Source: an uncultured Gemmatimonadota bacterium (lineage in GTDB: Bacteria > Gemmatimonadota > Gemmatimonadetes > Gemmatimonadales > Gemmatimonadaceae). From it: a DNA stretch of 53,973 bases. The stretch is from assembly GCA_902826615.1 (NCBI GenBank), contig CADEFN010000014.1, forward strand, positions 1-53,973. The letters are read 5' to 3'. The notes under the pieces were generated by a model, which was not told the origin of the DNA, did no database searches, and was given only the letters and a program-made list of their open reading frames with translations. Positions 1-53,973 of this stretch are shown here, piece by piece (the stretch's first letter is position 1; every line of letters begins with the position of its first letter). A program made the position numbers and the translations under genes.

Positions 1-69
1 CGCGTTGGCGAGGAACCGAGTCTGGACGTAATTCGTGGCGTGGCACGCCAGCTCGGGCCGCACGCCTGA
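1..69 (+). CDS. 3' end of an upstream open frame (partial)
   Basis: Frame 1 is open from the window edge and stops at TGA 67-69, giving 22 residues that end QLGPHA. It overlaps the next open frame by 35 nt. Its residues (EEPSLDVIRGVARQLG) could be the end of a separate protein, or the continuation of the Hsp70-like protein read in the neighbouring frame, in which case there is a one-base frameshift near position 60-70. The upstream sequence is needed to decide. Confidence 0.35.
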   Translation, partial: RVGEEPSLDVIRGVARQLGPHA

Positions 70-781
70 CGCACCGGCCTTCCTTCCGCATCTGATCGAC
101 CGCCGTTTCCGTCGCCAGGCTATCAGCCCTCAGACGGCGCACGACGCCTCACGCGCGATCTTTGCAGGCGCCGTGGCAGGCGCGCTGGCGGCGATGGATG
201 AACGGCCGCAAGGCACCGAGCTGCTGCTCGTCGGCAACGACGCGGTAGAGCTGGGGCTGCGCAACGCCATTGCGCCGCAGCGCCAGGATTCCCTGAGAAT
301 CACGACGCAGGGTTTCGTGCGCATGGCCGCCGCGGTCGCGGAGAAGCATCGCGCTGACCCCGCGCCGTCGAAGACGGAGGAGAGCTATGGCGTCCTGGTT
401 CGCGACGCTGGGGACGCCCCGAAACTCCTGCGTGTACTGATCGCCGCGGGGCAACAGTTGCCGACAGAGGCCAGCATTCTGCTGTCCGGTCTCAGCGGCA
501 ACCAAAACCGCTTCAAGGTGGACTTGGCAGCGCAGCGAGACTCCCATGACCCCCGCTTGCTGCGCCATGCGTACTTCAAGCGCGGTAGCGAAGCCGTGGT
601 GAACAAGATTCGCCTGACCCTGAGAGCCGATTCGGACCATCGGATTACGCTCCAGGCCGTCGACCCCGATCGAATGGAGCCCTTGCTCGTTGCGGAGAGC
701 GAAGTCCCGCTGCGCGACGGCAGCATGGCACCCGGGCCTGACGTCATCGCACGGCTGGCGTTTGCCGGAGGGACTTCGTAG
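35..781 (+). CDS. Hsp70-like C-terminal/substrate-binding-like protein, first gene of the signalling operon
   Basis: 248 aa from a GTG at 35; an in-frame stop lies just upstream, and no good ribosome site marks the start. The middle and end (VLIAAGQQLP near residue 135, then alternating beta-strand-like segments to RLTLRADSDHRITLQAVDPD) resemble the beta-sandwich part of Hsp70-family proteins. The ATPase motifs are absent, so either the ATPase half lies outside the window in another frame or this is a stand-alone domain. It is followed 3 nt later by the first coiled-coil gene, so it is the chaperone-like member of the operon. The Hsp70 assignment is inference from pattern only and the start is uncertain. 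Confidence 0.5.
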   Translation: MAWHASSGRTPDAPAFLPHLIDRRFRRQAISPQTAHDASRAIFAGAVAGALAAMDERPQGTELLLVGNDAVELGLRNAIAPQRQDSLRITTQGFVRMAAAVAEKHRADPAPSKTEESYGVLVRDAGDAPKLLRVLIAAGQQLPTEASILLSGLSGNQNRFKVDLAAQRDSHDPRLLRHAYFKRGSEAVVNKIRLTLRADSDHRITLQAVDPDRMEPLLVAESEVPLRDGSMAPGPDVIARLAFAGGTS

Positions 782-784
782 CTC

Positions 785-1615
785 ATGGCAACAACCATCG
801 ACCACGCCCTCCAAGAGCTTGCGCAGACGCTGGATGCCGAATGCACCGACCGCACCCGGCGGCTGCGGGATCGGATCGCCGACGAGTTCACCGAGTTCGA
901 AGCTGCAGCCGACAAGATCGACGCCGAGCTGGAAGCGCTCGACGCTCGCATCTCGAAGGCGGCGGCGCAACTTGAGTCGGACGAAGCGCAGGCGGTAGCG
1001 CAGATCAAGTCGCACCAAGAAGGGCTCAGCGCGCTGTTGCAGCAGGCCGAGGACGAAGTCGACGCCCGCGATAATGCACTGCTTCAGGCCGAGCATGGCG
1101 TGAACACACTGTTCGATGCATTCCTTTCCGCACTAGACAGCGCGCGAGACATGGTCCGCGCTTCCTCGGAATCGATTGCGGACGATCTTCAATCATGGGT
1201 CGACGCTGCGCAACAAGGCTTTGGCAGTACGGATGGGAGTCTGGAGGCACTCAACCGGGCCAGCGCGGCCTTCAGGGAGGCCTCTGTCCGTTCGGCTCAG
1301 GACCTAGTCTCGCGCTGCGAAGAGGTGTCGCGAACGCTCGATAGCCTGACCCAACGCCGCGTCAACGACTGGAGTCAGGCCGAGATGCAGCTGGGTTCGG
1401 GAACCCGTCAGTTGCTGGTGCAGCACGTCGCGAAGGAACTCCAAGATCGGATGCAAGGAGTGCAGGATGTGCTCGGCGTGCTACGAGGCGGAGCAGCCGG
1501 CGCATCGACCGCCATGACTGGCGATGTCGCACGCCTGATCGGCTCGCTGCGAGAAGTGGCCAACCTGCTGCGACAGGTAGAGCCCCTGTTGCGCGTCATC
1601 GACGAACTGGCATAG
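785..1615 (+). CDS. Helical coiled-coil protein 1 of 4
   Basis: 276 aa, ATG start 3 nt after the previous stop. The protein is almost entirely predicted helix, rich in Ala, Glu, Asp, Gln and Arg, with long heptad-like stretches (residues about 20-80 and 150-215). It has no signal peptide and no clear membrane segment. Composition and length match the next three genes, which suggests four diverged copies of one family. Such all-helical proteins often act as scaffolds or filaments; that is inference. No domain is recognised. Tight spacing places it under the same control as the phosphatase and kinase downstream. Confidence 0.8.
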   Translation: MATTIDHALQELAQTLDAECTDRTRRLRDRIADEFTEFEAAADKIDAELEALDARISKAAAQLESDEAQAVAQIKSHQEGLSALLQQAEDEVDARDNALLQAEHGVNTLFDAFLSALDSARDMVRASSESIADDLQSWVDAAQQGFGSTDGSLEALNRASAAFREASVRSAQDLVSRCEEVSRTLDSLTQRRVNDWSQAEMQLGSGTRQLLVQHVAKELQDRMQGVQDVLGVLRGGAAGASTAMTGDVARLIGSLREVANLLRQVEPLLRVIDELA

Positions 1616-1627
1616 CGAGGGCTGGCG

Positions 1628-2572
1628 ATGAGCACGTCGACGCACGACATACACCAGCGCCTGCTAGACGCCGCAGCGGCCGTCCATGCGACGGCCATGC
1701 CTTGGCTCGACGTCAGTGAGCTCGAAGATGCGGTCGCTTCTGCGATCGACACGGAAGCCCTTGTCGACGTGTCCCAGGCGGTTGTGGCTGTCGGCGACTC
1801 ATGGGACTCTCTGGCGGATAGCTGCCACCACGATGTGGTTTGGTGTCATGTCCGGCTTGGCGAATCGGCGGTTGCTGCCGCAGCGACGGCCCTGCAAGCG
1901 ATTCCCTCGGAGCTTCGAGAGCAGGGGGACAAACTGACCCACGCTGGGGAATCTGTGCAGTCGGACGTGGAAGCACTCGCCGCGGAGGTAGTTCGCAGCA
2001 GCGACCTGAGCGTCGCCTCGCATGGCGAATTCGGCAAACTATTGCAGGCCCACCAAACCGATTATACGGATGGCTACGCAAGGCTCGGGGAAGCGTTCGC
2101 TGCCTTCGGCGGAGAACTCGAACAAGAGCTTAAGGCCGACATTAGTCGACGCACCGACGAATGGCTGTCCGCGCTGGAGGTGATGCGTACTCATCGGCTG
2201 GAGGACGCGGATGGCAGGCTGCGTGACGCGTTCGCTCACGCGGCCGACCAGTACATGGACCTCGTCGAGAATGTCAGCCAGCTCTATCGCGACGCAGCCC
2301 AGTCGGCCGCGACGTCGCTGGAGAAGCTTGCCGACGAGAGCATCACGGGAACGCTGGAGGCCAGCGCGGAGCGCCTGAAAGACAAGGCCATTGCGCTGCT
2401 CGAGAACGAGATCGCGGAGGCGATCACCGAGTCGGGTCTGAGCGTTGCGCTCACCTCGGCTCTCTCACCCGTGATGCCGCAGCTCATTGCCTTCTACAAG
2501 GCAGTCACTCTGCTCGAGGAAGCGATCCGCGTCTACAAGGCATTGAAGAACGTTTTCGGGGGGTGGTCATGA
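1628..2572 (+). CDS. Helical coiled-coil protein 2 of 4
   Basis: 314 aa, ATG at 1628, 12 nt after the preceding gene. Acidic and Ala-rich with long helices. The last 70 residues turn more hydrophobic (ALLENEIAEAITESGL, then SVALTSALSPVMPQLIAFYKAVTLL), which could be a membrane-binding or packing helix. It ends in VFGGWS. No catalytic motif is visible. It overlaps the next gene's ATG by 4 nt (ATGA), so translation is coupled. It differs from its three companions in this hydrophobic tail, so it may be the member that anchors the group. The function is unknown. Confidence 0.8.
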   Translation: MSTSTHDIHQRLLDAAAAVHATAMPWLDVSELEDAVASAIDTEALVDVSQAVVAVGDSWDSLADSCHHDVVWCHVRLGESAVAAAATALQAIPSELREQGDKLTHAGESVQSDVEALAAEVVRSSDLSVASHGEFGKLLQAHQTDYTDGYARLGEAFAAFGGELEQELKADISRRTDEWLSALEVMRTHRLEDADGRLRDAFAHAADQYMDLVENVSQLYRDAAQSAATSLEKLADESITGTLEASAERLKDKAIALLENEIAEAITESGLSVALTSALSPVMPQLIAFYKAVTLLEEAIRVYKALKNVFGGWS

Positions 2573-3492
2573 TCAAGTCGCTCGACCAACTGTCAGACGA
2601 TGCCGCCGAGCTGCGCGAGGCCCTTGCGACGATGGAGGCTGCCTCCTCGGCGCTGGGAGAGCGTCTATCGAGCGCGGCCTCCGCCATTTCGGCCCACCGG
2701 GCGGCCATGAAAACCGCGGTCGAGACGCTCGATGACGAGATGCGGACGCTGACGGAAGAGGTGACGGACTTCGAACAACGCTCGGGCGCGGCACGCGGTG
2801 ACCTGGTCGCGGCGATCAGCGCGGCTGCGAACAGCATCGAGACGGTTACCGAGGCGTCCGGCGAAGCCATCGCCCGTGTGGAGTCGGAGTTTATTGATGC
2901 GGTTGAGGCCCTGCTCGTCGTCGCCACAAGTGTCGGTGAGGCGCGCGATACCTACGCCGCTGCGGCCGAGCAGCGAGAGACTGACTTGACGGCTTGGTCC
3001 GCTGAGACGCAGGCCTTGGGGAGCGCGGGCGCCCAGCGCGTCGAAGACCTCCGGGAGAGCATACGGGCGCTGCATATCGAAACATCTGCCTTTGCTGCGG
3101 AGATGGGCCAAGAACTCGACGAGAAACGTCGCAATCTGGAGGCTTGGCACGACGGCTTCCTCAGCGAGGCCGAGCAAAGCGTCAACGACCTGGTGGCGCA
3201 AATGTCGCAGGTGGCTGCCACCCAGGTGCAGGCCCCCATTGTGCAGCATATCGACGGGCTCAACGCCGAGCTACAGACCAGCGCAATGGACCTGCTCAAG
3301 CGCGTGCTGGCTGGTGTAGAAGAAGGTCTGCGCAGCATCGAGGCCGAGATCGTCGAAGCGGCAAGCGGAACCGAAGAGAAGCGCGCCGCGTTGGGCCCTG
3401 CCCGCGAAGCGCTGGATGCCGTGAGAGAACCGATTGAGGCGGTGCTCGACACAGTGCGCAACACGGCCAGCGTTGTTGGCTTCAGCGCCTGA
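2569..3492 (+). CDS. Helical coiled-coil protein 3 of 4
   Basis: 307 aa. I place the start at ATG 2569, which overlaps the previous stop as ATGA; a GTG two codons upstream is possible. The protein is acidic and Ala/Glu/Ser-rich, with helix from end to end and segments such as ETLDDEMRTLTEEVTDFEQR that fit a coiled coil. There is no signal peptide or transmembrane segment. The overall look recalls the cytoplasmic helical bundle of methyl-accepting proteins, but no receptor hairpin motif is present. It belongs to the same four-member set as the genes on either side. Confidence 0.8.
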   Translation: MIKSLDQLSDDAAELREALATMEAASSALGERLSSAASAISAHRAAMKTAVETLDDEMRTLTEEVTDFEQRSGAARGDLVAAISAAANSIETVTEASGEAIARVESEFIDAVEALLVVATSVGEARDTYAAAAEQRETDLTAWSAETQALGSAGAQRVEDLRESIRALHIETSAFAAEMGQELDEKRRNLEAWHDGFLSEAEQSVNDLVAQMSQVAATQVQAPIVQHIDGLNAELQTSAMDLLKRVLAGVEEGLRSIEAEIVEAASGTEEKRAALGPAREALDAVREPIEAVLDTVRNTASVVGFSA

Positions 3493-3500
3493 GGGCACCT

Positions 3501-4421
3501 ATGAGCTACACCGAACAGAGCACTCCAGAGGAGCGCGAACGGCTCGACGCAGAGGTATCGTCATGCCTAGCGTTCTGCCAGGAGCTGACCCGGCGGCTCG
3601 AAGCGACAGTGGCCGAGGTGTCGTCGTTGGAGGCAAGCTCGCAGGCGCAGGCGGATGCCGTCGCGCAACGCATCGGGCTGTTGCGGAATCGTTTGCAAGC
3701 CCTTCGGTCTCGTATCGACTCTCAGTCGAATGCGGTGGAATCGCTCGCGGGTGAGATGGCGGAAGAAGCTACCGTGCTGGCCAGTTCGTACGCCGAGCGA
3801 TCCGAGGGCGTGCGCGGGCGGCTTGATAGCTTGGTCGGTAGGGTCGGGCAACTGCGGCAGACAGTCGAGCAACGATCGCAGGCCTGTAAGTCGGCGGCCG
3901 TGGCGGCCATGAACGAACTGGACGTGCTACTCAGCGGCGTGGGCAGCGACCTCAAAGACTGCGGGAAAGTCGTGGACGATGAGTTGCGAACGCATGCAGA
4001 CCAAGTCGTCTCCGCCGCGAACGCTTCGAAGGAGGACTTGGCGCAGCAGACGCGCGATGCGTTAGAGGTTGCCGTTGCAGGGGGTGTCGAGGAACACATG
4101 CGGTCGGCATCGGACGCCCTGTCGCGGAAAAGACAAGCGATGCAGGAGCTGATTCTCCGGCTGAAGTCCGTCCTGAGCGAGGTCGATGCAAGCTTCGGTG
4201 CGCTGCAGGATGCGACGCTCGGTGCTCTCGGAGACGCCCTTGGCGAGACCGAACGCTCGGTGATGGCGGCGATCGACAACATGAAGTCAGTGACCCGCGA
4301 TCTCACTGAGACGACCACGCAGGTCGCGGACGCCATGGAGACAACCCAGTCCGGATTGCGTCTGGTCACGGGTTGTCTCGAGCGAACCAAGCGGGTTCTC
4401 GAGGAGGTCGAGGAGCTTTGA
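3501..4421 (+). CDS. Helical coiled-coil protein 4 of 4
   Basis: 306 aa, ATG at 3501, 8 nt after the previous gene. Long helices with regular Leu/Ala/Val spacing are seen throughout, and the protein ends TKRVLEEVEEL. Like its three neighbours it is acidic and has no recognised enzyme motif, signal peptide or membrane span. Its stop overlaps the phosphatase start (TTGA), which couples the scaffold-like set directly to the phosphatase and kinase. Abundant Ser/Thr residues make the four proteins plausible kinase substrates; that is inference. Confidence 0.8.
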   Translation: MSYTEQSTPEERERLDAEVSSCLAFCQELTRRLEATVAEVSSLEASSQAQADAVAQRIGLLRNRLQALRSRIDSQSNAVESLAGEMAEEATVLASSYAERSEGVRGRLDSLVGRVGQLRQTVEQRSQACKSAAVAAMNELDVLLSGVGSDLKDCGKVVDDELRTHADQVVSAANASKEDLAQQTRDALEVAVAGGVEEHMRSASDALSRKRQAMQELILRLKSVLSEVDASFGALQDATLGALGDALGETERSVMAAIDNMKSVTRDLTETTTQVADAMETTQSGLRLVTGCLERTKRVLEEVEEL

Positions 4422-5776
4422 GGAGCACTCCCTTTCGCACGCCGAGCTCCGGCTCGGCCGACTCACTCGCCGGAGCACTGATCGAACTAGCTGGAGTGAC
4501 GGATCGTGGTCGTAAGCCCACTTCAAATCAGGACTCACTGGCCCTCGACGAGACGACGGGCGTAGCCGTAGTCGCCGACGGCGTCGGGGGGGAGCGGGCC
4601 GGGGAGGTTGCCAGTGCCATCGTCACGCGCACTGTCCGCGATGCAGTTCGCAAGCGACTGCTGGCCGTGGCCGGTGCCCATGTGAATTCGCTTCGGCTGA
4701 GAGAGCCTGAACTCGCCCTCATTGCACAGGCAGCGCTTGTGGATGCCCACTGCGAAGTCCTCGACAACGCCACCGCAGCGGGACGCGACGGCATGGCGTC
4801 GACCGTCGTGCTGGTGTTCGTGCATGCCGAGTTGGCAACGATCTCCTGGGCGGGAGATTCGTCTGTGTTCCTCCTCAGGGAGGACTCCCTTAAGCAGCTC
4901 ACTCGGGGCCATAGCCTGGAAGAAGACCTTTCTGGCGGCCGGGCTGCAGAGCCGGGCAGGCGGCGCAAGGGGCCGTTGACTATGGCGGCCGGTAGTGCCG
5001 GAGATCCTTTCATGCCAGAAGTCCGGCATGAGAGGATCCGCTCTGGGGACATCCTGCTGCTGTGCTCAGATGGTCTCACTGACATGCTCGAAGACCGTGA
5101 GGTTGCACGGATTATTGGTCGTCACCGTGACTCTCTTGACGCCGCTGCGGCAGCGCTGGTCGCTGCCGCGAATGATGCGGGCGGAGAGGACAACGTGACG
5201 GTTGCACTGATCGGTATCCACAAGACTCCAGGGCAAATTGCCGCGGACCGAGGGGACCGTAACGCGACCAACTTGCTCGCACGACTGCAGACCCGAGTGC
5301 GACCTGCTGCCCTGGCACTCTTCACGGTAGGTCTGGTTTCGGGAAGCCTTTTGACCTTCGCAGCGAAGAGGGGGCTGGAGCCAGCGTCACTGGCCAATAC
5401 AGGCTCGGTGCCAGCCGATGTTCGGCGACAAGCCGTCCCGCAGCCTAACGAGCCGCAAGCAAGCCTGCCGTCACCCGGTGTTCTTGACTCCAGTCGCTCG
5501 GTGCCAACGAAGCCAAAGAGTGCCGCGACCCTGGCACTTCCTCCAACACCTTCACCGCAGGCACCGACAGTTCCGGAAGCGGCCGAGCAGGGAATCGACC
5601 CAACGCCAGCCGTGTTGCCGCAAGAGCAGGGACCCAAACGCGGTAAGGCGAGCCCGAGCACTGACGGCAAGGACTCCGCCCAACGGACAGGGTCATCGGC
5701 CGGCGGAAACGCATCGCCTTCGAGAAGGTCGCGTCGACCGACGAAAAGTGGTCCTTCCACGGAGGATGGGAAGTGA
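4418..5776 (+). CDS. PP2C-family (PPM) Ser/Thr protein phosphatase with membrane segment and Pro/Ser-rich tail
   Basis: 452 aa if started at TTG 4418, which overlaps the preceding stop by 4 nt and has GAGGAGG upstream; a longer TTG start at 4373 is possible. PPM motifs are seen in order: NQD at 37-39, the metal-binding DGVGG at 54-58, GDSSVFLLRE at about 146-155, SDGLTD at 217-222 and GEDNV at 256-260. A single hydrophobic span at about 296-316 is followed by a 135-residue Pro/Ser/Lys-rich region that is probably extracytoplasmic or disordered. It should remove phosphate from Ser/Thr on proteins, the natural opponent of the kinase that starts inside its stop codon. Confidence 0.92.
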   Translation: MRSTPFRTPSSGSADSLAGALIELAGVTDRGRKPTSNQDSLALDETTGVAVVADGVGGERAGEVASAIVTRTVRDAVRKRLLAVAGAHVNSLRLREPELALIAQAALVDAHCEVLDNATAAGRDGMASTVVLVFVHAELATISWAGDSSVFLLREDSLKQLTRGHSLEEDLSGGRAAEPGRRRKGPLTMAAGSAGDPFMPEVRHERIRSGDILLLCSDGLTDMLEDREVARIIGRHRDSLDAAAAALVAAANDAGGEDNVTVALIGIHKTPGQIAADRGDRNATNLLARLQTRVRPAALALFTVGLVSGSLLTFAAKRGLEPASLANTGSVPADVRRQAVPQPNEPQASLPSPGVLDSSRSVPTKPKSAATLALPPTPSPQAPTVPEAAEQGIDPTPAVLPQEQGPKRGKASPSTDGKDSAQRTGSSAGGNASPSRRSRRPTKSGPSTEDGK

Positions 5777-6906
5777 GCGAGCACGAAGCTAACGAACACA
5801 GCGTCATCCTCGGCCGGGGCGGCCTACCCAAGGCCCCCGCACGGAAAGGCGACCAGGGGCAGGAACCAGTGGCTCCTGATGTGGACAACGAAGACCAGAT
5901 GAGCCTTCCAGTAGGCACCCTTCTCGGCGAGCGGTACGAGGTAATCGGGAAACTGGGTTCGGGAGGGTTTGGCATCGTCTATGAGGTGCGCGACCGCGAG
6001 GCTTCGGGTGACGTCTTTGCGATCAAGGAATACGTGCCTGATCTGTGCGTGCGGCATCAGGGCTCACTAACCGTGTCTCCCCGCCACTCAAGGGACGCAC
6101 AGGCCTTCGAAGACGGCCTCAACTCCTTCGTGGCGGAGGCGAGAACGCTGCGTGAACTCGACAGCGCGAACATCGTCAGGGTGTTCCATTGGTTCAAGCA
6201 GCATGGCACGGCGTACATCGTGATGCGCCGACTTCAGGGCCAAACTTTGGAGACCCGTATCGACAATGGCACGCGTCTCGAGGGTGAGGTCGCCCTCAAG
6301 TTGATGCGCGAGCTACTGTTGGCCCTGCACACCATTCACGCGGAGGGACTTCTGCACCGTGATATCAGTCCCAGCAATGTGTTCGTGTTGGGGGACGGTA
6401 CTCCCGTGCTGCTTGACTTCGGGGCCGCTCGCTTCGCTATCGGCAAGGTGTCTCAGCGGCTTACTGCAATCGCTCGGCACGGCTATACGCCGCGCGAGCA
6501 GTACGACGAATACGGCCTCGAAGTCCAGTCACCCGCGACGGACTTCTACGCATTAGGCGCCACCCTTTACCACGCGGTCACTCTCAGCAAACCGATCTCA
6601 TCGGTCAAGCGGGAGCGTGAGCGGGAACGAGATCGGCTGCGGCCCGCCGTAGAAGCTGGCGCGGGCTATCTGCCAGAGGCCGCACTTAGAACCATCGACA
6701 AGGCACTAAACATCGACCAAGCGGAGCGTTGGCAAAACGCAGGTCAGTGGGTTTCCGCCCTTGACCGACAAATCGAGCCAGAGAACAAGTTCGAACTCCT
6801 GCGGCCTTGGAAGTGGCTCCTTTTTCTCTTGGCGTTCACAGGTCTCGCATTCTTCCTCATTTTCGCGAAGGTTTTTCAATGTCCGGAACCAGGTCCACCC
6901 TGCTGA
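5773..6906 (+). CDS. Ser/Thr protein kinase with C-terminal membrane anchor
   Basis: 377 aa from GTG 5773, which overlaps the phosphatase stop; GGAGG lies 8 nt upstream. After a 50-residue charged leader comes a Hanks-type kinase domain: glycine loop LGSGGFG at 61-67, Lys85 in AIKEY, HRDISPSN at 195-202 and DFG at 215-217. The AIKEYVP segment is typical of a bacterial kinase group often found beside PP2C enzymes. A hydrophobic span (about 345-366) and a short Cys/Pro tail end the protein, so the kinase domain faces the cytoplasm. All key catalytic residues are present, so it should be active. Its substrates are unknown; the four helical proteins in the operon are obvious candidates. Confidence 0.93.
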   Translation: MSEHEANEHSVILGRGGLPKAPARKGDQGQEPVAPDVDNEDQMSLPVGTLLGERYEVIGKLGSGGFGIVYEVRDREASGDVFAIKEYVPDLCVRHQGSLTVSPRHSRDAQAFEDGLNSFVAEARTLRELDSANIVRVFHWFKQHGTAYIVMRRLQGQTLETRIDNGTRLEGEVALKLMRELLLALHTIHAEGLLHRDISPSNVFVLGDGTPVLLDFGAARFAIGKVSQRLTAIARHGYTPREQYDEYGLEVQSPATDFYALGATLYHAVTLSKPISSVKRERERERDRLRPAVEAGAGYLPEAALRTIDKALNIDQAERWQNAGQWVSALDRQIEPENKFELLRPWKWLLFLLAFTGLAFFLIFAKVFQCPEPGPPC

Positions 6907-7487
6907 TCTTGCTGGTCTTCGCCTCTCTCTGTTCGAGGGCTTCGGCGCAAACCGCACCGAGTAGGGTGTCGGCGATATGGAGAACGTGCATGCTCCTAGG
7001 CGAATACAAAGATCTCGCAACGACAGTTGCCAAAGCCGATTCCTCCGCGTCGCAGTGCCGCGCTGATCGTGAGCAACTGCGACTCCAGCTCGACCGGACT
7101 GCCAATGAGCTCCGTCAAGCAAAGGCTGCTCTTGCAGCATCCCGTGAAGAGGTGTTGACTGCGCGCGAAAACGCGAACCGTCAAGAAGAGCTCAAGAACA
7201 ACTTGCTTTCGTCGCTCACATGGGCATATCGCTGGATCAAACTCTCTAGAATTAAGGATTGCCCTGAGACGGCAAGGAAAGTCCTAAGCTCTCTTCCTGG
7301 GTTCTCCGCACGCTCATCCACACAGGGAGCTGAGGGACGGTCTTCGGTAAGCGTTGTTGAAGTTGTGTGTACTGACATCCGAATCGGGGAGAGCGCTTGC
7401 ATTTTCTTGACCGTGTCGACTGCTGACGGGGATGGTTATGCAATCCGGGATAAGATTAGTTCGGAGCTGCAGAGGCTTCTGAGTTGA
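6879..7487 (+). CDS. Small secreted coiled-coil protein, last gene of the kinase operon
   Basis: 202 aa from ATG 6879, which lies inside the end of the kinase gene (28 nt overlap). An N-terminal signal peptide (LLILLVFASLCSRASAQ) is followed by a helix of about 70 residues with coiled-coil character (REQLRLQLDRTANELRQAKAALAASREEVLTAREN; given here as two runs: residues near 66-85 and 86-100). A C-terminal mixed domain contains two Cys residues near DCPE and VVCTD. It is probably periplasmic, on the far side of the membrane from the kinase domain, and might sense or transmit something to the kinase or phosphatase tails. No family is recognised. Confidence 0.75.
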   Translation: MSGTRSTLLILLVFASLCSRASAQTAPSRVSAIWRTCMLLGEYKDLATTVAKADSSASQCRADREQLRLQLDRTANELRQAKAALAASREEVLTARENANRQEELKNNLLSSLTWAYRWIKLSRIKDCPETARKVLSSLPGFSARSSTQGAEGRSSVSVVEVVCTDIRIGESACIFLTVSTADGDGYAIRDKISSELQRLLS

Positions 7488-8004
7488 CGTTGAACGTTTC
7501 GAAGCACTCTGGCCTGGGCTGCGTCTTTGGTGCAGCTCTACCGTGACAGGCCGAGTGGGTGCGATCATCCATCGATGCACTCGACGCGAAGGGTTAGGCC
7601 GCGGTCAGCTATGGCGTCGCAGGCGCCGGTGAAGACCCGGGCTAATGCGACGGTTTCTTCGTCAAGGTCACGCATCCCCGGCGGGGGGCGTATACTACCG
7701 GGATCAATCCGGAGCGTCGGGGGGAATGGGGCCGGAGTTGGGCCAGTGGCTGAAGACTTCCGTCGGCATGCTTGCGCGTACCGAAAGCTCGATCATCAAA
7801 ACGATTTAGGTCCGCGCTGTTGCCGCCTGGCGGCATTCAGCGGATTGCCGAGCTAGGCCGCGGTAGCCCTCACCTCGTTGCTCCCACAGATCAGTGTGCA
7901 CAGCGCGCCTTGTCGTCGCCATTGGTGGTGTGAACTGCTTGGCACCGCGCTGCGCTGAGCGAGATCCCGCGTGGCTCATCTATCGTCCATTCATAGGAGG
8001 TATC
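7488..8004. other. Intergenic stretch, 517 bp
   Basis: No convincing gene. A hairpin pairs 7505-7516 with 7547-7557 (GGCCTG against CAGGCC at its core) just after the operon, followed at about 7591 by a GTTAGGC. This could be a weak terminator or a decayed integron-type site. Open frames here (7527-7856 +, 7642-7836 -) have no start signal or recognisable product. The last 15 bases carry an AGGAGG ribosome site for the next gene. Confidence 0.4.
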
Positions 8005-8532
8005 ATGCGGACGAACCTGCTGTCGGCCGTCGTCTCCCTTGGTCAAGCGCTCGCTCTGGCACAGGACACGCGATTCGAGGTGGAGTTTCTCGCGCATGCC
8101 GTGACCACAAAGAGCCCCGGTCACGCGTGGGTGTGCCTCTATCGCGGGCCTGAGGTCGGCCCTCCGGTGCGCTCCTGTGTTGGCTTCTTCGTGAAGGACG
8201 AGGCGCGGGAGTTCCTGGCCCTGCTCAGCGCGAACGATCGTCCCTCAATCGTGCGGTCGAGTTCCGACGACGACGGGCGTGTCGCAACGGTTGCATACCG
8301 TGGAGCCACCACAAAGGCGAGACACTCTGCGGTTGAGCAGGTGGTGACGCAGTGGAAATCGAGAGGGTACAACATCAAGTGGCAGAACTGCGCAGATTTC
8401 GTTGAGGCCGTAGCACTAGCAGCGGGATTCGAGGCGCCGAACCACCCTGGGGTCAAGTACCCAACCAGCTACCTGCGAAAGCTCGGAGACGCGAACCCGA
8501 GGAAACTGGCGAAGGTCGCGCCCGAGTCGTAG
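8005..8532 (+). CDS. Putative papain-like-fold (NlpC/P60-like, permuted) protein
   Basis: 175 aa from ATG 8005, with a perfect AGGAGG ribosome site; the longer frame upstream lacks one. There is a short, weak signal peptide (residues 1-20). A conserved-looking His40 in GHAWVCLYRG and Cys129 in WQNCADFVEAV fit the His...Cys order of permuted papain-fold hydrolases, which cut amide bonds in lipids, peptides or cell wall. The family call is inference from these two motifs. The gene stands alone and its stop codon abuts an insertion-sequence end (8533), so its C-terminus may have been altered by that insertion. Confidence 0.6.
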   Translation: MRTNLLSAVVSLGQALALAQDTRFEVEFLAHAVTTKSPGHAWVCLYRGPEVGPPVRSCVGFFVKDEAREFLALLSANDRPSIVRSSSDDDGRVATVAYRGATTKARHSAVEQVVTQWKSRGYNIKWQNCADFVEAVALAAGFEAPNHPGVKYPTSYLRKLGDANPRKLAKVAPES

Positions 8533-8650
8533 TGAATCGACCCGGGATTCCCGGAGGCTCCACTTCGTGAGAAGCTGGAGTCATGACCAAACGAACGCGG
8601 TATTCGCCGGAAGTCCGTGAGCGGGCGATCCGGCTGGTGCAGGTACAGCG
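8533..8650 (+). mobile_element. Remnant of an IS3-family insertion sequence (left end plus start of orfA)
   Basis: Directly after the TAG at 8530-8532 the sequence TGAATCGACCCGGG begins, which looks like the terminal repeat seen on many IS3-type elements. An ATG at 8583 then starts MTKRTRYSPEVRERAIRLV, the typical N-terminus of an IS3-group OrfA transposase (helix-turn-helix protein). Similarity stops after about 22 codons near 8650. There is no OrfB, no right end and no second repeat, so this is a dead fragment. The open frame that continues to 8984 runs into the next gene and is not a real protein. Confidence 0.7.
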
Positions 8651-8714
8651 GAGCGGGGCGCTCGCTTTGACGGCGAGCCGACGCTACCCGGGTCCGGGCA
8701 TCCCCAGCACTGGC

Positions 8715-8733
8715 GGGGGCGCGGCCAGCCCCC
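8715..8733 (+). terminator. Possible hairpin terminator before the S9 peptidase gene
   Basis: GGGGGC (8715-8720) pairs with GCCCCC (8728-8733) across a 7-nt loop and is followed by AATTT. It lies 40 nt before the S9 peptidase ATG. The run of T is short, so this is only a weak candidate. Confidence 0.3.
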
Positions 8734-8772
8734 AATTTCCCCGGAAGCGTCACCCTCCCAACCGGGACCCTC

Positions 8773-11619
8773 ATGCAGAAACTCGCCCTCCTCCTCTCCG
8801 CGGCGACCCTTGTCGCTGCCCACACACTCGGCGCACAATCGCCCGGGAAAGTCCTCGACCCCGGCGACCTCGTCGCCTGGAAGTCGATTCGCTCCAACGC
8901 CACCAGCTGGGATGGCAAATGGTTTGCCTACCAGATCGCGCCCAACGAGGGCGATGGGGAAGTGGTCCTCAAGCCTACCGCTGATGGCGTGGCCGAGCGT
9001 CGCTGGCCCTTGGGCGAGCCCGCCGGGGGTGGTGGAGGATTCGGCGCCCCGGTCGATGCCACCATCGCGCTGAGCGGCGACAGCAAGTGGCTGGTGTTCA
9101 CGACCTACCCGAAAGCAGCAGACGCCAAGCGACTCCGCAAGGAGAAGAAGCCGCTGCAGAACGGAGTGTCGCTGGTGAATACGGCGACCGGTGAAAAACG
9201 CGACTTCGAGAAGGTGCGTCGGTTTGCCCTCGCCGGGGACGCCCCAAACTGGCTCGTGCTGCATCGGTACGCCGCCGAGGGCGCCACGTCCGCGGATCTG
9301 CTGCTTGTGGACCTGCGGAGCGGGGTGGTCTCGACCATCGGCTCAGTGGGCGAGTGGACCCTCGACGAGAACGGGACACATCTCGCATGGACAACCGAAG
9401 CGAGGGATCTGGTTGGCAATAGCGTTCAGCTGCGCAACCTCGGCACCGATGTCGTCCGGTCTCTCGACAGTGACAAGGCGGTGTATCGCCGACTGGCCTT
9501 TGCCGACTCCACGTTCGGACTCACCGTGCTTCGTGGTGTAGTGGATAGCGCCGCCTCCGACACGGCCTACTCGGTGATCGGGTGGTCGGGCGTCCCGGCG
9601 ACGATGACCAAGTCGGTCTTTGCCGTCACTCAGGCCAACGACTTTCCGGCGGGGATGCGGATCAGTCCCGACCGCGCGGCGCGATGGGCGGCCGACCGCT
9701 CGGCGCTCTACTTCGGGATTGTCGAACGCCGCACCTCTCCTGACTCCAAGACGCCGCGCCCTGACGTGCGACCCGTTGCAGGCACGCCAGGTGCGATGCA
9801 AACCCCGGCTGGAGTTGGAGGGGCAGACGACGATCTTCCCACGCTCGTGATCTGGCATGGCAAGGGTGACCCGCGGCTGCAGTCGCAGCAGCAGGTGGAG
9901 GAGGGGCGCGACAAGACCTTCAACTACCTCGCGGCCTGGCGCCCATCGGAGCAGAAGTTCCTGCGACTGGCCGATGCCTCGCTTCGCGACGTGCAGCTCA
10001 CGGCCTATGAACGATTTGCGTATGGTTTCGACCGCCGACCCTACGAGCGGCGCGATGCCATCGATGGTGGTCAGCGTCGTGACGTCTATGCCATCGACCT
10101 CAAGACCGGCGCCCGTTCGATGGTTCGTGAGAGCGCGCGGTACAACTTCTTCCCCTCACCCGACGGCACCAAGGCGCTCTTCTATCACGACGGCGAGTAT
10201 CACGTCTACGACTTCGCCAGCAAGGGGGTGACGACGGTCTCCAAGGGTGCGCCCACGAGTTTTGTGGACACGGAAGACGATCACAATGTCGATCGCCCAC
10301 CGGTGCAACCGTTAGGCTGGGCCGCCGACAACCAGTCGGTGCTGCTCTTTGACAACTACGATGTGTGGAAGGTGGGCGTGCGTGGTGGTGCCTTTGCCAA
10401 TCTCACCGGCAATGGTCGCAAGGATCGCATTCGCTACACTCGGCGCTTAGTCATCAACCCGAAGGAGAAGGGGATCGACCTCACGCAGCCCATGTACCTG
10501 CAGACCTATGGCGAGTGGACCAAGAAGGAAGGGCTCGCCCGTGTGATGCCGGCCAAGGCGGGCGCAGAGTCGCTGCTGTGGGACGACGCCAAGTTCTTCG
10601 TCAACCGTGCCCGGAACGCTGACACCTGGGTCTACACCCGGCAGACCTTCCGCGACTTCCCGGACTACTATGTGGCCGAGCGTGGTTTTGCCGCGCCGCG
10701 CCGCCTGACGAATGCCAACCCGCAGCAGGCCGAGTATGCCTGGTCCACTGGGGCGCGCCTGGTGAACTATGTGAGTGACAAGGGCGACTCGCTGCAGGGG
10801 GCGTTGTTCCTCCCGGCGGGGTACGAGGCCGGCAAGAAGTACCCGACCATGGTGTACATCTACGAGAAGTTGTCACAGAGCCTGCACCAGTACGCCGTGC
10901 CTAACGAAACGAGGGCCTTCAACCCGAGTGTGTATACAAGCCGAGGGTATGCGGTGTTCATGCCCGACATCGTGTACAAGATCAACGATCCGGGGATGTC
11001 GAGTGTCTGGTGTGTGGTGCCGGCCGTGAAGGCCGCCATTGCCACGGGGATCGTGGATGCCGCGAAGGTGGGGCTCCATGGACACTCGTGGGGCGGGTAC
11101 CAGTCTTCCTTCCTCGCCACACAGACCGGCAAACTCTTCGCAGGGATTGTGACCGGCGCGCCCCTCACCGACATGATCTCGATGTACAACTCGGTGTACT
11201 GGAACACGGGCACGGCGGACATGGCCATCTTCGAGAGCTCTCAGGGGCGCTTCAAGGGGAGCTACATCGAGAATCGCGACGCCTACATCCGGAACTCGCC
11301 GGCCTTTTTTGCCGACAAGGTGGAGACTCCGGTCATGATTCTGCATAACGAGAAGGATGGCGCGGTCGACTTCAACCAAGGGATCACCTGGTTCAACACC
11401 CTGCGTGAGCAGGAGAAGGAAGTGATCATGCTGCAGTACGTTGGTGAAAACCATGGGCTGCAGCTGCCGAAGAACCAGAAGGACTATACCATCCGCATGA
11501 CGGAGTACTTCGATCACTTCCTGCAGGGGAAGCCGGCGCCAGACTGGCTGAAGAACGGCATCCCGCGGCTCAAGATGGAGGAGCACCTCAAGAGCCGGCA
11601 GAAGAAGGTCGCCTCGTAA
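8773..11619 (+). CDS. Secreted S9-family (prolyl oligopeptidase/DPP-like) serine peptidase
   Basis: 948 aa with a signal peptide ending at about LGAQ (22). An N-terminal beta-propeller-like region of repeated strands is followed by an alpha/beta-hydrolase domain. The catalytic Ser772 is in GHSWGG, Asp862 in NEKDGAVD and His894 in GENHG, all in the family order. It should be an exported peptidase acting on short peptides, probably in the periplasm. Its TAA overlaps the ATG of the next gene (TAATG), so it is translationally linked to a dehydrogenase. That suggests the peptide products feed the catabolic genes downstream; this link is inference. Confidence 0.92.
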   Translation: MQKLALLLSAATLVAAHTLGAQSPGKVLDPGDLVAWKSIRSNATSWDGKWFAYQIAPNEGDGEVVLKPTADGVAERRWPLGEPAGGGGGFGAPVDATIALSGDSKWLVFTTYPKAADAKRLRKEKKPLQNGVSLVNTATGEKRDFEKVRRFALAGDAPNWLVLHRYAAEGATSADLLLVDLRSGVVSTIGSVGEWTLDENGTHLAWTTEARDLVGNSVQLRNLGTDVVRSLDSDKAVYRRLAFADSTFGLTVLRGVVDSAASDTAYSVIGWSGVPATMTKSVFAVTQANDFPAGMRISPDRAARWAADRSALYFGIVERRTSPDSKTPRPDVRPVAGTPGAMQTPAGVGGADDDLPTLVIWHGKGDPRLQSQQQVEEGRDKTFNYLAAWRPSEQKFLRLADASLRDVQLTAYERFAYGFDRRPYERRDAIDGGQRRDVYAIDLKTGARSMVRESARYNFFPSPDGTKALFYHDGEYHVYDFASKGVTTVSKGAPTSFVDTEDDHNVDRPPVQPLGWAADNQSVLLFDNYDVWKVGVRGGAFANLTGNGRKDRIRYTRRLVINPKEKGIDLTQPMYLQTYGEWTKKEGLARVMPAKAGAESLLWDDAKFFVNRARNADTWVYTRQTFRDFPDYYVAERGFAAPRRLTNANPQQAEYAWSTGARLVNYVSDKGDSLQGALFLPAGYEAGKKYPTMVYIYEKLSQSLHQYAVPNETRAFNPSVYTSRGYAVFMPDIVYKINDPGMSSVWCVVPAVKAAIATGIVDAAKVGLHGHSWGGYQSSFLATQTGKLFAGIVTGAPLTDMISMYNSVYWNTGTADMAIFESSQGRFKGSYIENRDAYIRNSPAFFADKVETPVMILHNEKDGAVDFNQGITWFNTLREQEKEVIMLQYVGENHGLQLPKNQKDYTIRMTEYFDHFLQGKPAPDWLKNGIPRLKMEEHLKSRQKKVAS

Positions 11620-12518
11620 TGCGTGTCGCGGTCGTTGGCTGTGGGGTCATCGGCCGCAGCTGGATTCGTGTCTTCACCCGCGCCGGGCACGACGTGCGTG
11701 TGTGGGACGCGAATCCGGCGGCGCAGGACGCCGCGCTGATCTGGCACGAATCGGAGCGTTTGCGGGCGGGCACCCCGGGTCCCATGCCCCAGGCGGCAGC
11801 ATCGTTAGGTGAGGCGCTGGATGGTGCGGTGTATGTGCAGGAGAGCGGACCCGAGGTGCTCGAGGCCAAACGGGCCCTGTATGCTGCCCTCGATGCCGCG
11901 GCGCCACCCGGGGCCATTCTCGCGTCGAGTACCTCCACGCTCGATATGACCGCCATCGCCGCGGCCCTGCCCGGTGCGGCCCGGTGTATCGTGGCGCATC
12001 CGGTGAACCCACCGCATGTGGTCCCCGTGGTGGAGGTCCTCGGCGGCGCGTCAACCACGCCAGAAACGGTCGAGACCACCTGCACGATTTTGCGGCAGGC
12101 GGGGCAGGTGCCGGTGCTGCTCAACCGATATGTGCCCGGCTTTCTGCTCAACCGCATGCAGGCGGCCCTGGTCCGCGAGGCGATCTCCCTGGTCCAAAGC
12201 GGGGTTGCCGACGTCGAAGCGGTGGACGCTGTGATTCAGCAGGGACTCGGCCTGCGCTGGGCGCTGATGGGACCATTTGGTGTGGCCAACACCAACGCAG
12301 ATGGTGGCGTCCGCGAGTACTTCACACGATATGGTGGAAGCTTCGAGTGGCTGATGAACGAACTCGGTGAGACACCGATGTTCACTCCAGAGCTGATCGA
12401 GGAAATCGGCCGTCAGGTGGATGCCATGGTTGGCGGTACCTCGCACGAGGTGCTCCGGGCCTGGCGCGACCGGATGGTGGAACGCATCACAACACTGAAG
12501 GAACAGGACACGCCGTAA
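11619..12518 (+). CDS. 3-hydroxyacyl-CoA/L-carnitine-type NAD-dependent dehydrogenase
   Basis: 299 aa from ATG 11619. A Rossmann nucleotide site GCGVIG is at residues 8-13, followed by DANP at the end of beta-2 (NAD preference). The SSTSTLD and AHPVNPPHVVPVVE segments are characteristic of the 3-hydroxyacyl-CoA dehydrogenase fold, and a C-terminal helical domain follows. Members that act on free hydroxy acids (L-carnitine dehydrogenase, L-gulonate dehydrogenase) have this length. The neighbouring BKACE gene (27 nt downstream) favours the carnitine-type role: oxidise a beta-hydroxy acid to the beta-keto acid, which BKACE then cleaves. The exact substrate is unknown. Confidence 0.8.
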   Translation: MRVAVVGCGVIGRSWIRVFTRAGHDVRVWDANPAAQDAALIWHESERLRAGTPGPMPQAAASLGEALDGAVYVQESGPEVLEAKRALYAALDAAAPPGAILASSTSTLDMTAIAAALPGAARCIVAHPVNPPHVVPVVEVLGGASTTPETVETTCTILRQAGQVPVLLNRYVPGFLLNRMQAALVREAISLVQSGVADVEAVDAVIQQGLGLRWALMGPFGVANTNADGGVREYFTRYGGSFEWLMNELGETPMFTPELIEEIGRQVDAMVGGTSHEVLRAWRDRMVERITTLKEQDTP

Positions 12519-12544
12519 CCCCAACCTCGTTTACACGACTCATC

Positions 12545-13489
12545 ATGTGGCGCTACGCTGATACCTTCGAATACCTGGAACGGGTGGGGAAGATGCCCCC
12601 CGTCATCATCTGCTGTGCCTGCAACGGAGGCGTGCAGGGGAAGGAGTCGAATGCTGCTCTCCCCGAATCGGCAGAGGAGATTGCCGACTCCGTCGGTGGT
12701 GCGTATGACGCGGGGGCGAGTATGGTGCACGTGCACGCGCGTGACCCGCAGCACCTCACCCGTCCTGCGACGTCGACCGAAGTCTGGCTCAACGTGAACA
12801 CCCGCATTCGCGCGCGCTGCCCCGAGATCATCATCAACAACACCACGGGTGGTGGCCCGGGCATGACGATGGAAGAGCGATTGCGCTGTCTTCCGGCGCG
12901 CCCCGAAGTGGCGTCGCTCAACCTCACGCCTGACATGAGCAAGTTCAGGCTCAAGGCGCGTCCCGACACGCTCCCCGATCCGCATCCCGAGATTGTCTAC
13001 GACGACTGCATTCCGTTCTCGTACAAGCTGGTGTCGCAGTTTGCGGCCGCGATGAAGGAACATGGTGTCAAGCCTGAGCTCGAGACGTATCACAGCGGGG
13101 GCTCCTGGGTGATGCGCGATCTCATCGCACAGGGCCTGATCGAGAAGCCCTACTGGATCCAGACGGTGATGGGGTATCAGACGTCGAGCTGGGCCACACC
13201 CGAGAACATGATCAACCTGGTGCGCGAGTTCCCGGATGGCACCATCTGGTTGTCGTCAGGCATCGGCCCCAATCAGGTACCGATGACCACGATGGCCATG
13301 ATCCTCGGTGGGCACGTCCGTGTTGGCCTCGAGGACAACGTGTACTATCGTCGCGGAGAGCTGGCCAAAAGCAACGCACAGCTTGTCGAGCGTGCCGTGC
13401 GCATTGCGCATGAGCTGGGCCGAGAGGTCGCGACTCCGGCGCAGGCGCGTAGCATGCTCGGTCTCTCGGCGACTCCGTCGAAGTACTAA
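12545..13489 (+). CDS. Beta-keto acid cleavage enzyme (BKACE, DUF849)
   Basis: 314 aa from ATG 12545. The metal-binding HVHARD (about 60-65), the NNTTGGGPGMT and GLEDN motifs near the C-terminus are hallmarks of the BKACE family. These enzymes use Zn and acetyl-CoA to cleave a beta-keto acid into a CoA ester plus acetoacetate-type product; the carnitine branch turns 3-dehydrocarnitine into betaine. It sits between a dehydrogenase that could make the keto acid and a permease that could import the starting compound. The family is clear; the substrate is inferred only from neighbours. Confidence 0.88.
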   Translation: MWRYADTFEYLERVGKMPPVIICCACNGGVQGKESNAALPESAEEIADSVGGAYDAGASMVHVHARDPQHLTRPATSTEVWLNVNTRIRARCPEIIINNTTGGGPGMTMEERLRCLPARPEVASLNLTPDMSKFRLKARPDTLPDPHPEIVYDDCIPFSYKLVSQFAAAMKEHGVKPELETYHSGGSWVMRDLIAQGLIEKPYWIQTVMGYQTSSWATPENMINLVREFPDGTIWLSSGIGPNQVPMTTMAMILGGHVRVGLEDNVYYRRGELAKSNAQLVERAVRIAHELGREVATPAQARSMLGLSATPSKY

Positions 13490-13519
13490 CCCCGGTCGCC
13501 CACCGTCCTCGCCAAATCC

Positions 13520-14944
13520 GTGTCCACACTTCGTCGCGATCTCTCCGCCTTTCAGTTCTTTGCCTTCGCCTTTGGTGCTGTAGCCGGCGTCGGGTGGGCG
13601 GTGGTGCTCGGCGACTGGCTCCGTCAGGCAGGCCCGTTAGGCGCCGTGCTGGGGCTCGCGTCAGGCGGGTTGTTCATCATGCTCATCGGGCTCTGCTACG
13701 GTGAGGTCGCCGCGCTTATTCCGGCGTCCGGCGCCGAGATGGCTTATGCGTATGAGGTCGTGGGTGAACGGGCCGGTTTCCTCACCGGCTGGATGATGGC
13801 CTTCATCTACGTGGTGGTCGGCGGGTTCGAGGCCATTTCCATCGGATGGATCCTGGGTGCACTGGTGCCGGGGCTCGAAGGTCCGGTGCTCTATCAGAGT
13901 CTGGGCTCGGAGGTGCGGGCCGGGACGCTGGGCTTCGGTCTGTTAGGGATGGCGCTGCTCACCTGGCTCAACATTCGCGGAGTGAAGGCGTCGGGGAAGG
14001 CGCAGGACATGCTGGTGGCCGCATTGCTCGTGATGGCGACCATCTTCCTCATCGCAGGGTTCACCCGTGGGGATGTCGCCAATCTGCAGCCGTATTTCCA
14101 GCGCAGTGAAAGCGGGTCCATCTGGCCGGGTGTGCTGGCATTGTTCATGACCGCCTCGTTCTGGTTCGGCGGGTTCAACGTGGTGCCGACGATGATGGAG
14201 GAGAAGCAGAGCGGGACCAGCTACAAGAAGGTGGGAGTCATGATTGTGCTGGCGATCGCGATCGGCATTGTCTTCAAGACGGGTGTGGTCATCTCGGCGT
14301 CGATGACGATGCCGTGGAAAGAACTGATGACGATGAATATCCCGGCGGCCGCGGCGTTCGAGCGTGCGTTCGGCTCGGTCATTCTCGCCAAGCTGGTCCT
14401 CGTCGCGGCGCTGATGGCGCTCCTCGCCACGTGGAACGCCATGCTCGTGTGCAGCTCACGGATCATCTTTGCGCTGGGACGCGTCCACTTCATCACGCCG
14501 AAACTTGCGGCGGTGCATCCTCGTTATGGATCGCCAGCGGCTGCCATTGCCTTTTCGGGTGCGGGCGCTGCACTGGTGACCCTGCTCGGCCGCAATGCCA
14601 TTCTCCCGATCGTGAATGCATCGTCGACCTGTCTGGCCATCTGCTACATCATCACCTGCTGGTCCGCCATCAAGATGCGGAGCACGCGGCCCGATGCTCC
14701 GCGGCCCTTCATGGTACCCGGCGGGAAGGTGACGATGTGGGTGGCACTGGCCAGCGCTGTCTTCTCGTTAGGACTTTCCCTGTATCAGCCCTGGGCCGAC
14801 GCCAAAGGGAAGGTGCCGCTCGAACCGATCATGCTGCTGATCTGGGCGGGTGTTGGTGGTGTCGCCTGGTTTGCTGCGGGGCGGCTGCGTGCGGGATTTG
14901 ATCCCGTGGTGCGTCGTGAGATTATCGTTGGCAAGGCTTCCTGA
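13520..14944 (+). CDS. APC-superfamily amino acid/amine permease
   Basis: 474 aa from GTG 13520, about 12 membrane segments. The N-terminal segments (FFAFAFGAVAGVGWAVVLGDW, read as a helix near 12-32) and the GAEMAYAYE stretch are typical of amino acid/polyamine/organocation carriers. It should sit in the inner membrane and import an amino acid or amine. Its position inside the peptidase-dehydrogenase-BKACE operon (31 nt after BKACE) suggests it carries that pathway's substrate. ATGs downstream are less likely starts because the first helix would be cut. Confidence 0.85.
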   Translation: MSTLRRDLSAFQFFAFAFGAVAGVGWAVVLGDWLRQAGPLGAVLGLASGGLFIMLIGLCYGEVAALIPASGAEMAYAYEVVGERAGFLTGWMMAFIYVVVGGFEAISIGWILGALVPGLEGPVLYQSLGSEVRAGTLGFGLLGMALLTWLNIRGVKASGKAQDMLVAALLVMATIFLIAGFTRGDVANLQPYFQRSESGSIWPGVLALFMTASFWFGGFNVVPTMMEEKQSGTSYKKVGVMIVLAIAIGIVFKTGVVISASMTMPWKELMTMNIPAAAAFERAFGSVILAKLVLVAALMALLATWNAMLVCSSRIIFALGRVHFITPKLAAVHPRYGSPAAAIAFSGAGAALVTLLGRNAILPIVNASSTCLAICYIITCWSAIKMRSTRPDAPRPFMVPGGKVTMWVALASAVFSLGLSLYQPWADAKGKVPLEPIMLLIWAGVGGVAWFAAGRLRAGFDPVVRREIIVGKAS

Positions 14945-14967
14945 ATCCTGTCCTGGAGAGTTCCACC

Positions 14968-16332
14968 ATGCGCCATACCTGTTTTGCTGTGCTGGCAACA
15001 CTTGCCGTAGCTGTACCTGCTGACGCGCAGCTCAAGGGTGCTGACCTTCAGCGGGCCATCGACTCCATCATGATGGCGCCCATCAATGCCGGGCGTGTCG
15101 TGGGGGCGTCGATTGCCGTGGTGCGTGGACGTGATACGATTGCGATCAAGGGATACGGCAAGGCCAACATCGAACTCGATGTGCCGACGCCCAATGACGG
15201 CATCTACGAAATCGGGTCGGTGACCAAGCAGTTCACGGGCGCCGCCATCATGCAGCTGGTAGAGCAGGGCAAGGTGAGCCTCGATGACGACGTCACCAAG
15301 TATCTGCCGACCTTCAAGACAGGAGGCCGCAAGGTCACCATCCGCCGGCTCCTCGATCACACCTCGGGCATGCGAGGGTACACCGAGATGGCGGCGGCGC
15401 GCGCGATCATCCCGCTCACCTTGCCGCGTGACACCTTGCTCCGCCTGATCGAGAGTCATCCCTGGGACTTTGAGCCCGGCGAAGAGGCGATCTACAACAA
15501 CAGCTCCTTTTTCCTCGCGGGTCTGGTGATCGAGAAGGCCTCCGGTATGAGTTATGCCGACTATGTGAAGGCGAATCTCTTTGACAAGGCGGGGATGAAG
15601 GACGCGCACTACTGCTCGGAAACAGCGGTGAAGCGGCGGAAGACGTCGGGTTATGACTTCGACGCAAATGGTCCCATCCAGAAACGTCCACTGAGTCATC
15701 TCTGGCCGTATGCGGCGGGCTCGTTATGCATGACGGCGCGCGATCTCGTGGCATGGAACGAGGCGCTGCATCACTCCACACGTCTCATGTCGGCGGCGAC
15801 CTACAAGACGATGATCACGCCGGACGCCCTGAATGACGGCTATCCCATGCGGTATGCGCGGGGGATCTCGCTTACGCCGGTGCTTGGGCACGAGGCCTTG
15901 CGTCATGGCGGTGGCATCAACGGCTGGACGAGTGACCTGATCTACATCCCTGGAGAGGCGCTGAGCGTGGTGGTGTTGTACAACACCAGCGGTCCCTCGG
16001 GGCCAGCTGAAGCGGCAGATGGCATTGTGCGCGCGGTGCTGGGTGAGCGACCGACCAAGGCGGTTGCGCTCGAGGGCGACGTGTCCCGTTATGCAGGCAC
16101 GTTCGGGGGACGAGGGCGGGGTGGGCCGCAACAGCTCCTCGTCGAAGCAGCCAGCGGGCAGGTGACGCTGGTGCGGGGCGGGCAGAAGCGCCCGCTCACC
16201 TACATCGGGAACGACAGCTTCGCGGCGGGATCGACTCGGCTGGTCTTCACGATGAAAGACGGGAAGGCAGCGTCGCTGCGGGTGGATGGGGGCAGTGCGA
16301 ACAACGTGCTGCGACCCGCTGCCGGAAGGTAG
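14968..16332 (+). CDS. Secreted serine hydrolase (class C beta-lactamase-like)
   Basis: 454 aa with a signal peptide (CFAVLATLAVAVPADAQ). Active-site motifs are SVTK (Ser84, Lys87), YNN (Tyr176-Asn178) and HGG (313-315), the last replacing KTG as in many esterase/DD-peptidase relatives. The C-terminal 110 residues form an extra beta-rich domain as in the DUF3471-type proteins. It is likely a periplasmic D-aminopeptidase, esterase or transacylase rather than an antibiotic beta-lactamase. It is the last gene of the five-gene operon (23 nt after the permease) and ends 3 nt before the convergent GH30 gene. Confidence 0.88.
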   Translation: MRHTCFAVLATLAVAVPADAQLKGADLQRAIDSIMMAPINAGRVVGASIAVVRGRDTIAIKGYGKANIELDVPTPNDGIYEIGSVTKQFTGAAIMQLVEQGKVSLDDDVTKYLPTFKTGGRKVTIRRLLDHTSGMRGYTEMAAARAIIPLTLPRDTLLRLIESHPWDFEPGEEAIYNNSSFFLAGLVIEKASGMSYADYVKANLFDKAGMKDAHYCSETAVKRRKTSGYDFDANGPIQKRPLSHLWPYAAGSLCMTARDLVAWNEALHHSTRLMSAATYKTMITPDALNDGYPMRYARGISLTPVLGHEALRHGGGINGWTSDLIYIPGEALSVVVLYNTSGPSGPAEAADGIVRAVLGERPTKAVALEGDVSRYAGTFGGRGRGGPQQLLVEAASGQVTLVRGGQKRPLTYIGNDSFAAGSTRLVFTMKDGKAASLRVDGGSANNVLRPAAGR

Positions 16333-16335
16333 GGC

Positions 16336-17868
16336 CTACCGCCACACCAGGGTCGCCACAGCCCCTGCCGACAGGGCGAGACGCATAACGCGAGCTCCGT
16401 GCCGCACCACAAGCGGCGCGGGGCCACCAGAGGTGTTCACGGCGAGCAGCACCGTCGAGCTGTCGTCGGCGTTCTGGAAGGCCACGCTGGCCACCCCTGG
16501 TGGCCCCTGTGTGGACGCGATGCGATGCGCACCGGGTCTCACAAAGCGGCTGGCGTGGGCGAGTGCGTAGTACTCCTCGTTGCGCGTCACCTTTCCGGTC
16601 GCGGAGTCGATGGTGACAACACCGCGACAGTTTGTGCAACCGCCCAGGTGGGGGCCATGGTCATCGTCGAGTGCGAGATTCCAGAGCATCACGCCGCGCG
16701 CCCAGTTGCGTGTGGCACCGACGATCAGCGTGGAGACGTTCCACGCGAGGTTGTCGCCCCAATTGGGCGCCCAGGTTCCCCCTGAACATTCTGTGAAGTA
16801 GACGTCCTTGTCGGGATATCGCGCATGCACGGCAGATTGTGCGCTCACGTCGCCGGCGTAGCAGTGCCAGGCCACCCCACTCACAAACTTGCGCGCGCCC
16901 GAATCTGCCAGCACCGCAAGGGGTGACTCGGGCTCATCCCAGTTGTGGTCCCACTCCAGAATCCTCGTGCCCGGGTGATGTTGTGCGAGGAGAGGTCCAA
17001 CGTGCTCCCGCAGCAGCTCGGCGCGTTGCGTCGGCGTCAGCCGCATGCCCGGGTAGTCCGGCGGCTCGTGATGCGGTTCGTTTTGCAGCGAGACCAATCC
17101 GATTGGCACTCCTGCGGCCTGGGATATCGAGAGGTAGTTCCGCAGGTACTCGGCAAAGGCTGGATAGGCCTCGCGCTTCAGGGTGCCGCCATTGAGACGG
17201 TTGGGGTCCTTCATCCAGGCGGGCGCGCTCCATGGTGTTGCCATCACGGTGAGGAGCGGGTTGAGTGCCCGCGCCTCTGTCAAAACGGAGAGCACTTCTC
17301 GCTGCTCAGGCGCAAGGCCAAATTGGACACGCGACGTGTCCCCGGGAGACCGATCATCGAGTGTGTAATGCCTCCGCGAAAAATCAGACCCGCCGATGGT
17401 CACCCGCACCATGCTCAAACCGATTCCTCCCTCTCTTGAGAAGAGATCGTTGAGCAGTGAATCACGCTGTGGCCTGGTCAGGCGGTGCCGGAGCAGCCAG
17501 GCGGAGGCATCGGTGAGGGCGGCACCGAAGCCTGTCATCACCTGGTATCGGGTGCTGTCGTCGATCTCGATGGCGAGGTCACCGGTGGTGTCCGTCGAGA
17601 AGGCGATGTCTGGCTGGGGCTGCAGAAGTTGCGATTGATCGGGAAGTGTCACCCACACCTGCGCAGCGTCGCTGCGGGGCGCTGGTCCCTCGCGCATGGC
17701 GCGGTCGTTGCCTTGGCAGGCAGCAGTCGCCACGGCGGCCAGCGCGGCACAGGCCAGAGCGCGCAACCGCCACAGCCCCGCGCGCGGGGAAGGCGTGTGC
17801 ACTCGCGCCGGGCGCAGTGCATTGCGCGGGAAGGTGGCGTAAACTTGTCGGGGCTGTTTCGTCGTCAT
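16336..17868 (-). CDS. GH30-family glycoside hydrolase lipoprotein (glucosylceramidase-like)
   Basis: 510 aa from ATG 17868 (GAGG 8 nt upstream); a longer frame lacks a ribosome site. The N-terminus has a hydrophobic helix and lipobox ending at Cys51 (VATAAC), so it is probably an outer-membrane-anchored lipoprotein. Glu264 in LQNEPHHEP is the expected acid/base and Glu360 in YFTECSGG the nucleophile of GH30. It should cleave beta-glucosidic or beta-xylosidic bonds in glycolipids or polysaccharides. It is convergent with the serine hydrolase and divergent from the next gene, so it is probably a single-gene unit. Confidence 0.9.
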   Translation of the reverse strand: MTTKQPRQVYATFPRNALRPARVHTPSPRAGLWRLRALACAALAAVATAACQGNDRAMREGPAPRSDAAQVWVTLPDQSQLLQPQPDIAFSTDTTGDLAIEIDDSTRYQVMTGFGAALTDASAWLLRHRLTRPQRDSLLNDLFSREGGIGLSMVRVTIGGSDFSRRHYTLDDRSPGDTSRVQFGLAPEQREVLSVLTEARALNPLLTVMATPWSAPAWMKDPNRLNGGTLKREAYPAFAEYLRNYLSISQAAGVPIGLVSLQNEPHHEPPDYPGMRLTPTQRAELLREHVGPLLAQHHPGTRILEWDHNWDEPESPLAVLADSGARKFVSGVAWHCYAGDVSAQSAVHARYPDKDVYFTECSGGTWAPNWGDNLAWNVSTLIVGATRNWARGVMLWNLALDDDHGPHLGGCTNCRGVVTIDSATGKVTRNEEYYALAHASRFVRPGAHRIASTQGPPGVASVAFQNADDSSTVLLAVNTSGGPAPLVVRHGARVMRLALSAGAVATLVWR

Positions 17869-17901
17869 CAGGGAACCTCGCTCACAGTAGGATGTCACAC
17901 C

Positions 17902-18603
17902 GTGGCCAGCGCGTCCATGTCGCATTCCAACTCAGTGGTCATGCTCGGCGCCACCGGCGAGGTGGGGAATCATGTGGCGCGCACACTCGCCGCTTTCCCC
18001 GAGGTCACGCAGCTCACGCTCCTCGGGCGGCGTCGTGCGGAGAACGTTGTGGGGGCGAGTGTGTCCCAGCATGCCATCGATATCTTCGCCCCTGCGTCGT
18101 ACGAGCAGTTCCTGGCTGGACATCAGGTGGCCGTGTGCGCACTCGGTGTGGGTCAGCCGTCAAAGATGGGAAAGGAAGAGTTTGTCAGGATCGACCGGGA
18201 CGCCGTTCTGGCGTTCGGGACGTCGTGCAAGCGAGCGGGTATTCGCCACTTCCAACTGCTGAGCTCCGTTGGTGCCAGCGCGACATCGCGTTCGTTCTAC
18301 CTTCGCACCAAGGGCGAACTCGAGGAGGGGCTCAAGGCACTCGGTTTCGAGCGGCTGAGTCTCTTTGAACCCTCCATGATTCTGACGCCACGGAACCGAT
18401 ATGGGGTGTCGCAAGCCATTGCCCTGGCGTTGACGCCGGTGATCAGTCCGTTGCTTCCGGGGCCGTTGCGAAAGTACCGAGGCATCAGGTCCGAAGTTCT
18501 TGGTCAGGCCATCGCGCGAAACACACGGACCACCGGGCGGGGCGTAGAAGTGCTTCACTGGGATGAATTCAACGCCCTCAGAGAAACGGGAGCACAGGCA
18601 TGA
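17902..18603 (+). CDS. Atypical short-chain dehydrogenase/NAD(P)-binding protein (HTATIP2/TIP30-like)
   Basis: 233 aa from GTG 17902, chosen for the AGGAT nine bases upstream; ATG 17917 is the alternative. The N-terminal MLGATGEVG glycine motif and LLGRR after beta-2 indicate NADPH binding. The later FQLLSSVGA and FYLRTKGELEEGL contain the Ser and the Y-x-x-x-K (YLRTK) of atypical SDRs. The closest known style is the TIP30/oxidoreductase group, whose role in bacteria is unclear. It overlaps the methyltransferase by 4 nt and is divergent from GH30 with only 33 nt between starts. Confidence 0.75.
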   Translation: MASASMSHSNSVVMLGATGEVGNHVARTLAAFPEVTQLTLLGRRRAENVVGASVSQHAIDIFAPASYEQFLAGHQVAVCALGVGQPSKMGKEEFVRIDRDAVLAFGTSCKRAGIRHFQLLSSVGASATSRSFYLRTKGELEEGLKALGFERLSLFEPSMILTPRNRYGVSQAIALALTPVISPLLPGPLRKYRGIRSEVLGQAIARNTRTTGRGVEVLHWDEFNALRETGAQA

Positions 18604-19442
18604 GTTCGAGTGCAGCAGAGTGGGCCAGCACACGTGGCGAGAAGTGGAGAGTGAACGCAGCCGTCATGGAGGCGACGCTGTCGCCGCTTGATGAGCCGCT
18701 GATTGCCGCGCTGCGTCTCGCCGGACGCACACGCATAGCCGACATAGGTTGTGGCGCCGGTGGAACGAGCCTCGCGGTGCAGCGCCGTGCACCGTCGGGG
18801 AGTGTGGTGCATGCCTATGACATTTCGGCGACACTCATCGAGTATGCGAGGGCACGCACCCTCGAAGCCGGTTTGCCGGTAACGTTTGAGCTGGCGGATG
18901 TGGCCACCGCACCGCTCCCTGCCGTGCGCTACGAACGGCTCTACTCGCGGCTTGGCGTCATGTTTTTCGACGACCCAGCGGCGGCGTTTGCCAGACTGCG
19001 CTCATGGGTGGTACCCGGCGGACGCTGTACTTTTGTTGTCTGGGCACCACCGGAAGAGAACCCATGGCTCGGGACGGTGCGGGCCGCCGTCGAACGGGTG
19101 GTCGAGGTTCCCGGCCAGGAACCGGACGGCCCGGGTCCATTTCGTTATGCGGAACAGGGTGCGTTGCCCTCGTTGCTCGCGCAGGCTGGCTTTCGTGACA
19201 TAGAAAGCAGAGAATGGCGTGGGGCACTCCCGGTTGGCGGCGGACTGTCAGCAGCCGCGGCGGCGAACGTGGCCCTGGACGCCTTTTCATCGTTTGCCGA
19301 GCTGCTTGCTGAGGCCGGTGCGGGGAAGCGCGACCAGGTCGCGGAAGACCTCACCTCAGTGTTCAGGCGTCACGAAAGGGATGGGGTCGTGCAAATCGAC
19401 GCCGCCGTACACGTCGTGTCTGCCAGCACCTCGGCTGACTAG
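18600..19442 (+). CDS. SAM-dependent class I methyltransferase
   Basis: 280 aa, ATG overlapping the previous stop (ATGA). Motif I is IADIGCGAGGTS (residues about 46-57), followed by the acidic end of beta-2 (HAYDIS) and the LADVATAPLP region, as in UbiE/MenG-type and SAM-11 methyltransferases. The C-terminal half is less conserved and would bind the substrate. It is cotranscribed with the NAD(P)-binding protein. The methyl acceptor cannot be told from sequence. Confidence 0.85.
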   Translation: MSSSAAEWASTRGEKWRVNAAVMEATLSPLDEPLIAALRLAGRTRIADIGCGAGGTSLAVQRRAPSGSVVHAYDISATLIEYARARTLEAGLPVTFELADVATAPLPAVRYERLYSRLGVMFFDDPAAAFARLRSWVVPGGRCTFVVWAPPEENPWLGTVRAAVERVVEVPGQEPDGPGPFRYAEQGALPSLLAQAGFRDIESREWRGALPVGGGLSAAAAANVALDAFSSFAELLAEAGAGKRDQVAEDLTSVFRRHERDGVVQIDAAVHVVSASTSAD

Positions 19443-19566
19443 ACGTTCGGGCTGACAGGACGATCCCATCGGCGACTCACCGGGCTGTTCCCGACCAAGG
19501 AAGGCGATGGATTCACCGGCCAACTAACCCCCCCCGTCCGTAAACCTCAACCAAGCGACCTGCCGC

Positions 19567-20757
19567 TCAAGGCCATGGGTGGCGATACAACCGCTGGACA
19601 TCATCTTGGTCACTCCCGACTACAAACACTGAGTTGCCGCCAAAACCAAGTATCCTCTCGGTGACTGGGAGGGTGATTCGATCCACCAGCTTCCCAGTCC
19701 TGCCTACCAGATCATAAACTGTGGCAGGCGCAGTTGGGTTGTATGCCCGACGGATCGCCACCATACCTCTAGGTGCGGCGATAGCTGCATCGTTTAAGAA
19801 GGGTGGCAGGAAGCGTGGCCAAGGCGGCAACTCATTGTTCCCAAACAACGGAGTTACTTGCGGCCACTGCCACGCGACCAGTGCGCGCTGCATGGTTGCG
19901 TCAACAGGCGGTCCAACCCCCTCGATAGGGGCACCCCTCCTCCAGCTACCGTCCGGGGCACGCCAATCAACTCGATATGGAGCAAGACGAACTAGAGCTA
20001 ACCATCCATCCCGGAAGTACACCACCTGCTCTTCTACGGCGAGAGGGTTCTCCAACTGATAGAGTAGATCTCCCCTGCGAGCGACCGTCTGACCCTGTGC
20101 TCGCCCAATGATGCGCTCCACGGTGTCTGACCGAACTCTCCGCAGCCCGCCGCGACCGACGGTCCACTCGTGGATCAAGACCATGAGCGACTCCGCGTTG
20201 GAGCGAGAGCGCGCGAACGGAACGCCGACACTCCTCCTGTGTGAGACGCCTTGTACTGTGGCCGTGCGGCCCAGTGCCCATCCTACTGTTTCTTGAGCGC
20301 GCATGTTGACACTCGGATCCTGCTTCCAAGTGGCGACCGGCCGTCCTCCATCGAACAGCACCCAGCGAAGCAGCTGACGGTCGGCAAACAGCGTTGAGTC
20401 TCCTCCCATGGCTATTGGTTTTTCAACTGACCGAAACTCCCCCGGTCCTTCCCCGGCGCCCGCGACACGACGAATCGCATGCGACCTAAAGTCGCCGAGA
20501 AAAACCACAAGGTCCTGTCTATCGGATACAAGGACAGTGCCATCAGAGAGCTCCCTTACACCACCAATCGCAGTCAACGGTTCCTGAAGCCAGCCGTCCG
20601 CTGGTTTCAGCGGCCTTGGACGGTCAATTTGGGCCGTCGTAGTACGGGTTGCTGCGCCTTCCAGGATCAGTACTCGGCAACCAACGATGACGCACGCGCT
20701 CAGCCAGCGCGCCCACCGGCGCGGCGCGAAACTGTTACACGTTGACATGGCCCTCAC
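19567..20757 (-). CDS. Secreted 6-bladed beta-propeller protein
   Basis: 396 aa from GTG 20757 (or ATG 20748). An N-terminal hydrophobic segment (residues about 17-42) should export it. Repeated strand motifs with GxGPGEF (GAGEGPGEFRSVEKP near residue 101) and a late FGGNSVFVVGSDQDDVQRLYRH are typical of the 6-bladed propellers that many Gemmatimonadota carry in multiple copies. It lacks catalytic motifs; such proteins usually bind ligands or partners outside the cell. It overlaps the upstream barrel/thioredoxin chimera gene by 4 nt, so the two are cotranscribed. Confidence 0.75.
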   Translation of the reverse strand: MRAMSTCNSFAPRRWARWLSACVIVGCRVLILEGAATRTTTAQIDRPRPLKPADGWLQEPLTAIGGVRELSDGTVLVSDRQDLVVFLGDFRSHAIRRVAGAGEGPGEFRSVEKPIAMGGDSTLFADRQLLRWVLFDGGRPVATWKQDPSVNMRAQETVGWALGRTATVQGVSHRRSVGVPFARSRSNAESLMVLIHEWTVGRGGLRRVRSDTVERIIGRAQGQTVARRGDLLYQLENPLAVEEQVVYFRDGWLALVRLAPYRVDWRAPDGSWRRGAPIEGVGPPVDATMQRALVAWQWPQVTPLFGNNELPPWPRFLPPFLNDAAIAAPRGMVAIRRAYNPTAPATVYDLVGRTGKLVDRITLPVTERILGFGGNSVFVVGSDQDDVQRLYRHPWP

Positions 20758-21731
20758 TGTTGTCGACTGCTCGTAATTGGCTCACGCCCCTCGAGAATCC
20801 TTTCCGCCATCGCGAAAAGCGTCACGGAATCCGGAGGTTCCGGCAACCTCCAGCCGTTGACCAGGACGGTGGGTGTGCCCTTCAGTCCTAACGCCTCACC
20901 CAATGCACGTCCCCGTTCAACGCGCACGACCAGCGGCATTCTCATGTAATGCTTTGACCGCGCGGGATTTGTGGCCGATATCTTGTCAGTCACGTTGTTG
21001 CTTGCCGCGCGTCGGCGCCTCGTACCTATGCCCACCGTGAAGCTTAGGCCGGCTGGAGCTTGAGAACACTCGCACAGCCAGACGAAGTGCTGCCAAGCTT
21101 CCGCGCCGACCCTGGACTCCAAGCGTCCGAGATTGAAGCGGTATGCCAGACCGATCGCTGCGACCGGGTTGAGGTCTGTACCTGCCAGCACTTCGTCCCG
21201 CACACACGTTCCACTCGCCTCACAAACCTCTGGTGGGGTTCGTCTCGTGGCATCCAGTCCAGCGCCAACATGCAAAAGAACGGCGTTCGCTGGCAGCGCC
21301 CTTGAAGCCAGAATCACTGAAGCTTTGGAGCCGCCAATGATCCGCCGTGAAGTCAAGAGCGAGCTCGCGGCGGTCAACGGAAGGGTGGTACGCGAAAGCG
21401 CTGCAATCGAAGCATCAACTCTGAGGCCCAGTCGGGACGCTGAGCCCCATCTCTCAACAACGCCGCGTACTTGCACCCCACGCTCGTTTGTCTCGCGCAA
21501 GCTCCCAGCGGGTATCGCCGGTCCTGCTTCGACAACGAATACGTGCGTCGTCTGCCCCTCTGCGGGTACGCTACAATGGCCGAAGCTCAACGCAGCGCAG
21601 CGGATCGCTCTTCGTGCACCTCGGATACTCAGGTGCAGTGCCCTGTTCAACGTCCGGTGCATGAGGGATTCGTTCGCCTGGTTGGAGGATAGGCGTTTAG
21701 TCGAAGCACGAGGGACAAGTCGCCGAAGCAT
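20754..21731 (-). CDS. Chimeric protein: outer-membrane beta-barrel fused to the C-terminal piece of a DsbA-like thioredoxin domain
   Basis: 325 aa; the true start may be GTG/ATG within the first 24 codons (MHRTLNRALH). Residues about 40-245 look like a small beta-barrel of alternating strands ending at FTVGIGTRRR. After a linker, the last 60 residues (RALGEALGLKGTPTVLVNGW) match the end of a DsbA/thioredoxin-like domain: the cis-Pro GTPT loop and final helix are present but the CxxC half is missing. A deletion joining two neighbouring genes is the simplest explanation. The oxidoreductase function should be lost. It overlaps the beta-propeller gene. Confidence 0.6.
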   Translation of the reverse strand: MLRRLVPRASTKRLSSNQANESLMHRTLNRALHLSIRGARRAIRCAALSFGHCSVPAEGQTTHVFVVEAGPAIPAGSLRETNERGVQVRGVVERWGSASRLGLRVDASIAALSRTTLPLTAASSLLTSRRIIGGSKASVILASRALPANAVLLHVGAGLDATRRTPPEVCEASGTCVRDEVLAGTDLNPVAAIGLAYRFNLGRLESRVGAEAWQHFVWLCECSQAPAGLSFTVGIGTRRRRAASNNVTDKISATNPARSKHYMRMPLVVRVERGRALGEALGLKGTPTVLVNGWRLPEPPDSVTLFAMAERILEGREPITSSRQQ

Positions 21732-21840
21732 CCGTTCCGGTCGCCACCAACATAAAGTAGTTTGCCAGGGCTCCAGAGGTGCCTACGTCCGTGATGGCAA
21801 GCGCAGCCATGAGGCTCAGGAGCATGGGGTTTCTCACCAT
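21697..21840 (-). CDS. Tiny secreted or membrane peptide with CPSC motif
   Basis: 47 aa if started at ATG 21840, or 42 aa from ATG 21825, which has GGTGAG at a good distance. The N-terminal half is hydrophobic (MLLSLMAALAITDV) like a signal peptide or single helix. The end reads TDASATCPSCFD, a CxxC pair close to the C-terminus. It overlaps the possible extended 5' end of the chimeric gene by about 35 nt. It lies in the same direction as the thioredoxin-like/propeller pair, and a CxxC peptide beside a thioredoxin-type gene is suggestive. No family is recognised and this small gene would be missed by length cut-offs. Confidence 0.5.
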   Translation of the reverse strand: MVRNPMLLSLMAALAITDVGTSGALANYFMLVATGTDASATCPSCFD

Positions 21841-22086
21841 GCTCCGCTGTCGTGTTCACCTCGTTCACGGTATCAGGTGGCGCCTGAGGACCCGTCGTGC
21901 GCCTGCGGCCCCCTCCAGCGGAAAGAGCGACCCCGAGCAGGTTGGCCGCCTAACGCTTACCGAACACGTCACGTAGGGCAATGACCGACACGAGTGCCAG
22001 CCGGTTGCGGACCCGGAGCCGAGTCAAACGCACCACTGTTGAGTGGCGGGGAGTCTCCCCGGTCGCAGGCTCGAACAAGGAGAACA

Positions 22087-22872
22087 TTGCGCCACTTCGT
22101 GGAAGGCGTTGGACGCTCGGGACGCGTTCAGCTGGAACGTGTCGGCCGCGCCGCGCGCTTTGTCGCGTCGACATCACGGGCAACGCGCGACGTGGCCACC
22201 TGGATACCAGAGGCCACCAAACATGCACGCATCCTCGGCGTCGACTCGCTACCCATTGCCCTCTTCATCGCCCTCTTCACAGGGATCGTGCTTGCGCTCC
22301 TGGCCAGCTACTCCTTTACCGGCGCGGTGCCGATGTACTTCGTTGGCACACTCGTGGAGAAGACGATCACCATGGAGCTGGCGCCGGTGCTAACCGGGCT
22401 CGCACTGGCCGGTCGAGTGGGGGCCAATATCGCGGCCGAGCTTGGCACCATGCGCGTGACCGAACAGATCGATGCGCTCGAAACATTGGCATACGATCCA
22501 CTCTCCTATCTCGTGGTGCCGCGGGTCCTCGCGGGCCTGGTGATGTTTCCGTTGGTGGTGGGGATGGCGATGATTGCCGGTGTTGCGGCGGGGTGGATGG
22601 CGTCGAACCTGCTCCTTGATCTCTCGACGCAGGAGTTTCTCCGCGGTGCACGTCTCTTCTTTCAGACGTTTGATGTCAGGTATGGGCTGGTGAAGGCAGC
22701 GAGCTTTGGAGCCGCCGTGACCTGGATCGGTTGCTGGCACGGGCTGCATGCGGAGGGAGGGGCGCAGGGAGTTGGCCGCGCCGCCACGAATGCGGTGGTC
22801 TACTCCGCGGTGACCATCCTCGTGCTCGACGCCTTCTGGGCCGTAACCTGGCTGCTGGGGCATGAGCGATGA
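22087..22872 (+). CDS. mlaE: MlaE-family phospholipid ABC transporter permease
   Basis: 261 aa if started at TTG 22087 with AAGGAG just upstream, matching the usual length of the family; a longer frame begins at 21994 without a ribosome site. Five or six membrane helices are seen. The MELAPVLTGLALAGRVGANIAAELGTM segment (read as residues about 95-121) is the family signature, followed by EQIDALETL. It should form the inner-membrane channel of an ABC system that moves phospholipids between inner and outer membranes. It overlaps mlaD by 4 nt. The ATPase partner (MlaF) is not in the window. Confidence 0.9.
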   Translation: MRHFVEGVGRSGRVQLERVGRAARFVASTSRATRDVATWIPEATKHARILGVDSLPIALFIALFTGIVLALLASYSFTGAVPMYFVGTLVEKTITMELAPVLTGLALAGRVGANIAAELGTMRVTEQIDALETLAYDPLSYLVVPRVLAGLVMFPLVVGMAMIAGVAAGWMASNLLLDLSTQEFLRGARLFFQTFDVRYGLVKAASFGAAVTWIGCWHGLHAEGGAQGVGRAATNAVVYSAVTILVLDAFWAVTWLLGHER

Positions 22873-23873
22873 AACGAGCGAATGACTTCGTGGTGGGAGC
22901 CACGATCCTGGTGAGCCTCGGCGCCATCGTCGCCGGGACGCTCTGGATGAACCAGACCGACCTCAGCGGGCGGCGCGGTCAGCAGGTGGCGGCCTTTCGG
23001 GATGTCGGCAATGTGCGTGTAGGGGCCCACGTGGTGATCCGCGGGGTGCAGGCCGGGCGTATTCAGTCCATGGAGCTGGCGCCGCAGGGCTGGGTGCATG
23101 TCCGCATGCGTATCGACGCTGGCAACGAAATGCCACGTGACCCCGTGGTGTTGCTTAACGAGTCGTCGCTCTTCGGTGAGTGGCAGGCGACCATCATGGA
23201 GCGTGAGGCGCTCCCGCGCGACGACGACATCAACCGGCAGATTGTGGAGGCCAGCGGCGTGCGAGGTGTGCTCCCCGGCGCCACACTGCCAGATATCGCC
23301 AAACTGACGGCAGTGGCTGGCCGTATTGCCGGCGATGTGGCCAATGTCGCGGATCGCTTTCATGTGGCCTTCGACGACGGGGCCGCCAAAGAACTGCGCG
23401 CCTCGATCAAGAATGTCTCCGAGCTCTCCGCGCTGCTTGCGCAGACCGTGCGGACCCAGTCAAAGAACCTGGGCGAAGTGGCCGGTGAAGTCAGCAGGGG
23501 TGTGGATGCACTCACTGCCGCGTCGCAGGACGTCAAAACGATTGCCCAGCGATTCGATTCATCCACAGCGCGTGGTGAGGTGCGCCAGGTAGTGGAAGAT
23601 GCCTCGACCGCGGCCCGCGAACTGCGCGAAACGAGCCGCAGGTTGCTCACGCTCTCGGGACAGCTCGGCCAATCGCAGAAGAGTCTCGAGTCGTTCCTCT
23701 CTGCAGGGGATTCGGTCATGAGCCGGGTCAGCCGAGGGGAGGGCACGTTAGGTCTCCTGATCAACGATCCGGGGTTGTATCACCGGACGGATTCGCTGGT
23801 GAAGCAGCTGCTGGTGCTCGCCACTGATGTCCACAAGAATCCACGGCGATATGTGAACGTGCGGATCTTCTAG
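22869..23873 (+). CDS. mlaD: MCE/MlaD-family lipid-binding protein
   Basis: 334 aa; the ATG overlaps the mlaE stop (ATGA). One N-terminal membrane helix (FVVGATILVSLGAIVAGTLW) anchors a periplasmic MCE domain at about 38-115 (GNVRVGAHVVIRGVQAGRIQ). A long helical region with coiled-coil character follows (about 130-300), as in the needle-forming MCE proteins. It should form the hexameric periplasmic ring that accepts lipid from MlaE. The organisation mlaE-mlaD without mlaF or mlaB nearby means the ATPase is encoded elsewhere. Confidence 0.9.
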   Translation: MKRANDFVVGATILVSLGAIVAGTLWMNQTDLSGRRGQQVAAFRDVGNVRVGAHVVIRGVQAGRIQSMELAPQGWVHVRMRIDAGNEMPRDPVVLLNESSLFGEWQATIMEREALPRDDDINRQIVEASGVRGVLPGATLPDIAKLTAVAGRIAGDVANVADRFHVAFDDGAAKELRASIKNVSELSALLAQTVRTQSKNLGEVAGEVSRGVDALTAASQDVKTIAQRFDSSTARGEVRQVVEDASTAARELRETSRRLLTLSGQLGQSQKSLESFLSAGDSVMSRVSRGEGTLGLLINDPGLYHRTDSLVKQLLVLATDVHKNPRRYVNVRIF

Positions 23874-24015
23874 TGGTGTGTACCAATTCTGGGTAGCGGC
23901 TCGAAGACGCTGGGCCCCGGATCAGCGGTCGCGGACGCTCCCTTGTCCGGGGAACGTGCTATCAGAACATCAGATAGGGGCCACTAGTCACCCTCGACCA
24001 CGGAGCCCCTCTGGC

Positions 24016-24043
24016 GACGCCGGCCCGGACTGGCACCGGCGTC
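24016..24043. terminator. Candidate shared terminator hairpin between convergent genes
   Basis: GACGCCGG (24016-24023) pairs perfectly with CCGGCGTC (24036-24043) across a 12-nt loop, in the gap between mlaD (+) and the DUF2231 gene (-). No T run follows on either strand, so it may only help termination or block exonucleases. Confidence 0.35.
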
Positions 24044-24056
24044 GTCGCGCGTGCTG

Positions 24057-24593
24057 CTACTTCTCGTTCTCCTCGTCCTCCTCGCTTCGTCCGCCGGACC
24101 GGCGAACGTCGGCGGCCTGTGTGCCTGCGCTCGAGGTGTAGGCGGTGGCCGCTCCGTGCTCGTAAACCAGTGCGCCTCCCGAGTGACCCACCTGCCAGCC
24201 CGCGGCAAAGAGGACCAGGGTTCCTGCCGCTCCGGCGATCCGCGCCGCCTGTCCTATCTTGCCACCGCGCAGCCCCACGAGGGCAACGCCAAGGACCGCG
24301 AGCGACACCAGGAGGAACGCTTCGGCGGCCTCTTCATGTGTTTCGATGGGAGCCTCGGCCACTACCGATTCCACCCTCTCGTCGGCCTGTTCGCCCGTCT
24401 CGACAGCGACCCAGCTGCTGAGCGTGAGGGCCGCAAAGAGCGACGCCGCCAGCCCCCAGGCTTTGAGCGGGCGCGCCCCCTTGTGGATCGCCCAGAGCGC
24501 CCCGAATGCAAAGGGTGGGAGCAGGACCGTGAGGGCGATGGGGAGGTGGACCACCGCTGGGTGGAGGGGGTTAGGGAGAAGTGAAGCAAGCAT
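24057..24593 (-). CDS. DUF2231 membrane protein
   Basis: 178 aa with four membrane helices. The N-terminal NPLHPAVVHLPIALTVLLPP carries the HPAVVHxPIAL motif that defines DUF2231 proteins, whose His residues may bind haem or metal in related families. The C-terminus is a charged tail (SEEDEENEK). It lies alone, divergent from the LuxR-type gene, with about 180 bp between. The function of DUF2231 is unknown; association with cytochromes is reported for some members. Confidence 0.85.
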   Translation of the reverse strand: MLASLLPNPLHPAVVHLPIALTVLLPPFAFGALWAIHKGARPLKAWGLAASLFAALTLSSWVAVETGEQADERVESVVAEAPIETHEEAAEAFLLVSLAVLGVALVGLRGGKIGQAARIAGAAGTLVLFAAGWQVGHSGGALVYEHGAATAYTSSAGTQAADVRRSGGRSEEDEENEK

Positions 24594-24771
24594 GGGAGTT
24601 ACCGTCGTAAGGGTTGGTTGAGGCCCAGTTGCTCTTGCGACCTCGCCTGAAGGGTGCGTCTCGGGATTCCCCTTATCGATCCGGCAGTTGTCCCGACAGC
24701 CATGCGCAGGTGTCCCTCCGACATTTGCCGGGGTGGCGCGCTGTACGGAGTTCCCCTATTTGTTGGCCATC

Positions 24772-25395
24772 ATGCTGCCGAACGAGAGTGCATTGCCTGC
24801 CAAGCCGTTGCAGACCCCGTCGACGGTGACGGCTGTCGAGGAGAATGATCTGGCCGACGACGGCACCCGGCGTCTCGTGCCGCTGCTCATCGTCGTGCTG
24901 GCCCTCGTGGTGGTCGGCGGCGTAACCGACCTGGTTCTCGACGCGCCGACGACGTGGCGCTCTCTGCACGTGGCCTTCGAGGTGGGCATCATCCTCGTCA
25001 GTCTCGGCTTTGCGGTAATCCTGTGGCGTGGCTGGTGGAACACCGCCCGCGACCTCAACCGCACCCGGGTGGCGCTGGCAGCCAGCACCCGATCACTGGC
25101 GGAGCGGCAGGCTGAGCAGGAGACGTGGCGCCTCCGCGCCGAGAAGGAACGGGCCGGGTTCGGGCGCGCGATCGATGTGCAATTCGGAGAGTGGGGCCTT
25201 ACGCCCACCGAACGCGAAGTGGCCTTTCTCCTGCTGCAGGGCCACGGGCACAAGCAGATCGCTGCGAAGACGGGGCGGGGTGAGCGAACCGTGCGTCAGC
25301 ACGCGGTCTCCATCTATCAGAAATCGGGGATCGGTGGACGGTCGGAGTTGGCTGCATTCTTTCTTCAGGATCTCCTGCCGCGCCCCGGCGACTGA
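24772..25395 (+). CDS. Membrane-anchored LuxR-type helix-turn-helix regulator
   Basis: 207 aa from ATG 24772; an upstream frame to 24688 is possible. Two membrane helices (LVPLLIVVLALVVVGGVTDL and VGIILVSLGFAVILWRGWW) are followed by a coiled-coil linker (about 100-140). A C-terminal GerE/LuxR DNA-binding domain follows: LTPTEREVAFLLLQGHGHKQIA, then TVRQHAVSIYQKSGI (residues about 149-190). A membrane-bound LuxR regulator without a receiver or sensor domain would respond to membrane state or to an unseen partner. It stands between divergent DUF2231 and convergent sigma-factor genes. Confidence 0.8.
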   Translation: MLPNESALPAKPLQTPSTVTAVEENDLADDGTRRLVPLLIVVLALVVVGGVTDLVLDAPTTWRSLHVAFEVGIILVSLGFAVILWRGWWNTARDLNRTRVALAASTRSLAERQAEQETWRLRAEKERAGFGRAIDVQFGEWGLTPTEREVAFLLLQGHGHKQIAAKTGRGERTVRQHAVSIYQKSGIGGRSELAAFFLQDLLPRPGD

Positions 25396-25425
25396 TCGTG
25401 GGGAATGGGGTGCAACGTGGGAGGC

Positions 25426-25950
25426 CTACGCCGGTGGATCGGCGAGCATGCCGGCCAGCCAGGAGCGCGCAAACCGGCAATCCCGGTCCACGGTCGCGGC
25501 CGAGGTACCCGTCAGGCGCGCCGTCTCCGAGACATTGAAGCCCGCAACAAAGCGCATGCCCACCACCCGAGCCTGGCGCGGATGGACTTCGCCAAAGCGC
25601 CCAAGCAGTTCACTGACCACACGTGGCATCTCATCATCGCTGGCCAAACGCGCCGCGGCCGCGTCAAGCCCTTCCATGCTGGTCCCGCCGCCCCGACGGA
25701 TGGCCCCACGCCTCCGTGCTGCGTCAATGAGCACACGGCGCATCACCTGCGCCACGAGCCTTCGGAAATGCAGACGACTCTCGACGACGACACGTCCCGC
25801 GCCGGCAAGCCGTAGCCATGCTTCCGTGACAACGTCTTCTGCACTCGCATGCTCCTCCCGCAGGTCCACGCAGACCAGACGCGCCCTGCGCAGAAGGGCG
25901 GAGTAGTCTCGGGTGAACATTTCATTCAGTTGTTCCCGGTCCAGCAGCAT
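25426..25950 (-). CDS. ECF-type RNA polymerase sigma factor
   Basis: 174 aa from ATG 25950. Region 2 (RDYSALLRRARLVCVDLREEHASAEDVVTEAWLRLA, read as residues 14-49) has the HASAEDVVTEAW core. Region 4 (RQARVVGMRFVAGFNVSETARLTGTSAATVDRDCRFARSWL near 125-165) forms the -35-binding helix-turn-helix. The length and RDCRFARSWL ending fit the Gemmatimonadota/Planctomycete-type ECF group with Ser/Thr kinases or secreted regulators. No anti-sigma gene is adjacent. Confidence 0.85.
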   Translation of the reverse strand: MLLDREQLNEMFTRDYSALLRRARLVCVDLREEHASAEDVVTEAWLRLAGAGRVVVESRLHFRRLVAQVMRRVLIDAARRRGAIRRGGGTSMEGLDAAAARLASDDEMPRVVSELLGRFGEVHPRQARVVGMRFVAGFNVSETARLTGTSAATVDRDCRFARSWLAGMLADPPA

Positions 25951-26206
25951 GCAGATGGATCCTCGGCGAAAGGCCGCACCACTCGTGTGGTGCTACGCCA
26001 AGGTTCGAGTCGCTGCCGTGGCTCGCCACGTGGATGGGACGAACTGGGGAGTCGGGTACATGAGCTTGAGGAGCGACCCCTCGTCAGACCATTTTCTGGC
26101 AGCCGCGCGCCTCCCTTGCCACAGTTGGCCCCCGGGATTCAGCGTTTGATCCCCGAGTTCTCACGTCAGGACTCCCTGCCCGGAGCCGACACGCTACGTT
26201 CGAGCC

Positions 26207-27286
26207 ATGCTCCATCCTGTGCAGGCACCCGCCGTCGTTGAGCAACTGAGTGGCCGAGCCTGGCTCTGGCGGCTCGCGCTGGTGTCCACCTGGTGGATTG
26301 TGGATGGCGCCGCTACGGCCTCGACCTACCTCGGAATGGCAGGTGTCGACCGCTCGCGGGTCATCGGGTTCAGTGTGGCGAGCGCCGCATTGTGGATTCC
26401 GCAGAGTATGCTGGCGTTGTGGCTCGCCGAGCGATGGCCGATCGAACGCGGTCGCTGGCGCACTCCGGTGCTGATCCACGTGGCGGCGTCGCTTGGCGTC
26501 GTGTTGCTCAAGGCGTTCATTGTCCAGGCGGCAAACCCCGTGCTGCGCTGGTACGACGGGGCGGTGCCCCCGTGGCCCGAACTCCTGCTCACGAGCTTTG
26601 CCAACAACTTTTTTCTCTTCTGGCTGTTGGTCGGCGCAGGGCATGCCCTGTTTTATGCGCGGCAGTCGCAGGTCCGCACGGAGCAGCTTGCGCGCGCGGA
26701 ACTGCAGCAGCTCAAGTCGCAGCTGCATCCGCACTTCCTGTTCAACACGCTCAATGCGATAAGCACTTTCGTGCGCACCGACCCCGAGGTCGCGACGCAG
26801 ACCATCGCGCGGCTCAGCACCCTGCTGCGTCACGCGCTGCAGCGAGCCGCCACGCAAGAAGTGACGCTCGATGAGGAGCTCTCTCTCCTGCAGGCCTATC
26901 TTGGCATCGAACAGCTGCGCTTTGATGACCGGCTGCACGTGGAGTGGAACATCGCGCCAGAAACTCGCCGCGCCATTGTCCCGCATCTCGTGTTGCAGCC
27001 GCTGGTGGAGAACGCCATCCGGCACGGGATCACCCCTCGCTCCACGACGGGGACTCTTGCCGTAGTGGCCTCGCGAGTCCGCGAACGGCTGCGTCTCGTT
27101 GTACAGGATGACGGCGTGGGGTGTGATGTGTCCGCTCTGCATGAACACGGGGTTGGGCTCACCAACACGAGGCACCGGCTGCAGCAGCTCTACGGGTCGT
27201 CGCACGAGATGCGGGTGACAACCAGTCCGGGCAAGGGAATGCAGGTGGAGATCGAACTTCCCTTTCGCGAGGGGCGTGCTGCATGA
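26207..27286 (+). CDS. LytS-type membrane sensor histidine kinase
   Basis: 359 aa from ATG 26207. Four N-terminal membrane helices (about 15-150) form the sensor. The His_kinase box SQLHPHFLFNTLNAIST (about 170-186) carries the phospho-acceptor His. The HATPase domain has LVENAIRHG (N box), DDGVGCD (G1) and GKGMQVEIELPF (G2). It overlaps the response-regulator gene by 4 nt. It should phosphorylate the LytTR regulator in answer to a membrane or small-molecule signal. Confidence 0.9.
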   Translation: MLHPVQAPAVVEQLSGRAWLWRLALVSTWWIVDGAATASTYLGMAGVDRSRVIGFSVASAALWIPQSMLALWLAERWPIERGRWRTPVLIHVAASLGVVLLKAFIVQAANPVLRWYDGAVPPWPELLLTSFANNFFLFWLLVGAGHALFYARQSQVRTEQLARAELQQLKSQLHPHFLFNTLNAISTFVRTDPEVATQTIARLSTLLRHALQRAATQEVTLDEELSLLQAYLGIEQLRFDDRLHVEWNIAPETRRAIVPHLVLQPLVENAIRHGITPRSTTGTLAVVASRVRERLRLVVQDDGVGCDVSALHEHGVGLTNTRHRLQQLYGSSHEMRVTTSPGKGMQVEIELPFREGRAA

Positions 27287-28059
27287 CAGTAGCGGAGACG
27301 GAGCCTTCGCCGCTCAAGGTGCTGGTCGTGGACGATGAACGCCCCGCTCGTCAGGGGATTCGCGCGTTGCTGGGTTCGCACGCGGACGTGGTCGTGGTCG
27401 GCGAAGCGTCGTCGGGACAAGAGGCCATCGCCGCGATACAGCAACTGCAGCCCAGTGTGGTGTTTCTCGATGTGCAGATGCCGGACGGGAATGGTTTCGA
27501 CGTCGTGCGCGCTGTTGGTGTGGAGCGGATGCCGGTGGTGATCTTCGCCACGGCTTACGATGAGTATGCGCTGCAGGCGTTCGAGACCCACGCCGCCGAC
27601 TACCTGCTCAAGCCCCTCGAACGAGCGCGCTTTGACGAAGCCCTCGCGCGCGCACGGACCCGCGTGCGGCAGGCCACCGCAGACGAGCGTCTCGTGCGGC
27701 TGCTCGACGCGGTGGCCGATCGCAGGAGCTACCGCCAGCGCTTCACCGTGAAGGTGGGGAATCGCATGCAGTTTGTGCCGGCGTCACAGGTGGACTACTT
27801 CGAAGCCGAGGCGAACTACGTGCGTATCCATGTGGCAGGGAAGTCGTTTCTCGTCCGCGAGAGTCTCACCGCCCTTGGTGAACAGCTCGACCCCGCGCGC
27901 TTCCTCCGAATCCAGCGCTCCCTGCTTGTCAACGTGGCCCGCATTCAGGAGGTGGAATCACTCTATGCAGGCGAGTACGTACTCTACCTGACGACGGGTC
28001 GCAAACTCACCACGGGACGTACCTATCGCGCCGCCATTCAGGCTGCGCTTGGGCTTTAG
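27283..28059 (+). CDS. LytTR-family response regulator
   Basis: 258 aa, starting inside the kinase stop (ATGA). A receiver domain at 12-125 has DD at 17-18, the phospho-acceptor Asp63 in FLDVQMPDGN and a conserved Lys in LLKPLE. A LytTR DNA-binding domain at about 150-255 has FEAEANYVRIH and RIQRSLLVNVARI. These regulators bind direct repeats upstream of targets. It is followed immediately (0 nt) by the DoxX-like gene, a likely target of its own operon. Confidence 0.92.
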   Translation: MTVAETEPSPLKVLVVDDERPARQGIRALLGSHADVVVVGEASSGQEAIAAIQQLQPSVVFLDVQMPDGNGFDVVRAVGVERMPVVIFATAYDEYALQAFETHAADYLLKPLERARFDEALARARTRVRQATADERLVRLLDAVADRRSYRQRFTVKVGNRMQFVPASQVDYFEAEANYVRIHVAGKSFLVRESLTALGEQLDPARFLRIQRSLLVNVARIQEVESLYAGEYVLYLTTGRKLTTGRTYRAAIQAALGL

Positions 28060-28461
28060 ATGAAGCACCGAGTGTCGCTGTCCACTCTTGTGGTGCTGCG
28101 TGTCACGGTCGCGGCGCTGATTGCGGCCCATGGCTGGGCGCGATTGCTGAGCGATGGGGTCACGCCTTTTGCCGGCTGGCTGGGGACTCAGGGCGTACCG
28201 TGCGGCGCTTGCGTCGCGCACGGGATCACCTGGTTCGAGATCCTCGGGACACCGGTGCTGGCGATGGGACGTGTGGCGGCACCGCTCTGCGTGATGTATG
28301 CACTGCTCTACCTGGTCGGCATCGTGATGGTGCACGCGCCAGCTGGCTGGTTTGTCGTGGGACTCGGGCGGAACGGCGCTGAGTACAGCGTGTTACTGAT
28401 AGTCTGTCTCACGTGCATCGGGCTGGAGCACTACCGGGCGAAAGGCGGGTCGACAGCTTAG
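28060..28461 (+). CDS. DoxX-family membrane protein
   Basis: 133 aa with four hydrophobic helices. Features typical of DoxX-like small membrane proteins include RVTVAALIAAHGWARLLSDG, the GVTPFAGWLGTQGVP loop and an acidic residue in helix 2 (WFEILGT). It starts on the base after the regulator stop, so it is the third gene of the two-component operon. DoxX proteins are linked to oxidative stress or quinone processes; the exact role here is unknown. Confidence 0.8.
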   Translation: MKHRVSLSTLVVLRVTVAALIAAHGWARLLSDGVTPFAGWLGTQGVPCGACVAHGITWFEILGTPVLAMGRVAAPLCVMYALLYLVGIVMVHAPAGWFVVGLGRNGAEYSVLLIVCLTCIGLEHYRAKGGSTA

Positions 28462-28580
28462 GACCAGGCGACGCGCACTATTTTCGCAAAGACGGGTATT
28501 CCCGCTGTCGTAGTGTTCCTCGAGAGGTCCCCGCTCGCGCGGGGCGACTGCCCGGTTCTTCCACGCTCGCGAACCACACC

Positions 28581-29321
28581 GTGTCTCCCATCCGTCTCTT
28601 CGCTCTTCCGCTCCTCCTCGCCGTCATTTCCACTTCATCGCACGCACAGGGGTCGGGCGACGGCTTCCTCTTCCAGGTTCCCACCACGCGGATCCTGCTC
28701 AATGCCGGCTTCGCCCAGCCTCGGGCCAAGAGCGACATCTATGACCTCTTCATCGACGAGCTCACGCTCTCCCGGAGCAGCTTCTCGCAGGGGGTCATCG
28801 GCGCCTCGCTGATCACCAGGGTGGCACCTCGGCTCGAGGTGGGGGTGAGCGTCGACTACAACGGTCGCTCAGTCGGGTCCGAATCCCGCGACTTCGAGGG
28901 GGAGGACGACCTCCCGATTCTCCAGACCACCGCCCTCCATAGAGTGCCTGTTCTGGCCACTGCCCGGTTTTCCCTCCTTTCCCCGGGGCGCGCGGTGGGG
29001 CGCTTTGCCTGGATTCCTCGCCGGGTGGTCCCCTTTGTGGGAGGGGGCGTGGGGGCCGTCTGGTACCGGCTCACGCAGGAAGGGGAGTTTGTCGACTCCG
29101 AGACCCTCGACATTTTCGAGGATACCTTTGAGTCTTCGGGGTGGAGCTTGGGGGCCAGGGGGGCGGCCGGGGCTGATTTCGCCATCACCCCCCGTTTCGG
29201 GCTGACGGGTGAGGGGCGTTATTTGTGGGCGAAGGGACCGATGAGCAACGATTTCAGCACCTTCAACAAAATCGACCTGTCGGGGTACGACGCCTCGATC
29301 GGCATTTACGTCAGGTTCTGA
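28581..29321 (+). CDS. Outer-membrane beta-barrel protein
   Basis: 246 aa from GTG 28581; a signal peptide (IRLFALPLLLAVISTSSHAQ) directly follows this start. The mature part alternates hydrophobic and polar residues in about 8-10 strands and ends in YVRF, an aromatic terminus typical of outer-membrane barrels recognised by the BAM machine. No enzymatic motif is seen. The next gene follows 14 nt later and shares the same transcript, so both are probably surface components. Confidence 0.7.
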   Translation: MSPIRLFALPLLLAVISTSSHAQGSGDGFLFQVPTTRILLNAGFAQPRAKSDIYDLFIDELTLSRSSFSQGVIGASLITRVAPRLEVGVSVDYNGRSVGSESRDFEGEDDLPILQTTALHRVPVLATARFSLLSPGRAVGRFAWIPRRVVPFVGGGVGAVWYRLTQEGEFVDSETLDIFEDTFESSGWSLGARGAAGADFAITPRFGLTGEGRYLWAKGPMSNDFSTFNKIDLSGYDASIGIYVRF

Positions 29322-29335
29322 CCGGAGGTACTCCC

Positions 29336-30442
29336 GTGTATCGATCCCTCATTCCCGCGCTCTTCGCCGCGGTCGTCGCTCTTCCCGCAGGCGCGCAGCA
29401 GGCGGCCACTCCATGGGACCCCTGGATCGGATGCTGGGACCTGGTGCCGCGTGGCACCACCTACGCGGACAATGCCGGACGGGTGTGTGTCCTCCCCACG
29501 ACCAGCAATACGGCCGTTGACCTGGTCTCGGTGGTGGGTGACAGCGTCACATCGCGTCAGCGCCTCGAGGCCACGGACAAACGTGAGGTGAAGACGGAGA
29601 CCTGCGCGGGTGTCGAAAACATCCATGCCAATGGATCGCGGGTGTATCTCCGCACCACCATGAAATGCGGCTCCGAACATCGTCTGGTGAACAGTGTGAT
29701 GGCGATGTCGACCACCGGGGAATGGCTCGACATCAAGGGTGTGGCCTTCGGACCTAATGTCGGTGTGCGCGCCTCGCGTTATCGCGAGACCCCGGCTTCG
29801 GTTGCGTTGCCTGCCGCCGTGACCGCAGCATTGCGCGGACGTGAGCGTGGGGCGTCGCCGGCGCGGATTGCGGCGTCAGGGCGTGTGCGACTGAATGACG
29901 TGATCGACGCGACGAAGTACCTCGAGACGGGTGTGCTGCAGACCTGGCTGGCGGAGCAGGGGCAGGGCTTTGGGCTCGACGCCAAACAGCTGGTGATGCT
30001 CGAAGAAGCGGGCGTTGCGCCGTCGGTGATTGACGTGATGGTCGCCCTCTCCTATCCCGAGGTGTTTGCCCTCGATCGCACGAGGCTTGGCGACGCGCCA
30101 CCCGATGTGCGTGGCGATGAGCGCGGTGTGTACGGTGGCGAGATGATCGACAACTATGGCTATGGCTACGATCCGTATGGATACGGCTACGGTCGTGGGA
30201 TGGGGTGGTACTCGGGTCGTCAGCCGGTGGTTGTGGTGCAGCGCCCCGCTGGCGAAGCGAGCGACGAAGAGGGTGGCAAGGTGGTGAAGGGACGCGGGTA
30301 TGTCTCGGGCCGAGACGGTTCGGGCTCGTCGGGCTCGGGTGAAGCGCGTGGCCGTTCGGGTGGCTCGTCAGGCGGCGGCTCGGGATCGGACAAAGGATCG
30401 AGCACAGGTCGCAAGGCGAAGCCGAAGGGGTCAGCGGAGTAA
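29336..30442 (+). CDS. Secreted protein with Gly/Tyr-rich and Gly/Ser-rich tail
   Basis: 368 aa from GTG 29336 with GGAGG 8 nt upstream. A signal peptide ends at AGAQ (19-22). Residues 25-140 form a lipocalin-like or similar strand-rich domain (WDPWIGCWDLVP, then YLRTTMKCGSE). A helical middle with VNDVIDATKYLE-like text follows, and the tail (about 285-368) is low-complexity: GYGYDPYGYGYGRG and many Ser/Gly/Lys. The tail suggests an adhesive or cell-surface role. The family is not recognised. Confidence 0.7.
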   Translation: MYRSLIPALFAAVVALPAGAQQAATPWDPWIGCWDLVPRGTTYADNAGRVCVLPTTSNTAVDLVSVVGDSVTSRQRLEATDKREVKTETCAGVENIHANGSRVYLRTTMKCGSEHRLVNSVMAMSTTGEWLDIKGVAFGPNVGVRASRYRETPASVALPAAVTAALRGRERGASPARIAASGRVRLNDVIDATKYLETGVLQTWLAEQGQGFGLDAKQLVMLEEAGVAPSVIDVMVALSYPEVFALDRTRLGDAPPDVRGDERGVYGGEMIDNYGYGYDPYGYGYGRGMGWYSGRQPVVVVQRPAGEASDEEGGKVVKGRGYVSGRDGSGSSGSGEARGRSGGSSGGGSGSDKGSSTGRKAKPKGSAE

Positions 30443-30454
30443 GGTCGGCACCTT

Positions 30455-32131
30455 CTACAGCGAGCGGCGGTTCAGTTCATTCACCGCAAAATCCGCCGCT
30501 CGCGCGGTAAGCGCCATGTAGGTCAGCGAGGGATTCTGGCACGCCGTCGACGCCATACACGAGCCGTCGGTGACAAAGACATTCGGCGCATCCCACACCT
30601 GGTTCCATCGATTCAGCACTGACGTCCGCGCGTCTTGTCCCATACGCGCCGTGCCCATCTCGTGGATCCCCATGCCCGGGTAGTACTCGTCGTCGAACGT
30701 GGCCACGTTCTTCACCCCCGTGGCCTCGAGCATCTCCGCCATGTCTGCGGCCATGTCCTTGCGCATGAGGCGCTCGTTTTCACCCACGGAACAATCGATC
30801 TTGAGCACGGGAAGTCCCCAGGCATCTCGGCGCTCTGCATCGAGCGAGACCTGGTTGTCGTGATTCGGGAGCATCTCGCCGAACGCGGTGCCCCCAAACG
30901 ACCAGCGGCCAGGCTCAGTCAATGCGTCCTTGAAGTCACCTCCGACGCCCAGTTCCGCAACGGCGCGCCACCACCCGTCGCGTGAGGCGCCCCCTTCATA
31001 GCCAAACCCGCGCAAGTAGTCCCGCTTGTCACCCGCGAGGTTACGGTATCGCGGGATGTACGAAGGATTGGGACGCTTCCCGTAGGTGTACTTGTCGTTG
31101 AGCCCCTCCACGTAGCCGCGGGCGCCGACGCGAAAGTGATGATCCATCAGGTTGTGCCCTAACTCGCCCGAGCTACTCCCAAGTCCGCCCGGCCAGACGT
31201 CGGTCGCCGAACGCAGCAGGAGCCAGGTGGAGTTGAGGGTCGAGGCGCAGAGAAAGACGATGCGTGCCTGATAGTCGACGGTGGCACGCGACAGGGCATC
31301 GACCACTCGCACACCCGTGGCACGACGCCGATCCTTGTCGTACAACACCTCCGATGCAATTGCGAAGGGCTTGAGTGTGAGCCGGCCGGTTTTCATCGCG
31401 GCCGGAAGGGTGGACGATTGGGTGCTGAAGTACGCGCCGTATGGGCAGCCGAGCCAGCAGGCATCGCGATACTGACAGGCGCCACGTCCCGGGAGAGGTT
31501 GCGTGAGGTTGGCGGTGCGGCTCGAGATCAGCCGTCGTTTGCCATCGTACAACCCTCGGAGACGCCCTGCCACGAGTTCCTCGGCGCAGTTGAGCGGCAT
31601 GGCGGGCTGAAAGTGACCATCGGGGAGCTGCGGCAGCCCTTCAATAGACCCGGCAATGCCGGCGAAGCGCTCGACGTGATCGTACCAGGGGGCAAGCTCG
31701 GCGTAGCGTATGGGCCAATCGGTGCCGAGTCCCTCGCGCGCGTTGGCCTCGAAGTCGATGTCGCTCAAGCGGAAGGAGCACCGCCCCCACATCAGCGATC
31801 GGCCACCCACCTGATAGCCACGATACCAGTCGAATCGTTTGACCTCGGTGTAGGGGGAGTCGGCATCACTGGCCCACCAGTCGAGGTTCTTCTCGTTGAG
31901 GGGGAAGTCGCGTTTGAGGACGGGGTAACGCTGCTCCATGTCGCGGGTGCGCCGCCCGCGGTGTGGGTACTCCCAGGGGCCTTTTCGCGCGTTGGGATAG
32001 TCCTTGATGTGTTCAACGTTCTTGCCTCGCTCGAGCAGGAGAACGTTGAGCCCCTTTTCGGTGAGCTCCTTGGCTGCCCAGCCGCCGGAGATGCCTGATC
32101 CGACGACGATTGCATCGTAGCTGGTCTGCAT
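30455..32131 (-). CDS. GMC-family FAD-dependent oxidoreductase
   Basis: 558 aa from ATG 32131; a longer frame to 32179 is possible and the ribosome site is weak. The N-terminal VVGSGISGGWAAKEL binds FAD, followed by LLLERGKN. The GMC_oxred_C region near the end has HEMGTARMG and VTDGSCMASTACQNPSLTYMAL. It has the features of sugar or alcohol dehydrogenases that work with a small subunit and cytochrome. No such partner genes are next to it. It is convergent with the secreted-protein gene 12 nt away. Confidence 0.9.
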   Translation of the reverse strand: MQTSYDAIVVGSGISGGWAAKELTEKGLNVLLLERGKNVEHIKDYPNARKGPWEYPHRGRRTRDMEQRYPVLKRDFPLNEKNLDWWASDADSPYTEVKRFDWYRGYQVGGRSLMWGRCSFRLSDIDFEANAREGLGTDWPIRYAELAPWYDHVERFAGIAGSIEGLPQLPDGHFQPAMPLNCAEELVAGRLRGLYDGKRRLISSRTANLTQPLPGRGACQYRDACWLGCPYGAYFSTQSSTLPAAMKTGRLTLKPFAIASEVLYDKDRRRATGVRVVDALSRATVDYQARIVFLCASTLNSTWLLLRSATDVWPGGLGSSSGELGHNLMDHHFRVGARGYVEGLNDKYTYGKRPNPSYIPRYRNLAGDKRDYLRGFGYEGGASRDGWWRAVAELGVGGDFKDALTEPGRWSFGGTAFGEMLPNHDNQVSLDAERRDAWGLPVLKIDCSVGENERLMRKDMAADMAEMLEATGVKNVATFDDEYYPGMGIHEMGTARMGQDARTSVLNRWNQVWDAPNVFVTDGSCMASTACQNPSLTYMALTARAADFAVNELNRRSL

Positions 32132-32251
32132 GGCGTGTTGTGGCAAAGGGAGCTTCAAGGTGCCTGCAGAAGTTAACACCGCCCGTCCCTCAGGGATTTC
32201 CGCATACCTTTGTCATTCAGGGCCAGCTCACTCTGTGCGTGAGCACCACAT

Positions 32252-32947
32252 ATGGATCATGCAGCCCAATCCGACTCCTGCGCTCGGCAAGTGAAACAAG
32301 ACGACCGTCTGATGCCAGTTGTGAGGCAGCGACAGTACGCGGCGCGGTCAGCGTATGCGATCGTCGCCGTTGGCGTCGCCTACGCGCTCGTGCTTGCTGC
32401 CGGGTTCGCGAAACATGGCCTCTCGGAGCCAATTGCCGACCCGATCCTCGCACTGATGGAGGTGCTTACCATCGCATCGGCGCTTCCGATTCTTGCCCTC
32501 TTTGTGGCACTGCACGAAATCGCAACATCGGAGTCACGCTTCTGGGCGACACTCGCGCTCTGTTTCGCCGCCATGTTCGCGCTTGCGACCATGGGCGTGC
32601 ACGTCTTCGAGCTGACGGCCGGGCGGCAGATGGGGAGCCGCGGACTGGTCTGGCCATCGACATCGTATGCCATCGAGTTATTGGCCTGGGATGTGCTGCT
32701 TGGGGGTGCTCTGTTGAGCAGCGCAGTCGCGTTGAAGCGTGAGCCTTCCACCCGTCGCATCTGTGCGTGGATGAACGTGACAGGCGTACTCTGTGTCGCC
32801 GGCATGATCGGTCCCATCACCGGTATCATGCGGCTGCAGCTGGTTGGGGTGTTTGCGTATGCGGTGCTGCTTCCGGTGGTGGCGTGGATGCTCGCTGGAT
32901 GGCTCCATGACCCGGCGGCGCACCAGCCCCAAACCGAGGTGAGGTAA
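32252..32947 (+). CDS. Multi-pass membrane protein of unknown function
   Basis: 231 aa from ATG 32252, with six or seven hydrophobic helices (for example YAIVAVGVAYALVLAAGF and LCVAGMIGPITGIMRLQLVG). No catalytic or transport motif is recognised. The length and layout resemble the general DUF4386-like or small integral membrane proteins. It is divergent from the GMC gene and followed by a 7-bp perfect hairpin (32967-32983) in the 105-bp gap before the next gene. Confidence 0.65.
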   Translation: MDHAAQSDSCARQVKQDDRLMPVVRQRQYAARSAYAIVAVGVAYALVLAAGFAKHGLSEPIADPILALMEVLTIASALPILALFVALHEIATSESRFWATLALCFAAMFALATMGVHVFELTAGRQMGSRGLVWPSTSYAIELLAWDVLLGGALLSSAVALKREPSTRRICAWMNVTGVLCVAGMIGPITGIMRLQLVGVFAYAVLLPVVAWMLAGWLHDPAAHQPQTEVR

Positions 32948-33052
32948 GGGGCAAGGATACGGCTGCCTTCCAAGTCTTGGAAGCGCAACAACGGCGGCGT
33001 GAGCAAGCCCCGTCTTGCGCGTTTGGGGCGCATGATTCATTAAGTTGTCGGC

Positions 33053-34240
33053 ATGATCCCCTGGCTGCTCCTCCTCCAAGTGGCCACCGCCGACTCCGCA
33101 AACGCGTCGCGACAGCCGCGCGCGGTCGTGCGTGACGTCGATGCGCCGTCAACTCGCTTCCGCGTCCGACGCCTCATCGACATGGTGCACGTGAGCCGCA
33201 TCGAGGGACTCTACACAGGGTGGGGAGTGGAACGGGCGTCAGGCGATAGTGCCCGGGGACTGACCCTGCAGGCCAATGCGGGCTGGGCGTGGAGCGAGCA
33301 CGTGGCGCGCGGACGGGGAAGTGCCGAGCTCACCCGTGGGGCATGGACGTACCTGTTGCGCGGGGGACGCACCCTCGAAGTCACCAATGACTTCCGCACA
33401 GCGCTGGACAGCGGGAGCACTCTGGGGGCTTTGCTCAGCATCGACAACTACGACTACGTGGACCGCAGCCTCGCTGCCGTGGGCGTGGTGCGCCGAGTCG
33501 AGACCGCGCACAGCGTGTGGCGGCTCGAGACGGGGCCGGCGCACGACGCCGTGGTCCGCCGCATGTTGGACAAGGGCCTCTACAAGGGAGACTCATCGTT
33601 TCGCGAGAATCGCGGCGCATGGGAAGGGCGCTACTGGCGTACCGCGGCGACGCTGGAATGGCACCCCGAAGTGAACGCGGTGCTCAGGCAGGCTGGTGCG
33701 GGGGCGTTGCTCACGGCGGAGCACGCCATCGGCGCGCTCGACTACACACGCGTTGAAGGACGACTCACGGGGCGACGGATCCGCGGGCCCCTGACCCTGG
33801 CCGGGCGCTTTGACGCGGGGGTCGTGCTCGGCGGTGCACTTCCGCCACAGCAGCTCTTTGAAATGGGCCGCAACCAGGGATTGCAGGGGTACAGCTACAA
33901 GGAGTTTGGCGGGAATCAGGCCGCGCTCGTGCGCAGCCTGGCGATGATGCAGCTTCCTTTCCTGCAGTCGAAGATCCGCATCCGTCGCTGGTCGCTGCCC
34001 GGTCCCACCCCCGCGCTCGCGGTTGCGACACAGGGGACGTGGTCGGACGTGCGGGGCGACGGGGCCCGGCGTGCGAACGAGAGCTTGTGGCAGCCACTCC
34101 GCGGCCCGACCGGCGGCATCAGGTCGTCCCTCACCATGGGGCTGCGATTCTTCGGCGGGTTAGTGGGCACTGGCATTGCCCGCCGGATGGACCAGCCGGG
34201 TCGGTGGAGGTTGAGCCTGGAGTTCGGGCCGGCGCTCTGA
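33053..34240 (+). CDS. Omp85/D15-like outer-membrane surface antigen
   Basis: 395 aa. A short N-terminus is followed by strands that end with GPLTLAGRFDAGVVLGGALPPQQLFEMGRNQGLQGY (residues about 245-280), the arrangement seen just before the RGY/F-type loop of D15-type barrels. The final strand reads WRLSLEFGPAL. There are no POTRA domains, so it is a truncated or stand-alone barrel rather than BamA. The signal peptide is short (MIPWLLLLQVATADSA). It is convergent with the phospholipase-D-like gene. Confidence 0.65.
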   Translation: MIPWLLLLQVATADSANASRQPRAVVRDVDAPSTRFRVRRLIDMVHVSRIEGLYTGWGVERASGDSARGLTLQANAGWAWSEHVARGRGSAELTRGAWTYLLRGGRTLEVTNDFRTALDSGSTLGALLSIDNYDYVDRSLAAVGVVRRVETAHSVWRLETGPAHDAVVRRMLDKGLYKGDSSFRENRGAWEGRYWRTAATLEWHPEVNAVLRQAGAGALLTAEHAIGALDYTRVEGRLTGRRIRGPLTLAGRFDAGVVLGGALPPQQLFEMGRNQGLQGYSYKEFGGNQAALVRSLAMMQLPFLQSKIRIRRWSLPGPTPALAVATQGTWSDVRGDGARRANESLWQPLRGPTGGIRSSLTMGLRFFGGLVGTGIARRMDQPGRWRLSLEFGPAL

Positions 34241-34254
34241 AGTGAGTGCGGGTG

Positions 34255-37200
34255 CTAGAAGACGAGCTTGAACCAGTGTGCCAGGCGCCGCTTCATGACT
34301 GAATGGTACGGCAGGAACGCATCGACCTCACTCGGGGCGTCCATCCACCGCGTCTGCCCGATCAGGGAGATGAGGTCGAGGTATGCGGGCACGAGGGGCG
34401 ACCCGGCGATCACGAAGGCGGCCTCCCCGTCGAGCGTCATGCTTCGGTCGTTTTGGTTGGCGGAGCCGAGCACGGTGTAGAAGATGACGCGTTCCCTGGT
34501 ACTCGGTGGCAGTTCGTCGTACCAGCGCTCCAGGGCATCGCTCCCCACGTCGTGCAGGGCATCGGGCGGCGCCTCGAATGACGCGCCATCGCCAGCCGTA
34601 CGCTGCACCTGGGAGAGTCGGGCGCGGGCGAATTGCGACACCATCGACTCCCAGTCCGCTTGGGCAAAAAACGTCCAGGCCTCGCGCGACGCGAAGAAGT
34701 TGGTCTTGAGGTGCAGCAGGGAACCGGGCACAGACTCAAAGTCGCGAGTGCTGTCGCGCGGCGCGCTGACACTGTCGAGCATGTGGGCGATGCGATCGAG
34801 TCCCGGGTAGACGTTCGGCGCGAACCCAAAGAGATCCTGCAGCCACTGGTGCTCGCCCATCGTCTGCCGGAGGGCCCGTGCCTTGCCAGCGATATCGGTG
34901 ACACGCAGGTCCGACGAGAACACCCCGGCCTTGAGCATCCCTCCGCTGGCCGCGATCTCAGGGGCGAGCGTGCGTGAGGCGGCGAGGAGGCGCCACAGGA
35001 GTTCGCGGCCGCGGACCATCGATCCGAATGCGCGTGCGGGTGCGCTGGCGAAGGATGGCGCAATGACCATCACGCGCACACCGCGCAGCGCGCCGCCCAG
35101 CAGCGCGGCTCCCCAGAAGGTCCCGTTCCACAGCCCATCGGGGACGGTGATGACCGATCCGGCCGGCATCAGCGTGTACATCACGGCCTTGCCGACGTTG
35201 ACGCCCTTTGTGTCGAAACTGGTGCCGTTCTGCAGCTGTAGGGCGCGCAACGTGTGGCCGCCCGGGTCGGTGGCCCGTTGCTGCACCTGTGCGTCATAGT
35301 TGGCCGCTCTCGGCCGTGGCTGGAGGGACACGGGCATCCGTCCAGCGGCCATCCCCTGTTTGAGCAGCACGTCGCGCGCCGCCGCTTTCAGGCCGAGCAC
35401 CGCGGGTCCACGCACCAGCAGCGAGCGATCTTCCCACGAGGCGTTGGCATAGTGCTCCCCGATACCGGCCCCGGTGAAGATTGCTTCCCCTCGGTAGGGA
35501 TCCTCCTCCGTCAGGTCGTAGAAGACAATCTTGCGGTGGTCACGCATCCAGGCGTCGGGCATGGGGAAGTACCCGGCGATGCGCCAGCTCCAGAAGCTCG
35601 GGTCCGCCGAGTTTGTGATGTTGACGTGCACCTTGACCAGGTCCTGCAGCCATCGCTCGCCGTACTGCCGGCGCTGCACGGTGAGGAGGTTCGAGGCGCG
35701 AATAGCGGCGCGTAGCGTGTCCTGGGCCGCGCGCAGCGAATCCTCCCATGACTTGAAGCGCGGGGGGAAGCGCACCTGGTGGCGCGTGGGGTCCTCGAGC
35801 AGGCTCATCCAGAGCCGCGCATGGTTCACATCGTAGAACCACTCGTCGAGGAGGATCATGTAGGTCGGGAACTTCCCCGTACTGTCGTACTCCTTCACGC
35901 GGGCGGTGAGCGCTGCGAGATAGGAGCCCAGCACGTGCCGGAAGCTCATCTCGTCGGGGTCGCCCTTGGCATCGTATCCGCGAAAGTCATGCGTGAGGAG
36001 CACATGGTAGTCCCGCGCCTCGCGAATCGTGCGGCTCAGCTGCAGCTGGAACTGGTCGTTGATCACGTACGACGCTTCGTTGCCGTCGGTGAAGCGCTCG
36101 CGCGTGGCCTCTGCCACGAGTGCATCGACTTCGGCCTGCGTATCGTGCTGCTCGGGGAGGAGGGCAAGCTGCAACGGGAGCCAGATGAAACGCGACTCCC
36201 GCCAGTCGCGCCGCGAAGTGGCGCGCACCGACTCGGCCATCTCCAGGTAGTCAGAGAATACGGAGAGCGCCGCTTCCGCCATGGGACGCGGCACCCTGGC
36301 GTCCACGAGCAGCCAACGCAGGAAGGCTCCGCGGGCGAGGACGGCGAACTCCCGTGTCGTGTCATCCTCCTTGATCTGGCCCAGGAGTCGATTGTAGGGG
36401 AGCAGCACCTCGCGGAGCATGATGCCCCGCGCGCGTTCAGCCGCCTCGAGCCCGCGCGGCGTGGGTGCCTCGCCGTACGGATCCGCCGGGTCGAGCACCA
36501 GCGAGAACGCGCGAGCCATGGCGTTGTGCAGGCTTCGCGTCTCAGCCTCGAGGGTGCGCATGCCGCCATTGCCGTTGCCGGCTATGAACCGTTTGAGCGA
36601 GTCGAGCCTGGCCATCACGCCCCGGTTGCTGTCCTCACCCCCGCCCCCCGTGTGGTCCACCCACGGGACGGTGAGCCGTCCGACGGCAGCCGCCGCATCC
36701 CGGGCGATGACAAGCGCCGATTGCAGGGACGGTAACGAGGGGATCGGCGCGTCGGGCGGGCGGCGCGCCCTGAGGCGCACACGATCGGTGGTGGGGCGGT
36801 TCACCCCCACCGGGATGCGCCGGAACGCCGGCTTCTCGACGCCAAACATCACGGAACCGCCGTGACCCGTCATCAGGTCGACACGCACCACGCTGCCGTT
36901 GTGTGAGATCCCCCCGCGGCGGATGGGGTGCACGTACGTGAGCACCGGGTGCAGCTGGTCAGCAGTCGCGTTGTAGTCAAGGCCGAGCGCGATGCCGGTG
37001 ATGGGCGACATCAGGCGCAGTCGCACACCGGCGTTGAACCGCGTGTCGTAGGCGCCGCCAAAGCCTTCGACTTGCACGCCGCCAAGTCCGAGGACTGGAT
37101 TGAGCAGTTCGTGGTAGACACCGGCGCGTGCTTCGGCCAAACCCGAGAGGTAGCCGCCCCGGCGCCCGAGGCCCGTGGAGGCTCCAATGGTCCACTGCCA

Positions 37201-37323
37201 CTCGTCGGGCTGGCCTAGTGATGTCGTGCGGCCGCCATCGGCAGGAAGGCGTTGCTGCGCCTCGGTTGCCGCACCAGCGGTCAGGCACAGCCCGACCGTT
37301 GCAAGTCCCCACCACGTCTTCAC
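34255..37323 (-). CDS. Large secreted phospholipase-D-superfamily protein
   Basis: 1022 aa from the second of two adjacent GTG codons (37323), 8 nt after GGAGG. A signal peptide (VGLCLTAGAATEAQ) is present. The second half holds two PLD-like half-sites: HRKIVFYD (H-x-K with downstream Asp-Leu-Thr-Glu-Glu-Asp) and, near the end, GSANQNDRSMTLDGE, as in cardiolipin synthase/PLD families. The first half has strand-rich and helical regions of unknown role. It likely hydrolyses or transfers phosphodiester groups in the periplasm. It is a lone gene on this strand; the lipoprotein hydrolase gene begins upstream. Confidence 0.75.
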   Translation of the reverse strand: MKTWWGLATVGLCLTAGAATEAQQRLPADGGRTTSLGQPDEWQWTIGASTGLGRRGGYLSGLAEARAGVYHELLNPVLGLGGVQVEGFGGAYDTRFNAGVRLRLMSPITGIALGLDYNATADQLHPVLTYVHPIRRGGISHNGSVVRVDLMTGHGGSVMFGVEKPAFRRIPVGVNRPTTDRVRLRARRPPDAPIPSLPSLQSALVIARDAAAAVGRLTVPWVDHTGGGGEDSNRGVMARLDSLKRFIAGNGNGGMRTLEAETRSLHNAMARAFSLVLDPADPYGEAPTPRGLEAAERARGIMLREVLLPYNRLLGQIKEDDTTREFAVLARGAFLRWLLVDARVPRPMAEAALSVFSDYLEMAESVRATSRRDWRESRFIWLPLQLALLPEQHDTQAEVDALVAEATRERFTDGNEASYVINDQFQLQLSRTIREARDYHVLLTHDFRGYDAKGDPDEMSFRHVLGSYLAALTARVKEYDSTGKFPTYMILLDEWFYDVNHARLWMSLLEDPTRHQVRFPPRFKSWEDSLRAAQDTLRAAIRASNLLTVQRRQYGERWLQDLVKVHVNITNSADPSFWSWRIAGYFPMPDAWMRDHRKIVFYDLTEEDPYRGEAIFTGAGIGEHYANASWEDRSLLVRGPAVLGLKAAARDVLLKQGMAAGRMPVSLQPRPRAANYDAQVQQRATDPGGHTLRALQLQNGTSFDTKGVNVGKAVMYTLMPAGSVITVPDGLWNGTFWGAALLGGALRGVRVMVIAPSFASAPARAFGSMVRGRELLWRLLAASRTLAPEIAASGGMLKAGVFSSDLRVTDIAGKARALRQTMGEHQWLQDLFGFAPNVYPGLDRIAHMLDSVSAPRDSTRDFESVPGSLLHLKTNFFASREAWTFFAQADWESMVSQFARARLSQVQRTAGDGASFEAPPDALHDVGSDALERWYDELPPSTRERVIFYTVLGSANQNDRSMTLDGEAAFVIAGSPLVPAYLDLISLIGQTRWMDAPSEVDAFLPYHSVMKRRLAHWFKLVF

Positions 37324-37478
37324 CACAGCACCCTCCGGTTTGCACCGCGCCCTCACGGCGAAGGACCCCCCTCGTCGAGGGGCGAATGTAGGGGGCCTGG
37401 CACCGGGTGTCCAGCAAAGCCCAATTGCGGGAGGCTGGTACAGGTACTGGCGGTACTCCTTTAGGCCACTCTCTCCCG

Positions 37479-38684
37479 TTAGTCGCCCCGGGGGGGAGCG
37501 AGTAGCGGCCACAGCCGGGCGAGGATGTCGGCCTGCTCGCCCGGGTTGGGGATGCCCTGGCAGGCGGCGAGCGCCTTCACGGGGGGCGGAGGCACCGCGG
37601 TGAGCTTCCAGACGCCTCCCGGACTCAGGGCAGCCGTCCCGAGCGTCGCACGACAGGTCGCGGGATAGGCTCCGGCCACCACCTGCAGCAGGTCAAAGAG
37701 TGCCGCGTTGGCGTTGCGGATCGGATGGTGGGTCCCAACGGCCCGTTGCATGCGGTTTTCGGCCGTGTGTCCATCGGTGGCGTCGACCGTTTCCACGTCG
37801 GCGTGCGGCCGAGGACCTCCACGAAGGAGGCCCGCTCGTTCGCTTTTGTTGACCATACGCGAGAGGGTGAGCATGCGGTCGTCGGAGGAAGCGTAGACGA
37901 CCACGCGGCGCGCCAGCGGCACCACGGCCGGAAGGACGAAGTCGTTGAAGTGCTCGGCTTCTACGTCGGGGGCGAAGAAGGCGAGTGCGCGCAGTGGATC
38001 GGTAGTCAGCAGGCTGCGCAGGCCGGAATCTGCGGCGAGCGTTTCACCAACCAGCTGCGATCCCATCGAGTGCGCCGCCACGATCAGGTGGCGGCCCCCG
38101 ATGGCGGGCAGCAACGTCTGCAGCACCTGGGAGAAGGCGACTCGACTGGTGGTGGCTGAGGTTGAGTCCTCGCGATACGCGCGCGTGACGATGCGACCTG
38201 CGCGGGGCCAGGCGACCCCCGACCCATTCGACGGCCAGCAGAATATGACCCATGGGGCCTGCGATGTCGAACGGAGACGAGCCTGTGCCGCGCTCTCCCA
38301 TGCCTCGTGCAGTGAGGTCCCGAAACCGTGGACCAGGAGGACCGCGAGCGAGTCACTGGCCGACGCCGCCTCCGAGCGGGCACGGAGCGTGGAGGCGAAC
38401 TCTGCTGCAGTCAGCCGCACCGAGTCGACGGGCGTGACGCGCAGACGGCCTCTGAGGGGATCACCGTTGCTCCGCACCCTGGAGATGACGATCCCGTACT
38501 CGAGGGAGTCGGCCAGCCGTCGCGTGTCGCGTCCTTCCTCGCGTGCGCGGGCGGAGACATACCAGAGCGTGTCAGTGGTCGCGGGGGAGGGGGCGGTGCC
38601 AGGTGGCGTCTGCGGGGAGCAGGCCGACAACACAGCGGCCGTGACGAAGGCGCCGAGGAGTGAGCGCTTCGGAAGCCTCGTCAT
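37479..38684 (-). CDS. Lipoprotein alpha/beta hydrolase (DUF900-like)
   Basis: 401 aa from ATG 38684. The lipobox VLSAC ends at Cys22, so it is membrane-anchored. The hydrolase core has LLVHGFGTS and the nucleophile elbow AAHSMGS. The FAPDVEAEHF segment supplies the acidic residue, matching the DUF900 serine esterase family. About 100 bp of this gene (around 38165-38250) is closely repeated in the remnant at 40672-40790, a sign that a second copy once existed nearby. Confidence 0.8.
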   Translation of the reverse strand: MTRLPKRSLLGAFVTAAVLSACSPQTPPGTAPSPATTDTLWYVSARAREEGRDTRRLADSLEYGIVISRVRSNGDPLRGRLRVTPVDSVRLTAAEFASTLRARSEAASASDSLAVLLVHGFGTSLHEAWESAAQARLRSTSQAPWVIFCWPSNGSGVAWPRAGRIVTRAYREDSTSATTSRVAFSQVLQTLLPAIGGRHLIVAAHSMGSQLVGETLAADSGLRSLLTTDPLRALAFFAPDVEAEHFNDFVLPAVVPLARRVVVYASSDDRMLTLSRMVNKSERAGLLRGGPRPHADVETVDATDGHTAENRMQRAVGTHHPIRNANAALFDLLQVVAGAYPATCRATLGTAALSPGGVWKLTAVPPPPVKALAACQGIPNPGEQADILARLWPLLAPPRGD

Positions 38685-38837
38685 GGGGTGACCCGCTTTG
38701 GGGGCACAGGTATCCCGCTGGGGTGCCATGATCTAGAAGCTTAGGCACTCCTGGTGTCGCTGGCGAGGGAGTCGTACCAAAACCCGGACCGGGCACTCGA
38801 GCGGGTCAGTGGCCTCGCTACCCGCCGTTGGGGCTGC

Positions 38838-39071
38838 TCAGGCGTTGAGCTTCCGGCGCTTCCGCACTTCTCTCGCCACCACGGCGACCGCCGTCATCGC
38901 ACCTGCCATGGCGCCCGCCTTCATGGCCTTCTTCGCACCGTTTATGGTCGACTTCGCCTTCGCCTTCACCGATCGTCGTCCCTCGGCAACCAGCACTTTC
39001 GTCTCGATACCTTCGACCACGCGATGCACGGCCTCAGTTGTGGCGTCGGCAACTTTCGTGAATCGCCTCAT
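38838..39071 (-). CDS. Small basic helical protein
   Basis: 77 aa with a strong GGAGGAGGAGG ribosome site directly before ATG 39071. It is rich in Lys, Arg, Ala and Val, with a central Ala/Met/Gly hydrophobic stretch (AMKAGAMAGAMTAVAVVAREV) flanked by basic ends (KAKAKSTINGAKKAMK and RKRRKLNA). It could be a small membrane or nucleoid-associated protein. No family is recognised, but the ribosome site and absence of an overlapping gene support translation. Confidence 0.65.
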   Translation of the reverse strand: MRRFTKVADATTEAVHRVVEGIETKVLVAEGRRSVKAKAKSTINGAKKAMKAGAMAGAMTAVAVVAREVRKRRKLNA

Positions 39072-39231
39072 GACCTCCTCCTCCGGCTGACCGGAATGGC
39101 GCTCCGTCTTCGTTCCAAGTTCGGTCCGCCAACGGGGCGCGTCTGTCCTCTTCGTCCCCCGTGCGCACCGGGGGAAGCCTCACATCTTCGCTGCTGCACG
39201 CGGTGCGGGTTTTGCCGGAAGATCATATACT

Positions 39232-39807
39232 ATGGCCATGCCCGAGGTGCGGTCGACCCACACGGATTGGACGGCTGACTTGGTGCGTCAGCTTCCTGAC
39301 GACGGCTATCGGTACGAGGTCGTTGACGGTGAGTTGCTGGTGAGCCCCGCTCCGACCTACGCGCACCAGCGTACGTGCCTGCACTTGTGGAGCCGTCTGG
39401 AGCAGTTCCTTCGTGCACACAAGATCGGTGCGGCCCTGAGTGCTCCAGCCGACGTGGAATTCACTCCCCGGCGTGTGGTGCAGCCCGATGTCTTTGCACT
39501 GCCGTTCGTGAATGGCAAGGTGTCTGAAGGTCCTGTGCCGGCGACCGAGTTGCTCATGGCGGCTGAAGTGCTCTCACCCTCCACGGCGCGTGCGGATAGG
39601 CACACCAAACGCCGCATGTATATGGAGGAAGGGGTGAGAGAGTACTGGATCGTGGATATCGACGCGCGGCTGATCGAACGCTGGCGACCGGGCGACGCGC
39701 GTCCCGAGGTGTGTGAGGAGCGGCTCGAGTGGCATGTCGAGGGACACGTGAATGTTATGGTGATTGACCTCCATGTCTTCTTCCGCGAGGTGCTGGAGAT
39801 CTTCTGA
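39232..39807 (+). CDS. Uma2-family (DUF820) predicted nuclease-fold protein
   Basis: 191 aa from ATG 39232 (ATG 39238 also possible). Uma2 motifs are seen: RYEVVDGELLVSPAP, VQPDVFAL, ELLMAAEVLSPSTARADRHTKRRMY and EYWIVDID (the Asp/Glu-Lys core of the PD-(D/E)XK fold). The family is expanded in cyanobacteria and Gemmatimonadota and its cellular role is unknown. It is followed 13 nt later by the SDR gene, perhaps in one transcript. Confidence 0.85.
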   Translation: MAMPEVRSTHTDWTADLVRQLPDDGYRYEVVDGELLVSPAPTYAHQRTCLHLWSRLEQFLRAHKIGAALSAPADVEFTPRRVVQPDVFALPFVNGKVSEGPVPATELLMAAEVLSPSTARADRHTKRRMYMEEGVREYWIVDIDARLIERWRPGDARPEVCEERLEWHVEGHVNVMVIDLHVFFREVLEIF

Positions 39808-39820
39808 GAGGCGTGGTGCG

Positions 39821-40573
39821 ATGGAGAGGGACAACAGAGCAGTGTACCTGGTCGTGGGCGGCTCCGGCGGCATCGGGGCAGAGGTGGCGCGCCTATTGGC
39901 CGCCAGGAATGCGCTTGTGGTGGTCACCGCAAGGCAGGCCGGGCGATTGGCGGCCGTTGGCGAAGTGACCGGGGCAACCACTTTGGAGTTGGAGGCGCGG
40001 GATAGCGGGGCGGTGGACGCCGTGTTCCAGCAGGTCCATGCTAATCATGGCCGCCTGGACGGCGTGGTGAATTGCGCCGGTTCGATCCTGCTCAAGCCGG
40101 CGCACTCCATTACGGACGCCGAATTTGCAGAAACACTCGGCCTGAATCTGATCACCGCATTCAACGTGCTACGGGCCGCCGCGCGCATCCTCATGCGACA
40201 AACAGGCGGCGGTAGCATCGTGCTCTGTTCGTCGGTGGCGGCGCGGCGAGGTCTGCTGAACCACGAAGCCATCGCCGCGCCGAAGGCAGGCGTGGAGGGA
40301 CTCGCCCTCGCGGCTGCGGCCAGTTATGCGCGGTATCACGTGCGGGTCAACTGCGTCGCACCGGGACTAACTCGCACAGGGATGACGCGTGCGCTCACGC
40401 AAAACGAAGCAGTAGCAAAGGCCTCTGCCGCCATGCACCCACTCGGTCGCATTGGAGAGCCAGCCGAGGTGGCCTCGGCAATCTGCTGGCTGCTCGACGG
40501 AGACCAGGCCTGGGTTACCGGGCAGGTCATCGGCGTGGATGGCGGGATGGGCAGCGTACAGGCGAGGTCGTAA
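39821..40573 (+). CDS. SDR-family protein lacking the catalytic tyrosine
   Basis: 250 aa from ATG 39821. The Rossmann GGSGGIG at 13-19, NCAGS at about 84-88 and Ser137/138 are present. At the active-site Y-x-x-x-K, Lys155 is kept but position 151 is Ile (HEAIAAPKAGVEG). Classical short-chain dehydrogenases need that Tyr as acid/base, so this copy may bind NAD(P) without oxidising substrate or use another residue. The C-terminal GQVIGVDGGMG is normal. It is the last gene before the accessory region. Confidence 0.8.
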   Translation: MERDNRAVYLVVGGSGGIGAEVARLLAARNALVVVTARQAGRLAAVGEVTGATTLELEARDSGAVDAVFQQVHANHGRLDGVVNCAGSILLKPAHSITDAEFAETLGLNLITAFNVLRAAARILMRQTGGGSIVLCSSVAARRGLLNHEAIAAPKAGVEGLALAAAASYARYHVRVNCVAPGLTRTGMTRALTQNEAVAKASAAMHPLGRIGEPAEVASAICWLLDGDQAWVTGQVIGVDGGMGSVQARS

Positions 40574-40595
40574 CTCGGCGCCAGCGGGCAAGACA

Positions 40596-40847
40596 TCACG
40601 CCGACAGCAGCCTGGCGCTTTGCGGCTTGGTCTGTGTTGTCAGTTCGAGCGCGAGCCCATCAAGTTCCGCAGCAACGCGACTAGTTGTGGCTGCGGTGGA
40701 ATCCCCGCGATAGGCGCTCGTGGCGATGCGACCTGCGCGGGGCCAGGAGATCCCTGACCCATTCGACGGCCAGCAGTACACGACCCGATCGTGGCCTCTG
40801 CAATGGTTTGTCGACGACGTTTCCTGCAGCTTCATTTGGCAGCGCAC
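40596..40847 (-). pseudogene. Remnant of a DUF900-like hydrolase gene
   Basis: Antisense frame residues YCWPSNGSGISWPRAGRIAT match the protein at 37479-38684 (FCWPSNGSGVAWPRAGRIVT). The DNA shares long identical blocks: GATGCGACCTGCGCGGGGCC at about 40724 and at 38190, and GACCCATTCGACGGCCAGCA in both. Only about 110 bp remains; both ends run into unrelated sequence. It is a decayed second copy, not a working gene. Confidence 0.8.
40786..40840 (+). repeat. Direct repeat A1 (attC-like end)
   Basis: A 21-bp block (40786-40806) is identical to 41901-41921. Fifteen or so bases later, GACGTTTCCTGCAGCTTC (40816-40833) matches 41961-41978 with one change. In the second copy the block leads into GTTAGGC; here the same place reads ATTTGGC. 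The two copies flank the gene at 40973-41524, as expected for the ends of an integron cassette that has drifted. Confidence 0.55.
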
Positions 40848-40972
40848 CAGTCTACATGCGCAGCCCGCCCGTTGGGGAGCGTACCTCGTCCTGATACACG
40901 GATCGCCGCAGCAGCCTCATCAGGCGCCGCCTTGAGGGTGACGCACTCGCGCCCGCCGGAGTCTTGTGGGGC

Positions 40973-41524
40973 ATGACTGTGAACGTGGTCTTCGCTCCCT
41001 CTCGATGCGGCCTGGCCGTGTGCGCGCTCCTCCTCGGTCTCGCGAGTACGCGCCTCCACGCACAGCGTATTGAGGTTTCTGTTGGCATCGTACCTACCAT
41101 AGGGCCGCGGTTTCAGGCACTCGAAGACGGCCGGGTGGCGAGTGTCACGCTGCAGGTATCGAGACGAACAAGGCGCATGGTCGTCGAGGCGGAAGCGCTC
41201 GGCCTGCAGGGCCGCACGGCGTCGTTCTTGAGTGGAGACGTCGCCGGGGGAGGGGCGAGGTACCGAATGGCTGCTGCCCTGATCGGAGTACGCCGCTCCC
41301 TCGGGTCACGCTTCGTGGCGCCATATGTCCGAGTCGGGGCAGGCTTGGGCGTGCAGACCCAACAGAGCGGAGTGCGGCCAGTGGGGCGTCTCGGGTTAGG
41401 CCTTGCGATGCCGAAGTGGCGTGTGGTAGCCGAGATGAGCGGCCTCGCTACGCGGTGCGCAACGGAGATCAGGAGTGCCCAGGCGTGCGGCTACGCGCCC
41501 GTTCACGTGGGGTGGCGCTTCTGA
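40973..41524 (+). CDS. Small outer-membrane beta-barrel-like protein (cassette 1)
   Basis: 183 aa from ATG 40973; the GTG at 40964 is in the same frame. A signal peptide (GLAVCALLLGLASTRLHAQ) is followed by about eight amphipathic strands ending in VHVGWRF, an aromatic C-terminus of outer-membrane barrels. No enzymatic motif is seen. It lies between two copies of a direct repeat and is followed by a long imperfect palindrome (41697-41829), so it looks like an integron-type cassette gene. The family is otherwise unknown. Confidence 0.6.
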   Translation: MTVNVVFAPSRCGLAVCALLLGLASTRLHAQRIEVSVGIVPTIGPRFQALEDGRVASVTLQVSRRTRRMVVEAEALGLQGRTASFLSGDVAGGGARYRMAAALIGVRRSLGSRFVAPYVRVGAGLGVQTQQSGVRPVGRLGLGLAMPKWRVVAEMSGLATRCATEIRSAQACGYAPVHVGWRF

Positions 41525-41696
41525 CGGACGGGAGGTGAGCGCGCGCTGCTGGCTCACCAACGGCTGCCTGACCCCATGGGCTCGCGCTTCAAGGCACCTC
41601 GGATGCATTCCGGGTACGCGACGGTGCTGAGTAGAGCCGGCCGTGGGAGTCGTCCCGGAGCCGCGTCGCACCACGGAACAGCCCAAGGGCACGCTG

Positions 41697-41829
41697 CCCT
41701 AATAGTGGGTTGCTGGTGACGCCGTGCAGGGTTGGCGGGGTGGACCGGCGCGCTGTATCGTCCTGGGAGGGTCCGGCGCCGGCCCACCCCGCTTTGTTCA
41801 GATGCGGCGCAGCAGAACCCAGACGTTCA
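41697..41829 (+). repeat. Degenerate attC-like palindrome
   Basis: The left arm starts at CCTAAT and reads GGGTT, GCTG, CGCC, GGCGGGGTGG. The right arm is its near complement, ending AGCAG-AACCC-AGACGTTCAAG. The arms pair GGGTT/AACCC, GCTG/CAGC, GCGGGGTGG/CCACCCCGC and CCGGCGC/GCGCCGG with small bulges. Length (133 bp) and bulged arms fit an integron attC; the end boxes (CCTAAT, GTTCAAG) are diverged from RYYYAAC/GTTRRRY, so recombination is doubtful. Confidence 0.5.
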
Positions 41830-41900
41830 AGATGGGGAATAAGTCGCCGTCGCGACTAATAAGGAGCGACAAAAAAACTCTACAATCGCCCTGCAGTCGA

Positions 41901-41985
41901 CGATCGTGGCCTCTGCAATGGATTCAGTCGACCTGAGAGCGAGCCGTTTGGATACGATTCGACGTTTCCTACAGCTTCGTTAGGC
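41901..41985 (+). repeat. Direct repeat A2 (attC-like end, intact GTTAGGC)
   Basis: This is the second copy of repeat A1. It keeps the 21-bp identical block and the GACGTTTCCTACAGCTTC block, which runs into GTTAGGC at 41979-41985, the consensus core site of integron cassettes. Together with A1 it brackets the 40973 gene at a spacing of about 1.1 kb. Confidence 0.55.
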
Positions 41986-42496
41986 GTCGTTCAACGGGGG
42001 CGTTGCTGGAAGAGAGGCAAGGACGGGCCTGTCGGGCCCGGTCATCAGCCCTGTTGGCGCCCTGGCTGGGGCGCCAATCGGGCAGCTAGGCAACGGCGCG
42101 TGTAGCGGGCCACCACCCTTGTCAGAAGCGCCGCGAAAGCAGAGGCTGCTTGGGCGGTGCGCCGACGTTCGGGCGCTTCCTTGTGAGGTAGGACAAGACT
42201 ATGGCCACGTTTATGTCGCACGGGTCACGCACATGTGTAATGTCCAAGCACCACATTCCGACACCGGGTGGCATCGGGCAAGTGGTGCGGATCACCACAT
42301 CTTCTGTTTCGAGAACGCCGTGACCCCGACTCTCTTCCATGGGTCATACTTCACGTTGCGATCCCCTCAGGACGACGGTGAGCGCAATCTGAGAAATGCT
42401 CTACACCCGTCAGGCTGGGGCGCGCCACGGCTTCGATCACGATGGCTCTGGAGCCGATGCCTCCAGCGAGTAGTGAAAACCACAGCAAAAACGGAC

Positions 42497-42907
42497 ATGC
42501 GGATTTCTTCGAGGCTTCTACCTGCACTTCTTGGAATGCTAGCGTGCACCCAAACCGCGAGCGTGGCAACAGCACCCGGCGCTTTTGCGGCGGTTGCACA
42601 AGGCGTGGTCGTTGATGCAGACGGCATCCCGAGCCCGGATCTATACGTGAATATCCAATCGTATTGGGCGAACCAATGCGGTGGAACACTTAGCGGCGGG
42701 GTAACGGGCCGCACCGACGGAGTGGGCAGATTTCGTGTGACGGTTGTTAGCTTGAATGAGGCGCGGTATTGCTTGCGGTTCAGGGTGGCGAGTATCACCG
42801 ATACTCTGAACATCCTGACGTCTGGTGAGGTTGCTGATGTGATGTTCCGCCCTTTGTCTTCCGCGCAGTTCGAAAGCGCCACGATCCAACTAAAATTGCC
42901 TAGATAG
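42497..42907 (+). CDS. Small lipoprotein with regulatory/transthyretin-like beta-fold (cassette 2)
   Basis: 136 aa from ATG 42497. A lipobox (LLGMLAC) ends the signal peptide. The mature part (GVVVDADGIPSPDLYVNIQ, then GRTDGVGRFRVTVVS) is the strand pattern of carboxypeptidase-regulatory/transthyretin-like domains, which usually extend or decorate surface proteins. It stands alone among cassette-like genes, as does the similar protein in the right-edge cassette. Confidence 0.55.
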   Translation: MRISSRLLPALLGMLACTQTASVATAPGAFAAVAQGVVVDADGIPSPDLYVNIQSYWANQCGGTLSGGVTGRTDGVGRFRVTVVSLNEARYCLRFRVASITDTLNILTSGEVADVMFRPLSSAQFESATIQLKLPR

Positions 42908-43246
42908 AACTACTTCAGCTCGTCACGTATTGTGCTTCGATGAGGCAGTCGTCCCTGGCCAGGTACGCCCAGCGCTGCGCATCAACTTCGGCGGTGCCGA
43001 AGATGTCTAACAGCGTGCTGCACTCGGCGCACCAGTGGGGGGCGTGGCAGGATGTCAAACGAGCGGCCCGGGCGGCACAGCTCTGTTTATGTGGCCCGCA
43101 GCGGAGCCACAGTCGTCAGGTGGCATTGGGAGCTCGAAGAGACTTCGGCTGCGCCAGGGACGACCGAATAGAGGGACGCGATGACGGAACGGTTGGCGGG
43201 CCTGCCGGTAGTACCGCGAAGGAAGGCCCTCGTCCCGTGCAGATCC
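42908..43246. other. Intergenic stretch with attC-like repeat, 339 bp
   Basis: Holds repeat B1 (43061-43120) and a GTCTAAC at about 43007 that could be the distant end of a decayed cassette site. No supported gene is seen. Confidence 0.4.
43061..43120 (+). repeat. Direct repeat B1 (hairpin, attC-like)
   Basis: About 60 bp similar to 43890-43948; both contain TGTTTA, then TGGCCCGCAGC-GAGCCACA forming a hairpin. B1 ends CGTCAGG where B2 has CGTTTAGGC. The pair brackets the lipoprotein gene at 43247-43876, as cassette ends would. Confidence 0.5.
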
Positions 43247-43876
43247 ATGCTGTACCTCCAACACACTCCTCGCTTCCTCAGCGGTGCCCTCCTACTCGCC
43301 GCTTGCGCGTCCGGGCGCTCGCGTCCGACGAGTGCCCCCGGCCCGGTGCTGTTCCTTCCCTCAAGCGGATGCGGCGACGGCGCCTTGCGGCCGCCCCCGT
43401 GGCGATCGAGCGACACGCTGACTGCTGCGTACGCCCGGTCGCGTCCCGATGCCGCGCTTGCGTACTTGACGCGGCACGCGGAGCGTGGCGAGCCAGCGGA
43501 CTCGGAGACGACCGTGCGCTTGGCCCAGGTGCGCGCAGCCGCTGGTCTGCGGTTCGGCATGCCACGTGGCGACCCCCAGGCGCGCCCGTGGGACGCAGCC
43601 CAGCTGTATGACTGGGCCCAGCACATCCTTCGGTCGGGATGGCCCCCGGGGATGAACGCGTGGGCGATTCAGGGGCAGTACCTGGTGCTCGGCGTGGGCA
43701 GTACTTCGGCGCTGGATGGATTCCTGGCCTTCTTGGAGCAGAAGGACGTTCCGTGCGGCTTGGTGCGCTTTATGGTACTCGGGCCGGCGTCGGTGGCGGC
43801 TGCTGGGGCGCCACCTAACCCGTGGCTGCGGTTTGACGGGCCGTCGGGGCTGGCCGCTCCGCCCGGGCAGTGGTAG
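43247..43876 (+). CDS. Secreted lipoprotein of unknown function (cassette 3)
   Basis: 209 aa from ATG 43247. A lipobox (GALLLAAC) marks a lipoprotein. The mature part is Pro/Gly/Ala-rich with two CG or PCG clusters (SSGCGDGALR, KDVPCGLVRF) and helices around AQLYDWAQHIL. No family is recognised. It lies between repeats B1 and B2 and is in the same orientation as the other cassette-like genes. Confidence 0.5.
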   Translation: MLYLQHTPRFLSGALLLAACASGRSRPTSAPGPVLFLPSSGCGDGALRPPPWRSSDTLTAAYARSRPDAALAYLTRHAERGEPADSETTVRLAQVRAAAGLRFGMPRGDPQARPWDAAQLYDWAQHILRSGWPPGMNAWAIQGQYLVLGVGSTSALDGFLAFLEQKDVPCGLVRFMVLGPASVAAAGAPPNPWLRFDGPSGLAAPPGQW

Positions 43877-43889
43877 GATCGTATGGGAT

Positions 43890-43948
43890 CGGCCCTGGCG
43901 CAACGGCCTTGTTTAGATGGCCCGCAGCTGAGCCACAAACGTTTAGGC
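43890..43948 (+). repeat. Direct repeat B2 (attC-like, ends GTTTAGG)
   Basis: Second copy of repeat B. GCAAC near 43900 and CGTTTAGGC at 43940-43948 bound a hairpin (TTGTTTAGATGGC against GCCACAAACG). This looks like a short, diverged attC site at the junction of two cassette-like units; the next gene starts 21 bp later. Confidence 0.5.
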
Positions 43949-43968
43949 AGTCACCACAGGAGGTAGCA

Positions 43969-44475
43969 ATGAACACGCGATGGGTGCACGCACGTGCCGT
44001 TTCTCGGTGGACATTCCTCGCCGTCGCCGCTACTGCTGCGGCCGGCTGCGGAGTGCGCGGACCGGCAAGCCGCACGGGCGACGCGGTGACGGAGGGGCTC
44101 GTCACCCTCAGGGGAATCGCGCAGTGGAACGCCCCTGTGACCGAGCTCACGGGAGCCATGCTGAGCTTGCGGCTCGTCGACATGACCGCCGAGGCCCCCG
44201 ACGAGGCCCTCGTTGGGGCCGCGCGAGTGTTTGTGCCCCGCGGTGCCTCGGCCATGAATTGGCAGTTGCAAATCGCCGCGGACCAACGCCCGCGGGTCCG
44301 GGATGCTGTGCTGTTGGCCACCGTCGAGGAACGTGGCGAGACGCGATGGGTCGCGGCATCACCCGCGCGACGCTGGCAGTTTCCGGCCAAAGGCGCATCG
44401 GCCTCCCTGGAGACGCCCTACTTCGTGGTGCTGCGGGCGCCGGTCGGCAATTCGACGGACATCCCGGGCTCCTAA
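43969..44475 (+). CDS. Lipoprotein with YbaY-like domain (cassette 4)
   Basis: 168 aa from ATG 43969 with a perfect AGGAGG ribosome site. The lipobox is AAAGC. Residues 40-130 (LVTLRGIAQWNAPVTELTGA, then LSLRLVDMTAEAPDE and RWVAASP) follow the strand order of YbaY/type III secretion lipoprotein chaperone-like domains. The function is unknown. A GTTAGGC at about 44540, after the gene, is a possible cassette boundary. Confidence 0.55.
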   Translation: MNTRWVHARAVSRWTFLAVAATAAAGCGVRGPASRTGDAVTEGLVTLRGIAQWNAPVTELTGAMLSLRLVDMTAEAPDEALVGAARVFVPRGASAMNWQLQIAADQRPRVRDAVLLATVEERGETRWVAASPARRWQFPAKGASASLETPYFVVLRAPVGNSTDIPGS

Positions 44476-44490
44476 GGTCGGAGGTATCTC

Positions 44491-44546
44491 AACGGGGCAT
44501 ACTCGACGCGTGGCGCTGGATCGGAGACATACGCAAAACGTTAGGC
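44491..44546 (+). repeat. Possible short attC-like site with GTTAGGC
   Basis: CTCAAC near 44491 and ACGTTAGGC near 44538-44546 bound about 55 bp with weakly complementary arms (GCATACTC against GAGACATACGC). The GTTAGGC core is intact. It is weaker than the sites at the right edge. Confidence 0.35.
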
Positions 44547-44591
44547 AGCCAAGGCCCATCACCGCGCTCTCACCTCCCACCCCAATTCCGC

Positions 44592-44891
44592 ATGCCCCCA
44601 CGCCGCCGCGTAATCACCTCCCTCGCCGTCGCCGTCCTGCTCGGGTCCGCCAGGATCCTGCACGCGCAGGACTCATCTGCCGCGGCTGCACTCGCGCGTT
44701 GGCGCGTCACGGTTGGCGCGCCCGTCCGGGTGTCGGCGTTCGGGGCGCGGCGCAGTGGCAGGGTGGCCGGGGCGGACTCCACCGATCTGCTCCTCGGGCG
44801 CGCAGGGCAGGAGTGGCGAGTTCCGGTAGGGCAGGGGAAGGGGGCCGAGTCGTTCTTTTGGCGTGGTCGCAATGGCCAAACCGGCGAGTGA
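44592..44891 (+). pseudogene. Truncated secreted-protein gene (cassette 5, 3' end lost)
   Basis: 99 codons from ATG 44592. A signal peptide (SLAVAVLLGSARILHAQ) is followed by a strand-rich part (RVTVGAPVRVSAFGARRSGRV, then DSTDLLLGRAGQEWRVPV). In proteins of this pattern a membrane or further strand region normally follows, but here the frame ends soon after and overlaps the opposite-strand sigma-partner gene. It is likely a cassette gene broken by recombination near 44830-44890. Confidence 0.5.
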
Positions 44892-45185
44892 CGACTGCAC
44901 CCGGCTGGCGAGCGCATCGACATCGCGTTCGGCCACCTCCGTCACCGCGCGCGGGCGATGACGAGCCATGGCGAGAAGCGGTGCCGCCCATGCAGCGAAC
45001 TCGGTGTCGGTAGCGAGGCGGTCGGCCACCTGCTGCATCTCTTCAGGAGGGAGGGCGCCGATCAGGAAGTGCGCAAACTGCTCGACCTCCGGTGAGAGAG
45101 GCTCTGCCGACGCCACGAGTTCATCGACATGCTCCGCGTCGCTTGGCGGCGTGCCCACACCGGCGAGACGTTCACCCTCGGTCAT
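44673..45185 (-). pseudogene. Truncated membrane anti-sigma-like protein
   Basis: The start ATG 45185 overlaps the sigma-factor stop (ATGA). Residues PEVEQFAHFLIGALPPEEMQQVADRLATDTEFAAWAAPLL (read as about 33-72) match the corresponding part of the intact protein at 51422-51937. After about residue 105 the sequence becomes the antisense of the 44592 gene and carries no membrane helix, unlike the intact copy. It is therefore probably cut at the junction with the cassette region. Confidence 0.6.
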
Positions 45186-45793
45186 GTGTCCCACCGGTCG
45201 CGCAACGCGGTGTTGTCCATGCCAACGCTCGCCAGTTCGGATCGCAGCCTGGCGATGGCGCGGGCATACATCGACCGTGCGCTGGCTTCGCCAATGCTCA
45301 TCATCTTTCCGGCGGTGGCAAAGGAGGCGTCGTGGTCGTAGACCAGGAGAAAGACCTCAGCGCAACGGCGCGGAAGTTTGGCCACGGCTCGGCGGATCTG
45401 CTCGTCGATTTCGGCGTTGCTGGAGGGGAGTGTGGTCTTCACCCAGCGACGCATCGCGGCGGTGGGGCCAGTGATAAGTGCCGAAAGCCGGGCGCGTCGC
45501 ACGGACCGCCGCTTTCTATCACGGGCGAAATCGAGGACGAGGCCGAAAAGAAGAGGCTCCTGTTCGGCGGGATCGCTGTGGGCGGCCCCGGAGGACACCA
45601 TCTGGATGCTCCGAATCAGCGCGTCGTGCACGATGTCTTCCGCGTCTTCCATTGGCGCGACTTTGCGAGCGACGCTCAGGAGGCGAGCCAGATGTTCCCG
45701 ATAGGCGGCCCCGACGCCCCGGAGGGGGGTGGGTGTCCACTGAGCCGGGGTACCGGCAGGGCGAACCGTCGCGGATCGCTCGGAGTCCGTCAT
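45182..45793 (-). CDS. ECF-type sigma factor, copy 1
   Basis: 203 aa from ATG 45793 (ribosome site weak). Region 2 has EDAEDIVHDALIRSIQ and region 4 has LPRRCAEVFLLVYDHDASFATAGKMMSIGEASARSMYARAIARL (read as residues about 135-180). The protein ends LRDRWDT. It should direct RNA polymerase to its own set of promoters. It is coupled to the truncated partner gene and lies just outside the left end of the 31-bp inverted repeat. Confidence 0.75.
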   Translation of the reverse strand: MTDSERSATVRPAGTPAQWTPTPLRGVGAAYREHLARLLSVARKVAPMEDAEDIVHDALIRSIQMVSSGAAHSDPAEQEPLLFGLVLDFARDRKRRSVRRARLSALITGPTAAMRRWVKTTLPSSNAEIDEQIRRAVAKLPRRCAEVFLLVYDHDASFATAGKMMSIGEASARSMYARAIARLRSELASVGMDNTALRDRWDT

Positions 45794-45879
45794 GAGGTGT
45801 GGTGAAAGGGTCGCCGTCCTGGGACAAGCGAGAGTTGCTTTGACCATCGGAGGGAAAGCCGAGTCGCCTCCCCCTACCC

Positions 45880-45910
45880 ATATCCCGTCACGAGTTGGCA
45901 AAACGCGTCT
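45880..45910 (+). repeat. 31-bp terminal inverted repeat, left copy
   Basis: A 31-bp sequence starting ATATCCCGTCACGAGTT is the perfect reverse complement of 48850-48880. The two copies enclose 2.94 kb containing the DUF2188 gene, a helical-protein gene and the 21-bp repeat array. No target duplication is obvious next to the copies and no transposase or recombinase is inside, so this could be a non-autonomous element or an invertible segment. Confidence 0.85.
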
Positions 45911-46018
45911 ATCAATTTTCCGCCGGGGGGTTGGAAGGCAATGGGGGGCGGGTTGGGTCCTGATGGGGGCAGCCTACCGGGGCCCACGAAATGGGGTTGG
46001 ATGGCGAAGACAGAAAGA

Positions 46019-46045
46019 GGGGCGTGGGGCAAAGCCCCACGCCCC
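46019..46045 (-). terminator. Strong intrinsic-type terminator after the DUF2188 gene
   Basis: GGGGCGTGGGGC (46019-46030) pairs with GCCCCACGCCCC (46034-46045) around an AAA/TTT loop, a perfect 12-bp stem. On the minus strand it follows the DUF2188 stop by 16 nt and leads into a T-rich tail (TCTTTCTGTC). Confidence 0.65.
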
Positions 46046-46060
46046 CCTCCCTGACCGACC

Positions 46061-46312
46061 TTAGTGCTTCGTGTCCCGCACCGACTCCGGGTCGTGACCG
46101 TAGCTGTCACTGTCCCGGATCCGCCCGTCCGGCCGATGGATCACCACCTCACTGCGCCGCGCTTTCGCCTCCGGGATCGCCTCGGCGATCGCGTCCTGCT
46201 GCGAGACGGGCACCTTCGACAGAATGCGCCCGCGGGCCACGCGGGCCACAAACCGTCGGCTACCAGCCGGGACGACGTGCACGTTGCGTTTCCTGCGTCT
46301 GTTTCTGGCCAT
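46061..46312 (-). CDS. DUF2188-family protein
   Basis: 83 aa from ATG 46312. The strands NVHVVPAGSRRFVARVARG, then QDAIAEAIPEA and EVVIHRPDGRIRDSDSYG have the order and the RPDGRI.D.DSYG end of DUF2188, a small alpha/beta domain of unknown function often found in mobile DNA. A basic start (RNRRRKRN) may bind nucleic acid. It is the second gene after the helical-protein gene inside the 31-bp inverted repeats and ends before a strong hairpin. Confidence 0.8.
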   Translation of the reverse strand: MARNRRRKRNVHVVPAGSRRFVARVARGRILSKVPVSQQDAIAEAIPEAKARRSEVVIHRPDGRIRDSDSYGHDPESVRDTKH

Positions 46313-46347
46313 GATGTTCACCGTGATTGGTTGAGTGGAATTGGGGA

Positions 46348-47073
46348 CTACGCGGCAACTGCAGGGGGAACGTCCGAAACAGGCGCCGGAGCCGACCCGG
46401 CAGGTGAATCGTCGACCGGCGGCGCTGCCGACGCCGGTGAGGAGAGGCGGGCAAAACGGGAGATGCTGCGCCATTCGGCCGCACGGGATGGTGTGCCCGC
46501 GAGGCGTGGGGAGACCATGTCGTCGAGCATGCGTACGATATCACGTCCCCTCGCGTACTCACGGCGCAAGCCCGCCGTCGACGCGGCACGCCGCCCGAGA
46601 TCGGCGGCGCGTGCGTCGATCACCGTGCGCAGCTCCGCCGCCGCTTTCGCCATCCGATCGACGAAGTCGGCAGAGAGGCCGGCGCCGGTGAACTTTGCCG
46701 TGTGCTGCTTGGCCATTTGGGCCATGGCCTCGGCCGCGGCGATGACGCCTTGATAGTCGCGCGTTCTGGGCATCGAAAACGCGGCCAGCAGGTCGGGATC
46801 ACTCGGGAAGAGGGTACGCGCCGCATTCGCGACCGGCCGCATGAATTCACGCCGAACGGAGCTGATCGCCGAGCGGGAGAGCTGAGTACCGGCCGACGCC
46901 TGCCGGGTACGCGCGTCCTGTTCCCGTGCGTACGTCTCGATTTGCAGGATGACGTCGTCCAGCTGCGTGACGACGCCACCCACCGACCCGAGGCCGACCT
47001 CGGGCGCCTCGGTCTTGAGGAAGTCCCGCACTCGGCGGAACACCTGCACGGCTTGCTTCTCCCTGGTCAACAT
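46348..47073 (-). CDS. Helical protein of unknown function inside the inverted-repeat module
   Basis: 241 aa from ATG 47073 with GGAGG upstream. It is mostly helical (EKQAVQVFRRVRDFLKTEAPEV, then AMAQMAKQHTAKFTGAGLSADFVDRMAKAAAELRTV, read in shorter runs), and a Ser/Pro/Ala-rich tail ends PPAVAA. It has no known motif. It lies 35 nt upstream of DUF2188, so both are in one transcript. Gene order in an inverted-repeat module with a 21-bp array suggests it is the module's own protein. Confidence 0.7.
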   Translation of the reverse strand: MLTREKQAVQVFRRVRDFLKTEAPEVGLGSVGGVVTQLDDVILQIETYAREQDARTRQASAGTQLSRSAISSVRREFMRPVANAARTLFPSDPDLLAAFSMPRTRDYQGVIAAAEAMAQMAKQHTAKFTGAGLSADFVDRMAKAAAELRTVIDARAADLGRRAASTAGLRREYARGRDIVRMLDDMVSPRLAGTPSRAAEWRSISRFARLSSPASAAPPVDDSPAGSAPAPVSDVPPAVAA

Positions 47074-47234
47074 GATGGTGCCTCCATATAGATGGGACGC
47101 CGAATGGAAGCCACCGCGAGCGGGCGTCCCGAATCGCCCGCGGTGGAGATGCTGCGTTGTGGTTGTACGGCAGAGGGGGCCGCGTGACCTGCACTGGCCT
47201 TCGTCCAGGCGGCATCGCCTCGGTGGTGAGCGAA

Positions 47235-48200
47235 GCTGTCGCGTGCCGCAGCGCGGAGCCTCGTGCGCGCTCCGCACTGGTGCCTGCGCACATCGCACTG
47301 CCTCGTGTTCGCTCAGCCATGGCGCGTGCACATCTCACTGTGCCTCGTGCACACTCAGCCGAGCCTCGTTCGCATCCCGACGAGTCGTTGGCACATGTCG
47401 CGCAGTGGTGTCGCTACTCGACTGAGCGTCGTGCACATGTCACGCTGCCGCCTGCTCGCGCCGGCCTGCTTCGTGACAGCGCTGCGCTGACACGTCGCAG
47501 GGTTTCTCTAACACGTGGTAGCGTTGCGCTGCGACGCGGCAGGGCCGCCCGGTCACGCGGCTCAGCAGCCCTGACTCGCGACCGTGCCGCTGAGCCCCAT
47601 GCGCGGCGCGCCGAGGGTGGTGTCCGGATGACCGGGAGTCGTGTACAGTCGACACTGCCTCGTGTAGACGTCGCGCGGTCGCCTGAGCACTCCAAATCGG
47701 CGCGTGCACATCCCGCGCTGCCGCGTGAACGACTGGCTGAGTGGCGTGCACGGGCAGCATGACCGTCTGCACGACCAGCTGTGCCTGATGCACACTTCGC
47801 AGAGTGTCCTGCACGGGCGTCTCTGCTCCATGCAGAAGCGGCTTTGTGTCATGCAAAGGCCGCTACGCCCCGTGTCCACATCGCACAGCCATGTGCACCA
47901 CCACCAGCATGCCGTGGTCATGCCACGCTGCCGCGTGCTCAGGCCGCCCTGTCGCGTGATAGCGCCGCCCTGTCGCGTCGTAGCGCGGCCCTGCCGCGTC
48001 GCTGCGCCGCCCTGTTGCGTCGTAGCGCCGCTCTGCCGCGGGTCAGCGCCACGCTGTCACGTGACAGCGCCGCCTTGTCTCGCGCACGGGCGACTTTGCT
48101 TCATGCACACGTCGCCCTATCGAGCGTCGACTCGACTCTGTGTCGTCCAATGGCCGCGCAGTGTCATGCAATGGCCGCCGAGCGGCGTTTTTTCGCGCCG
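47235..48200 (+). repeat. 46 degenerate 21-bp tandem repeats without an indel
   Basis: From 47235 every 21 bases starts a new unit. In the + reading frame the unit encodes L-P/S-R-x-x-x-A (consensus Leu-Pro-Arg-Ala-His-Val-Ala). By my hand alignment codon 7 is Ala or Thr in about 40 of 46 units while its third base is freely A, C, G or T. Spacing is exact throughout: no unit is shorter or longer. A single in-frame stop (TGA 47760-47762) splits it into 47157-47762 and 47781-48323. It could be two repeat proteins, one disrupted protein, or a binding array (21 bp is two helical turns). Confidence 0.85.
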
Positions 48201-48323
48201 GGCCTTGTTTCATGTCAGCGCAGCGCATCGCTGGCGCGCCTAACGGCGTTGACCGGGTCCTGCGCGTCGTCCACCGGCGTCCCGGTGTGGCCGAACGAGC
48301 GCGCTCCCGAACGCCATGGCTGA

Positions 48324-48946
48324 CGCTATCCACACAATGTTTGCGGCGCGTCGCCGCCCTGCGTCTTGAGCCATCGATGGCCGGCCGCGTCGCCCCTTTG
48401 GAGCACGCTCCGGTCTTGCTGGGCAGCCGAGCCGCGTGCAGGCTCGGCAGAACGCGCCTCCTGGCGAGACGAGGCCCTTCATATAAAAGGGGCGTGCCGC
48501 CGAGGGTGTGCGTTCCCTCATGTCTCGTCAGTCGAACCCGAGAGCGGCATGGCCCTGTCGCATGTACGGCGTGCCGAGTCGCTGACTCCCGTGTTCCGCC
48601 GCATCGACGAGCGGACCGTCTCGAGGAGCCGCCTCCTGACACGGATCGCACAGTGACTCGAAGAACCGCGCCCCAGCCGAACGCAGAAGAGTGGGCGATG
48701 GTGCGCTCCCACCGTTGCCGAAGCAGACCCGACTCTGTGCTCTCTATATGTAAAGGCCACAGAAACAGGTTTTCGGCAAGCGGTCACGCAAAGAAATCTG
48801 CGCCCGCGTGGTGTCGTGTTCGTAAAGTCGCGAAAGGTTTGGCGCGCGAAGACGCGTTTTGCCAACTCGTGACGGGATATAGATGAGGGGCACGATATCG
48901 ACTTCGGCATTGCAGAAAATTGGATGCCGCGTTTTGGGGAGGGATC
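48324..48946. other. Stretch between the repeat array and the next promoter, 623 bp
   Basis: No supported gene. It contains an 8-bp-stem hairpin (GCCGAGCC 48426-48433 with GGCTCGGC 48441-48448), an A/T-rich spot (ATATAAAAG near 48481) and the right copy of the 31-bp repeat (48850-48880). Short frames (for example 48549-48656) have no ribosome site. Confidence 0.45.
48850..48880 (-). repeat. 31-bp terminal inverted repeat, right copy
   Basis: Perfect reverse complement of 45880-45910 (ends TCGTGACGGGATAT). It is the right border of the 3.0 kb module; the first conserved promoter-like element begins 43 bp beyond it. Confidence 0.85.
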
Positions 48947-48959
48947 GTGTCATTGGTAG
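48923..48959 (+). promoter_or_regulatory. Conserved promoter-like element 1 (before the four-gene operon)
   Basis: GATGCCGCG, 15 bases, GTGTCATTGGTAG. The identical blocks at the same spacing recur at 50715-50751, before the sigma-factor operon. The distance to the downstream start codon is similar (51 and 56 bp). Two-block architecture with fixed spacing suits an ECF-sigma promoter or an operator. It may be read by the sigma factor at 50808. Confidence 0.7.
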
Positions 48960-49010
48960 CAGGACCACGAACACGGTGCGGTAGAGAGCTGGCAACTCGG
49001 GAGGAACATT

Positions 49011-49430
49011 ATGGCCGGAACCCGACGATGGACGGAACGTGAGCGCGAGCTGTTACGCCGGATCGCGCGAGAGGGAAAGCCGACCCGCGCGATTGCGCGG
49101 GTGCTTGGACGGAGCAGGATCGCAGTGCGGGTGATGGCGTGCCGGCTGAAAGTGCGTCTCACCTCGCCGGTCGGTCGCCCACGTTCGCAACGTGTGGTGA
49201 CAGACGTGGTGCGTGACGTGGCGGCGACGACGCGGGCGGTGTTCGGGGCGGCTCGCTTTGCCGCGTTTGAGGCGGTCGAAGCCGCGCTTGGTCGGCTTTA
49301 TGGCGGCTGCAGCACCGGACGAGACGATTCGCGCGAGCAACCCGGCACCGCACGCCACGGGGCGGCGGCGCGGCGCGGAGCCCCGGCACGGGGGCTTATC
49401 ACTCTCACACCATGCGGAGCCGGCAGATGA
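49011..49430 (+). CDS. Helix-turn-helix (SANT/GcrA-like) DNA-binding protein
   Basis: 139 aa from ATG 49011 with GGGAGGAAC upstream. Residues 5-48 (RRWTERERELLRRIAREGKP, then TRAIARVLGRSRIAVRVMACRL) fit a three-helix MYB/SANT-type domain such as GcrA or phage HTH proteins. The rest is basic and Arg/Gly-rich. It is the first of four genes joined by ATGA overlaps and is probably the regulator of that set. Confidence 0.65.
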   Translation: MAGTRRWTERERELLRRIAREGKPTRAIARVLGRSRIAVRVMACRLKVRLTSPVGRPRSQRVVTDVVRDVAATTRAVFGAARFAAFEAVEAALGRLYGGCSTGRDDSREQPGTARHGAAARRGAPARGLITLTPCGAGR

Positions 49431-49936
49431 TTGTCCTTTCTCCGCCGCTCTTCCTCGCCGCGCTCTATCAGGTGGCCGACGAGGCGGACCACTTCCCGGG
49501 CGGTGACCTGCGACTCGGGTGGTCGGGACGCTTGCCACCGGATATCGCGCTGGTACATCGCGTGGGTCTGGCGAGCCATCGCGATCCGGTCGCGCAGTCA
49601 TCGCGCTGGCCCTTTGTCACGTGGGACACGGCCGACGCCTTCAGGCGATCGGCGGCACGGGACGACTTGTCTGTGGACGTGCCGAGTCCCGGGGACTTTG
49701 TCGTCACCTCGTCGCGGGACGGTCTCATTCCCGACACCGTGGCGATGGTGCTGACGGTGGTGCAGCGCGGGTCGCGCATGCCCTCGGCGCCGGCGGAATG
49801 CAAGCTGTTGTTTGCCACTGGAGATGTGAGTGATCCGGGGTGGCTGAATGTCTGCCGAGTGCGGCGATGGTGCGGTGCGGCGCGTGGCGATGTCGTGATC
49901 CGATGGGCTGATTGGGAGCAGGAGGTGGCCGCATGA
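49427..49936 (+). CDS. Unknown protein, second gene of the four-gene operon
   Basis: 169 aa; ATG 49427 overlaps the previous stop (ATGA). The sequence mixes strands and short helices (FLAALYQVADEADHFPGGDLRLGWSG, then WDTADAFRRSAARDDLSVDVPSPGDFVVTSS, read in shorter runs) and contains a Cys pair near VCRVRRWCG. It has no signal peptide, membrane span or recognised motif. The operon context resembles phage or island modules. Confidence 0.6.
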   Translation: MIVLSPPLFLAALYQVADEADHFPGGDLRLGWSGRLPPDIALVHRVGLASHRDPVAQSSRWPFVTWDTADAFRRSAARDDLSVDVPSPGDFVVTSSRDGLIPDTVAMVLTVVQRGSRMPSAPAECKLLFATGDVSDPGWLNVCRVRRWCGAARGDVVIRWADWEQEVAA

Positions 49937-50304
49937 GCCGCCGTACCAAGCAGCGCCGCTGGTTTCGGCGGCTGACCGCGAGTGAGCGCCCCGTGGTGCG
50001 GACGATGGCACGGGCAATGAGCCGCGGCGACAGGGACTTTGCCGAGGACCTGGAGCAGGAAGGATTGCTCGCGATGTATCTGATGGCGCCGGAGATGCTG
50101 GAGCGGGCCAGCGATGCGCAGGAGACGGCGCGTGATACCGCCTTTGAGGCGATGAAGCCGTATCGGCGTCGCATGGGTCCCGGGCGTCCGTGCGAGGACG
50201 CGGGGGAGTACAGCGGGTGGATGGTGATAACAGGCAGGCGCATGAGTGGAGGCGGCACGGGCGACGCAACAGGCGAGACGCCACACGGGGGAACCGAGAC
50301 ATGA
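49933..50304 (+). CDS. Sigma-factor region-2-like small protein, third gene of the operon
   Basis: 123 aa; ATG 49933 overlaps the previous stop. Residues FAEDLEQEGLLAMYLMAPEMLERA, read in shorter runs, resemble sigma-70 region 2.1-2.2 (DLEQEGLLAM) and an Arg-rich following helix (EAMKPYRRR). The end (GWMVITGRRMSGGGTGDATG) lacks region 4. It could be a partial sigma or a sigma-interacting protein. The match is to the general pattern only. Confidence 0.5.
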   Translation: MSRRTKQRRWFRRLTASERPVVRTMARAMSRGDRDFAEDLEQEGLLAMYLMAPEMLERASDAQETARDTAFEAMKPYRRRMGPGRPCEDAGEYSGWMVITGRRMSGGGTGDATGETPHGGTET

Positions 50305-50678
50305 GCCCGAGCGCCAGACAACGAAACCCGCGTCGTTTGTACGGGCGGGCCACTACTCCGGCCGCTGGTACGGGGCGTGGTGTCGCGGATCTTCAGCGGG
50401 GATGGTGGGTCCTTGGGATCGCGGGGACGCTGGTGGGTGCGCTCGGATTCCAGGCGTTGCCGCCGGCTCGTCGGCTGGCCCTTCTGGAGAGTGTGAACGC
50501 GCGGCAGGACTCAGTGAATGCGAGCCAGGACTCGGTGCTGGCGGCCCATCAACGGGTAGAGCGGGAGGCGCTGGACTCAATCAACCGGCAGTTGGGGCAG
50601 CTGCTGGCGGGGCAGTGCGCGAAGGAGCGGGACCGTATGGCGCGTTTGCTGTATGCCTGTGGCCGGTGGGACAAGTGA
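50301..50678 (+). CDS. Small membrane protein with helical tail, fourth gene of the operon
   Basis: 125 aa; ATG 50301 overlaps the previous stop. A hydrophobic helix (WWVLGIAGTLVGALGFQAL, about 35-53) is followed by a helix with repeated NARQDSVNASQDSVLAAHQRVE (read as about 66-87) and a Cys near LLAGQCAKERDRM. The layout recalls spanin or holin-like proteins but no family fits. It closes the four-gene set. Confidence 0.55.
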   Translation: MSPSARQRNPRRLYGRATTPAAGTGRGVADLQRGWWVLGIAGTLVGALGFQALPPARRLALLESVNARQDSVNASQDSVLAAHQRVEREALDSINRQLGQLLAGQCAKERDRMARLLYACGRWDK

Positions 50679-50714
50679 CAGGGTGAGTGACAGAACGCCG
50701 GTCGTCCGCCTTCC

Positions 50715-50751
50715 GATGCCGCGATCTGGGGGGGTATGGTGTCATTGGTAG
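50715..50751 (+). promoter_or_regulatory. Conserved promoter-like element 2 (before the sigma operon)
   Basis: Same two blocks and 15-base spacing as 48923-48959. It lies 56 bp before the sigma-factor ATG. This would allow the sigma factor to activate both its own operon and the four-gene operon. Confidence 0.7.
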
Positions 50752-50807
50752 AAGAGGGCTCATGAGAACGCTGATCTGGTGAAACCGGCAGGCTAACCGG
50801 AATTCGG

Positions 50808-51425
50808 ATGAACGATCACGAGTACAACGGCGGGTGGCGGGCCGATGGCGAATGCCGGGCCATGGGTGCCGATGTCCATTCGGGGCTCGACCCCGAGGCC
50901 GCGCGCACGATGGTCGCTGACCTCTACACGGCAAAGGCGGCACAGTGGATTGCCGCACTCGAGAGCCGCCTTGGGCGGGAGGCGGAGGATGTGGTCCACG
51001 ACGCCTTTGCCATTCTATGGCGGATTGTCACCGGCCGAGGGGTGCCGCGGAATGTTCACGGGCTGATGGTGATCACCATTCAACGGCTGACATTGAACCG
51101 CTGGCGGCATTGTCGGGTGGTGGGGCGGGCCGCGGAGGGAGTGGAAGCACAAATTCGAGCGATGGACAGGCCGTGGATGGACCCGCTGCGGGTGACGACG
51201 GACGCGGAACTCGATTCGGCGATCCAGGCGTTGGTGGATGCGTTGCCGCTGCATCAGAAGGTGTCGTGGGAACGGGTGCGTCGCGACGGCCAGCCGGTGT
51301 CTGAAGCGGCGGCGGCCCTGGGCGTGAAACATGGCAGCTTGCGAAAAACGCTGAGTCGAGCGAACGAGAGCCTGCGCAAAGGGCTCGAGGCAGCGGGACA
51401 TCTGGGCAAGGAGGAGTCGAAATGA
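50808..51425 (+). CDS. ECF-type sigma factor, copy 2
   Basis: 205 aa from ATG 50808. Region 2 has EDVVHDAFAILWRIVTGRG and region 4 has LHQKVSWERVRRDGQPVSEAAAALGVKHGSLRKTLSRANESLRKGL (read as residues about 146-190). It is coupled by ATGA to the next gene, its likely partner. Two matching upstream elements suggest autoregulation and control of 49011-50678. Confidence 0.75.
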   Translation: MNDHEYNGGWRADGECRAMGADVHSGLDPEAARTMVADLYTAKAAQWIAALESRLGREAEDVVHDAFAILWRIVTGRGVPRNVHGLMVITIQRLTLNRWRHCRVVGRAAEGVEAQIRAMDRPWMDPLRVTTDAELDSAIQALVDALPLHQKVSWERVRRDGQPVSEAAAALGVKHGSLRKTLSRANESLRKGLEAAGHLGKEESK

Positions 51426-51937
51426 GCGACCACATGCCGGACTTCGGTGATGTTGACGCCGGGAGTGCGTCGGATCACGCGGCACAGGTGCCGGACGCGG
51501 AGCACACGCACGGGGTCGACCATCCGGTTGAACCGGGTATGGCGGACCATGCCCCGGAGTTCGCTGCGATGCCGCACCTGACGCCGGATGAGCAGCTTGC
51601 CTACGCGTTTGTTGCCGGTGACTTACCGGAGAGCGAGCAGGCCGCGGTCGAGCGGCGGATACAGGAGGATCCGGACTTTGCTTACCTGGTGACCCCCTTG
51701 CTCGATGTCATGGGTCCGCATCTGCTGGCCAGAGCCGTGACGCCGCGACGTACTTCGCCCGAGAGTTTTGAGCGGTACCTCAGTCGCACCGGACGTACGA
51801 TCCATCGGACCCCCGACGGTCCGACGCCACGCACCGGTGGCTTTTGGCACCGACCGAGGGCGCCTATGACTGTCCTGCTGGTGATTTGGGTGATTTGGTC
51901 GCTGATGGAGTTCTTTTTGCCGAAACTGTTCGGCTGA
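51422..51937 (+). CDS. Membrane anti-sigma-like protein, copy 2 (intact)
   Basis: 171 aa; ATG 51422 overlaps the sigma stop. An acidic start is followed by a helical domain (TPDEQLAYAFVAGDLPESEQAAVERRIQEDPDFAYLVTPLL, read as residues about 57-97), which aligns with the truncated copy at 44673-45185. One C-terminal membrane helix (MTVLLVIWVIWSLMEFF) follows. Cytoplasmic helical domain plus single C-terminal helix fits a membrane-bound anti-sigma factor, although the zinc motif H-x3-C-x2-C is missing. Confidence 0.65.
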   Translation: MSDHMPDFGDVDAGSASDHAAQVPDAEHTHGVDHPVEPGMADHAPEFAAMPHLTPDEQLAYAFVAGDLPESEQAAVERRIQEDPDFAYLVTPLLDVMGPHLLARAVTPRRTSPESFERYLSRTGRTIHRTPDGPTPRTGGFWHRPRAPMTVLLVIWVIWSLMEFFLPKLFG

Positions 51938-52262
51938 TTGTTAGCGGTGACCCCGGATACTGCGGCGTGGGCATATCGGGGTCTTGGACAGATAATGCTG
52001 CAGAGGTGGCAGGGGGTGGCGCCGCGTCTTTGGAGAGGGGTTGGCGGATATCCCAGCATGGCGCGCGCGAATATCTGGAGGTGGGCGGGGGGGGGACGGC
52101 GAGCCAACCGATGGACTGCCAATGTGTTGGCGCTCTCAAGTGTTATGTGCGAGTGGTGGGGAAGGCGGCGAGGATGGCGCTTATTGGTGTCGGCGGTGCA
52201 GGAGCGGACATTTGCCGCCTATCCGGGTTGTGGTTGCGAGGGCTACGCAGCAGAATAGAGAG
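51938..52262. other. Intergenic stretch, 325 bp
   Basis: No supported gene. A short palindrome (GCCAAC near 52100 with GTTGGC near 52124) is seen, but no clear attC. Frames here run into the antisense of the toxin-antitoxin genes. Confidence 0.4.
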
Positions 52263-52562
52263 TTATGCCGCCGTCGTGCGGTTCCGCACGCTGACGCGGA
52301 CATCGGCCCCTGTCTTGTCGAGCATCGCGATCAGAGTGTCGACGCTAAAGCGCTCGATCTTGCCGCGATAGAGGTCGCTGATCCGCGGCTGGGAGACTCC
52401 GAGCAGGCGGGCGGCCTGGGACTGGGTGGTGCCCCGCGCCGTCAGCCGCTTGCGGAGCTGGATCATCAGGGTCGACCGGAGTTGCAAGTTCGCGGCCTCG
52501 GCGGCGGGGAAGCCAAGGTCGGCGAAGACGTTCCCCGAGCCACGCGTCATCTTGATCGCCAT
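52263..52562 (-). CDS. higA: HigA-like helix-turn-helix antitoxin
   Basis: 99 aa from ATG 52562, one base after the toxin stop. Residues about 40-75 (TARGTTQSQAARLLGVSQPRISDLYRGKIERFS, read in shorter runs) are an XRE-type helix-turn-helix. The protein ends in a basic-polar tail (VSVRNRTTAA). It should bind and neutralise the toxin and repress the shared promoter at 52915-52943. The order toxin-antitoxin matches the HigBA type. Confidence 0.85.
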   Translation of the reverse strand: MAIKMTRGSGNVFADLGFPAAEAANLQLRSTLMIQLRKRLTARGTTQSQAARLLGVSQPRISDLYRGKIERFSVDTLIAMLDKTGADVRVSVRNRTTAA

Positions 52563-52563
52563 G

Positions 52564-52908
52564 TTAGCCTCCTGGGCGCGAGCGCCGTTGGGCGAGTAGG
52601 GCGCGAAAGCGCGTCGCGCCGACGTCGAGGTCGAGCGGCGAGGTCCGCTGCGACTTCTTCTGAAAGGCATGGAGGACGTAGACCGCCTCCTCGAACTTGG
52701 CCACGTAGAACACACGGAAGGCGCCCTGCACCCGGACCCGGAGCTCGTAGACCCCGGCGCCGACGCTGGGCATGGGTTTGAAGTCGCTGGGCTCCAGTCC
52801 CTGCTGGATGAGGTCGAGCTCGTGTCCTGCCCGCCGGCGGGGACCGTCGGGCAGGGCGCGGAGATCGGCGCGCGCCGACCCGAGGAACACCAGCGGCTTG
52901 ACGGCCAT
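52564..52908 (-). CDS. higB: HigB-like (RelE superfamily, Gp49/DUF891) toxin
   Basis: 114 aa from ATG 52908. The AGVYELRVRVQGAFRVFYVAKFEEAVYVLHAFQKKSQRT run (read as residues about 51-88) is the RelE/HigB core with the conserved basic and aromatic residues, ending at the KKSQ motif typical of Gp49 toxins. It should cut mRNA on the ribosome. Its gene comes first and the promoter places the transcript start at or next to the ATG. It lies next to an attC site, a common setting for such genes in integrons. Confidence 0.88.
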   Translation of the reverse strand: MAVKPLVFLGSARADLRALPDGPRRRAGHELDLIQQGLEPSDFKPMPSVGAGVYELRVRVQGAFRVFYVAKFEEAVYVLHAFQKKSQRTSPLDLDVGATRFRALLAQRRSRPGG

Positions 52909-52914
52909 GAGGGC

Positions 52915-52943
52915 AATATATAACTACATGTATGCGCTGACAA
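52915..52943 (-). promoter_or_regulatory. Sigma-70-type promoter of the higBA genes
   Basis: On the minus strand: TTGTCA (52938-52943), a 17-base spacer and TATATT (52915-52920), then 6 bases to the toxin ATG. The -35 box differs from consensus TTGACA at two positions and the -10 from TATAAT at one. The transcript should begin at or very near the ATG, so the toxin mRNA is probably leaderless. Confidence 0.65.
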
Positions 52944-52983
52944 GCGGCAAGGGACGGAGCCCGGCGTCCGGGTGTGGGGCGCG

Positions 52984-53077
52984 GCATAACAAAGGGTTGC
53001 AGTTGGCGAGGGCGCTATGGTGCGCGGCTACGCCGCGTCTTATGATATGCCCTCGCAACTGAACCCTGACGTTAGGT
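52984..53077 (+). repeat. attC site A of an integron cassette
   Basis: GCATAAC (52984-52990) and GTTAGGT (53071-53077) enclose paired arms. The left arm reads AGGGTT(G)CAGTTG(G)CGAGGGC and the right arm GCCCTCGCAACTGAACCCT; they pair fully except for the two extra G bases on the left. Unpaired bases on one arm are the mark of attC sites used by integron integrases. It is 94 bp long, in the size range for attC. Confidence 0.85.
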
Positions 53078-53093
53078 CGCACTGGAGACCAGT

Positions 53094-53798
53094 ATGCTCT
53101 CTCGGGCTTGGCTAGTGAGCGCGTTGCCGTTGTTGCTCTCCTTCAGTCGCGCGCTACACGCGCAGGGCACGGGGAGCATCAGTGGTACGATTCGCGATAG
53201 CGTGACGGGGGCTCCAATTCGTGACGCCAAAGCCGCGGTGCCCGCGAGCGGGCGCTATGGCCGGGAGAGCACCGATTCACTCGGTCGGTATACTCTCGAC
53301 GGGGTCCCCGCCGGGACCTGGAGCGTCGAGTTTCATTGTCCCAGTCGCACGCTGCTCGGTCGCAGCCTCGCACGGCGAACCGGCACTGTTGCGGCGAACG
53401 CGGTCTTGCGCCTCGACATTCACGCCCCGCCGGGCTGGTGTGTCGAGCCGGATTCTGGGTCGCGCGTTGGCGTCTTTCGCGGTCACTACTCCTTCGGGTT
53501 CGAGGAGAGTCGGTTTGTTCCGTGCCCCGACAGTTCTGCAGGTCTCGCCAAGGGACTCTTGCCCGGCGAGCACGTCGTCGAGCCGTCGGCGTGGGTGAAC
53601 TTCACTTCCACAGCACAACGGCAACGGGTACGGTGGCCTAAGCCCCTCGAGAACGAGCGATACCCGCGCTACTTTGTGCGGTGGCAGGGAACGCTTACGG
53701 GCCCAGGCACCTATGGGCATCTGGGCGTATCGGCCTTCGCGTTCACTGCCGACACCATCCTGGAGGTTCGGCGGCCAGAAGCCACAGACTGCAGGTAG
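53094..53798 (+). CDS. Secreted protein with carboxypeptidase-regulatory-like domain (integron cassette gene)
   Basis: 234 aa from ATG 53094. The signal peptide ends LHAQ. GSISGTIRDSVTGAPIRDAKA and DSLGRYTLDGVPAGTWSVEF are the strand pattern of carboxypeptidase-regulatory-like (CarboxypepD_reg) domains. The rest (about 110-234) is strand-rich with Pro/Trp and Cys residues. It lies exactly between attC A and attC B, so the cassette runs from 53072 to 53920. The function is unknown; surface binding is likely. Confidence 0.7.
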   Translation: MLSRAWLVSALPLLLSFSRALHAQGTGSISGTIRDSVTGAPIRDAKAAVPASGRYGRESTDSLGRYTLDGVPAGTWSVEFHCPSRTLLGRSLARRTGTVAANAVLRLDIHAPPGWCVEPDSGSRVGVFRGHYSFGFEESRFVPCPDSSAGLAKGLLPGEHVVEPSAWVNFTSTAQRQRVRWPKPLENERYPRYFVRWQGTLTGPGTYGHLGVSAFAFTADTILEVRRPEATDCR

Positions 53799-53815
53799 CT
53801 CCTACGCCACGTGCG

Positions 53816-53926
53816 ACCTAACAGTCGCTTGCTGCGGACGTGGCTTTGTGCTATTGTAGGCCGCCATCCGCTGCGCGATGGCGGCCATCTTATTTGATGC
53901 CACGCCGCAGAAGCGTGGCGTTAGGT
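53816..53926 (+). repeat. attC site B of an integron cassette
   Basis: ACCTAAC (53816-53822) and GTTAGGT (53920-53926) bound a strong imperfect palindrome. The left arm CGCTT(G)CTGCGG(A)CGTGGC pairs with GCCACGCCGCAGAAGCG, leaving G and A unpaired. Inside, GGCCGCCATC pairs with GATGGCGGCC as a perfect 10-bp stem. It is 111 bp long. This is the best attC in the window. Confidence 0.9.
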
Positions 53927-53948
53927 GGCCAGAGCCAGCTGAGTTGCT

Positions 53949-53973
53949 ATGCACGAACTGGATACTGAAGGTG
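53949..53973 (+). CDS. Possible start of the next cassette gene (partial)
   Basis: ATG 53949 opens MHELDTEG and runs off the window edge, 22 bp after attC B, the normal place for a cassette gene to begin. No clear ribosome site is visible. It is included only as a pointer to the sequence beyond the window. Confidence 0.3.

Follow-up and report, generated by a model that had tools for sequence, protein, structure and literature searches.

Degenerate 21-bp tandem arrays apparently kept beside one gene family in soil Gemmatimonadota

Comparison of genome sequences indicates that soil bacteria of the phylum Gemmatimonadota keep arrays of degenerate 21-bp units beside one gene family, here called gene A. 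Across these arrays the 21-bp spacing (now and then 20) is preserved and the sequence is not, and the arrays are, as far as comparison tells, non-coding. We tentatively read the array as a platform of duplex DNA whose sites are weakly specific and in phase with the helix, the product of gene A itself being the most likely ligand. The window, i.e. the whole stretch of 53,973 nucleotides that was analysed, holds one such array and its gene:

47235..48200, no strand assigned: array of 46 tandem degenerate 21-bp units, plus-strand consensus CTGCCGCGTGCACGCGCCGCC, apparently non-coding
46348..47073, minus strand: gene A, encoding a basic protein of 241 aa predicted to be all-helical, paired with 21-bp arrays across Gemmatimonadales

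Spacing, inheritance and gene linkage of the arrays

The window array consists, as originally predicted, of 46 back-to-back 21-bp units at 47235-48200 with zero internal indels. The mean match at lags 21, 42 and 63 is 0.518 compared to 0.284 in shuffles (z = 28), so that the repeat is correctly described and lies far above chance expectation; mean identity of the units to the consensus is 61%. A profile HMM stretches the periodic segment slightly, to about 47200-48227, and the indels it calls are confined to the edges of this extended segment. The absence of insertions and deletions holds for the window array but not for its closest paralogous array in the same genome (L005/L033), which has a 1-nt phase slip near L005:2790.

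A cyclic 21-state HMM was fitted to 47 arrays comprising 1125 units. The arrays have a median of 22 units (range 10-51), a GC content of ~0.67 and a median distance of 168 bp between array end and gene A, and the best period is 21 in 39 of the 47 and 42 in 7 more. Mean column identity inside arrays is 0.48 vs. 0.29 in the background; the unit sequence differs from array to array, and the spacing alone is common. Mismatches to the consensus number 9079 and indels 59, a substitution:indel ratio of 154:1; the indels are mostly single-base deletions clustered in few arrays, and 23 of the 47 arrays have none.

Related arrays, namely L117/L120 (from two genomes) and L126/L127/L129 (from one genome), align unit by unit on one diagonal, where the match is 0.57-0.69 compared to 0.42-0.57 overall, with the offset in whole units and at most one 1-nt slip across 390-473 bp. 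Therefore, units are inherited in register, gained or lost whole, and altered by substitution. Unit similarity is confined to close relatives of gene A and to the same strand, which suggests that the array travels with the gene; a unit sequence common to all loci was accordingly rejected, such similarity being seen only between these close relatives. Palindromic operator units were rejected as well (palindromic in 3 of 47 arrays), and so was CRISPR-like growth from one end, age polarity being absent along the arrays.

The link to gene A was assessed by scanning 41 loci of up to 20 kb each (709 kb in total). A period-21 segment lies directly 5' of gene A in 33 of the 41, and in 32 of about 40 in a second count. 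Two of the 8 exceptions offer fewer than 310 bp upstream of the gene, and two others are called by the HMM. Loci found to lack an array are L034, L112 and L125; in L054 the array lies 3' of the gene. For periods 20 and 22, a segment 5' of gene A was found in 0 and 1 loci, respectively, and for other periods in 0 to 2 loci, save for 28, 35 and 42, which share multiples with 21. The number of arrays remote from gene A was gauged from a sample, 400 kb of control sequence, rather than by an exhaustive count; this sample contained four period-21 segments, and the one strong segment among them is a coding heptad repeat with a signal-like N-terminus. Array and gene A are inherited together, with orientation and register fixed, and the two form a conserved module that in the window's family includes a structured leader.

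Gene A, its leader and its neighbourhood

Gene A is the sole family common to all 59 loci. Its product in the window has a net charge of +10 and a pI of 10.9, and its AlphaFold2 model (pLDDT 89.8) places helices at residues 31-88 and 137-193. Models of one member per family are confident (pLDDT 89.8 and 92.7) and alike in architecture: a short helix is followed by one of ~58-63 residues, by short helices and by another long helix, of 54-57 residues. Over the N-terminal 210 residues most members are basic (median pI ~10); a few from the second family come close to neutrality.

Pfam has no family for the window protein, no replication family was found among 26 relatives, and none of 26 members matched the PADLOC anti-phage defence HMMs below E 0.01. 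Neither Pfam nor comparison with PDB folds revealed a recognisable DNA-binding fold, and no viral fold match stands out. The nearest PDB folds (McpS, TorS, trypanosome receptors) were rejected as relatives, the best Z of 9.7 being in the range for unrelated helical bundles; a missing fold match does not imply a new fold. The NCBIfam model NF052641, 'PQLLE family protein', matches 4 of the 26 relatives weakly (best E 2.5e-5). One listed match is collinear (47-163 to 51-171 of 211) and scores 16.3 bits compared to a cut-off of 80; the NF052641 family was not found in 61 Gemmatimonadales genomes, and the window gene A does not match it.

Gene A is present in 18 of 60 related genomes and, by profile search, in 33 of 295 Gemmatimonadota genomes, with up to 9 copies each. 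The nine named relatives from contig scans come from soil MAGs of Gemmatimonadetes/Gemmatimonadales and from one contig binned as Betaproteobacteria. This 4.6-kb contig (L073), whose gene A relative is 66% identical to that of L051, is probably misbinned Gemmatimonadota. A plasmid or phage origin was rejected, relatives being absent in the plasmids and viral contigs searched. Several contigs (C44, C15, C48, C13 and C14 of genome G024 and C40 of G051) start at most 65 bp from a gene A match, as if assembly broke in sequence shared between copies.

Between array and gene, the window has the following leader features:

47135..47146, minus strand: 5' arm of the predicted leader hairpin stem, CCACCGCGGGCG
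47123..47130, minus strand: 5' arm of the predicted pseudoknot, in the hairpin loop, GGGACGCC
47111..47122, minus strand: 3' arm of the predicted hairpin stem, CGCTCGCGGTGG
47094..47101, minus strand: 3' arm of the predicted pseudoknot, GGCGTCCC, 20 nt before the gene A start codon
47081..47085, minus strand: Shine-Dalgarno GGAGG of gene A, read from the sequence

In the window, CCACCGCGGGCG pairs with CGCTCGCGGTGG to form the stem, and GGGACGCC with GGCGTCCC to form the pseudoknot. Many leaders of the window's family have such a hairpin in the stretch that separates the array from the gene, at 20-30 nt from the start codon, with a locus-specific stem and a loop, GG(G)ACGC, that pairs with a downstream GCGTCC(C). 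A stem of at least 7 bp together with at least 6 pseudoknot pairs occurs in 19 of 59 leaders, compared to 0.8% of shuffled leaders, and stem pairing of at least 7 bp is reached by 47% of leaders with their own arms vs. 5.8% with arms swapped between loci. Judged by this covariation of its arms, the leader hairpin with its pseudoknot is genuinely structured. When the 20-kb loci were scanned for knots of the GGACGC/GGGCGC type, 16 had one on the gene A strand, in each case at the leader of gene A and at no other place on this strand; three hits were on the opposite strand, and the 400 kb of control sequence contained one. No Rfam family matched array or leader at the gathering score in nine loci, and a sub-threshold mir-512 match in the window was dismissed as chance.

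The array sits between divergent genes: gene A (46351-47073) is read from the minus strand, and the HTH/SANT-like gene from the plus strand. The neighbours are:

49011..49430, plus strand: divergently oriented gene for an HTH/SANT-like protein, kept at both paralogous loci of this genome
49412..49936, plus strand: CHAP-like family gene, CHAP being named from a relative (E 3e-4)
46061..46300, minus strand: DUF2188 protein gene, directly downstream of gene A and kept at all 3 loci of this genome
45182..45901, minus strand: gene for a sigma-70-like (ECF-type) factor, in synteny across all 3 loci of this genome

The genome encodes two paralogues of gene A (57% and 61% identity), each with the same neighbours, in the order sigma factor, DUF2188, gene A and, divergently, HTH, CHAP-like, sigma-region-2-like and coiled-coil genes; across the 59 loci, a CHAP-like gene lies near gene A in 8. 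The coiled-coil gene, at 50190-50678 of the window, encodes a putative membrane-anchored protein with a short coding 21-bp repeat of its own (VNARQDS VNASQDS) and is syntenic at all three of the genome's gene A loci. In one paralogue (L005/L033) a separate array of ~42 units occupies the same place, with a related unit and the phase slip described above. The other (L004/L034/L140) has no array directly upstream of gene A, and its period-21 signal ~2 kb off coincides with the coiled-coil gene region.

A CATATAGATGG-like motif recurs at 47083-47095, 48479-48490, 48742-48755 and 48880-48892 of the window, at L004:221 and at L005:3670, that is, near gene A, past the distal end of the array and near sigma-factor genes; it is possibly a promoter element of a neighbouring sigma factor. 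Further off, 52263-52943 (minus strand) contains a Gp49-like (DUF891) toxin-family gene (52564-52908) and, next after it, an ORF that is XRE-like in sequence; the region looks like an ordinary HigBA-type toxin-antitoxin pair, with the antitoxin judged by eye. In another locus, L145:11044-12108 contains reverse transcriptase/maturase fragments, group II intron-like, and a further 21-bp array then lies at the contig end.

Readings of the array

The original prediction had offered, besides a heptad-repeat protein, a DNA array whose 21-bp step leaves all sites facing the same side of the helix. This alternative is favoured, the period being kept across the order while the sequence varies. Twenty-one bp is two turns of B-DNA. 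Because of this, and because unit sequence, strand and palindromic symmetry are free to vary, the array would act as double-stranded DNA. It would offer 10-50 weak, slowly drifting sites on one helix face, upon which an oligomeric protein could assemble cooperatively, by avidity, just upstream of gene A. The likeliest such protein would be gene A's own product, the best candidate since its gene is the sole one common to all loci and the protein is basic; its helix of ~57 residues would measure ~85 Å, compared to 71 Å for 21 bp. The cis-module would then consist of the 21-bp array, the hairpin/pseudoknot leader (in the window's family) and gene A, with a locus-private nucleoprotein controlling gene A and the leader pseudoknot providing a second, translational control.

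The predominance of period 21, its linkage to gene A and the near absence of periods 20 and 22 argue for such a platform, as do the scarcity of indels, the in-register alignment of related arrays, the restriction of unit likeness to close gene A relatives, the absence of a coding signal, the rarity of palindromic units, the helical, mostly basic proteins of both families and the recurrent pseudoknot, with own-arm pairing far above that of swapped arms. Against it stand the lack of a recognisable DNA-binding fold in gene A, the array 3' of the gene in L054 and the arrayless paralogue L004/L034/L140, which indicates that gene A can exist without an array. In addition, column information within the arrays shows no sub-periodicity of 10-11 bp, which contacts on one face might leave, and the RNA folds described next lean towards a role of the transcript. 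We hold the platform, with the gene A product as its most likely ligand, as a preferred reading that falls somewhat short of an even chance.

The array could instead be transcribed as a long repetitive leader or non-coding RNA ending at the hairpin, with the gene A protein binding this RNA as an RNP and gene A expressed by read-through. The structured leader with covarying arms and the T-rich sequence that follows the hairpin in L112 and L113 are consistent with this reading. Folding of the RNA is slightly more stable than in shuffles for the gene A strand (mean z -0.96, vs. -0.32 for the other strand), with z below -2 in 11 of 47 arrays compared to 3 on the other strand; a weak C-over-G skew on the gene A strand is observed in 33 of 47 arrays (p = 0.002), and the TA depletion of the arrays resembles that of transcribed genes. 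However, the fold signal is weak and absent in most arrays, Rfam has no match, best-covering ORF and composition disagree on the strand, and it is hard to see what a fixed period of 21 would mean for RNA, in which the A-form turn is 11 bp. An RNA role is, in our estimate, unlikely, although a serious contender.

A selfish or neutral satellite, that is, a slippage-prone tandem repeat beside gene A with no function of its own, would agree with the locus-specific sequences, the varying unit numbers and the arrayless loci (L034, L112, L125). Units at even distances are slightly more alike than those at odd distances (0.523 for units two apart vs. 0.499 for neighbours), which is a trace of a 42-bp dimer and is of the kind left by growth through unequal crossing-over. 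A satellite must nevertheless account for a pitch that does not drift: the period stays 21 across two families of an order despite sequence turnover, substitutions exceed indels 154:1, and the link to one gene family is tight. We regard this explanation as improbable.

The other half of the original prediction, selection on a heptad-repeat protein, possibly decayed at most loci, is not supported. The features that suggested it are present in the window: frame 1 of the plus strand has its sole stop in 46 units, a TGA, at 47760; at residue 7, 30 of the 46 units have Ala and 9 have Thr (39 together), and the third base of this codon is near random (C15 T12 G11 A8). Yet one stop vs. 3.3 expected from column shuffles is not significantly few (p = 0.13), and the fixed codon 7 reflects a single conserved column (C at unit position 20) with no third-base pattern. 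In the window alone, information is lower at the third position (0.49 vs. 0.62 and 0.69; column test p = 0.71). Across the 47 related arrays, each measured in its least-stopped frame, codon positions 1, 2 and 3 carry 0.636, 0.631 and 0.632, respectively (p = 0.93), and the codon-position bias expected of a coding repeat is therefore absent. A period-3 pattern in column information is significant at p < 0.05 in 2 of the 47, the window array not being one of them (p = 0.71).

Frames tell the same story. Stops number 765 over the 47 arrays compared to 967 expected, but the depletion is alike in all six frames and parallels the TA depletion; no frame is open throughout in 14 arrays, and the ORF with the best coverage shares its strand with gene A in 30 arrays and runs on the opposite strand in 17. 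Amino-acid identity in the window exceeds that of column shuffles in the forward frame, and does so by nearly as much in a reverse frame, in keeping with units that descend from one another. The paralogous array with its phase slip also contains stops. On these codon-position and frame tests, the heptad protein was rejected, with a borderline case in one genome.

In that genome, L126, L127 and L129 have a common open frame with a borderline third-position excess (column-permutation p 0.04-0.08), and differences between these arrays peak at the third position of the common frame (0.41-0.56 vs. 0.21-0.38). L127 and L129 have open frames of 376 and 374 codons that span successive sub-arrays. These two arrays, at -1239..-111 and -1222..-100 relative to gene A (genome G117), are composite, with sub-arrays of differing 21-bp units in a single register and open frame that would encode heptads such as ADRVVRA and then SRAQQTP. 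Coding 21-bp heptads are known in this genome, the positive control being L161:5048-5554 (minus strand), a true coding array with a signal-like N-terminus followed by EDVRDRR/K heptads. Because of the open frames of L127/L129 and the third-position pattern of L126/L127/L129, a small probability is kept for coding, which we otherwise consider very improbable.

We know of no bacterial precedent for direct DNA-DNA homology sensing. A mechanism of this kind, in which partly matching units at helical spacing pair with one another or with sister copies and the gene A product bundles the paired duplexes, would resemble what has been proposed for RIP in Neurospora (PMC4858203) and would accommodate the impression that any sequence suffices if it repeats at 21 bp with partial identity (mean 0.48 inside arrays), but it is pure analogy, it meets no 10.5-bp sub-periodicity inside units, and we give it the least credence of all.

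Comparison with known systems

The original statement that no described family has this repeat holds within the literature searched, where array, leader and gene A family are without description; no papers on 21-bp arrays in Gemmatimonadota or on the PQLLE family were found in a search that was thin in subscription journals. Nearly all known DNA elements are recognised by sequence, and these arrays conserve helical spacing only; since this spacing alone is conserved across arrays, selection seems to act on geometry. It is conceivable, though on balance doubtful, that they represent a bacterial DNA element that is read by spacing and not by sequence, with locus-private arrays of 21-bp pitch co-evolving with their own basic coiled-coil protein and pseudoknotted leader in up to nine orthogonal nucleoprotein loci per genome. 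If true, this would add a kind of cis-element that has so far gone unrecognised, together with its cognate protein family, and from a phylum whose genetic systems have been little studied. For annotation, the arrays are a trap: a 21-bp periodic array with a near-open frame need not encode a heptad protein.

Several known repeats differ from these arrays in kind. A CRISPR array was rejected, since the units diverge along the whole length and spacers are absent. Borg tandem repeats have units of ~20-21 nt, both intergenic and in ORFs, with array-specific sequence (PMC9879509); however, the copies in Borgs are perfect and recent, rich in A and varied in unit length (PMC9879509), whereas the units described here are old, degenerate, GC-rich, always ~21 bp and tied to one gene family. 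RIP in Neurospora detects interspersed homologies whose overall identity is only 36% and whose matches recur every 11-12 bp (PMC4858203), so that there, too, helix-matched periodicity outweighs overall identity; RIP is a fungal process between long duplexes, and its likeness to the arrays would be one of analogy.

The systems that work most like the module are plasmid iterons and partition centromeres. Iterons are spaced by helical turns. They are alike in being tandem direct repeats of ~19-22 bp beside the start of a cognate protein gene (e.g. PMC7315799), and helically spaced tandem repeats beside a gene are what is found here, with gene A as the probable cognate from its linkage. Iterons, however, are usually few and near-identical and adjoin both a Rep gene and an A+T-rich part of their replicon, in contrast to 10-51 degenerate units of GC ~0.67 on chromosomal contigs, in several copies per genome, beside a gene that is not Rep; a plasmid iteron array was rejected, as the adjacent Rep gene and plasmid relatives are missing. 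In plasmid centromeres (the parS/parC repeats upstream of par operons), a helically phased array is both operator and assembly site beside the gene of its binding protein. ParA, ParM and TubZ were not found as common neighbours of gene A (59 loci, neighbours clustered and partly Pfam-scanned). Compared to par systems, there are several loci per chromosome, each with its own unit, and the protein fold differs; the likeness lies in a repeat array beside the gene of its presumed binding protein.
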